The position numbers and the translations under genes were made by a program. A stretch of DNA of 64,000 nucleotides from Daphnia pulex (taxonomy: Eukaryota > Arthropoda > Branchiopoda > Diplostraca > Daphniidae): contig NC_060017.1 in assembly GCF_021134715.1 (NCBI RefSeq), forward strand, positions 372,001 through 436,000, given 5' to 3'. Below are positions 1 to 64,000 of this stretch, in pieces; positions within the stretch are counted from its first letter, which is position 1, and each line of letters starts with the position of its first letter. The notes beneath the pieces were generated by a model. It was not told the DNA's origin, ran no database searches, and saw nothing but the letters and a program-made list of their open reading frames with translations.

Positions 1-1133
1 ACATCGTCAACGACTTATTTTGTATATACTAATTCGCGAAACCCCTATCTTTGGACCTAGGAACACGAAATGGTGTTTGAAGCGGTCAAATCGGCGCTGC
101 TGTCGCCCCTCCCCCTTTCTTATCCATTTTGACTTGTCACGGGAGACGACCCTCTAGGTTGATGGAATGGGCTACGCTCTCTCCAAAAACATGATGAACA
201 TTAGTGTTAGATCGATGCTAATTCACGCTGGTGTACTGATATGAAGTCTCGCTAAACGATACGCATAGTTTAAACTTCCGGCGGCCAAATGGGCCATTAG
301 GAAATGTAAACTATATTGCTAACGATTATTACATCCATTTCCTCCGGAGCAGAAACGGCCTCGGGCGTTATGGAATCACCAGAAATGCATGCCCATCTAC
401 CTGACCCTTTAGTAGACGAGCTCCGCGCAGTAGCTGCGGTGGACGCAAACTACTCCGCTCTGACATGACGCCGCAAGAGGGACATTTTTTTTGGCCACTG
501 CAGCTTTTTCTCTTTTCCAACATTTTCGTCACCAATTCAATGGAAGATACGACATTTGGACTGCCATTCGACGCGTCAAGGACATTGCCGTACGTCAGGG
601 TTGACACCCTAGCGGTGTGTACCAAAGCGCAACAGCCGATTTTTATCAGCAAACCTAACGTTGTTAAGGTTGCAAATTTGAATACTATGGAAAAAGGAAA
701 AGAGCGACGAACAAAAGGACTTCGAAAAAATTCTTAGAAAAGCCCTTGCCAGCTAGTAAATGACAGACTCTGCTTTAACAACTAAAATTAGTAGTCAACC
801 ATAGTTGTTACGTATATTGTGGTATGCACAGGATGCTTTACTGCGCCCTCTCGTCAAACCAGAGTGATGGATAGATGGTGAGAGCACGCACGGGGTTTTC
901 TAAGTTGAGATCACCCGGGTTGGTGGTCATGGTGGAAGAGTTGCACGATTTTTTTTTCAAAAATCAAATATTCAATCTTGCAACACTGTTGTGGGGGCTT
1001 TATTCAAACGGAAAAGGAGGGTCACATAAAGCCCCTTGGGCGCCTTCAGAATTTGGAGTTAGTTAAATTTTAGATGTAAGTTTGTAATTTAAGATGTGGG
1101 TGTATTGACCTAACGTTAAAAAAGGCCACTCTA
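1..1133. other. non-coding stretch, no gene seen
   Basis: No reading frame here shows a recognisable family, a signal peptide or a convincing splice pattern. The short open frames at 368-652 and 465-737 overlap on opposite strands and look like chance. I see no RNA gene. Confidence 0.5.
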
Positions 1134-1135
1134 TA

Positions 1136-1625
1136 GACAAGTTCGGGATGCTGAGTTGCACAACCGCTAAATTAGGATCGTGCGCCAACGTGTCCTTTTA
1201 ACGTTGTGGGGATAGTAGAAAGCGGGTTTTTTATTATTTAAGCATAGAATTACTTATCTAATCTTAGAAATGTTCAGGATTATCGTTGTTTAGTATTTTC
1301 TTGTGTGTTTGAGCTTGTCACTTGTCAGCAGATCTGTCAAAAAACACAAGAAAAGACTAAACAGCATCCCAGACTTGGACTTTCTTTAATTTTAATGGGT
1401 AAACTAAGCTGAATCACCATGAGCTGAATTATACATTTCAAATTACTCTATAAAAAGCAGAATGTTCTAAACAACGATAATCCTGAACATTTCTAAGATT
1501 AGATAAGTAATTCTATGCTTAAATAATAAAAAAGCCCGCTTTCTACTATCCCAACAACGTTAAAAGGACACGTTGGCGCACGATCCTAATTTAGCGGTTG
1601 TGCAACTCAGCATCCCGAACTTGTC
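1136..1625. mobile_element. fold-back / MITE-type DNA element with long inverted repeats
   Basis: Two arms of about 158 bp (1136-1293 and 1467-1625) are near-perfect inverted copies; both begin with GACAAGTTCGGGATGCTGAG read inward. A TA dinucleotide sits just outside each end, which fits a Tc1/mariner-type target duplication, although TA alone is weak evidence. The roughly 170-bp core holds a smaller inverted repeat built on TTTTCTTGTGTGTTT and its complement. There is no transposase frame, so it is non-autonomous. Confidence 0.75.
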
Positions 1626-1941
1626 TATTTTAACCAGAGATAAGGAGATGGCTTACTCTGTGTAAAGTCCAGCAGTCGACATTTTGCCCCCTCCCCCTCC
1701 TCAAACGACGAATTCGACTGCGCTGCTCCTTTCGGCGAGCTTCGGAAGCTTTTCCCAGTAGTTCTCTCCCTTTAGGACCGCCCCTAGCGCCAAGTAAGAC
1801 AAAGCTTCCGGAGCTCAGGTAACATTCGCCTTGGCGAATATACACCTAGTTATAAAAAAAAAGCGCAACAGCCGCTGCGGTCCCAACCTACTCACCCGAT
1901 AAAGGACGGAAAAACGTCTATGGAGCCGATTGTTGTGTTTA
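1626..1941. other. spacer between two transposon copies
   Basis: The stretch contains a CT-rich block and an open frame on the minus strand (1630-1845) that is arginine-rich and matches nothing I know. I see no supported gene. Confidence 0.4.
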
Positions 1942-1950
1942 GCTGTTTAC

Positions 1951-3244
1951 GGGTCGCCATAATTCGTCATCGTCATCGTCATCGTCATCGTCTGCCCATA
2001 GGGGGCTAAAATGCGGGATCCGCTGTGGATGCCACCAGGGGGCACCACTAGATTACAAATCGTCATAGGCTAAAGTTGTGCAAGTTTATCTAGATTTTAA
2101 TGCTTGTTTTATTTTAAAAATAGGGAATAATAAATTAAATAGAAATTGTAATGCAAAAAAATTAACAAATTTTCCTGTATTCTCTAAAACATTCACGCAT
2201 AGAAAACATAAAACTAATGTAAAAAATAGACGTTATTTCCGAAAAAATTAATCGGCGTAATGTCGTAGATAACTAGACATCCTATAACAAGTTATAAAAC
2301 AACGCTTCAATCAGAACCTCTGAAATTCTAATTAGAATTAGAATTTCGCAAATAAAATATGGTCAACACATAAGACGAAATCATGTCCGTCAGAACTCAG
2401 AACATGTTATATTACATAGCTAAATGAGTGTATACATAGTATATACTATATACACTTATATATAATGTATACAATTATATGAGAAGGTACACCGTACACA
2501 TGAATGACAGTAAGGGCAAAAATTAAATATAAAAATATATATAATTATATGCGATTATATAATATCGGATGTATAAAAATATATATAATTATATGCGGTT
2601 ATATAATATCGCATATAATTATATATAATTTTTTATATAATTTTATACATAAATATATAAAGTCGTTCAAGGTATTTTCCTATCAAATTAAAGGCAGATA
2701 ATTTTCCAGAGGTGACGTGAAAATATTTTAACAAAGTACCACGTAACTTGAACGGATCACATCATTACACTGATAATATCATGGAACTTATCGATTCATG
2801 TATACGTGATAGAAATATTTTGCTGCGGCAGGTGGCAGTGGAAAAGCCACCAATAAGTTTGGTTTTCCCGTCATGAGAAAACGCCGAGAAAACGAATCAT
2901 GATTGTGCATGGTGAATTTCAACCCACCATCAATAAGCATTTCCCCGTGTTTTCTTTAATGTTGTGTTCATTTTCTAAATTAATTTTGCATTCGCACCTC
3001 GTTTTAGTTTTAAGTATTTAATGCATTAGACCAATTGCATTAGCATTACGCTAGAGCTAGACATTAAAAGATATTTGTACTACCATGTTCGAACCACAAA
3101 AAACTGTAGTGGTTGTTCGAAATGCCAAGTAGAAGTCAAGCGGCTCCCTCTGGTGGCCGATTCATGATTTCCACAACACATTCCGCAGTTTAGTCCCTAA
3201 AAGACGATGACGATGACGATGACGATGACGAATTATGGCGACCC
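1951..3244. mobile_element. non-autonomous DNA transposon, Mutator-like by its 9-bp target duplication
   Basis: The element is flanked by a perfect 9-bp duplication, GCTGTTTAC, at 1942-1950 and 3245-3253. Its inverted ends begin GGGTCGCCATAATTC and run straight into a (GTCATC)n tract; 43 bp match exactly, and weaker similarity continues for about 50 bp more (both ends carry a CCACCAG..GGG motif). The 1.2-kb interior is AT-rich and has no transposase. A 9-bp duplication with long inverted ends is typical of Mutator-like elements, so the class is inferred from structure only. Confidence 0.75.
2400..2690. repeat. AT-rich tandem repeat inside the Mutator-like element
   Basis: TATA-rich low-complexity DNA. 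A unit of about 45 bp around TATATATAATTATATGCG, followed by TTATATAATATCG, occurs twice in a row (about 2535-2572 and 2573-2616). The open frame at 2504-2701 is this repeat translated and is not taken as a gene. Confidence 0.7.
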
Positions 3245-3455
3245 GCTGTTTACTTCGTAGTCTGTGGTCTCACAATTATATTTACCCCAAGTCACATAAT
3301 TTACGAAATACGTACATGTTACGATTATAAAAATGTATGTATTATTTCATTGTCTTGATTTTCTTCACAAAATTTTGTCGGATTCCGCTAACAATGAAAC
3401 GTTTTTAAAAATTTGGTATTTCAAGCGAAATAGGGGACGAAAAAAAATTCAATAA

Positions 3456-6400
3456 TTAGGTTTGGGCAATTAAACGCAACAGATAAGGACGAGCGTATAA
3501 TAGGGGAACAATGGTTTGAAGCAGTATTGTTCCATCAGGGATTTCAGATTTCAGAATTTCCAAGGCACACTCTATCGCTGGCTTGCAATCTGCGTTCTGG
3601 CGATTTACTTTCCATTTCATCTCTAGCTGATTCAAGGACTCTCCAGATGGTTGCAGATAACACAACATCACATGAGCCAAACAACGCCCCCTTAGAAAGA
3701 ACAAGCGAGCATTTTTGAAATTTCAGTATACGAACAGGACTGTACACAACATACTTAAAGAAGAAAAATGCTACATACTTGGATGAGAGTTTGGGAACTT
3801 TGCCCAGACCGATTGTTGATAACCAACTTTTGTTTTCCTCAATCCACGAACTAAGCAGCTCACACCATTCTGATTTAACAGCTGTCCTGTGGGGGCTGAT
3901 GTCCGGCGAGGCTATATTCCAAACATTCACCAGTCTCTCATACATAAAGCACAGTTTTGGCTCCAATGCTTCACTGAATTGATTGTTACAAGCGGAATAA
4001 AATTCATTGATCTCAAAATAAAATTTAAAAAATCCGTAAATTATTATTACCTTAAGGAGAGCAGTTTGCAGTTGGAAAGCATCTGTTCTAGGATATACGA
4101 CTCGTCTTCTACCTCGATTTTTCCCTGATTGGTAACCAGGCAATACCAACTCAAAAGACATCCTTGCTGCCAGCAAACTCTGGTCAGTTCCTTCAAACCT
4201 CCTGTGGGGAGCAATCCAAAAATAAAGGAGCGAGTTCCTTCTAAATGTTCCAAGGCAGTTTCCAGCACAGCAGCAACTCGTTTCAAGTCAGAGTGACCAC
4301 CACCGATTGAAGTAACCACTCGCAGAACAGTCTCTACCAAGGCGGGATCGACAGGGTACGAATTAATCCGCTGGCATATGCAGTTTTGAAGGGCGTCGGC
4401 AATCAGACTAGAGCTGGACACGGCCACCGTTAAATACTCATGAATGGCACTCCTGTATTCCGCATGCTGACTATTGTGGCAGATGAATTCCAAAAGACAA
4501 CTAACTGCATTTATTATAGCTTTAGGATGTTGCTGGTTGAGAGATCGGTAACGAGAGACAGTCAAAGCCACAAGACGAATCCAGGATCGAATAAACATTT
4601 GTCTCTTAAATGAATTGTCAATTTGATCAGACGATTGAATATGGTAGCCACTGGCAGCTTGCAATAAACTGAAAATATAAATTCATTAATAAAATACAGA
4701 ACATTAGAAAAAGCCAGAAGTTTCAAAAAAGAAAATTACCGAAACACGAGAGCATCGTTGGAACTGGATGATGTTTCCTGTCTTTCTAAATAAGGTTGCA
4801 AAACGAAAAGCGGATCACAGGTAGAGACGTACCAGTTTAATACTTGGTCATAGACGTTGGGGTCTATGTATTGCCAAGGATATGAACAAGCTTCATCTAG
4901 TATACGTTTCATCATTGGATTCTATTCAAGGAAAAGAAATTAATCAGCCGTGAATTGCATGATTGGTGGCGGTTTAAGTATTGTGGTTAGTACCTGTTGA
5001 GCGGTTGGTTCTCCAGCCAATCGGACATGCAGATGAAGCAAACAAGCTAGTAATCGGGCACAGGTTGCCGGTTGAGACTTACACTGTGCAATGAGGGACG
5101 ACAAGGAGCAACGAACGAAAAGACTGACTAGGAACGAATGAACTTCGGGCAAGAACTGTCCCACAACACGCACCATTTGCTCCAGGTCATTCAGTGAAGG
5201 GATAAACGATTGCCAGGGTAGATTATCCAGTGCTTGATGAATTACCTTCAAAATAAAAGTGTAAATTTGCGATTATTTCCTACAAAATTCATTAATAAGA
5301 ATCACCTGAAGTATGTGTGGTTTGACGGCTGTGTGGCAGAATCCATGCAAGTAGAAGGTTAGCATCTGAGACAGAATGCTCTGCTTGGCAGGAATCGTCT
5401 CATGGATGAAGTTGATGCAGTGTATGATGGAAGAAGCCATTAACGAAGCCAAACCGCTATCGGCAGCGATCCACGGCAGCAAGAGTGTACGGTCAGAAGA
5501 CGCATGTTGTATCCAAGCTGCGCAATTAGAATTTACGTGTTGTTGGGTGTATGGTAGTATCCAAGGAGAATAAAGATCACGAATACTAGTCCAAAGCTGC
5601 CCAACCACTGCAAGAATTAGTTCATGTTTATCATTATCATTCAGTAAGACTGAGAATTGGAGAAAAGAAATACGGTACATAAATCTGAAGGTGTTCCAGC
5701 ATCAATTTGCAAAGTGGCAAAACACAATCCATGGCCGATGGTCAGTAGAAAACAAGTAACAACGTGGACATAAGGTCGATATTTCGGATACAATCCATAA
5801 AGACCGTGAAGCTGTCGTTCTTTGGAAAAATGCTGTGACAAAATTATGGTCGTCTCCATCATCTAAGGAAACGCAAAAATTATTAGAATTTACGATCGTA
5901 AAGATTTTTGGAAAAAAAATTTACTCGATTGACATCCAGTAGCGTCTGTTGAGTGGTGTATTGCAAAACCTGTTGACGAAACTCTTCCATGCTCGATTCG
6001 GGTTGAAACCGGAGTAATCCCTGACCTAGGGTATTGATCAAGTCGCACCAAAGAGCCGGGCTGCAGCTCTGGGCTTCGCTGGATTTCAGCAGTAGATGCA
6101 GGACTCGGTTATACTGCTCTGGAAAATTGTGTAACAATACATGTTGCAAATGGCGTCGCAGGATCTATTTCAATAGAAATTATTATACATTGATCCTTGA
6201 GGAAATTAGAATAACAACTTTTACTTACTTCATGGACGGCTTGTGCCTTTTCAATTGGTGTTGGGCCAAAACTATCTAAAGCAGTAATGATGATATCCAG
6301 AAGTTTCACGCGATCCTGTGGATAGCATTCTCTACAATTCAACCACCAACGAACGTCAAACTAAAATTTAAAAATTTAAAAATATATACCCATTAATTTC

Positions 6401-9400
6401 AATTGGAAAATGGCTTTCTACTGATTTACCGCGCATCTACCTTAGTAAGAAGGACTAGAATAAGATCACTATCATGTTTGGATAGGGTTGTGACCAGCCG
6501 ATACGAGTCTAAGAAAGCGGCAATGGCGGCACTGGAAGGATCCGGCGTAGATGGTGTAAAATGAGGTGCCACAAGACCGGCCAAATTAGAATTGCTACTC
6601 AACAATCCTACAAGGTTTCGGCACTGTTCGGGATGTCCCGCAATACAACACTGGCCTGTAAAACCAAGAAATATTTATACGAGTCTCAATAGACATAAAT
6701 TTAACCACACTCACCTAATCCTTCAAGGCAAGTGGAGAGTAACTGCTTGGTTGGTAAAAAGCTATTACTCTCTTCACTAACAAGTTCAACTAGAATATAA
6801 AAGAGAGCTGCTCCTGTCTCCAAAACCTTGGGCTCCGATGAAGCTCGAATTTGTTCGACACAGTCTTCAAGGAGAAGAGCGGCTACGCAAAGCTTTTGGG
6901 TGTTGGGGTCTTGGAAATCTGATCGCAAACGGATCGCTTCCTGCCTATTCGTGTCTAATTGTTTACGAACGGAAGAGTTGATTCGCCAGGGCTCGCAACT
7001 CAGTTTGATTACAGCCGAGCCGCTACAAACTCCAGATTGTGTTCCATCACATTTGACCGTCAATGTCCGTTCTGATCGATAGGGACAATAAAGTTCCATT
7101 AAAAGCTCGGCATAGTGGCAATCCAACGACGTCAATTCGGCCATACGTCTACTGAATTGGTCGGCACAATCTACGACGACTTGAAGGTGTGGATTGAGTA
7201 GTCGACGGAGGTCACCGGCATTCTGGAACGCAGCTAATCCTAGTCTCGAGAAGGGCCGTTGAAGAGCTACTTGAGCTAATCGAATAGGTTCAGGATAGGA
7301 TTGCAGTCTTGTAAATATTGTGTCTTTATTGAGTTGTAAAAAATCTCCTGTTTTTTTATGGAACACTACAGAAGTAGTGATGTTTCTCTCCTTGTTCCAT
7401 GATTCTCTGAGCTCTTGACGCTCCGCATGGATAGTGTTGAAATTGCAGAGATCCAACCACATATCGGAGCCTTCGAAGAGTTGAAGCAATCGCGCTGGAT
7501 GGTAATTGGGCGCTAGTGATGGCAAATAAACATGCGGTTCCAACAGTTTAACGTCTTCCACCCAAAGACAACAACTCTGTAAGAAGCTGGAACGTATGCG
7601 GTCGTTCTGAAATAGTTGAACACCTTCTTCCCATTTCAAAACAAGTCGTTTCAATAAAGAAGAAAGAGCAGGAGAGTTTGTCATGATTCGTTGCCCAATG
7701 GCCCAACTATCGCTGCCGATTTCCGTGGATTCCGGACGAGAAAAGTAGAGACTGAAGAAACGCTGAATGATCACAGGAAGCAGCGGATGTTCTAAACCAA
7801 TTTCCACTGCCATTTGCGCATATCGAACTAGACAAAGTTGGTTGACACCAATGGGAGGGATTTTTAGAAATCCAGCAATTGATTTTAAAGCCTGTTCGAC
7901 ACTTTTAACTTTGCCCGGTTGTAAATCGATGGTGAGATGTTGCCACATTTTAGACTGGCGTTCAAATTCCAGTTCCATGATGATCCACGAAAGATAAGGG
8001 AAGGTTGGGGTGGGTGGAATTAATTCGGTTGCGTCCAAGTGGCCAAGGGCTTCAGACGAACCGCTGACCCAATTACCCACACGCGAAACAAGTCCTTTAG
8101 ACGGCCGATGGACTTTAGAGGATTCTTGAAGGACGACTGATAAAATGCGACGACAACTTTGGCTACTAACCGGATCCATCCAAGCGGTTCGCGACAAAGT
8201 GTCAAGCAGGTAAAGAATACTTTTGTCTGCATTCCACTTGGTAAAACTGGTGAGAATATTTATCCAAATTTCAAGGGCAGGTGTGGCTCCAGCCAAATTC
8301 AACCTGAATTAAATTTAATCCCTTGGTTATTTTAATAAACATTTAAAACTGGTTTTATTCTCAAATAAATTAAACAAATAAAAAAACTGACCCGTTTAAC
8401 TTCCAAATGGTGATTTCAATCAAAGTAGCCATCATTTTGAGAACATCTCCGGGAAATTGTGTGGTCAATAAGTTCTTGGCCCTCTTGTAGTAAGTCAAAT
8501 CGGCCTGGACCAGCCGTTGGAAGATGTCCAGCAATTTTCCCTGATCATACAGCACATCAGGACAAGTGACTAAGAGTGGAAATAAATGGTTGAGGATGGC
8601 CACGACCGGGCGATGTTGATCGGCGATACTCAAAGTGTACAAGAGATCGACGCCGATCGAACAGAATTCCGGAACGCTGTGCCCAGCATTAGTCATAGAT
8701 AGCGCTACATAGCAGCTGAAGGGAGTAGGTGATTGGCGCAAAACTAACAAGTGAGGGTCTTCTTTTAACTGCCGTACAGTACGGAAGGCCTGTTGCGGAT
8801 GGTGAAGCATCCACTCAAGATGATCCGGAAAACAATCGAAAATGTGGAGGCGAAGTTTAAGGACTAAATGCCAAGCCCACTGGACCACACTCGAAGAATT
8901 CCAAGAACGAGAAAAACTTGTGAGAAATTGCACCGAATCAGCCAGAAAATTTGAAGCCAATACGGGGACGGCCGAAGGAACTGGAAGCCTGCCATGAATA
9001 GAAACAACTTCCGTCAACAATAAAGCCGTTTGCTGGTGGAAAGCAGTGCCCAGGAACGGACGTTTAGGGACATCTTCTAACGCCCAGTTCAAACGAGTCA
9101 GCACTGTGACAGCGAGTTGATGACGAACAGAATCGAGAGCTTCGTTCAGCAGCCAATCTCGTAGTAACTGGAAATCTTTTATCGTGGGCTGCCATTGATG
9201 TAACGGTAAATCCTTGTAAAAAGCCAACGAATCAACCGGTAACTTGTGATGTTGCTTCAACCTTTCGAAGATGAAAGAAACGAAAGGCGGGTAACGGTCG
9301 ATGATACCCACCAAGAGATCTTTAGCCGTTTCAAAGCAGATCTCCCTCGTGATTTCACTCAACAGTCCCAACTCGGTTAACTCCCAGGCGACCAATTGAA

Positions 9401-11590
9401 GAAAGCTATTGTCCGATGAGGCTGATTCATCACTGGCCATTGCCGCCAAAGTCACTAGGAAGACGAATCTATCTGGTTCGGGAAGTTGAATCAATTTCGT
9501 TTCAAGAAGATTCCAAAAAGAATCAGCGCAGAAAGTACTTTCTTGATTCAAAGAGTCGAGATGATCCAGTTCGATGGGTTCGCCAATGATCTCCGAATGC
9601 CACCGTACCCACAACTGGAATCTGAGTCGATGAGTCAATCCGTTTAATGGAATGCGACTCAAAAGCTGCCACGATCGTTGTTGTCTCGTACGAATCAATA
9701 AAGACAACCCTTCCAGCACGACATGTTCATATTCTCTTGATATTCGTTCCAACATTGCCGAATCAACGAATCTTTCCATGTGTTGGGTTTGCCATATATC
9801 AGATAGATTGCAAACAGTGTGCAAAATTAGCTGACCGAATTTCTTAGCCAGATTCTTGTACCGAAGTCCTTGGTAGGTTTTTAATCCGGATTCAAACATG
9901 CTCAGGAGGTGGCGGGCAATGGCGAAAGAACGAAGCCATTGCCCAGCTTTGATGGGTCCGGTAAGAACGTCAACTTGATCTTGTTGCCGAAGTTGAAAGG
10001 CAAAACGAAACACATTGGCTATTGGAATTTGATTCAGTAATGACAATAGGTCATCATCCGTTAAGTTCATCACAGTCATTTGATTATCGGTACATTCATC
10101 TTCACCTTCGGAGTCTAGCCAAACCCAATGATTGTCTTGGTCGGGATCGATCCAACTTTGTAGAAATTCTTGACGACTGCGGACTGGCTGGCACAAGATC
10201 GACAATAGCGCCAACACAACATCAACGTGATGGATGTTGGTACCCTGGCGGTCTTCGAAAGGATCGTAATAGGGTGTCTGCACGTATGGACTGCCCCATC
10301 GAGCCAATCCTGTTGGGCAGCGCAAGGCGTGATGGGCGAGGAAGAGATAATCTTCTTTTCTAGCTCTTTTCAGCAAAGAAACAGCAACATAGTTCAGCCA
10401 AGATTTCAGGTGGTCGATAAACACTGGATCTTTGACTGGCCGTCGCAGGAAAGCAAAAAGAACCGAAATTGAACCATGCTCACTTTGTTGGCTGCCCTGA
10501 CAAATTAGCCATTCGACGCGCAGTTTCCACCAATGAGATTCGTAGACACTCAAAACCAACTTTTCTTGTATCTTTTCGCGTTGTTGTTGCAGCTGGCGAA
10601 TTAGTTGAAGTGAGGATTTTTCGTTGAGATGGGCTACAGGAAAATCGTAGTAACCCTTAACTTTTTTGTTGTCGGAGCATTCGCCATATTCCACGACCCT
10701 TTTAGTCTCTGTTGTCCAAAGTTGGGACGTCAACATTTCAACGTCCCGATTCACTTGATCCAGTTCTTCCATTGTACTTTTCAACATTAATCTTGAGCGC
10801 AGAAAGTATGTTAGGCTTTCATACAATGGATGTGATTCTAAATGTTTTCGGCAATCCAGAAAACTTTCCACCACAGCCATCTCGCCCACAAGTAATTGGT
10901 TTTCATAGAAAGACACCAGCTGCTCCGCTGTGAAAGGCTTTAGATTGCTTAGTTGTTGTTGATTAAAAACAACTTGAATGATATTGTCTTTAAATGACTG
11001 AGGAAACGCAGTATCTGCTACTATTTTATCACAGGGAAGATCTAAGTTGAACTCGAGAGTAGCATTTAACATGCTAGGAGCTGGTGCTGAAGGAGCTTTT
11101 GTCTCTGTTAATTCTGGGGATTCCATCAAAAGTTCACTCAATTTATCATAAATAGATTCTTCACATGTGCTGGGAGTCTGATTGTATCCACATTCACTCA
11201 CAATTTGAGTATTTTCAAGTTGAACAGATGAACTAAAATCATTCTCAACACATTCAGGTTCATTCTGAGAAAGGTTGGGAATGTGATTTGTTTCCTCAAT
11301 TTTACTAGTTTCTGGTTGTTTCCTCGCATCTTGTTGAAGCCTCTCTTCAACTTGTATGATGGCTTCTGATTTTTTTTCACAATCATCTTCAAAATGTATA
11401 GACCTTGTTTCATTTTTTATCTCCAATATCTCTTTAGAAGATTCAAGAGGATCAACCTAGGTGAATGAAGCCAACAAACTGTGAATAACGTAGACGAAGT
11501 AAAGTTTTTTTTTAAATTATTATTACCGATTTATCCTTAGTTTTAGATTTCCCTTTTTTCTTGTTCCTCGGACGCACTGCTTCAGCCATG
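3456..11590 (-). CDS. EPG5: ectopic P-granules protein 5 homolog (autophagy tethering factor), 13 exons
   Basis: EPG5 is a very large helical protein that helps autophagosomes fuse with late endosomes and lysosomes. The start at 11590 gives MAEAVRPRNKKKGKS, like human EPG5 (MAEAVKPQ). Exons read leftwards: 11590-11527, 11456-8391, 8303-6716, 6655-6441, 6361-6229, 6164-5925, 5861 to about 5677, about 5605-5306, about 5245-4994, 4921-4740, 4671-4051, 3973-3779 and 3690-3456, about 2,430 residues against about 2,580 in human. Landmarks shared with the human protein, recalled from memory, are RCPTGLARWGSPYVQ, LPLHQWQP, CYVALSMTNAGHSVPEFC, HPLLPVIIQRFFSLY, CRNLVGLLSS and FLKIP, plus the C-terminal block ending LLYARPYLLRLIAQT. 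The last intron uses acceptor TTCTTTCTAAG at 3691; using a nearer AG instead would lose the conserved C terminus. No break is visible. The gene ends 200 bp from a transposon copy. Confidence 0.93.
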
Positions 11591-11782
11591 ATTTACTGAT
11601 ATCGAATACGACGTAGTTCCATTGAATTGATAAAACTACAAAGCTCAAAATTTGTTTTATCTTTCCATCCTGGATTCCCAGTTCTAGAAGACTACAGACA
11701 GCTGAATCTGTTTTCATTACGCATTTCATAACAGAAGCCTTTTCTCACCAGTTTCGGCTTTTCCGCTTTTCTTAGCTGGCGG

Positions 11783-12342
11783 TAGGGCTGTGGCCCGGGA
11801 CGTTTTTAGCGGGTTTTTTTTTAATGGGTTTTTTAGACGGGTTTTTCTTCTTCCGCGGGTCGTAGCGGGTTGGGCCAACTGAGTGACCGGGTTTGGCCCG
11901 GGCCAACCCATGGGTCAAAAAATTTATACCGGTCGGGTAACGGCCCGGGTAAAAAATCGGGTCAAACACACTTTTTTTTTTACAAACTTAAAAAAATTCC
12001 CTAAATTTCTTAATTATCTTCTTCTTCCAACAGTGACACGTCAATTCTGTCTTTCTGAACACCCCTGAACGCCCTTTTCTACCACTTATCTTACTTTTCA
12101 TGCTACGAAATTATCGTAGAGCATTTGGCGGCAATATTTTGAGGCCGCAGGCATAGAGAATAACGAGCTTCTCTATTTGACTACTAGATGGCGCCACCGC
12201 TCGGGTTGGCCCGCGGGCCCGGGGGTTCAACCCGTCGCCCGCCCCGTTAAAAAAAATGCCTCGGTGGGTCGAGTCGGGTTGGGTTTTTTTTCGTTCAGCC
12301 CGGGCGGTGGCCCGGGTTTTCATCGCCCGGGCCACAGCCCTA
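11783..12342. mobile_element. hAT-like MITE, GC-rich
   Basis: The element is bounded by a perfect 8-bp duplication, GCTGGCGG, at 11775-11782 and 12343-12350. Its ends are inverted repeats starting TAGGGCTGTGGCCCGGG. Subterminal DNA is packed with CGGGT/ACCCG and GGCCCGGG words on both sides of an AT-rich core. An 8-bp duplication with short inverted ends is the hAT pattern. At 560 bp it has no transposase. It lies just upstream of the EPG5 start codon, so it may affect the EPG5 promoter. Confidence 0.8.
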
Positions 12343-12350
12343 GCTGGCGG

Positions 12351-13149
12351 GCCAGCCTAGCACTCTGTGGCCAGCCTGGCCTGTCAGCAACCTGCTAATT
12401 TTGCTTTTCAGCTTTGCTTTGCTCTGGCTTTGCTTCAATATTTTGCCAATATTAACTAATTTTAGATACACAAAACATGCATGGGGGAGGTATTGATTAT
12501 TACATATAATTGAACTGAAAAAGAAATCGAACACGGGTCATTTTGCTGAAATATGTGATGGCAGAGCTATAGAGGGTGCCAGACATTCAGGCCATCGACA
12601 ATCAGGCCAACGACGTTCAGGCCAGGCGGCCTGAAAGTCCCCGGCCACTGGCCTGAATGTCCAAATAATCCTTTCAGGCCAGTGGCGGCAGTTGGTAATC
12701 TGGTAATTTTTAAATGCAAAGTCTTGAGTGATGGGATCGTGACTCTTGACGTGAGTGATTGAGGATATCTATTATTGAGTGCATCATCTCGATCATTTAT
12801 TACTAAAGGATGGACCGAACGCTCATGGAACTGTGGAGTGATAAAGTTCAATGAAGCAGAAGCCCCAATTAAGTGCGGCTCTATGGTTATTACATTATTT
12901 TGAATACTTATTTTTATTTCAAAAGTAGACTGTAGCTGCAGCGCGAAACAATTAAATTTATTTAGAAGTCAGCGAAAGTTAAATCAGGTTTGGTAATCAG
13001 CGGTAATCAAACTACAATTCAAATTAAAAGAAATTCCCAGAATAGACTAGATCAAGCGTAATACATCGTTGCTAGAGCCGCGTTATTTAAAACATGCGTG
13101 CGTGAGAAATTTGTGACAACATAAGACTACGTGATCTGTTTCTTATCAA
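12351..13149. other. intergenic, with short GGCC-rich inverted repeats
   Basis: At 12575-12690 the words CATTCAGGCCA and TGGCCTGAATG recur several times in both orientations, giving a small hairpin-rich patch of unknown origin. The rest is AT-rich with no supported gene. Confidence 0.4.
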
Positions 13150-14411
13150 TTAACAATATTCCCAGTCTTGATGGTCGACTGGTCGACAAGCTAGGGGGCA
13201 TTTCTCTGGGGCAATCCAGCGGCCTTGAAAGTTATCTGACACGAAGGAGTTGTTCTCTCGTTTGGTGGGAAAAGGATAAGTAGGCAACGCATTCCAATTC
13301 TCCATACAGTTATAGCTATCGTGAGCCACCTATTATGACGATATAATTAACTTTACAGGTTCTTCCAAATGTGAATATGTTCATAGTTACCACATCGTGC
13401 TTAACAGAGGGCCAGAAAATTTTAGAGAGGAGAATTTGATCCGTATCATATTTTTGGTTGTGTCCAAAATTTATCAAAACTCGCGTCAGGCCTTCTACAA
13501 GGTCCCTTCGTTGATATACTTTGACTCCGAACATACCTAATCATAAAGCGCACTTAGTAATTATTTCAACTGAATTATAAATTGTACGAGAGACCAGCAA
13601 GGATGCGGGCTTTATGAGCCTGGTGATCCCTCATCAAGTGAAAGGTGTAATTGAGTTGAATCCATTGCTGAATTGCGGCTACTTCTCGATTAGACACTGT
13701 AGCGTCTAAATCTCTGGTAAGTACTACATCAGCAAGCGGGTCCAACAACGGTAGAAATCTCCAAATTCGTCGATTGACATTGGAAACCTGTTCTCCGGTT
13801 ACTGGTCGGAAATCAGGATTTTTTTTCTTTCGCTTAGAAAGCCTTCTCCAAAGACTACCTACGTCGCACAAATCAACCCACGGGTAATCACAATATACAT
13901 CACATAATATCTTGCGTTCCTTTGTATCTACTTCTGTATTGTGATGTAGTCTCATGATCCACCCTGAAAACAATAAGAATTATTGTTTGAAATTGAGCAA
14001 ACGTTTAAAATAGAAGTTTAAAACATTTTTACCTGGAAGTAGTTGTTTGATTTTAATAGCGTTTTCACGAACAAACGAGAAATACCTCATCCCGTCCTTG
14101 TCAGCATTTCCAAAGAGAGAAAAAGAAACAATGTTTTGGTTTGGCCCTCGTTGAACAGCTTCCCCATTGCACCATGTATAGTCAACTTTTTCTTGGCGTA
14201 TTGACGTATTATTCCTCGAGCAAGGACAAGGGGAGAGATAAGAAAGTGCTTGCGAATCGGGAGGGAAAACTTGCATTGATTCCACATCAGTACGGGAAAC
14301 CAGATTTGAGCCAATCTTTTCAAAATGCCACATCGATACCAAATAAAAGGAGAACACTGCCAGGGTCACCAAAGGAATTTGAATTTTCCGAGGTCTGCTA
14401 CAAATTTCCAT
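13150..14411 (-). CDS. type II membrane protein with a DxD motif, probable Golgi glycosyltransferase-like enzyme
   Basis: Four exons (14411-14033, 13963-13595, 13536-13391, 13329-13150) give 357 residues in one continuous frame. A short basic N terminus is followed by a membrane segment (IQIPLVTLAVFSFYLVSMW, about residues 11-29), the layout of a Golgi type II enzyme. The luminal part carries VSFSLFGNADKDGMRYF, then a metal-binding-type DxD in VLTRDLDATVSNRE, then FGHNQKYDTDQILL. It ends in a Cys-rich tail (KCPLACRPVDHQDWEYC). The family seems common in cladocerans, but I cannot name an enzyme or substrate. The donor of intron 2 is GTCTCT, which is weak, yet it is the one that keeps the frame. 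It lies downstream of a fucosyltransferase on the same strand. Confidence 0.75.
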
Positions 14412-14693
14412 TTTACCATTTGAAAACTATGGGATTAAAAGAGAAACATACAGAATCTTTACATCGCTACGCGTCTAAACTTCATGAAGTTCTTTCAACG
14501 AATGGGAGGCTAGCGAAAATCACATTACTATTACACTTGCGGCACGGTCAACAACCCCATTAAATATAGTTATAGCCCGAGGATCCACGAAAAACGAAGA
14601 AGATTTAACTGACGCGGAATTTAACGTTTATACTGTTTAAATCAGTTAAAAATAATATGGAACTTAACAAAATGTGACGTTGCAAATTAAATT

Positions 14694-15899
14694 TTAAAAG
14701 ATTCCCCAGAAAATCCGAACACCTTTGAAACGAGGGCTTTTACACTGGGTTTTCTGGCTCCATCCTGCTGCCAGGTCGTGATAGATGGATTCAGTTTTGT
14801 TGTGATGTAATTTGTCACATAACGAACACAGGGCATTTGCAGCCAGAAAAGGGTATCTCTTTACTACTTGAAAATGAGGTTTCCACCAAAAATATTCGTT
14901 GTATAATTTGTCGTCAGAGGCCAACAGCTTGAGGTATTCGGCTAATTCTCGAGGACTATACTGTAATGCGTCAATGTACGAATGAGGTGGTGCGATGGCT
15001 GAGTAATTCGCTCCTCCCATTACAATTGGGATGATTCGACGTTGTAGGACGTCGAAAAACTTTTCAGTTACATAATCGTTACAGAAAGAATTTTCAAAGG
15101 CGAGGTAGAACTTGTAGCTGCTATCAAGCAAGTCGTAACATGGCTCAGTAGACAAAAAGGCACTTTCGTTCATTGGGCAACGAAGCGAATAGCAACCGCC
15201 ATAGATATCCACTGGGATGTATTGGCGCATGATGGTGACGTATTTTTCTCGGCGACTTTGTGTGAAGCAGTGCGAAACAAACCACGCAACCAATTTTGTT
15301 TTGCCAGCCGCAAAATTCTCACCATTCTTGGTCGATTGTATATATGCTTTACGAGTGTGGTGTGTAGCCGGGGCAGATGGCAAAGGGATTATTTCACCAT
15401 AGTGATAGCGAATATCCGCGTGAGTTGCGTACGACATTGTCCAATTAAATCGACGATTAAAAAGTTTAACTTCCTCACCGATGTAGGTTGGTGGCTCTTG
15501 GGAAAAGAAAATGTAACGCTGTTCCGGTCGTCTGTGTTCGTCTACTGGAAACTTGTAAAGAGAGAGCGGTGGCATATTAAATATTATACTGTCAAATTGG
15601 TGTAGGGGAGCCCAAGTTCGGTTTTTCGTAATGAAACAATTATTTATCGGGCAATGATGACTAGTGAAAGTATCGGCTCCTTCTCCGAAAACCTCCAGCT
15701 CAAAACGTGAGTATGGGTTCCAAATTAAAATCGTTTTCGTAGAACTATTGATGAGACTCAATGTCTGAGTCAATGATGGAAAATTAGGAGTTGGCCATGT
15801 TGCCTGATAAAAACCTACAAAGAGGATAAATGTTATTGAAATGACAAAAATCCGCTTAACCGATCGGGAAACGTAGTTTGCTTGGCGAACTAATTCCAT
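14694..15899 (-). CDS. alpha-(1,3)-fucosyltransferase (GT10 family)
   Basis: This single-exon gene of 401 residues begins MELVRQANYVSRSVKR, then a membrane anchor (IFVISITFILFVGFY, about residues 17-31) typical of Golgi fucosyltransferases. The GT10 donor-binding signature is clear as FYLAFENSFCNDYVTEK, followed by FFDVLQRRIIPIVMGGANY. Upstream, FFSQEPPTYIG and FNWTMSYATHADIRYHYG match the acceptor-side part of the family. The enzyme would transfer fucose from GDP-fucose to N-acetylglucosamine on glycans, for example core alpha-1,3 fucosylation. It closely resembles the arthropod 'alpha-(1,3)-fucosyltransferase C-like' group. There is no sign of decay. The ATG at 15899 is the only one that includes the anchor. 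Confidence 0.92.
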   Translation of the reverse strand: MELVRQANYVSRSVKRIFVISITFILFVGFYQATWPTPNFPSLTQTLSLINSSTKTILIWNPYSRFELEVFGEGADTFTSHHCPINNCFITKNRTWAPLHQFDSIIFNMPPLSLYKFPVDEHRRPEQRYIFFSQEPPTYIGEEVKLFNRRFNWTMSYATHADIRYHYGEIIPLPSAPATHHTRKAYIQSTKNGENFAAGKTKLVAWFVSHCFTQSRREKYVTIMRQYIPVDIYGGCYSLRCPMNESAFLSTEPCYDLLDSSYKFYLAFENSFCNDYVTEKFFDVLQRRIIPIVMGGANYSAIAPPHSYIDALQYSPRELAEYLKLLASDDKLYNEYFWWKPHFQVVKRYPFLAANALCSLCDKLHHNKTESIYHDLAAGWSQKTQCKSPRFKGVRIFWGIF

Positions 15900-16494
15900 G
15901 GCAACGTCCCTGCGCGCAAAACAAAACTTTTTTTTAACACTGGATTTTTATCTGCCTTGCATTTTCGATAAGTAAAGGACAAGGTTAAAATTCGTCATCT
16001 CAGCATGGTCGCGGTCTAGAACGAAACTAACTAGTAAGGAAGTGAAACACGACACAAGCTACTCTAGAGATGAGCAGCCATGCGAGTATATTGGAGACTC
16101 CAGGCGATGGTAGGGTCAGTGAACCGAAGCGCTTTGTACTCCTTAACGCTGCCAGCGTTTTCTCTCAAATGATTCTACTTTTTGTGCAGGTGAATTACGA
16201 ATGGAATTAACTTGAAAACCAAAAAATAAAAAAAATAAAAAAAACTACTTTAACGCCCATATGGCCTCGATAAATTTTCCAATGTTTTTATGATATAGGA
16301 GAAAATCCAACACAATATGTCTGGACTTTGTGCCCCAATACCACAGACATTTTATTTCTTGATAAATCAAATCATACCATTATACGCTAACACTTCCACA
16401 CAAATTCGGTACATTGCTGGTTGTAACATAAAGGTGGCATGAAAACAAACAATAAGACTGGAACGACGGTGATTGGTGAATGCTACTAAACTAA
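15900..16494. other. intergenic
   Basis: This is the 5' region of the fucosyltransferase and the 3' region of GTF3C6. I see no further gene or repeat here. Confidence 0.4.
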
Positions 16495-16890
16495 TTAAAT
16501 TTTAGCGGAATCGGACACACGCGTTTCTTCGGGCAAACGGACGTCGGCAGAATTTTTCGATTGCTCTAACGGTTTAGCAAATGCTCGACTTACAACAAGT
16601 TTGGTGTTGGTTTTCCCATAGAATTCGAGTTTCTTTTCCAATTTTGTATCAAACAAGGTATCAGAAGGTGGCTCACCCTCAGCTTCTGTGAAGAAGAGTT
16701 CAGTTCCAATTGTGTCGTAGTATTTTCCTTCGTAAAGTTGATTTCCAATTTTAATTATGGGTTCATCAGTTTCCATGCCAAGTACTTTGATGGAAACATT
16801 TTCTTGATTCAAAGCATCACTCCCTGTGTTTCCAGCAAATTCTACCAAAATGTACTGTTCTTCAACTGTTTCTTCATATTCACTTTCCAT
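16495..16890 (-). CDS. GTF3C6: general transcription factor 3C subunit 6 (TFIIIC 35 kDa subunit)
   Basis: A single-exon gene of 131 residues. TFIIIC recruits TFIIIB and RNA polymerase III to tRNA genes, and this small subunit folds as a beta-barrel. The run EEQYILVEFAG, then IKVLGMETDEPIIKIGNQLY, then EGKYYDTIGTELFF parallels human GTF3C6 (QLVLVELSG / CKVLGIDTERPILQVDS / FAGEYEDTLGTCVIFEE, recalled from memory). The acidic N terminus is also shared. The length is shorter than in human (about 213 residues), mostly because the tail is reduced. Confidence 0.9.
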   Translation of the reverse strand: MESEYEETVEEQYILVEFAGNTGSDALNQENVSIKVLGMETDEPIIKIGNQLYEGKYYDTIGTELFFTEAEGEPPSDTLFDTKLEKKLEFYGKTNTKLVVSRAFAKPLEQSKNSADVRLPEETRVSDSAKI

Positions 16891-17036
16891 TTTTCTTTTT
16901 ACAATTCTTCTTCACAAGACTGTTAAATGAATGATTTTATTTAATTAAAGAACTGAACATTAAAGTGTCTGGAATATTATTTTACCCACCAAGTTATTAT
17001 TTTGAAATGTAGATGAGATACTGGTATTCCTCAAAG

Positions 17037-17434
17037 TTAGTATTGTTGAAATTGATTCAAATCCTCTTGCAAATTACAGCAGTATTTAAGGTAGACAGAT
17101 CGAAGACCTAAAAATATTTAACATTTCAGCAAAAACATTATTTTCATATTAATCAATGCAGTGTTATGAAAGTTTTGATGAAATTTATTTAATCTTTACC
17201 TGAGTACACAGCCACTCGATGTTTTAGGACGTACTGAAGTTTATGAAACCGAGGTTTTCTGGACAATCTTCTCAGCATAACCTGAAGTTCCAGGATTTTT
17301 TCATTTATTGAGGCCAAATGTTTCTTTGCTTCTTGCAACTTTCGTTGACGAGCTGCTATAGCTTCTTCACTTAGAACAACTTCTGATGGACCGTTGATAG
17401 CAAAATTAATCACGGGACGTTCAGCAACGTCCAT
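17037..17434 (-). CDS. small coiled-coil protein of unknown function
   Basis: Two exons (17434-17200 and 17107-17037) join in frame (CTCAG at the donor, TTTTTAG at the acceptor) to give 101 residues. The first part (MDVAERPVINFAINGPSEVV) is followed by a charged helix with heptad-like spacing (AARQRKLQEAKKHLASINEK) that would form a coiled coil. The C-terminal part is basic, then ends in CCNLQEDLNQFQQY. I do not recognise the family. It lies between GTF3C6 and borealin on the same strand. The clean splice sites and helical composition argue for a real gene. Confidence 0.6.
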
Positions 17435-18402
17435 TTCGTCTCACTTATTAAGACAAAAAAAAAGAATGAACATTTCCCCCAGAGGAAAAGGCGTATTCTG
17501 TTCTGTGTCTGTTCTGTTTTCTCCTCGATGACCTCCTGTGTTCCTGTTCTCCGAGCCGGAGTTGTCAGGTGTTCGCCAATAAACTTTCAAATCGCTATAA
17601 GAGATGGCGTTGTCGTCGAACGATTTTTTAAAACTTGAGTTTATATTTTTTTTAATCGTATTTTTATTTAGACGAATAAATGTTTACGTCATGATCAAGT
17701 ACTCACCACTGCAGATTCAGAAACACAAAGAAAAACCTGCTTCCATGAAACAGTACTTTTATGATAGTAAGTATCCTACGGTTTTAATTTATCCCACACT
17801 GAAGAACAAAAACTACCAGTGGGGGCTACCCGTCTGCTTGCAAGAGCTTATTCTCATTTTCAAGTTGGGAATAAAAATAAAAAATACCGACTAATAATCA
17901 TTTCTCCGTATCACATGCAAGGCGCATTTCTTTTCCTTGGCAAATAAAGATTTTTAGCACCAACATTTTCAAGTCTCTAATTCCAAAGCATTTCGTCGGC
18001 GCTTAATAAACCAGGGCACGAAATACGAAAGGTGTCACTATCAGGACAATTACTAACTAATCCCTTTTACTTATAGTTAGGTTTGCAAAATATAGTACAG
18101 TGAAATTTCAAAATTGTATTATGTGTGATTAAACACGAGTGGTTTACAGATAGAAAGACACAAGAATATTCTGTGTGATCAAAACGGAAATACAACGCGA
18201 AGAGCGAGAAAAAGAACACAGAAATCTATTATTTATTCTTTGCGCGACCTGTGATTTTTGTATGTTTTTTCGAAAGCTTTATAGGTATTTAATGTTTCTG
18301 GGTTGTTTTCAAAAAATGCAACGACCGATTCCTGGAAAAGCATTTGTAATCCGTTAAGTAGTTTTTAATTTTGGTATTGTGCAGATCATGATATTAACAC
18401 TG
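17435..18402. other. intergenic between the coiled-coil gene and borealin
   Basis: A plus-strand open frame at 17604-17894 (96 residues, hydrophobic N terminus) cannot be tied to any family and is not called. The sequence is otherwise AT-rich and featureless. Confidence 0.4.
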
Positions 18403-19378
18403 TTAATTTACCTCATCTCCTACTGCAGTCAATTTTCGTGCAGATAATTTTGATGGATTGCTTTCAACTGGGCTGCCCTTTTCGGAATACAATCTCTAGA
18501 AAAACAATTTAAAATACACACCATGAAAACAAAACTCAATATATTATGTTGTATGCACAATATTGTCATACCTCTCCTGGGATTTGAAGTCTTGTATTAA
18601 TTATATCACCAGTTGCTGGGTCAAATTTGGGTGTGAAGATGGGAATCTGAATATATCAATGTTAGTAATAATGAATTAATGATTAAAAATATGCTTGTAT
18701 GATAATAAAAGAATGAATGCCTTATTGTTTGCCAGTCTTGATGAGCTTCGTATTGCAGGAGTTTCCATTTTGGATGATCCTGAATTTTCAAATACATGAT
18801 TAACAATTTTGGAAAACTGATTAAATAATAGCATTACCAGTTGAAAGTGCAAAGTTGTGAGCATCGTGATTAGTTTCAATTGCTTTATCTGGTAAAGTGT
18901 TGGGAGTTTCTTGACTTTGATTTTTTCTTAATTTCTAAAAAATAAAAACTCATTGAAAATATAGAGTAAATGCATTCTCTGAAAGTGTGTACTATTTTAC
19001 ATACCAAATATTCACCCCATTTCATTTTCTTAACGTTTAATGGGATCTTCAAAATTGCACTAATAAATGGAAGAGTTAAACTCTCAATCATCCGTTGTTT
19101 GTTTTCGAGCATATCCTTTAAGGTCATTTCAACTGTTAAAAAAGTAAATGAGTTAAAATAATATTATCCAATACATTCATAGAACAAATTAGTCAATAAA
19201 CATTGTGACATAGCTTACCATTTCGGTCAAAGTCCTTCCTGAGAACAATTTTTTGTTTATCTTCATCAACGAACGTAGGAAAACGATTTTTCTTGTCCTT
19301 AGAAGAAGGAGGAGTGCTGCAAGACGAAGAATTGTCTTCTTGGTTTGTAACACTCGCTTTACGACGAATCCTTCCCAT
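18403..19378 (-). CDS. CDCA8: borealin (chromosomal passenger complex subunit)
   Basis: Borealin binds INCENP and survivin in a three-helix bundle and helps place Aurora B at centromeres. Six exons (19378-19219, 19132-19005, 18934-18838, 18779-18721, 18646-18572, 18495-18403) sum to 612 nt and give 203 residues. The N-terminal helix KDFDRNVEMTLKDMLENKQ and LKIPLNVKKMKWGEYL match human borealin KDFDREVEIRIKQIE / LRLPKALREMNWLDYF. The conserved FTPKFDP, then IPGERLYSEKGSPV, matches ITPRFDS, then AAGERIYNISGNGSP. Intron 4 has a GC donor (AAG|GCATTC); using it is what keeps the frame. The protein stops soon after the GSP motif and so lacks the C-terminal dimerisation region of human borealin (280 residues). 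The start codon lies about 150 bp from the large KDZ transposon. Confidence 0.9.
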
Positions 19379-19530
19379 CGTAAGTTTTTTTCACGATTTT
19401 TTGGCTCGACACTTTCCGTTCGGAATTCCAGAGGGAGAACACAATGGCAGAATTTTGAATGAATGGACGTTGCCACACGGATTTTTTCTTCGTAAATACA
19501 GCATTGCCACAAACGAAAAAGTCAAAATCG

Positions 19531-19652
19531 CAACTTGATCTCGGTCGTCTGGACGAACCCTACCGACTTTCATGGGTACGACATTTAGACGGTAGGGTTC
19601 GTCCAGACGACCCTAGGAACGGTAGCGCTCGTCGTGGCGGAGGGCTACAACA
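19531..19652 (+). repeat. left terminal inverted repeat of the KDZ element
   Basis: The 122-bp arm is the exact reverse complement of 27309-27430. Within the arm, 19544-19565 and 19590-19611 are themselves a perfect 22-bp inverted repeat with a 24-bp loop (stem begins GTCGTCTGGACGAACC), so each transposon end can form a hairpin or give a dimeric transposase a palindromic binding site. Confidence 0.93.
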
Positions 19653-19780
19653 CACTGCAGTGTGAATACGAATAGTGTAATGTAAACACACACAACCTAC
19701 GTGCTAATTAGTGAATTTTGTGTTATTCTCTTCTTTAGATGTAGTTGTAGATTAGAATCTGTTTTATCTTTATTATCATA

Positions 19781-21991
19781 ATGACAAGTGTTCCACCCGA
19801 GTTGGAAGGACCAACAGTAAATCCGGACTTTGATGAAGCCCAAACACAAACAGATAGGTTTGAGTATGGAAAAGGATACGATTTATCGTATTTTCAAGAT
19901 ATTAGGGTATGTTTGCATGAAATATGCTATTGTTTAAGTGACTTTTATATAGATTCTTTTGTTATAGGAGAAATATCAAGGAAGGAGGAATGTAAGACGG
20001 AGGAAAGTTCCACACCAGCAAGGCCTTGTTGAAACCACAACAACATATCCAACCCGCCCAGCACTTTGGTTAGATTTCAAAAAGTCAAAAACAACCTGCA
20101 GCTCCAGACGAGCATCAATCCACAACATTGTAAGTATAAAGGCGGTATAAAGACTAACATATTTCTGGTACATGTTATTTACACTTTGTAATTTTATGTT
20201 TTAGCAATCTAAAACAGCGATAGAAAATGGAATGGACCATTTTACTCTGTCAGCATCCCAAAATGTAAAAGAATGGTCCACTGATGTAAGTGGGTATGGT
20301 AATCTTGCAGGTGAATTCATGAAAACACAAGAATGTCATGATGCAGTAGACGCTTGGACTGCTTTGGTTAGAAAACATCAATGTAAGTCCATGTTTTGTT
20401 CTTATATAGACTTTTAATGACATGTATATTCTATTATAGTGAAAAGGGAAAAAGATTCAGAATGGATTGCCCATCACAAAGAAGCCGAGGATCAACGCAA
20501 GAGGAAACGTGTGGAAACCATTTACGGTAAAACTTCCGGTTGTTTGGCCGCAACAAGGACTGAGGCCGCTGCTTCTAACGCTAATCGGCATAGTAATGGA
20601 GGTAGAATCATGTCAATAGGTAATTCTTAAAGGTAGAACATTGTTAAGTCACAATAAATGTGGAGTACTATTGAAACTAAATAGGGTCCACTGCGCAGAT
20701 TTCAACTTTGGAATTGAATTGCCAAGAAGATGGTGTAGAACAAATCAGAAATACTCAGCACAGTCGTGGTAGCATGCAACTTTTGAGAGGAGGTAAGCCA
20801 GTAATTTGGTCTAGGAATTGTTTTTCAGTGTATTAATTTGAGTAACTATTTTATTCTAGCAGGACAGTTGACTGAAGCTGATCAACCAAATCAACAGCCT
20901 CCATTGCCGGCCACTCCTAGTCAAATCAATGTCGATCATTTTCATCAGCTTTCTCGTGAGCTTTCATTAATTCTTTTAAAGTTAAGTCCCAATGAATGTG
21001 GTGTACTATTGAAACTAAATAGGGTCCACTGCAGATACGCAGATTTCAACTTTGGAATTGAATTGCCAAGAAGATGGTGTAGTACAAATCAGCAATACTC
21101 AGCACATTCGTGGTAGCATGCAACTTTTGAGAGGAGGTAAGCCAGTAATTTAGTCTAGGAATTGTTTTTCAGTGTATTAATTTGAGTAACTATTTTATGC
21201 TAGCAGGACAGTTGGACGAAGATGATCCACCCAATCAACAGCCTCCATTGCCGGCCACTCCTAGTCAAATCAATGTCGATCATTTTCATCAGCTTTCTCG
21301 TGAGTTTTCATTCATTCTTTTAAAGTGTAGTCCCTATTAATGTGGTGTACCATTAAAACTTAATAGGGGCCAATGTGGACACGCAGGATTCATCTTTTGG
21401 ATTGGATTGCCAAGTGAATGGTGTAGTACAAGTCAGCAATACTCAGCGCAGTCATAGTAACATGCAACTTTTGAGTCGAGGTAAGCCAGTAATTTAGTCA
21501 ATGAATTGTATTTAAGTGTATTAATTTGAGTAACTATTTTATGCAAGCAGGACAGTTGGACGAAGATTATCCACCAAATCAACAGCCTCAATTAACGGCT
21601 AATATTTTTTCATCTATATCGTCTAATACCAATCGATCTACTTCGGTCAATGCCAAACCTGGAAGAGGCCGTTCGACCGGTAGCGGAACCGGATCGAGAA
21701 GAGGTAACAGAGGTTCTCAAATCCGGGCTGTTCCAGTTAGTGGAGAAGGTGTGACACGGAATTCGTATACTACAGCCTACTGCTACCAATCAATGTATTA
21801 TGCCCTGAAACCAAATTCAAGCCCACCAGAGGTATTATTTTGATGCACAATTTGATAATGCAAGTAGTTGCAAATTGTATTGTTTTATTTATTAAAATTT
21901 TCAGTACTACTTCATATCGAAAGGAAAGCTTCCGTCGCAGTATTCGATTACCATTGAACTTCAAAAAGCTCCTGTCTTAGCTAAATGTTAG
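19781..21991 (+). CDS. second gene of the KDZ transposon, unknown function
   Basis: A multi-exon plus-strand gene inside the transposon. The first exon starts MTSVPPELEGPTVNPDFDEA. The next exons begin about 19969, 20205 and 20440 and read EKYQGRRNVRRRKVPHQQG, TRPALWLDFKKSKTT, FTLSASQNVKEWSTDVSG, ECHDAVDAWTALVRKHQ and EWIAHHKEAEDQRKRKR, with GT/AG borders. A region of three repeated exon pairs follows (20640-21560). The last exons read RGRSTGSGTGSRRGNRGSQI, then YYFISKGKLPSQYS, and end at TAG 21989-21991. I know no domain in it. The basic patches and the low-complexity RG/SG-rich tail suggest nucleic-acid binding, perhaps as an accessory factor for the transposase; that is inference. Confidence 0.6.
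20640..21560 (+). repeat. three tandem copies of a ~342-bp exon-pair unit
   Basis: Units start near 20640, 20981 and 21324; the third is partial. Each holds an exon reading STLELNCQEDGV or a variant and a second exon reading AGQLTEADQPNQQPPLPATP or a variant, with the introns between them. Copies 1 and 2 are nearly identical; copy 3 has drifted. The units are probably internal duplications that lengthen the encoded protein by whole exons. Confidence 0.85.
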
Positions 21992-22629
21992 AGATGCGGA
22001 TGCGATAGAGATTCGGCTGAATTCCTCGCGTTTTTTTTATATTTTTTAAATATGATTTTTTTAAATATGCATATGTTATAATCAAGAAAGGTTGTTTGAA
22101 ACAGCTTGTGTTTTTTTAATAAAGTGACTTGCCAAAGTAGCTCGGTTATTTTTTTATCACTCATTCTGGAGCACTGGGCACCTGGCCAATTTTTAGTCTC
22201 AACGCTACATAAGTAGTTGACCCCCCTCCCTCCCCCCCCAGGTTGAGCCAATGTACTGTGATGAGCATAAAGAAGGAAAAACTATCTTTGAACAATTTAC
22301 CGTCTTACTAACTTGTGATGAACATAGGATTTTTCGCCATGATGATTGATGAAGTTCATTCCATCAGAACTGTGGCGGGTTCAAAACGATATGTATGCAT
22401 TGTAACTCCATTAAAATATATTTTGATAAATGAAGAATTCAATCAAAATAAGTAACGTAGTCACGTAGATATAAGTACGTATTCACCAATATAAAAAGTA
22501 CAAATCCCATCACAATCACGTATAATTTGTGGGGGGAAAAATCATTAGTACCGATCAAGTATTTCTTGGGAAGTCGTTTACCGCATGCAAGTAAATAAAA
22601 GTTTTTTATGCGTTTTTTCATTGTATTAT

Positions 22630-23650
22630 TAGCCAGCCGCATAATAGTGTGCGTGAAAATAAAAATTATTTCGCAGTGAATTACACATGCGTATGTTCAT
22701 ATTAGGCTTATTCTGAATTGATATTTCGATTCAGCATAAAAATCTGAGTCAGAGTTGTAAATTTCATTAATTTTGGTTGTCAGCCGCCCAGTAGCGCGCG
22801 TGAAAATAAAAAATTCGTTCGCAGTGAATTACACATGCGTATGTTCATATTAGGCTTATTCTGAATTGATATTTCGATTCAGCATAAAAATCTGAGTCAG
22901 AGTTGTAAATTTCATTAATTTTGGTTGTCAGCCGCCCAGTAGCGCGCGTGAAAATAAAAAATTCGTTCGCAGTGAATTACACATGCGTATGTTCATATTA
23001 GGCCGATTCTGAATTGATATTTCGATTCAGCGTAAAAAGCTGAGTCGGAATTGTAAATTTCATTAATTTTGGTTGTCAGCCGCCTAGTAGCGTGCGTGAA
23101 AATAAAAATTCGTTCACGGTTAATTACACAAACGTGTGTTCATTTAAGGCTAATTCTGACCAGATATTCCGATTCAGCGTCAAAAGTTGAGTTAGAGGTG
23201 TAATTTTCATTCATATTGGTGGTAGCCTGCGGGAGTTATTGGTTTACGACACTTTTTTTTTAAGGAAAAAAAGCGCAGTAACTCGCTTACAGTTACAGGG
23301 CGGACTTTTTTCAGTAAAACATTTGATCGCTAAAAACTAAATCCCGCAGGCTACTACCACAATGAATGAAAATTACACCTCTAACTCAACTTTTGACGCT
23401 GAATCGGAATATCAGGTCAGAATTAGCCTTAAATGAACACACGTTTGTGTAATTAACCGTGAACGAATTTTTATTTTCACGCACGCTACTATGCGGCTGA
23501 ACCACTAACATTAATAAAAATTACACCTCTAACTCAACTTTTGACGCTGAATCGTAATATCATGTCAGATTAAGTCTGATATCAACATAGGCATGTATAA
23601 TTAACTGCGAAATAATTTTATTTTCACGCGCACTCGGATAGGCCTATAGG
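22630..23650. repeat. 148-bp tandem and inverted repeat array nested in the KDZ element
   Basis: Four direct copies (anchors ACACATGCGTATGTTC at about 22683, 22831 and 22979, with a diverged fourth at 23126) are followed by a ~100-bp spacer and then two copies in the opposite orientation (about 23345-23490 and 23515-23650). The two halves form a large imperfect palindrome centred near 23290. Each unit carries the words CAGCCGCCCAGTAGCG and TCATTAATTTTGGTTGTC. It sits exactly between the 3' ends of the two transposon genes and may be a separate MITE-like insert or a structural part of the transposon. Confidence 0.8.
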
Positions 23651-23791
23651 GATGACGAATAATGTTAATGAAACAAATCAAAAACCTCATAATTATACTT
23701 TTATTCCCTTTCATCAATAGCTCCATTTCAAAAGTAGCCCTAATTACAGGATTTGCATAACTATATATAAGAGAGTTTCAAACGATCGATA

Positions 23792-26700
23792 TTAATTGTT
23801 TCCTTCATTGTCCTCGTCAGCGTAGTCTTGATAATCGTTTGTCTCTTCGTCGCTGTAATCCTGGTAATCAGCAGTCTCCTCTTCGCTATCTTCTTCGTAT
23901 GCTTCATTTTCCTCATCACCATCTTCTTGAATATTATCTAATAGAAGGTCTTCGATGCCATTTTCAATGTCGTAGGCGAACGTGTCTTCATCCAAAAAGT
24001 CGGATTCGACATCGAAGAGCATAGTCGCATCAGCCAAAACTTTCTTCCATCGCGCAATTTCGAGTTGTTTAAGAACAATTTGTCCTCGGTGAAACTGTTG
24101 ATTCCCTGCACTGACTGTAATCAGTCAATAAATTACTTAACAAACCATACTAAGTTAAATTCAAGACTCGTAACATACTTTGATCCTGGAGTTTTTTAAT
24201 ATCTTCTTCTAAGTTTCTTCGAACTTTACAAATGGTCTCAATGAATGTCACCATTTCCTTTTCGGTTTGAATCACTTCTTCGCGAAATCTCTGTTCTAGC
24301 ATCCACGCATTCACAGCTTGAAAGTGATTTGAAACAGAAACTAAAAAGCATAACAATATTAAGTGAAGGAGAATAAAAAACCAAAATATGTATACTCTGT
24401 ACCAACGGAATTGTGCCAGGGAAAGATCCCACTCTTTTTGTGCTCCTCCGTCACAACAACATTATATTTGTTGTTCATCTCCTCGATTAATTTGTCTGAC
24501 CTAGTCTTCAGAATTACGATTTTTCTTCTATGGACAGTCCTTGCTTTCGCGCTGTCTACAAATTAATTCATAATTTATCAAGTATAAATTAGTATAACTT
24601 ATTGATTAGCTGTTACCCGCAAACTTCATTTCGCGTGCTTGCAGTTGCCTTATTGCTAGAGCTATACCCTCAAGTTCTACTTGGATATTACCAACAGTCC
24701 AGTTCCCGTCAACTCGTTTGTCTCGTACTTGTTTTGCTTGGACAACTAGTTGTTTCATTATCTTAGGCATGTCGCCCTCCTGCACATGGAGTTTTTCCAA
24801 CCAACCACGGAATTCTTTTCCGTAGTCGATGGCTTTCTTCTTGGCCTTATTTCAAGAAAACAGTAATCTAGACTATGTATTTTAAAGAATTTAAAAGTTT
24901 TTTTTACAGTCTTAAGGCGTTTAGGCAGAGTAAAAACCATTTTCTTCTCTTTGCTTGTATTTTCATAGATAAAACCTTTAGTTAGGTGATCGTTTCTGTC
25001 TAAAAGTACAAAAAGTCAACACAAACGTGAAATCGCTACTCAATTTAAAATTTCTCACTAGAACTAGTCATGTGCTTTGTAGATGCATTGTATCTTGAGA
25101 TTTTACTGAAACCTTGTTCCATTTCTTCTCCGACGGTCGCAGCAGCGCCTTTCCGAAAATGACCGAACCATAATACCTTAATCAAATATAAATTATGCAA
25201 CTGCAATTGAACAAAAATTCAAATGAACTGTAACAATGGTACCTGACACGCCCAAGCATGCGCTTTCCCATGAAATCGTGAAAGAAAAGGTTTCATCTTT
25301 GTCGTCAGACAAGCAAACCTAGCATTAATGTTTCCTAGTTTTTTAGCGAAAGGCCAGTAACGGCAGATGACGTCATAACAGAAAAACAATATCCCGAATT
25401 GCAATGCCCACCATTGAAGGAAAGCAATTACTCGGTATGTTTCACCACGATGAATGTTAGCTGCACGGAGAACTAAACCGTGTCGACAGCACATACACAC
25501 GATCCCTGTTTCATCCATTTTCTTTGAATGGGAATGAGAATCAGATTTTCCGGCTTTGAATGTGGAACCACCACATGTAGCGTTCCCTTTAGTCTGAAAG
25601 AAAGATAAATTTAACATATGTACCGATTAGGATTGTGGACCAGCATACCTCAGGAATAGCTTTGTTAACTTCCGCAACAAAAGCTTCTACGTCATCATTT
25701 CTCGCAATCGCCACGTTTTCCAATAGCTCTTTCGCTCCATGACTAGACAATAACAGGGAAAAGTTTTGAAAAAGTGGAGTAAGGACAAAATTATAACATA
25801 TGTTGTTTACCCTTGAGCCGATTCACATCTATAACATTTCATGTTGCCGTCAACATGACAAGCTAGCGGTTTGGCTCCGCAAGCTTTGCATTTCATGTGC
25901 TCTACCCTTAATATCTCTTTTTGAATTCGAATACGATTAAACTCGTATTCTCTTACAGCCATGAGGAATTCGGTGTTACTCAAACTGGTGCACTACAAAT
26001 ATAAGGGTGGATAAATTAAGGAATTAGACAAAAAAAAAATTACAACTTACTCGATTATGTTGTTCAGAGATTTCTTGAATAGTTTCTACAATTTTGTTCA
26101 TGGAAATACCAGGCATTTTGTGTTGAAAATGCCAGCACCAGTCCAGAAGATCAGTACAAATGAGAAAGAATGAAGTCTCATCTACAGCGGATGATGGCTG
26201 AAAGCCAGAAACAAAATAATCTTCCGCTTTTGCTTCGAACCAATAAAGGCAAACGTTGCACTCCACAACAGTTGACTTCATATCCCAACGACCTGAAATC
26301 GAAATGCACCGTAATTAAGCGAAATCTGTTTAAATATCAATAACGCTGAAGTTGCCCTCATTTACCATTGGCTGTAACTACGGCTACGTCTCTTGAACCA
26401 GGTTTCGTAGTACACGAATGAGGGCTTTTGCATTCTGGACAGGAAGTCACAAGTAAAGGAAGTGACACTAATACAAGATAATTATTAATCTACATATATA
26501 ATTCAAGAAAGCATTATTACCTTCAACAGTGATGTACCCATCTTCAGATATGAACTCGTTTTGGCGCAAGAATTTTAAATTTTCGCCATTCTCACACACC
26601 TCCCTATTGTGTAGTACCAGTTTGCGGTGAGTGATCATATCACATTTGCTGCAGAAATCTTGCTTGCAAGTAAAGCAACGAACAGGATTAGTGACTTTTT

Positions 26701-27218
26701 CACATACACCACATTTACTTTCAGTGTAGGAACGGGAGCTAATGTAGTTTTGAAAGACAGCATCTCTCTTGGAATCCCAAGCATCTTCCTTGTCTTTCAT
26801 GCGAGTTTTCCACTCGCTTTCTTGATTGGCTTCCTTTTTCTTCTTGTTATATTGTAAAATGCTTGCTTCAATGATGTCTTGTTCCAGTGCGACTGAATGA
26901 ATTATATCCTGTACACCACTTCTTTCTGTAACCAATAGAACATTTTTAATCGTAAACTTGAACACGAACTTTGATAAACCTACCATTACTGGGAGTTATT
27001 TCACTAGCAGTACCAGCACTTTCTTGATTAGAAACTGTTACAACTTCATCAGGTTGGGTAACATTTTGGCCTCTGTTTCTGCCAAAATTTTGGAAGAAGT
27101 TCCCTGAACGTTTAACCCTTACCCGTTCTTGTTGTAAAGTATCATTTTTTCGTTTTTCGGCTTTGGTTCTGGTTCGATGCCCGGCCAAAGAATCTTTAAG
27201 CAAATCTCTGCCTGACAT
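23792..27218 (-). CDS. KDZ transposase, multi-exon
   Basis: About 13 exons run leftwards from 27218 (MSGRDLLKDSLAGHRTRTKA). A Cys-rich zinc region follows (CGVCEKVTNPVRCFTCKQDF, then CSKC; next exon SCPECKSPHSC), as expected for the CxC domains of this family. The exon VECNVCLYWFEAKAEDYF, then LICTDLLDWCWHF, and the next one (CKACGAKPLACHVDGNMKCY) lead to the catalytic core at about 25594-25242. There CGGSTFKAG is followed by DETGIVCMCCRHG, GETYRVIAFLQWW, YDVICRYWPFAKKLG and FHGKAHAWACQ, the pattern of the RNase H-like KDZ fold. The next exon has GEEMEQGFSKISRY, matching the late acidic motif. The protein ends in a very acidic tail (23792-24037). No stop or frameshift is seen across the exons I could join, so the enzyme may be active. 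Confidence 0.85.
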
Positions 27219-27308
27219 ACTGTGAGAAACGGCACTAAACCTGCACTAAACCTGAATTGACACTTTTGAACTGCTTTTTGTTTATATTGACCAATATAGA
27301 CAGTATGT

Positions 27309-27430
27309 TGTTGTAGCCCTCCGCCACGACGAGCGCTACCGTTCCTAGGGTCGTCTGGACGAACCCTACCGTCTAAATGTCGTACCCATGAAAGTCGGTA
27401 GGGTTCGTCCAGACGACCGAGATCAAGTTG
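27309..27430 (-). repeat. right terminal inverted repeat of the KDZ element
   Basis: Reverse complement of 19531-19652. It carries the same internal 22-bp palindrome. Confidence 0.93.
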
Positions 27431-27438
27431 CAAAATCG

Positions 27439-28391
27439 GGAAGATAGTTTTTTTTTTTTATCAGTTTTTAAAATGATAAATAATTTGTTCTGTCATGGTT
27501 CTGTAAAGTCAGTATATATATATATTGTCTCTCCATACCCATGGTTCCGTATTACTTAAAAAAAAAACTTGTTTCTATTTTTTAAGCATGAGGGGATCTT
27601 CCAGCGAATATAGAGACGAATATGTCGTTTTATTGTCGCAATAGCAATAGCGTAACGCTATCTATCAAACGATGAAATTGAATTAACTTTAACTAGGAAT
27701 GGCCAGTTAAAATTTTAAAATGGAAAAAAATCAGGAAAAGTACGAGTGTACGACAAATGATAAAATTAATGTAAATGCTCGTAAGCGTAGAAAAACGGAC
27801 GAGTTTTGTTTTTGGATAATAAGAAACCTGCGTTCACGGGTCGTACTCATGCATCACACGTTTCCAGAACTAGGACACAGCATCCATTTCCGCGCCGTCA
27901 ACCTAGATGTGACACATTATTCATTCTATTTGAAAGAAGTGGGAATGTTGTTGTAGAAAAGCAGATATTTATCACAAACAAGCACTACTGTCTTGCAAGT
28001 TGTATTCATCAGATATACGAGGAAGCAGGAAAATGAGCTATTACGTTATTGCCCTGAGTGAAAGGGAGATCTTTGGCAACCTACATTGCCGCTGACTCAC
28101 AAACTAGCCCATTAAAAAAAAAATCACAATCGCCTACCGGAATGAATGTAACACAACCTGCCGAAGTGAAATTCAGCGTTGACCGGACTTGAGAAATATG
28201 GGGACAGTTTCACAGGATGCGGAAACTTCCTCATTGTCATGTCCGATACCGCGCCTATATAAACAAGCTCTAAACTTCTTAATCAGGATCATTCAGTTTG
28301 TCAGGTTATAGTTTCGGTTTAAAAATTAACGGCGCCACCGGAGAAGCCAACGCGAATTTTTGTGCCACTGTACACTCAGCCCATTGAAGTG
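27439..28391. other. intergenic, old right flank of the transposon target
   Basis: Before the insertion this DNA adjoined the borealin 5' region. The overlapping plus-strand frames at 27720-28036 (MEKNQEKYECTTNDK...) have no recognisable content and are not called. A TATA-like GCGCCTATATAAACAAG at about 28252-28268 lies roughly 130 bp before the next gene's start codon. Confidence 0.4.
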
Positions 28392-30855
28392 ATGATTCGT
28401 CCGTTCCGTTTTCCCATGTTGTCCATTTCAGGTAAATATATTAAGTTCCAGTTAATATGGTCAAATCAACAGAGGCTTAGGAATTTAAGTAAGTTCAGTA
28501 AAATGATTGAATTGACTTAATTACAGTATGGACGACATTGCTTCTTTTGGTGATTTCCTTTGGTCATGCTCTAAACGAAGACGATCAAGACGGTGGACCT
28601 CCTTCGCATCGTAGCAATAGCTCACAATCCTCAGGCCTGTTGATGAATCAAGCTGGTCGTCTTCCAATCAGCAACAATAATAACCCTTCGTCGTTCTTTC
28701 GGCAGCAAACACCCCAGCAGTTTGGCGGATTACCTTTCCAACAGTCAGGGATTGGATTTCCGTTCAACGGAGCGGCAGGAGGGTTCCAGCAAAATGGATT
28801 TCCACAGCTAAATAGTTTCCAACAGAGCGGAATCCCACAGCAGAGTGGCTTCCAGCAGAGCAGTTTTCCACTGAATAGTTTTTCGCAAAACGGCTTCCAG
28901 CAGCCAGCCTTCCAGCAAAGCAGTTTGCCTCAAAACAGTTTTCTACAAAATGGCTTTCAGCAAAGCAGTTTCCCACAAAACAGCTTCCAACAAACACTGC
29001 CCCAACAGCAAAACGGCGCACTGCTGGGCCAAGGAAGTCAATTTAATTCATTGGGTTTGCAGAATCAACTAGTTGGAGCACAACTGGGTCTTCAAAATCA
29101 ATTCAGTGGAAACAATTTCCAAAATCAGCTGGGCATTCAGAACCAGTTGGGATTTTCTCAAAATCCTTTTGGGCTGGGCCTATTGCAGCAACAAAATCAA
29201 CTGGGTCTCCAAAACCAGTTTGGTTTGTCTAATCAATTAGGTATTCAAAATCAGATGGGCGTTCAAAATCCGTTTTTGCTTCAAAATCAACTGGGACTCC
29301 AGAATCAATTAAAAGGACAACAGCAAAGCCCCTTTAGCTTTTCGCAACAGTTAGGTGGTTCGTCTGGGTTCAGCAACGATCCTCAATTGGGATTCGGGCA
29401 GTCGAGCTTCGGTAATTTCCCGCAGAATAACGGCGGATCTCAATTTGGCGGAGCAGGCTTCGGAACGGGATCAACTTCTTCCTTGGGATCTAATCAGATC
29501 CTTTTGCAAGGAGGCCAGTTTCAGGATTCTTCTTCACCGTCGGGTTTACAATTCGGATCCCAAATCCGCTTCCCCTTTGGCACATCGTCTTTGACAAACA
29601 ATCGTTTCCCCAGTAATAGTCAGGCCGGTTTGGGTGAGTCCCAATTTGGAAGTCAATTCACCAATAACCAATTCAATAACAGAGATCCATTCATGAGCCA
29701 GCGACCCCAGTTGCAATCTTCGCTCGACACTAGACAACAAAATCGACTAGGCCGTGATGGCGAATTCTTTCCAAACGAACGAGCTCTGTCTTTCAACAAC
29801 ACATTCGACGGTACTTCTCAATTCCAGTCGCTTCAGCAGCAGCAGCAACCGCAACAACAGCCGGCGATAAATCCATTTCTTTCGCAGCAGTTTTTGGGAT
29901 CTTTTAACAACCAACAACCCTTTGCTGGTGGAAACCCACTACCTTTGTCATTTAACCAAGAGCAGCTGCGTCCACAGCAGTTCAATCCTTTTCCTTCGAC
30001 GTTGAATCAACAACAGTCACAGAACCAACAACAGTTAGGGCCATTTGGTACCCTGCCGTCGTTCAACGATCGGCCGCCGATGCAATTTAACAAGGCGCCT
30101 TTCATCAACAACAATCAACAAGATTTTGGCCCGAATCAATCATTGATGGGTACATCGGGAAACACTTTATCGGAACAACAACAAATGCGCCAGCCACAAA
30201 AGCCTCAGCAAGCGCAATCACTTCCACTACCCATTCCCATGACTGGATTTTCCTGTGAAGGCCGTCCTCCAGGTAATTCAGATTTTTCCAATTCATCCTT
30301 GAAGCCAGAACACGAATAACTCTAATCGTTTTGTTGATTCGATATTTCCCAGGTTATTATGCGGACATGAAGAATGAATGTCGAACTTTCCACATTTGCA
30401 TCGACGATGGGTCAACAACTGGACTGAAAAGATCATTCGCTTGCCCCAACGGCACTTTATTTGATCAAGTCAATAGCGTTTGCCAGTGGAAGGATGACAT
30501 GGATTGCTCCAGGAGTCAGCTCTTTTTCCCCCGTCCGGCAGCCTCTACAACAGCATCGATTAAATCAAACAGCGGAGATATCCGCCCTACATCGAGTCCT
30601 TTCAATACGCAGATTCAGTCGCCGCCGAGGAATAATTTCGCTGACAGCACTCCACCGACCAGTTTTCTGCATTTTGGCGTCGGGCAACCCAGTCCGTCTC
30701 ACGGCTCCCTCGACGCCGGACGTAGTCTTGATGACACAAGACGGAATGCGGACATCAGCCCCATTCGATCGAGAAGCACTTTATATACTCCACCACAAAT
30801 CCGGCCGCCACTCTTTCGTCCTTCCGAGCAGCTAGATGATCGCCGGAAGGCGTAA
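28392..30855 (+). CDS. secreted Gln-rich protein with one chitin-binding type-2 domain
   Basis: Three exons (28392-28431, 28527-30272, 30353-30855) give 762 residues in frame. The N terminus (MIRPFRFPMLSISV, then WTTLLLLVISFGHALN) is a signal peptide that spans intron 1. A long Gln/Asn/Phe/Gly-rich repeat region follows: first FQQSGFQQSSFPLNSF-type repeats, then about ten GLQNQLGLQNQF-type repeats. The peritrophin-A/CBM14 domain follows: CEGRPPGYYADMKNECRTFH, then CIDDG, LKRSFACPNGTLFDQ and VCQWKDDMDC, with six Cys in the expected spacing and a tail with NG and FDQ typical of cuticle forms. It is secreted and should bind chitin in cuticle or peritrophic matrix. One domain only suggests a CPAP1-like member. 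Confidence 0.88.
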
Positions 30856-32730
30856 TAACTGAAAGATATGGACGACGATCGTCAAGACATGAAGAATATT
30901 GTTACTTGAACTTTCAATTTGAATTTCGCGTTGGAAATTATCATTTTGTTCACTGTGTGTTTGTGCTTGTCGACTTTCGTTAAAACAAGACCGAAGGTTT
31001 GTCACAATGCACAGTTAATAAGCGATATATCATACACATATTTTGTATTATTATTCTAGAACGAATTTGTTCCGTTTTTTTAAAAAGTACTGTATTATTA
31101 TGAGACATTTATTGTTCGGAAACGAAAACTTTCCTCTTGATATACAGATAGCCTTCAAAGCCTATTTAGTTTTCCGGGTCAATGGTCCTACGTGACAAAT
31201 CTAACAAGTTTTGAAACAGGAAAATCCAGATTCGGCTTTTTATATTTTGTCGCTTTCTGCATGACAACATACGTCTCGAAGAACCAGAAAGTGAAAATAA
31301 ATAAACAACAAAAATGATTAATGAAAATTGGCACTTGAAGAAACACGAAATGGATGGCAGCGCAGGCGGGGTTGATGGTGGAGCAAACTGCAGCAGTGTC
31401 CTGTCCGTTAGCCCGGAAGGTTTGGCCACCGCAGCCGATCTGATGGTGATGCAACAGGTGCATGCAGCGGATACCCACCTTGGAAGCTCTGGTTCGGTGA
31501 GACCAGAGACGGCCGTCCCTTCGTCTTACTTTGCTGATATATCCGGAAATTCATGGGTCAGGTGACGGCTGATAGTCTTTTGGCGGCCCAGTTTCAACAT
31601 CAGCACCATCAACATCCACAATCAGACGATGAATTCAGTAGCCAGGATTCCACCGGCGATCGCAACCGTTCTACCAATGGCCAAGTCCGGCTCGAAATTG
31701 CGAGTTAAAAACAACAATCAATCAAACGAATATAAAAAAATATAAAAATAATTATTACCCGGCATCAGAATTTCCCGTATTGTTGAATTATTTCAAATGT
31801 CCGTGAGATCTCATTCCATTGTTTCCGTTGTCACTTTGCAAGCGTAGTGGTTCTGATTATGTCAATATAAACGGACGAGCAGAAATGTTTGTATTTGTAG
31901 CTCTGTGCTGCTCTGCTTCATTCCTTCCCTGTATACCACTCCCAGTACTACTATTAGTTCTTGTGTCCACAGTTTCATACTGGTACTTTTTTGCTGCCGT
32001 TTTACATATTTTATTTCATGTCAGCCTCCCTAAAAAAAACCCTTTAATTAAACATCTTGTCCAACACTGTTTTAATCAGCCCTCTCGATATCGTAAATTT
32101 TCCAGAAATAAATGACCGCATTAACTGCACTTCTCGTTAATGTCTAAGAGGATTGATTCAGCAAAATTCTGCTAGTGTTCATTGATTCCCTTTAATGATT
32201 TATCTTGGCATCATGATTTATATTTCGTATAGTCTAATTGTGTCTACCTCGCTACAACTTTTTTGTGTGAATAACTTAGACTTCTTCATATGTATGTTGC
32301 AGTTCAATTAATATAGTACACATTTCGAAAGACAAAACGATTCTATACTGTTTGACGCACAGCAGCTACTATTTTTAGAAAAAATAGCAAACACGGAAAA
32401 ATAGCAACAAGAAAGCACAAAAATAAACAAATTGTAGCTCAGTAATCTCACATTTGCAATTTGCAAAGACTATGTCAAATCCGAAGCATTCATTTTCGTG
32501 TTTAAGTATGACTTATCCTCCTATTTGAAAGAACTCCAATTCTCAGTCATACAAGAGAAATGTCATGCCTGATTGCTTGCAAGCAACTGATAAGTTGTCT
32601 TTCTCGAAAACAGATGGCGTGTTGTTAATTTTGTTTTCTTCGTCGTCGTCTGCTCTTCGAGCAGTCACAGTGCTCATTGTGAAATTTTCTTCTGACACAG
32701 TGACAGTAACCATACCCTCCCAGCTCCAAC
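30856..32730. other. intergenic with possible orphan exons at 31314-31710
   Basis: At 31314-31565 an open frame reads MINENWHLKKHEMDGSAGG and continues as a low-complexity Ser/Ala segment. A second frame starts at about 31553 (MGQVTADSLLAAQFQHQHHQ) and ends at 31710. They overlap in different frames and have a transcription-factor-like composition, but no known domain. They may be exons of an unrecognised gene. The rest is AT-rich. Confidence 0.3.
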
Positions 32731-34151
<1,421 letters not shown>

Positions 34152-34169
<18 letters not shown>

Positions 34170-34353
34170 AGCTCCCAAGTACTGCACTACCAAGGCACCC
34201 GAGTATTTTACCACTACTTACGCTGCTCCGTCCTACTACACCGAAGCTCCGAGGTTTTACTCTACCCCGAGTTACTACACCCCTAAGGCACCTGAATATT
34301 ACACCACAACCTACGCTTCCCCAACTTACTACAAGGACGCTCCTAAATACTAG
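34152..34353 (+). pseudogene. 3' fragment of a YYTEAP-repeat structural protein gene, joined to the actin gene
   Basis: In one frame the DNA reads [18 protein letters not shown], then [17 protein letters not shown], then PEYYTTTYASPTYYKDAPKY, and stops at TAG 34351-34353. This is the end of a protein like the complete gene at 60973-62081. It has no start, signal peptide or promoter of its own and begins in the last codons of the actin gene, in a different frame. The usable polyadenylation signal downstream (AATAAA, 34451) probably came with it. Confidence 0.85.
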
Positions 34354-34450
34354 AGTCGAATTTTCAATTTTAATAATTATGTTCAGATTTATTGGGTCAT
34401 ATCTTGAAAGTTACTAGTCACTGGGAATTGTTGTTGATCTTTAATGAGAA

Positions 34451-34456
34451 AATAAA
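34451..34456 (+). terminator. polyadenylation signal AATAAA
   Basis: First canonical signal after the actin/YYTEAP junction; it would serve transcripts from the actin promoter. Confidence 0.5.
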
Positions 34457-34459
34457 TGT

Positions 34460-36640
34460 TCAAATCTGGGTAATCATTTTGTACGACTTCTCTTGCCACC
34501 TAAAAGCCTTTTGACATTGCGACGTTTTCAGATTTTTGTTGGATCTTTCCTATTTCGCATGGAGGTGACAGGTGACTATTGCTCTAGTCGGCTCTAGTCG
34601 CTCTGAATTCCGACATATTCTAGTGTTTGGACAAACTTCATTTACAGGGCAAGTTACGAAAGAGACATACTGTATAGTGTTAAAAAAAAATTTGATGCCA
34701 ACAGCTGTGTTTTTAACTTTAGTTGGCGTAACAAAGGAGTTACAGATAGTGTTTGGTTCATCATAGAAGTTTATTTAAAGAGTCTGGAGATGATCAGGCA
34801 CTTGCCTATAACTTGTGTAAAACTTCAAAGTTGTAAGATATGTACAAGTCAAGTACTAAACATTATTTTATTATAAGTTATAAGATACAGCCACAGCAAA
34901 CAAAACTTTAAAAAGGAATTGTTTTATTGTCCCACCTCCACCCACAATTCCACCACATTTTACAGTCACATACACACATACATACATACACTTAAGTTAA
35001 CCCGTTGGCTGCCACGCCATACAATCCAAAGTTAAAACAAAATATTCAGTTATTATCTCAACTGAGAGAAACAGGTTTGAAATTCCGGAAATTCCCTTCA
35101 CCTTTATAAAGGAGTTTAACTATAAGCCAAGTGAAGGTTACATATTTCATGGTTTCTTACTCATACCACGTAACATTTTTTTCAGGAGGTAGTTAGTATA
35201 AGTAATAAACTGGTAAGTTTTGCGTAAATACCGTATCGCTGTGAATTTATTGCAAAATAATTTTTTTTAACTCAGGAAAGCAACGAATAAAAATAGGTCG
35301 AGATCCCTGCAATAAATGGAAACATGAATTAACCCATTTAGTCACCATCGAACCTGGAAATCCAAACTAATATGGAAATCGAAACAATTGCGTCCTTTCC
35401 ATAATGGGATAGATGTCAAACTAGCTTGCGTCGAATTCACAGGGCTCTCAAACAAACTTCTAACATAGAGGCATGTGATGTGTGACACGATTTTCGATTA
35501 CTACTTTATAGGCGACGAATGGGGCTTATTAGGTTGTTTTTAAAAGATAACAGAACAAATCTTTATCTAGCGCATCACGAGCATATTGTTACACGTAGTA
35601 GGAGTCGTAGCCTATTACTTTTCAATTGTAACAATTGAAGAAAACCAAAGTAGACAAAGATTTAAAAAAAAAATCACGATTTCACGAATCGTTGGTAAAT
35701 TGGATCACGTATGTACGTACTACCGTCCGTTTGTTCCGTGTATATAATGGTAAAACCAAATTCGAGTTACTAACTTCACCGCTAGATGCTACACTATTGC
35801 TTGTGTGCTGTGGTTTCTGCTGCTGGTCCTTGGGGGAGAATCAACGGCCAACAAGCTGCTGCTGGCCTGTTTCCACGTCAGTCAACGTTATATCATTGAG
35901 AAGAGTAGTCGTGGGAAGTGTGTTTTTTTTAATCTGCACAAATTAAACATCACAACCAACAAACATCACATATTTCTCATGTCACTATAAAGGTAAGAAA
36001 TATTTCTGCTAATTTTGTACGAGTTGATTTGCTTGAATTTTCAAATGAAAATGAAAATGCTTGTAGCTGTCGCCCATTGTTTACCATCCATCAAAACATC
36101 ATAACTCAGACGTTAGAGGTTGTTCCTGAAAGATACTCGGGATGACCGTGACATTTCCTTGGGGTTCCCTTTTATGGAAGACGAAATTATTTTCCTTAAA
36201 CTCAGTCGTGCAGCTCAGATGTGCAATAGCAACAAAATAAATAAAAATGGACTTTAAAGTCTTTGGGAGCGAATACATGTGAAGGCCACACATCCGAACT
36301 GCTGTTGAAGGCCCACTTTTTGAGTTGTAAGGGGGGGGGGGATTTTGTTTCTAGTACTACCGTAAAGAGGCAGTGGAGGTTGGGAAAGAGAGAGGATGGA
36401 AAAAGGAGGGTTTGATGTGGGTGGTGGGTTTTTGTAGGACTCGGGGAATTGTCGATTTAGGCCACGAATAACATCAACTCTATGCGGGCCTCATGCAACT
36501 GTTATCAGTCGACAATAGCACAGCCAATGGTACAGTACCTCGACTTCTTTACGTCCGCCGACAATAATAACATTAGTAGTTAAAGAGAGGAAAGTGGTTA
36601 GATTAGGACTTCATCTAGCGTCTCATTCGTGTGTTTGGAC
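34460..36640. other. intergenic region upstream of MICALL
   Basis: AT-rich, with a short ACAT microsatellite near 34975-34990 and a G-run at 36331-36341. The open frames here (for example 34572-34766, 35635-35946) show no family signal. I see no RNA gene. Confidence 0.4.
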
Positions 36641-37110
36641 TGCCGTAACAGGTTGTCTGCGGTCGTGATTACTCTTCCGTTCGGCGTCCTTTAGTTGGGA
36701 AGGTAAGCAAGCATCTGTTCTTTTGCCAAGTCACATCCCTCTCTCTCTTTGAGGAAAGACAAATACGTCTGTCGTTTGTATAAATTAAAAGCTTAAGACG
36801 AGACTCTCATTTGTGAAAAGGCGGAAGAAGTTAAGAAAGGGAAAAATGAATAAAGGAGTAACGTCAGATGAGTAATGTGTGAACTAGTTTTTAAGAAAAA
36901 GGCAACATTTGGTTGAAAGAGTCTATTCATGTTTTCTTTCTCTTTTGTAGCAGCGGAAAACGGTGCAGCTCAGCTGATATAAAGCAACCGTAATATCCCT
37001 TATTATATCGCCAAAAAGGTCTTTGACCGCTTTGAGCGCAAGAAAGACTCCACAACCACCTGTGCCTGGATTTTTCAAAGAAGATAACAATAAAGCCCAT
37101 CAACGTCAAA
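36640..37110 (+). promoter_or_regulatory. probable 5'-UTR exons and promoter region of MICALL
   Basis: A good donor, GGGAAG|GTAAGC, at about 36701 and an acceptor, CTCTTTTGTAG, ending at 36951 bracket an intron. They imply a non-coding first exon near 36640-36701 and a second exon that runs from 36952 into the start codon at 37111. Confidence 0.45.
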
Positions 37111-48600
<11,490 letters not shown>

Positions 48601-48864
48601 AAATGTATTCATTTCCAGTTTGTACTGTCTCTTTACCCACATCTTTCCTATTGAATCATGAGGTAATTCACACACATTATTTTCGTTCGTTTATTCGCTT
48701 TTTTGTGTACGTTCTATATATGCAGTTTATTCATTCCGTTATCTAATCTCTCATCTGTTGCATCAAGTGTGTATAAAGCTCTAGATTTCGGATTACACTT
48801 TGCTTGAAACGAAAGACAATCTTACGCTTATTTTATAACAAAAGTATACACGGGAAATAATTCT

Positions 48865-48894
48865 AATAAAAATAGTATATACTTAATAAATAAA
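48865..48894 (+). terminator. polyadenylation signals of MICALL
   Basis: AATAAA at 48865-48870 and the overlapping AATAAATAAA at 48885-48894 lie about 270-290 bp after the stop codon. Confidence 0.6.
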
Positions 48895-48988
48895 GTTATA
48901 TGGGAAATTTAGAATAACTTACTAATTCCACATGACTCCAGCTATCGAGCTATATAAGTCTGAAATTCCTTGCCATTAGACCACTAAC

Positions 48989-49387
48989 ATGGTAGCCATT
49001 TTCTCGTGCACCAATATTCTTACTGTTAATTTTTTCATTCCATTCCAAGTTCTTTCATTCGTGACTTTGACCGGCACTCTGGCTTCCGGTATTTTTCAAT
49101 CTGATTGCATTGCGGTTGTTGTAGCTTTTTACGTAGCAGTTGGATTTACTTTTGGAACTGTTACGGCCGACAAGGGAATACCCGCAATCGATCGAACTGC
49201 AGGTCTTGGCATTTACATGGCAGATTGCTGATTCTGACGTCAACATCTTGATTTCGCAATGTATTGATTGCAATTTATCTTTACTAACATGGCAAACTAA
49301 TGCTCCATCTGCACCGATTATTTTCTTGCAATACACTCCCTGGAGCCCAAGCGGACAACTCACCGCATTTTCAGAATGAAGATACAA
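48989..49387. other. overlapping short open frames, strand undecided
   Basis: On the plus strand, ATG at 48989 gives 80 residues with a hydrophobic N terminus (MVAIFSCTNILTVNFFIPFQ). On the minus strand, about 110 residues read CPLGLQGVYCKKIIGADGAL and then show regularly spaced Cys (VCHVSK, IHCEIK, AICHVNAKTC, NCYVKS). The minus reading looks more like an extracellular Cys-rich protein, but I find no start codon or exon that proves it. Confidence 0.25.
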
Positions 49388-49906
49388 ACGCTTAAAAATA
49401 ATTCTAAATTCATTTATGTTTTATATTACCGTGATTTCTTTAATAAGTTTGAATTTAAAAAAACGAATACACACATCATTCTTGAAAAAGATTAAGTAAT
49501 AATAATGATATGGACAATATTTTGTCAGAACAGGAACATTTAAAAATAAGTGGCAATGCAAAACATCACAAAGAGTCGTTCTGGGAAAAAGGTTCGGCTA
49601 TCAATCCCGTTACCTTCTGATCTAAGGCCTAAAGCAAATGAAAAGTAACGGAACAATCTACAGCGCGGAAGAAGCAAAATATTTTACAGTGTGCTTGTTA
49701 TACAGAATGTCAACGGTATTGTATTACAAGAAATATTAAGTGTAAAGTCAACAAATAGAGATTGCGAGTAAGTTTTAAAAAAGGGTTAATATTTTTACGG
49801 GATTGTCAAGTCATTCTTTCGTTTTGTTCATTTCGTGGCTATTCAAAAGTATATTGGTGAAAAATATAACAGGCTCTTTGTCAATCGTGAGTGCTCCGTT
49901 TGACTC

Positions 49907-51946
49907 TTACATGAGCGTATTGTCGTCTGGTATTACATGACCGCCAATTATGCGGTTAGTTGGTTGACTTCGCACTTGGAATAATTCACGGATGAGAGAA
50001 CCCTTTTCTTTCTCCAGCATCGTGATCCGTTCACTTTTTCGGCCAACCTCCTACAAAGACGTACCGAAAATGACTGTCAATTTACTAACACCATTATGAA
50101 AGGCAATAGCAAAAAATAAAATAATGCCTCTGTCAATTGATGATTCTGGGTTTTTAAACGCCGGAGGATGCGGTTGACTTCCTCGTCGTTGTTGTCATCG
50201 ACAGCGCCATCACCAGGAAGCTTTGGTACTTTATTACGGTCAGCTAAAGCAAGATTCATGTGAGCAGGAAATCCACGGTCAGCACTGTCGATCAACACGA
50301 GAAGTTGCCGGCTAACCTCCTCAATTCGGGATATTTTAAAGCCTAAACGCTCTGACGCTGCATCAGTGGAATAATCCTAAAATTTGCAAGGCATTCTCAA
50401 TCAATAAATGCATAATTAATTAATAACATTAAGAATTAAATTACACTTGAGCCAATGCTGGACTTCCCAAATGACTTGATTCTCTCATTAACATCGATCA
50501 ACTGTGAGTTGAACCAGTCTCGAGCTTTATCTAACGCCTGCATACCACTCGTCAGCACCTGCCGCTCTTGTTCTAATATGTGAATCCTCCGCAACTAAAA
50601 GAGAAAAAAAATACAGATTTAATACAATATTTACAATAAGACACAGGTGACAACCAAAATATTCACCATGCTTTGGTCAATTCCATTTTGTAAAGTATGA
50701 CGCCGAGGTTCTCTTCTTTTAGCAGATAGTCCATTAGAAACATTTTTATTACTCCCCCTGAAATAGCAAATGGATTTTTTAAAAAGAAAACTAATAACTG
50801 AATCAAATCATTCCAAGAATTTACCCATTTTTTTCGGAATCCATTTGAGCCAACTGCCATTGCTGAAGCGCTGTTCTTACTTCAGCTTTAGCGATTAATC
50901 TCTCTGCTATAGAAGCCACTGGTAGCTGATTTTTACCATCAACTGGAATCATTTTGTTTGGACCACTGGTGCGAGCGGATATTTCTGATCGCGTTCTCAT
51001 CATCAGCGCTCCATTGGTAATGACGTTGTTTTGAGGGCCAGACGGTTGCACTACACGAGGAGGCTTTGGGGGCCCCATCATTGGAACCTAACAGTGAAAG
51101 TGTCAAAAATTATTTAAGATAAGATTGAAATGCCTCTATGCAATATAGGTTTGAAAATTTACCAATGGGGGTGGAGTGTTTCTGAATAATGGGACATTCC
51201 CATAAACACTGTGAATTCCGGCTCTTCTTTCTTTTATAGCCAAAGATGTTTCTGGCTTTCTCATGTGTACTGGTACAGGTGGTGGCTCTTCATCAGTCAC
51301 AGGTTGTTGATTAGCTGCCAATAAAGGCATGCTAAGAGTTCTGCTATGTAACATCATGGCATTATTTGGGGGTACAGTTGCTGTTGGACTACGAGGATGT
51401 ATGGGTGGAGGGATTGGTGGTGGCGTTGACCCATTTTCCAGATCCAAAATAGGAGCTGAAGGAGACCGCAAGGGAACTTTCTGTTGATCAGACTTCATAA
51501 AATAGATATTATTAAGTACAGGTGAATCTTAACTTTTAAATATCTGAAAATTACTTGATATCTAAGCAGACAAATTTTCAGACCAGCACAAAACCTTTCA
51601 AATGAAAGCAAGCCAGATGAGGGTGTCACTTTACGCAAGCTCTCAATCACACCTTTAGGAAGTCCAGCAAGGCCTTCTTCACTCCAAAAATTCTCCAAAT
51701 CTTTGGTGGTACATGCAAATAGGCAAGCAAATATAGAAATGAAAAAAAACATGCTTTCGTGACCAAAAACAAACACATACAAAGCAGACTTGAAAGAGCC
51801 ATGCAGACAAATTCTGGATGACACACACACAAACACCTACCTGTAAGTTTAACAAATCCAGTATTTCTGTCGTCCATAACATCAAAAAGAGTTTTCATTG
51901 AAGCTACAAATTGTTTAGGAAGACCATCCAAAGCACTGGACGCCAT
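49907..51946 (-). CDS. SAPCD2: suppressor APC domain-containing protein 2-like
   Basis: About eight exons run leftwards from 51946. The N-terminal EF-hand-like domain (LDGLPKQFVASMKTLFDVMD, DRNTGFVKL, then GVIESLRKVTPSSGLLSFER, FCAGLKICLL) matches the start of vertebrate SAPCD2. A proline-rich middle follows (GSTPPPIPPPIHPRSPTATV; RTLSMPLLAANQ; MGPPKPPRVVQPSG). The C-terminal coiled coil (RRIHILEQERQVLTSGMQAL, DKARDWFNSQL; EEVNRILRRLKTQNHQLTE; ERITMLEKEKGSLIRELFQV) resembles the family's tail, and the protein ends IPDDNTLM. SAPCD2 acts in cell polarity and spindle orientation. Exons start near 51946, 51708, 51498, 51090, 50763, 50595, 50438 and 50051. Small exons in the middle are less certain. 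Confidence 0.82.
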
Positions 51947-52509
51947 TTTTCACCTTTTGTTGATTGTTGACATCGATGCTCATTTGTTCCCATTTTCAAA
52001 CAAGTCCTTGAAAAACTGGCAACGGTGGATACTTGTACTAAATGAGGGATAATATTGTTAATGATTGTCAAAGTTAGGAACACAAAATATTATGGGAGCC
52101 CAAAACTATGGAACGCCAAAAGGGAAAAAAAAAAGAAAAAATTAACTGCTCCCAACTCCAAAGTTAGCATTAGAGCGTGCTCTCAAAAAATAAGTGCTCT
52201 CTCAGTCTCTCGCCCCCGCCTTCTAGCGGGCGGTCCGAAAATTTGGTGGCTATAATTGCGGTAGAAATCAACAGCAAATCGACGACATAAGTTTAAAAAA
52301 AAAGTAACTTCGCAACAGGGGTTCTTTTATTTCTTGGTATACACTCGATGGTAATGATAATAAAATAATAGGACGTGTCGTGAATTCAGATGAAAAGAAA
52401 CCAAAAATTTTTCAAGTTAAAAACAAAAATAGAATTTTTAATAAGTCAAGTGTCAACTATAGAAGTAAGTCGCGCTTGGGGCGTTTAGGTGGAGGGACGA
52501 CACAGACAA
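51947..52509. other. intergenic, SAPCD2 promoter side
   Basis: No gene recognised. The open frame at 52380-52679 on the plus strand is antisense to the better minus-strand exon and is not called. Confidence 0.35.
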
Positions 52510-53340
52510 CATCATCTGTTACGGACAAAATCACACGGCTGACGGCGCAGTGGTTTTGCTTTCAAATTTGCTTGACCAAGGCATTCCTTCACCAATTCTA
52601 CCATTTGTGCTTTTCTGTTGAAATACAGTCTCTTGGTCCGTTCGTACTGTTTACGGGTTTTCGTAATGATGCATTGTGACTGTTTTCCACTTGCAGACGT
52701 AACAACCGAAAACCCTAAAATTGTAAGACAGGTACTTGGCGAAATCACGAGCCTCAGCGATTCGAGTAAATTTCTTGTAGGTCATGGACTATAGTGACGA
52801 ATGAAGAAAAGCCTATACAGATAGGTATAAGGATGACTGATGATGAATCATTAATTATACCATGAATCAGCTTTATAGGCTTATACCATATACATGGTAT
52901 ATATATGTATATATACATGCTATATATATATGTTTATACATATACCAGATGAAGGATCTTACCTTACTAGACATTGTTGCTAAATTTCGCGTAAACTGGC
53001 GGATTTTGTAATCTTGCTCGCGGCAGTCATCAACTTCATGGTGCTTCATAGACAAAGATTAAGAACACACGGACGTGTTTAGACGCGATTTAAAAATGTT
53101 AGCTCGAGCTCGAGCAGTAGACGCAGAGTCGTGACGTATTTGTCCTTCCTAAGAAATATGCGTATATGACGTTAGCAAAGGTAAAATATGAATTAATTAT
53201 TTCATGAATTACGTACCATACGAAGGACAAGGTCTTCTTCCCGTTTGGCGACGGCGATTTGCAAAATCAATAATATCTTCGTTTGATGAGTCGGATCCGC
53301 TTGAAAGAATTACCACTTCCTCCGTGACACTAAATCCCCA
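52510..53340 (-). CDS. possible small gene with a SUMO-interaction-like motif, incomplete model
   Basis: Three minus-strand pieces could be exons of one gene. The first, 53340 to about 53220, follows the acceptor GGGGATTTAG and reads SVTEEVVILSSGSDSSNEDI, then NRRRQTGRRPCPSYG; VVILSS followed by acidic residues looks like a SUMO-interacting motif. The second, about 53055-52967, reads HEVDDCREQDYKIRQFTRNL. The third, 52785-52512, reads MTYKKFTRIAEARDFAN and, across a putative 46-bp intron, GKQSQCIITKTRKQYERTK and LVKECLGQANLKAKPLRRQ. I could not join them all in frame, and the family is unknown. Confidence 0.3.
52860..52945. repeat. TATA-type microsatellite
   Basis: Runs of TATACATGGTATATATATG and TATATATACATGC form an AT-rich palindromic patch inside an intron or spacer. 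Confidence 0.7.
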
Positions 53341-53549
53341 AAAGTGATAAAAAAGTGCAGAACCAATAAGTGCAAAAGTGATAAGTGCATGAAAGAACAA
53401 AATTTAACCTAACAAAATCATTTTCTTCGATAAACCCCAAAAATGTATTTTGAAAAACAGTAATTTCATTCAACTTCATTCATGATCAAACACTAAAAAT
53501 ATTACGTTATCACATCGCATTGCATCGCATCAAGAAGGGGAAAAAAAAC

Positions 53550-54937
53550 TTAAAAATTCCAACGGGGTTTTGCGCTTGACTTGGGTGCAGCATTTCTAAC
53601 TGCGTGCATGGCAGGAGCAGTGTGCTGAGGACGGGGGAAACGATTCACTCCAGTGAAAGGACGAAGATAAGGATTGGGAGCAGTTTGACGAATCGTTGAA
53701 CGAATTACGAAACGCCGAGGTCCAACTAAAGGCTGAGCAGGAGGAACTGGAATATCAGGAACTTCAATATCACCCACAACAGGTGCAATAGGTGGCGGCC
53801 CAGGAGCAGAAGCTAAAGACAAATAAGGGCGTGGAATCACAAGGGGAATGACCAAGTGAACTAAATACCATACCTGAACGGCGACGTTGAAGAAAAAGTA
53901 CTTGACGTTTAAGAACTAACTCATTTCTTCTGTTCTTTGCTTCTTCTGAAAGCGAACTGACCATGGCGTCAATCACATCATCCACGAATGGATTTCTTCC
54001 TTCTGTAGTTATGGGGGCTCGACAGATTGAACATTCCACCTAAGAATCATAGATAAAACAAAAGACTTGTGTGAATAGTACGTACAAGAAATAGTAAGTT
54101 CCGCATCGCTTTCAAAACTTGAAAGTAGGGAGCCATAAAAGTAACTAGACGATGAAATTACTGTAACAGCGGTACTCTGCAAAACAGTGTACCTTTTTAA
54201 AAATTGAATACATGCCAAATATCAGCAATTGTCTATTCATGCTGATCCTGGATTCTCCCCTAACTTACTATCACCAACAAGTTTTACTACAAGTTTCTTT
54301 GCCTTTTTTTCAAGTTGAACGAAAACTAGTTACCTCATTCTTTTTCCACTCTCTGACACAGTGCTGACAGAAGGTATGCCCACAGTTCAAGGAAGTAGCC
54401 TAAATCAAATAATTTAAAAACATTATGAACTGCAAAAATAAAACAAGAAAAACAAGAAACTTACAAACACCATCAGCTCGGAACAAATTCCACATTGAAG
54501 CTTCTTGAATACATCATTCAAATATTTTTCTTTCTGAGAAAGTCTCAATTCGAAAAATTTCTGAGATCGCTTAATATGGCCCAGCTCATTTAGGCAGCCT
54601 TTAGTAAGCCGCTTCTCTTTTTCCAGCTGCTCCTAAAAAGGAAAACACAAGAGATTAACGACCACCAACCCAAATTATTTTTTAATACTTACTCTAAAGA
54701 CGTTTTTTTCCTGTATGAGTTTCTGCACAACTAATTCGTTCTGCTCAATGAGGTTCTGCTTCTCCAAGTTGACACGTGCGACACTTTCTTCCAAACGTGC
54801 GACACTTTCTTCCAATTCTCTTTTCTCTTCAGCCATCTTCAATTTGGCCGACACAAGTTCTAGAAAACGAAAAGAAAAAAAATGAAAAAACGTAAAAGCA
54901 TGCATTTCAAAATTATAAATATGGTACCTTTGAACAT
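53550..54937 (-). CDS. RNF8-type RING finger protein with an N-terminal coiled coil
   Basis: Six exons run leftwards from 54937 (MFK, then ELVSAKLKMAEEKRELEESV). A heptad coiled coil (about residues 5-100; VARLEESVARVNLEKQNLIE, LSQKEKYLNDVFKKLQ) leads into a C3HC4 RING: CGICSELMVFV, TSLNCGHTFCQHCVREWKK, VECSICRAPI. After the RING, RNPFVDDVIDAMVSSLSEEA, then NRRNELVLKRQ, matches the helix that follows the RING in RNF8. The Pro-rich tail (APGPPPIAPVVGDIEVPDIP) ends at TAA 53550-53552. It is about 275 residues. RNF8 itself begins with an FHA domain, which is missing here, so this is a short paralog rather than the DNA-damage enzyme proper. It is probably an E3 ubiquitin ligase. Confidence 0.82.
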
Positions 54938-55900
54938 GATTGCTTATTGCCGGATTGATGCAGTTTCTATTCTACAGCATCAGACACAATTTCAATATGC
55001 AATAAAAAAAGTGTATGGCTAATCAGACTTTATTCCACCTTCGGGAAATTTGTAAATGAGAGTAAAAAGTAAAAAGTAAGTAAGCAGACTATTTTACTTG
55101 TTATTATACAATTTTGAATCAAGAAGCTTCATTGCCATACCTATTAAACTACACCTTTTATATAATAGTGAATTTGATGCCGGTATATACAAACGTAGCG
55201 TTATCATATTTTGGAGAGATTTTTTATTAGTAAATTTATTATTGTTTAAATTCATTTCGTTCATAATTTTAAAAATATAATGAAATATTGTCAGGGCTGC
55301 CTCTTTTCATTACCAAGTTGCCAAGTATGTCTTTACGTTACAAGATGGCACGAGAATCTTAATTTAGTTCAATTGACGAATCAAACAATTCAACAACATT
55401 CCACCTAAATACGGAGATACAATATTCTGATAAATACACCGATGAAAATGTCGAATACAGGTAGTCAAGTTATACTTGTTTATGCATTTCGGGTCACGAA
55501 AAATACTTTAAAAATTGCTTTTTAAAAGTACCGAAAACTTAACAAAAACGAATAAATTTTACTGGAAAATTATCGCATTGACTAGAGCTTTCGAAATATG
55601 TAAAAACGAGAATAAAATATTGATATTTACGAAAAAGTGAAAGTTGAAAGCTTTTTTTCTTTAACGAAATGGTCCGCTTCGCGCTTATACTCTATACTGG
55701 ATATAAGCGGACAATTTTGTTCAGAATTTTTTTTTCAATTATTCGTAAATATCAAAATCACAATTTAAAAAAAAAAACACAAATTTGTCAAGTCGCTGTA
55801 AAAATCTTTCGGTCGACAAAAAATAAGTTAAAAGAAAAACCTGGAACAGTTTCCAGAGGAGGGAAATCTTCAATTCTTCATCCATTGGCTCTCAAATTAA
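54938..55900. other. AT-rich spacer
   Basis: No gene supported. Several frames are open by chance in AT-rich DNA. Confidence 0.4.
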
Positions 55901-56408
55901 ACTCCTTAAAAATGTATTTTAAAAAACAGCAATTTCATTCAACTTCATTCATGATCAAACAAGAAAAACATTACGTAATCACATATTAATTATTTTAATC
56001 AAGATAGAAAAATAACCTTAAACGCCTAGGACCGACTTGTGGTTGTGACAAGTGTGCATTTCTAGCTACGTACATGGCAGGAGCAGCGGGCTGAGGATGG
56101 GCAAGTGTTGGTGCGGTCAAACGATTCAATGTTCTTATGACAGTGGAAGGACGAACAGGAGGAGGAGGAGCAGTTGGACGAATCGTTGCACGAGCTACGG
56201 CCGCCAATGTCGAACTGGCTGAGCAGCTTGAGGAATTGCAAAATGTGGAACTGGACCCACAACACGTGCAACAGCTGGCCCTTACTGTTAACCTGGCATT
56301 ATTATACATGGCAAAACTGTTAGGTAGGGAAGCAATTGCTTCGTCCTGGACGACCACTGATTCCGGTTCGAAAGCACGACTTTTCCCTACGCGATAACTA
56401 CTATGCAT
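55900..56408 (-). pseudogene. diverged partial copy of the 3' end of the RNF8-type gene
   Basis: 55915-56225 parallels 53445-53780 in the same orientation. Shared non-coding DNA includes TTTCATTCAACTTCATTCAT then GATCAAACA, and shared coding words include ATIRPTAP against STIRQTAP, RLTAPTLAHPQPAAPAM against FPRPQHTAPAM, ARNA, and VGPRR. The copy also carries Cys/Ser-rich sequence upstream (ASCCTCCGSSST) that is not in the parent. No RING is present. It could be the last exon of a second, otherwise lost, paralog. Confidence 0.6.
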
Positions 56409-58173
56409 CGAATGGAGACGTGAGGTGCCGTTCAGAGGTCGTTGATGTCGCGAAGATGATCCGCTGAGAGGCAGCGTGACATGGGCTGATTGGAAGACTA
56501 CCGCCGCTGATCCTTAAATGTTGCTGATTACGAATTTCAATGGCCAAACTTCTTTTATTTCTGTGGGTATCCGCCATGATGCCGTTACGGCTGGGGGTGG
56601 TCGATAAATTCGTGTCATCCGAGCGGCTTTCGGTAGTCTGGTTGTGTGCGATATAAAACAGAAGTCAACATAACCGAGCATGGCAATAAAGTCTCAGTAT
56701 TCTTACTGTTGGTTTATACACTGTGAAATATTATAAACCCTACTAAATAAGCGAACCGGAAGCGAACGCGACTAGTTTAAAATCTCAGCCGTAAAAATGC
56801 ATGAAAGGGCTTAATTTGTCTAAGTGATTAAACAGAATAAAACGACGAGACATTGCGTACAACTAGTGGTTAATCAAGTACTTATTTGTAAAATAGTTAA
56901 ATTCTAGTTTTAGTGAAATGCAACCATTTGAGGCAATTAAGGTTTAAAAATATCACAATTGTAACTATTAAATCTGTAGTCTTCTTTAAGGTACATTTAA
57001 ATTAAGTGATATGCAGCAATTTCGCACAATAAGTCGTGGTGAGTCTATTATCTGTAAGAATGACAAGAAAGATGAGAATACCAGTAAAAACCCATTGTCT
57101 AACAGGCTAAAATCAATAAAGCTGAAACGATCGACCAGCAACAGATTTACTGTATCACACAGGTTTCGCGACTCGATTCACTTCACAATATATACTGCGC
57201 ATTGACAACCGCTGAGATGATCTATTTTTAGGTACTTGACGACTTGACGTGATAACTAGTTGAAACATTTACGCGCAGAAATTTTTATTACACCGCTGAA
57301 ATCTGTTGCATATATGATAACTAGTTTTTAAAACCTATTGAAACGTTAATTCATACGAAAATTTCTATTGATGAAAAAGCACAATACGACCTTGTCGTCC
57401 TCCAGTCAGAAAATGAGTAGCTTAAATCTCAAAACAGAAAAGATTGCATAAACGTTGCTAAATCAACAAGTTTGTACGAGTGTAAATTTCAAATATGCGT
57501 CCTCCGCTTATGATAAAATTTGCACTTGCGTAGTAGAAATAACAGCATTTGCTTGGCTTCGCTCAATGTTTAAAAGGAATCCATATCAAGTGATTGAAAA
57601 TAACTCTTACCTGCTGCCCATTAAATATTACGTGAGTTTTTTCCCGACGGGCGAGGCTTCCCGGAGCGCATCCACACGTCCCAATCATTACGAACCACTG
57701 GTATCATGAACGCCATCTGCGCAATTTGAGAATCTAAACTTCTCGAAAAAAAAATATTCCACAGTTTACTTTAGAGAATTCCTTTCTACTTTCAAATTTT
57801 AGAAAATCAGCTCTATACGAAAAGAGTACAATCTTTTCCCGTAAAGGTTGTCGGAGCGCGACTGTGAGCAAACAGGAACCTGCTTCCAGTATTGATCGTT
57901 TTCTTTCCGTAACGGTGATGTGTTGAAATCGCCGCGGTTCCCATGGACGACATCTATCTGTCACTTCTTCACATGTGCAACAAATTAATTGCATGGTGGT
58001 GTATAGCTTCAGTATACAAACACCTAGCATAAAGGTTTTTCCGACAACTTATTGCTTGCTGTAAATGCCTTTGGATTGGCTATGATACATCTAATTCGCT
58101 GAAAGTAAATGTAAGCAAGAAAGTATATAATTGGTACAAAATTCATTTAAAACATCAGGAAATAATACAAAGA
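56409..58173. other. intergenic, possible exon debris
   Basis: On the minus strand 56640-56410 reads DDTNLSTTPSRNGIMADTHR, then IRNQQHLRISGGSLPIS, which could be coding upstream of the partial RING-gene copy, but the frames do not join cleanly. The rest (56800-58170) is AT-rich and shows no gene. Confidence 0.3.
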
Positions 58174-58679
58174 TTATGGATTGTTTTGTGCTGTTGTTGG
58201 TCTAACTGAGGAAGCCAAGGCTCTGTTTTTCAGGTTCTCCAAATCTTGAAGTCTTGTACGAGTATGCTCAATTCTATGACGAGCTGTTTTGTACATTTTC
58301 ACTGAACCATAAGATGTCCCCTCATGAGGTGACCCTACAAAATACACAGAAACAATTGTATTCTACTGTAATTATTGCTGAAAAGGAAGAACATACCTGT
58401 TGAAACTTGGGTCAAGTAATTTATGTGTTTTGACAATTCCCCTTCAACATGATTGAGGGTTTTCAGAAACAGTGACGTGTGACTTTCCACCTGTTTCATA
58501 CTGGCTTTGTCTTTACTCAGTTCCGTAAGAGCTTGTCCTTCATTTTCAAGATGAATTATTGAGAGTTTTCAAATTTAATACAGCATTTCTATACCAGCAC
58601 TCTGAATGCAACTTGCGATTTCTTTTTCCACATTATCGAGGGCTTGAAGACGTTCGATAGGCATAGACGAATTGGCCAT
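58174..58679 (-). CDS. MED11: Mediator complex subunit 11
   Basis: MED11 is a head-module subunit of Mediator that pairs with MED22 and links activators to RNA polymerase II. Three exons start at 58679, about 58539 and about 58334. They read MANSSMPIERLQALDNVEKE, then IASCIQSAGQALTELSKDKA, VESHTSLFLKTLNHVEGELS, INYLTQVSTGSPHEGTSYGS and RHRIEHTRTRLQDLENL, ending in a stop at 58174-58176. Human MED11 aligns closely along its length (NERLRALEDIEREIGAILQN / ILELSKEK / VQHVEAELSAQIRYLTQVAT / PHEGSSYSS, from memory). The length of about 127 residues is close to the 117 in human. Confidence 0.93.
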
Positions 58680-59131
58680 CTTTAACGAACAAATTTGAAA
58701 TTTAGTAACATAATAACTTACTATAAAATACAACCAATATTAAATCTAACCTTTTATGTAATTTGAACCTTGTGTAAAAGAATGCAAGTATAAATTTTAC
58801 TTGAAATATTTTTCAAAGAGGGGCAGCAAGCAGCCGAATTTCAAGCTTGGGAAACCCTCTAGCGGCAATCTGAAAATTTTGTTCACCAATAACAACAGCC
58901 ACAACAAACAGGAAATTCATTTTGAGAAACATAATTTTCAGGGTTTCCGTTTTTTATTTTATTAATTTGATTCTTTCGACGCCGATGAAATACATTTAAC
59001 TAAATTTGAGCTGGAGTAGGTACATTAAAACTTTGGCTTTAGCGTTCTGTAAATTATTGAGTACGAGGGAAAAAACGTTAACGATCAAGCATATCTGGGT
59101 ATAATAATTTGAGGGGTGTACAATAAAGTAT

Positions 59132-60750
59132 TCAAACGTGCAATTGCTGTTTACCAACAGCGGTTAACCTAGTAATAAAAAATTGTTTATCTTCCGCTTC
59201 GAGGATCAGTTGTGACGTGAGTGATTCTACCACAGCACGATTCGCCACAGCTTTAGAGCGATAATAATAGAGAGCGACCAGTAAAATCAAAATAGCGGGT
59301 ACGAAGAATCCAGCGGATCCAAAAAAGAAAAGAATATTTTTCAACGTGTCTGACAACGTTTCCACCTAAATAGGACCAAAATAAAACCATTAAACTCAAT
59401 TCACCAATGAAACCCGAGGAAACTAATTTGTTGGAATTACCTCACTGGATATGGCCGACCAAAGTGTGTGTGAGATCGGTGGCGTGGTGGTGGTGAAGTA
59501 GGAAAGAAAGAGGATCAAAGATGGCCACCGGGGGGACATCTTCGTCGTTGACATCTGCCAAGAAAGAAAAATTCCAGCAAAACCAGCGATACTGGACGAG
59601 AGCAGGGAATCGCTCAGTTTGTTGTCAATCCTCCAGGCGTTGGATGTTCCGGTGACTGAAGATCAAGCCTGGGCAATTTTATACCAGTCGGCTAAGACGG
59701 CCCTCCAGTGTTTCAACAGCGCCAATCCTCGTGAAATGCAGGTGATGAAGTGCTTCGTCGTCAAATTACCGTCTCACCTTTGGATTCATCGCGACGGTAC
59801 CAGTCGGCCAAGACAGGCCTCTTTTCATCCATCTGAAAATAATTCAAAAATAAAAAAGGTGTGCGTCATGTTCTCTCTCCCCCATTCCAGCACCATTGCT
59901 TTTAAGGAATCTTTTTTTGCCGCGCTTCCGGTGATGGATGATGTGAAATGTCTTTTATTCTCTCCATCTTTTTTGATTATTTCTACGTGTGTGTGTGTGG
60001 CTCTCGTTTGGATAAAGGGGCGATAAAGAAAAGAAGGAAATCAAGAACAAAAGGCTTTTAACCGCATCCACACGCTCCCGCGGTCTCCAGTCTTCTCTCT
60101 CTCTCTCTCATTTGCATATCTTGTGTGTGTGTGGAATGTCGGACTGGTCGGTGGGGATCAAAGAACAAGGGAGAAGAAAAAACAGAAGACCAAAAGACAG
60201 ATGAAGGATGGAAAAAGAAAATAGAAGAGAAAGAAGAGAAGATAAGTCAACTCACCTGTGATTGACACTCGGCTACCGTCCGCCTTTCAGCTATAAAAGG
60301 GAACGACAGAAAACAAAAAAATGAATAAATCAATTCGAAAAAAAAACCATTTCTTTTTCTTTTTTAAAAAATAATATGGACGGTGTGTGGTAGGAGGAGA
60401 AGAGCAGACGACAGTTGACACTCACCTTCGATGGAATCGGCGGCCACCTGGAACGAGTGCGGGTGAACGTGACCGTCGCGATGAATCCAAAGGTGAGACG
60501 GTAATTTGACGACGAAGCACTTCATCACCTGCATTTCACGAGGATTGGCGCTGTTGAAACACTGGAGGGCCGTCTTAGCCGACTGGTATAAAATTGCCCA
60601 GGCTTGATCTTCAGTCACCGGAACATCCAACGCCCGGAGGATTGACAACAAGCTGAGCGATTCCCTGCTCTCGTCCAGTATCGCTGGTTTTTGCTGGAAT
60701 TTCTCTTTCTTCGCAGACGTCAACGACGAAGATGTCCACCCGGTGGCCAT
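59132..60750 (-). CDS. short protein with a spire-type KIND domain start and a transmembrane C terminus
   Basis: Three exons (60750-60426, 60290-60256, 59365-59132) give 197 residues in frame, all with good splice sites. Exon 1 (MATGWTSSSLTSAKKEKFQQ) contains the first half of a KIND domain: LSLLSILRALDVPVTEDQAW, then AILYQSAKTAL, HLWIHRDGHVHPHSFQ. Exon 2 reads ERRTVAECQSQ, where a full spire KIND domain would go on with its second half. Exon 3 instead encodes a membrane segment (FFVPAILILLVALYYY) and a short tail (about 50 residues). Spire-family actin nucleators have KIND, WH2 and FYVE-like modules; none of the later ones are here. This may be a truncated or refashioned duplicate. The third exon could belong to another gene. 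Confidence 0.6.
59463..59990 (+). pseudogene. inverted duplicate of the KIND first exon
   Basis: 59463-59798 on the plus strand is nearly identical to 60472-60810 on the minus strand, covering the 5' leader, the ATG region and most of the KIND exon. The copy carries a one-base deletion in an A-run about 60 bp after the ATG, so its reading frame breaks early, although the later KIND words (ALDVPVTEDQAWAILYQSAK) stay open in another frame. Beyond 59798 it reads ACCAGTCGGCCAAGACAGGC, a second, altered copy of sequence found at 59673, so the junction was rearranged. Confidence 0.85.
60090..60245. repeat. simple-sequence tracts
   Basis: A (CT)n run (about 60095-60110), a (GT)n run (about 60123-60133) and a purine-only stretch (60172-60245) lie between the two KIND copies. 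Confidence 0.7.
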
Positions 60751-60972
60751 CTTTGATCCTCTTTCTTTCCTACTTCCACCACCACCACGCCACCGATCAC
60801 ACACACACTACACACTACGGTAACACACTGAATTTTCGGCCGATTCGATTTTTCCGATAAAACCGGCCCCATGCACATACACACCACCAATCTCACACAC
60901 ACGAAATCAATCAGAGTTAACGACCTCGTGCAGCTGACCTCCTCAAACTGAAAGAAGAAGATTGATGTCCTG

Positions 60973-62081
60973 TCAAACGTGCGGCTGCTGTAAATGGCTA
61001 CTATACATGTAACTCGGGGCGGAGTAGTACTTGGGGGCCTTAGGGTAGTAGCTCGGAGCGGCGTATGTCGTGGTGTAGTACTCTGGCGCTTCTGTGTAGT
61101 AAACTGCCTCAGTATAGGTGTAGTGATCTGGAACGGCGGTCTCGTAGTGGCTCAGGGCTGAATAGTATTGAGGTGCCTCGGTGTAGTAAGTCGGCTCTGC
61201 GTAGTAAGTTGGGGCAGCTGTGGTGTAGTAGGTTGGCGCTACGTAATACTTGGCAGCTTCAGTGGTGTAGTAAGGAGCTGCTGTGGTGGTGTAACTTGGA
61301 GCCAAGTAGTACTTTGGAGCCTCAGTGTAGTATTCAGGTGCCTTGGTGGTGTAGTACTTGGAAGCGTCGGTGTAGTAGCTAGGAGCTGCGTAGGTCTTGG
61401 TGTAGTAAGGCGCCGGTGTTGTGTAGTACTCAGGTGCCTTGGTGGTGTAGTACTTCGGAGCCTCGGTGTAGTAGCTAGGGGCTGCATACGTTGTGGTGTA
61501 GTACTTTGGAGCCTCGGTGGTGTAATACTTCGGAGCCTCTGTGTAGTAGCCAGGGGCAGCGTAGGTTTTTGTGTAGTACTCGACCTTCTTTGTGGTGTAA
61601 TACTCCGGAGCCTTTGTAGTATAGTACTCAGGCGCCTTTGTTGTGTAGTAGGAAGCTGTGGTGTAGTACTCGGGAGCCTTGGTGGTGTAGTACTTCGGGG
61701 CCTCAGTGTAGTAGCTGGGAGCAGCGTAAGTCGTCGTGTAGTATTCAGCTTTCTTGGTGGTGTAGTACTCTTTCGTTGTTGTGGTCTGGTAATAGCTACT
61801 TGATGCAGAAGATGAGCCCATCGGTCCACCCGTAGTAGATCCAGCCAACATCGAGACAATAGCTAGCAGCAACGTGATGGCAAAGTTAGCTAATGATAAA
61901 AATTGTAAAGTTAATCAAAGTGTCAAAAGAATTATTTCAAATTGATCACGCTAATTATTTGATACATCAAACACTATACTATGTTTAAAAGAGTTAAAAA
62001 ATATTGCTGAAAGTTAACAAAAATACATTTCAAGTTAAGTAACAAGTTATAAAACAACATAAATAAAGAATTCATACCCAT
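60973..62081 (-). CDS. secreted tyrosine-rich YYTEAP/YYTTKAP repeat protein
   Basis: Two exons (62081-62078 and 61889-60973) give 306 residues. The ATG and one base lie in exon 1, and the signal peptide (MANFAITLLLAIVSMLAG) completes in exon 2. After a Ser-rich patch the protein is a repeat of 10-14 residue units, such as [30 protein letters not shown] and AAPTYYAEPTYYTEAP, with paired Tyr throughout. Tyrosine is the most common residue, as in proteins cross-linked by dityrosine or sclerotised in cuticle, egg cases or glue. I do not know its exact role. A fragment of a paralog lies 27 kb away, fused to actin. Confidence 0.85.
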
Positions 62082-62190
62082 GGCAACAGGTTGAAATTTG
62101 ATGGCACAGTAAATGGCAGATAGACTAAGCGCTCTTGTTGACGTGTCGAAAAGGGGAACTCGACTGATTTTAATGGCCTCTACTCCCGTC

Positions 62191-62197
62191 TTTTATA
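62191..62197 (-). promoter_or_regulatory. TATA box of the YYTEAP-repeat gene
   Basis: TATAAAA on the minus strand about 110 bp before the start codon, within GGGATATAAAAGACGG. A strong TATA box is common for highly and tissue-specifically expressed arthropod structural genes. Confidence 0.65.
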
Positions 62198-62485
62198 TCC
62201 CACCATTACCCCAAAATTCGCGCCGCTGGCGTGATTTGCTTTGTAATAATGAAAGAATCAAGATTCTAACTCCTCCCCTTTTTCATGCCACACAGTCAAT
62301 AAAGCAGATTATTTTTCATTGTAAGAATCCTGTTATTAGATAAGAATTAAATATTTCCGCAATTGAAATTTACAAAATAAATATTAATTTCTATTAAAGA
62401 ATAAGACACCGATAGTAATGTTTGAAATGTAATTATGATTCGTAAAAATATTAAAAATCGATCCACTTCTTATTTATCAATATTT

Positions 62486-62752
62486 TCATGACGCGGCTAA
62501 TTTTAAATCGTTTTTATTGATCCCCGATAATTCAGAAGTTAACAAGATTTTCATCGCTGTGTTATTTCTCTTGATCATACGAATCATGAATGTATTAACG
62601 TAAGGGGAAATTCGGCTAATAAGAACAGCCAAGAGCAAAATGGGTAAATCGACTAAACGTAGGTACTTGGTATCCATATTTCCACACAGAACTGTAAAAC
62701 ATATGACTGGCTTATAACGTATAATTTGGTGGTAAATTACTGGAACAAACAA
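62486..62752 (-). CDS. possible fragment of a multi-membrane protein
   Basis: A minus-strand frame of 88 residues with two hydrophobic segments (FTVLCGN; LVDLPILLLAVLISRISPYV) and the tail NTAMKILLTSELSGINKND. The composition would fit the end of an arthropod gustatory-receptor-like protein, but no signature motif is visible and no further exons were found. Confidence 0.2.
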   Translation of the reverse strand: MFVPVIYHQIIRYKPVICFTVLCGNMDTKYLRLVDLPILLLAVLISRISPYVNTFMIRMIKRNNTAMKILLTSELSGINKNDLKLAAS

Positions 62753-62885
62753 TTAGATTATGAGGGATAACCACTGGACCAAATGAACTTAAAACTTATC
62801 CGAAGGGCTTTAAAAGAAGTGGTCACATGTTTCCTGTGCAAAATTTTCGTGCTGAAGATTCTGGTAGATCTGAAGGGATATTATT

Positions 62886-63510
62886 ATTTATTATTTTTCC
62901 TCGTCACCAAACACAAAGGCTCCGTCTGCTCAGGTTCTGACCAATAAACCGACTCTTCACACGATAAGTTCGAAGATTCTGGATGTGGAGAGTCAAGACT
63001 AGTAGATAATTCTTCCACTGAAACTAATAAATGATTTTCTTCTAAGATGGAAAAACAGATCGAGTCAAACAAAGTCTCACAAAAATAATTCAAAATGGGG
63101 TACCTCTGTTTTCTTTGTTGGAATCCAAATTTCTTGGTGTCTCAAGTAGTTTACGATTTTGACGGTAACGATAAATTGTATTGCGGACACACCTGAACGA
63201 AGGAATCAGCGATTCAGGGACACCACCTTTGATAACCTGCCGACGGAGTTCTTCATAGAAGGAAGCAGGAGTGGCCGGTTGAATTTCTCCCGAATCGGCT
63301 GCAGCAACATTGTCCAATTGAACAAGCAGCTGGCGACGAAATTCTTTGCCGATGAAATTTGGTCCGTTTGGCAGATGTCGGTGTTGAAAATTTGTACTGC
63401 GACGAGAAAACTTCATCTCTCCCGTTTCGTGAGTGACACAGACGCTGATCAAACGAACGTTACATCCACGTCGAGAACAACACCAATAGTCGACATTCTA
63501 ATAGGACAAC
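62886..63510 (-). CDS. FLYWCH-type zinc-finger protein, partial model
   Basis: After an acceptor CCTATTAG at about 63497 the minus strand reads VDYWCCSRRGCNVRLISVCV, then FSRRSTNFQHRHLPNG, the Cys-Cys-His-His spacing of the FLYWCH zinc finger. A basic helical region follows (FRRQLLVQLDN; SFYEELRRQVIKGGVPESLI; VRNTIYRYRQNRK). A last exon, about 63035-62886, reads VSVEELSTSLDSPHPESSNL, then VYWSEPEQTE. The N-terminal part of the finger should lie in an exon upstream (above 63540) that I could not identify. FLYWCH genes are numerous in arthropods and also travel with Mutator-like elements, so this may be host or transposon derived. Confidence 0.5.
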
Positions 63511-63540
63511 AATTTAAAACCAGACTACTTTTATAGACAT

Positions 63541-64000
63541 AATAGACCGGCATCGGGAAAGAGACTGCCCGTGAAGTCAGCAAAAGAGGTAACCTAGAAA
63601 TATATAGCTATGCTTTTACTCTTTTAGCGACTAGCTGTTTCCCGGTCTATTGATGAAAACAAATATTCAACCTATGTTCATAACATATTCTTGCTAAAAT
63701 CAATTATCATTTATCAATTTCAGTTAAATTCTATTATGACCAGATTCGTGCCTTCTTCATTTTCTGTTTATTTTGAAAATTTTACATTCTCGTCTGCTTA
63801 CGTTGCCAGATTTGATCCCATTCCGATTTCTTCAATGAATAAATTTGGCAACGCGCAACGGTTAGGTTTGAAATTCCCTCCCCCTTCTTCTTTTTCGTCG
63901 TCTCTCGTCTGGAAATCATAGTTTTCTTCAGTAAGACAGTAACTGAAGAGAGGCTGAGAGGGCTTAGAGGCTCATGATTATTCTTCAGGTTTCGTCTCTC
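63541..64000. other. right edge, no gene seen
   Basis: Repeated CT-rich words (CCCTCCCCCTTCTTC; CTGAAGAGAGGCTGAGAGG) near 63880-63960 may be the promoter or 5'-UTR of a gene outside the window. Nothing can be supported here. Confidence 0.35.

Follow-up and report, generated by a model that had tools for sequence, protein, structure and literature searches.

Transposons of the KDZ (Kyakuja-Dileera-Zisupton) class are an established group of DNA transposons, and members with extra genes are already known. According to the excerpted text of one account (PMC9297572), Zisupton elements have been found in fish, fungi, algae and diplogastrid nematodes, and BLASTP places relatives in lancelets, sea stars and mussels; both Zisupton and Kyakuja occur in relatives of Chlamydomonas (PMC8226300, in excerpt). 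Among the Hymenoptera, the excerpt of another source reports Zisupton from one wasp only (PMC6327564). KDZ elements in fungi often carry accessory genes, and a giant KDZ element of 31.7 kb has been seen to transpose in Chlamydomonas, as stated in the passages available from PMC12477816.

EFX64608, presumably a Daphnia accession, is one of the proteins that Iyer et al. related to KDZ, as named in the excerpted part of PMC12730594. An assembly survey, also seen in excerpt, puts the share of Zisupton at 0.04% in the assembly of D. magna and at 0.00% in that of D. pulex (PMC8594854). The earlier note on the DNA studied here held complete crustacean copies to be rarely described, and the D. magna value makes this an overstatement, even though it comes from a survey and does not stand for a full-length copy that has been described. 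In the literature on Zisupton together with Daphnia or crustaceans, judged mostly by titles, no title announces a full-length crustacean KDZ element, though one may still be in print.

We analysed a window of 64,000 nucleotides of the D. pulex genome (contig NC_060017.1), to which all coordinates refer. Within this window lies what is very probably a complete, autonomous-looking KDZ element, a new copy of an established class rather than a new class. With its exact ends, target duplication and two open genes, such a copy is a defined substrate on which to study whether DNA can be moved by a KDZ transposase from an animal, and whether movement requires the second gene.

Anatomy and genomic setting of the element

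The element measures 7,900 bp from one terminal inverted repeat (TIR) to the other, 19531 to 27430 (Table 1). Its two TIRs are identical at all 122 positions. When the flanks were compared at duplication lengths from 2 to 12, they matched at length 8 only, with CAAAATCG on both sides; the chance background is low, as 2.9e-5 of the 8-mer pairs between the two 2-kb flanks are identical. The perfect duplication and the matching ends had both been claimed in the earlier note, and both are borne out here. That note does not mention the CxC3 domain, an aspartate in an upstream DGN motif (residue 376), the central palindrome or the repeat within gene 1.

Table 1. Positions of the element's parts and of the adjoining gene within the 64-kb window.
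Feature	Position	Strand	Basis or remark
Borealin-like gene	19378 down to about 18233	-	Nbl1_Borealin_N 1.6e-8, Borealin 1.2e-4; gene spliced by eye
Left target-site duplication, CAAAATCG	19523..19530	.	flank comparison
Left TIR, 122 bp	19531..19652	+	26-bp inverted arms inside, 19543-19568 / 19587-19612
Gene 1, 11 exons, 514 or 511 aa, without known family	19781..21991	+	splicing, splice scan
Gene 1 exons 1-5	19781-19906, 19968-20129, 20205-20382, 20440-20619, 20685-20792	+	splicing
Gene 1 exons 6-8	20860 or 20863-20955, 21023-21136, 21204 or 21207-21299	+	splicing
Gene 1 exons 9-11	21367-21480, 21548 or 21551-21831, 21905-21991	+	splicing
344-bp tandem repeat, 2.8 copies	20643..21593	+	exon pair of gene 1 plus introns per copy
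Imperfect palindrome, ~1.1 kb, between the coding regions	22585..23714	.	148-bp units: about four left, about two inverted right
KDZ transposase gene, 13 exons, 895 aa	23792..27218	-	splicing, Pfam, splice scan; exons 10-13 less secure
Transposase exons 3-4, nearly all of the CxC3 match (residues 213-326)	26051..26467	-	Pfam; residues 213 and 214 start in exon 2
Transposase exons 5-9, KDZ domain match (residues 373-586)	24908..25992	-	Pfam
Candidate acidic residues	D376 at 25851; D494 at 25374; E554/E555/E557 at 25128/25125/25119	-	position in spliced protein
Right TIR, 122 bp	27309..27430	-	100% identical to left copy
Right target-site duplication, CAAAATCG	27431..27438	.	flank comparison

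Inside each TIR, two 26-bp arms stand as an inverted pair, which gives four such sites in all; these are likely to be the sites bound by the transposase. Folded as single-stranded DNA, the left TIR reaches a z of -8.14, and none of 200 shuffles is equally stable. Within the 64-kb window, the first 30 bases of the TIR (up to 3 mismatches allowed) were found at the two ends only, and blastn of the whole element gave no match outside the element itself. A 24-base piece of the TIR had no match in a collection of viral contigs, a scope in which a miss says little, and no RNA family reached its gathering score in the region 17000-30000.

The setting of the insertion is also worth a comment. The left duplication starts 145 bp upstream of the start codon of the borealin-like gene, and an insertion this large at such a position could alter a cell-division gene. 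The transposon parts the borealin-like gene from its upstream sequence. On the other side, about 0.95 kb right of the element, there is an apparent gene start on the plus strand with a CBM_14 domain further on, the start and the unity of this gene having been read by eye. Pfam assigns five of ten neighbouring open frames to a family (fucosyltransferase, TFIIIC subunit 6, CBM_14, actin and LIM). Such neighbours, borealin included, are in keeping with an animal host, probably an arthropod. Farther off in the window, 59495-59798 and 60472-60776 form an inverted duplication of an exon-like piece (220 nt at 99% and 88 nt at 95% identity), and each copy has an open frame with a match to the KIND domain (1.9e-8 and 3.3e-9).

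The transposase gene

The transposase reads through 895 residues with no internal stop across 12 GT-AG introns of 53-73 bp, in agreement with the open, spliced gene described before. The earlier note had proposed a search of its exons against the KDZ profile; on the spliced protein this search gives a match to Pfam KDZ (PF18758) at E 1.9e-30, with 106.6 bits against a cut-off of 26.6, over profile positions 5-213 of 217. The KDZ-associated cysteine cluster CxC3 (PF18804) sits upstream of the KDZ domain and is matched over its full profile (1-113 of 113, E 1.7e-33). The assignment to the KDZ class with complete ends, as put forward in the earlier note, thus has the profiles and the anatomy on its side. 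Splicing lifts the KDZ score from the 64.9 bits of the exon 7 frame by itself (E 1.1e-17), and the open frame of exon 4 matches CxC3 by itself at 3.2e-27. Since the KDZ match spans exons 5-9, the junctions of these exons are backed by homology. Past residue 586, Pfam finds no domain above its cut-off.

The core motifs DETG (residue 447), YDVICRYWP (493) and GEEMEQ (553), which had been noticed previously, are all in place, and a DGN motif contributes D376. The acidic residues D376, D447, D494 and E554/555/557 are present, as read from the sequence. By the family pattern, D376, D494 and one glutamate of GEEMEQ presumably make up the catalytic set. It is later work that has given KDZ an RNase H-type DDE core. 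In 2013, Zisupton was counted among the superfamilies lacking a DDE transposase, in the excerpted text of PMC3706591.

The exon structure was also examined with a splice scan, which takes no protein input and is controlled by 40 random sequences of equal neighbour frequencies. At default settings, the scan recovered the first eight exons and the beginning of the ninth (656 aa), with a score that none of the 40 random sequences reached (z 27.0); on the antisense strand the score was reached by 9/40 and does not stand out. Under a first, stricter scan the models were truncated, to 544 aa in the transposase and to 239 aa in gene 1. With intermediate settings the scan returned an 881-aa variant with a different exon 11-12 junction, and with the loosest settings it recovered the 895-aa model, again at a score reached by 0/40. 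Random sequences also give long models at the loosest settings (mean 446, maximum 647 codons, n=40), and exons 10-13 are therefore the least secure part of the gene. Introns 7, 9 and 11 have weak donors, which score 0.0, -1.7 and -3.1.

For the transposase, solved structures in the PDB gave eight weak matches (best 0.47), which we take as chance. In the viral contig collection, the one candidate stretch for the transposase was not confirmed, nor was any of the 21 candidates for the 224-residue catalytic core among bacterial and archaeal contigs; with viral and prokaryotic scopes, such misses say little.

The second gene

The part of the element most likely to be new is gene 1. The earlier note had spoken of two convergent genes, the second of unknown function. 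The genes do face each other, with 19781-21991 on the plus strand and 27218-23792 on the minus strand, and for the gene 1 protein Pfam yields nothing above its cut-off (best E 0.024) and the PDB nothing at E 10. Its first 215 of 514 residues gave three candidates among viral contigs, none of them confirmed, in a viral scope where a miss says little. The two possible lengths, 514 and 511 aa, are set by CAG-CAG double acceptors.

The splice scan rebuilds gene 1 unaided with all of its exons, at a score that no random sequence out of 40 reached (z 12.5); the antisense score was reached by 19 of the 40 and does not stand out. Codon usage gives a mixed picture. The frame is favoured over its whole length (z 7.2) and in exons 1-4 (z 3.0), yet for the latter the reverse strand scores higher (22-28 versus 4.6 bits), and no such preference is seen in exons 10-11 (z -1.4). 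Because of this mixture, the case for gene 1 rests on the splice-scan control.

Exons 5-10 overlap the 344-bp tandem repeat. Copies 1 and 2 differ by 6 bp in the first exon, and so the frame is kept between them. The dN/dS values of the repeat copies (0.6, 2.1 and 1.4, over 50-52 codons) give no clear sign of purifying selection. The idea that the exons of the repeat change faster than its introns was dropped for lack of significance (Fisher p 0.51, 0.23 and 0.13).

A possible mode of movement and its alternatives

Taken together, these parts would fit a cut-and-paste element. The transposase would bind the 26-bp sites standing in inverted orientation within each end; its acidic residues, with D376, D494 and a GEEMEQ glutamate as the best guess, would cut the element out; and the excised element would be joined to a staggered 8-bp cut in the target. 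Gene 1 would most likely encode an accessory protein aiding mobility, either by binding the DNA or chromatin of the element or by countering silencing. Such a helper is suggested by the lysine and arginine content of exons 2 and 4 (24% and 22%, against 8% in exon 3 and 11% in the whole protein).

How recently the element moved is a different matter. The earlier note read the matching arms as a sign of recent movement, a reading that we do not follow. Whereas a single template gives rise to both LTRs when a retrotransposon inserts, this does not hold for the ends of a DNA transposon, and 100% identity of such ends alone therefore gives no date. The perfect duplication and the open frames are compatible with recent movement and fall short of proving it. 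There is in fact an appreciable chance, if a minor one, that the copy is a structurally whole yet immobile relic, silenced or unable to move, whose ends are alike through conversion, constraint or low mutation. The three weak donors in the transposase would suit such a relic, as would the mutation-accumulation lines of D. magna, in which the excerpt of PMC8594854 marks Zisupton as not active, whereas two spliced frames free of stops and frameshifts, along with perfect ends and duplication, speak against it. That the element belongs to another superfamily is most improbable: 8-bp duplications are usual for hAT, for example (PMC12730594, in excerpt), while the transposase matches KDZ and CxC3 strongly and hAT is absent among the seven families listed up to E 5.

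The autonomous-looking KDZ element that we favour leaves room for different origins of its inner parts. Gene 1 may be a captured host gene or a passenger with no part in mobility, which we consider rather unlikely. It scores above cut-off with none of the family models, and its repeat lacks clear constraint, as might be true of a passenger; against this, the gene is open across 11 exons between the ends of the element, and capture might leave a recognisable host domain, of which Pfam finds none above cut-off. A more specific and bolder proposal, on which we would place somewhat less weight, is that gene 1 is the founder of a new family of KDZ accessory proteins in animals, acting as a fast-changing helper, with repeated exons as part of its make-up, in DNA or chromatin binding or in anti-silencing, and thus a counterpart to the role proposed for the TET/JBP dioxygenases in fungal KDZ elements. 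The central palindrome, for its part, has a substantial chance, not far short of even, of being a nested insertion between the genes, either a fold-back or some other element. Its long inverted arms are made of tandem 148-bp units, and in Ectocarpus most families of giant transposons, including KDZ, contain nested insertions (PMC12477816, in excerpt); at the edges 22585 and 23714, however, inspection by eye found no clear target duplication.

In the reading that we favour, the palindrome may be a spacer only, and it probably lies in the 3' regions of both genes. The first AATAAA past the stop of gene 1 is at 22118, ahead of the palindrome, and that past the stop of the transposase (minus strand) is at 23700, just within the outer edge; further AATAAA sites are found inside at 22594 and 22658 and at 23617 and 23470. 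The spacer past gene 1 also holds a short exon-like open stretch on the plus strand (22239-22348), directly 3' of a C-rich tract ending in CAG, and Pfam gives no match for it.

Comparison with known KDZ elements

Zisupton, first described in fish, shares with the Daphnia element a KDZ transposase with many exons and TIRs (PMC9297572) and a target duplication of 8 bp (PMC12730594), both sources being excerpts, as are those cited below. In platyfish, the cysteine cluster of Zisupton is CxC7 (PMC12062965), whereas the element here has CxC3; the Pfam listing for the transposase, which runs up to E 5, shows no CxC7, an absence whose weight depends on the library holding a CxC7 model. In Pristionchus there are two Zisupton families, with proteins of 1166 and 1367 aa compared to 895 aa here, and in those families a target duplication was not found (PMC9297572).

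The fungal members of the class differ in other ways. Kyakuja of mushroom fungi belongs to the same KDZ class, but two families in Laccaria have 7-bp duplications and no TIRs (PMC12730594), in contrast to the 8 bp and the 122-bp TIRs found here. Dileera of rust fungi shares the KDZ transposase, the 8-bp duplication and the presence of an extra gene within the element (PMC12730594). That extra gene is a TET/JBP dioxygenase (PMC12730594), while gene 1 is without a Pfam family above cut-off. Ectocarpus and Chlamydomonas have giant elements that are also of the KDZ class, and both additional genes and nested insertions are reported from giant transposon families (PMC12477816). These giants are generally larger than 10 kb and reach 30.3 kb in Ectocarpus and 31.7 kb in Chlamydomonas (PMC12477816), whereas the Daphnia element holds its two genes, palindrome and ends within 7.9 kb.
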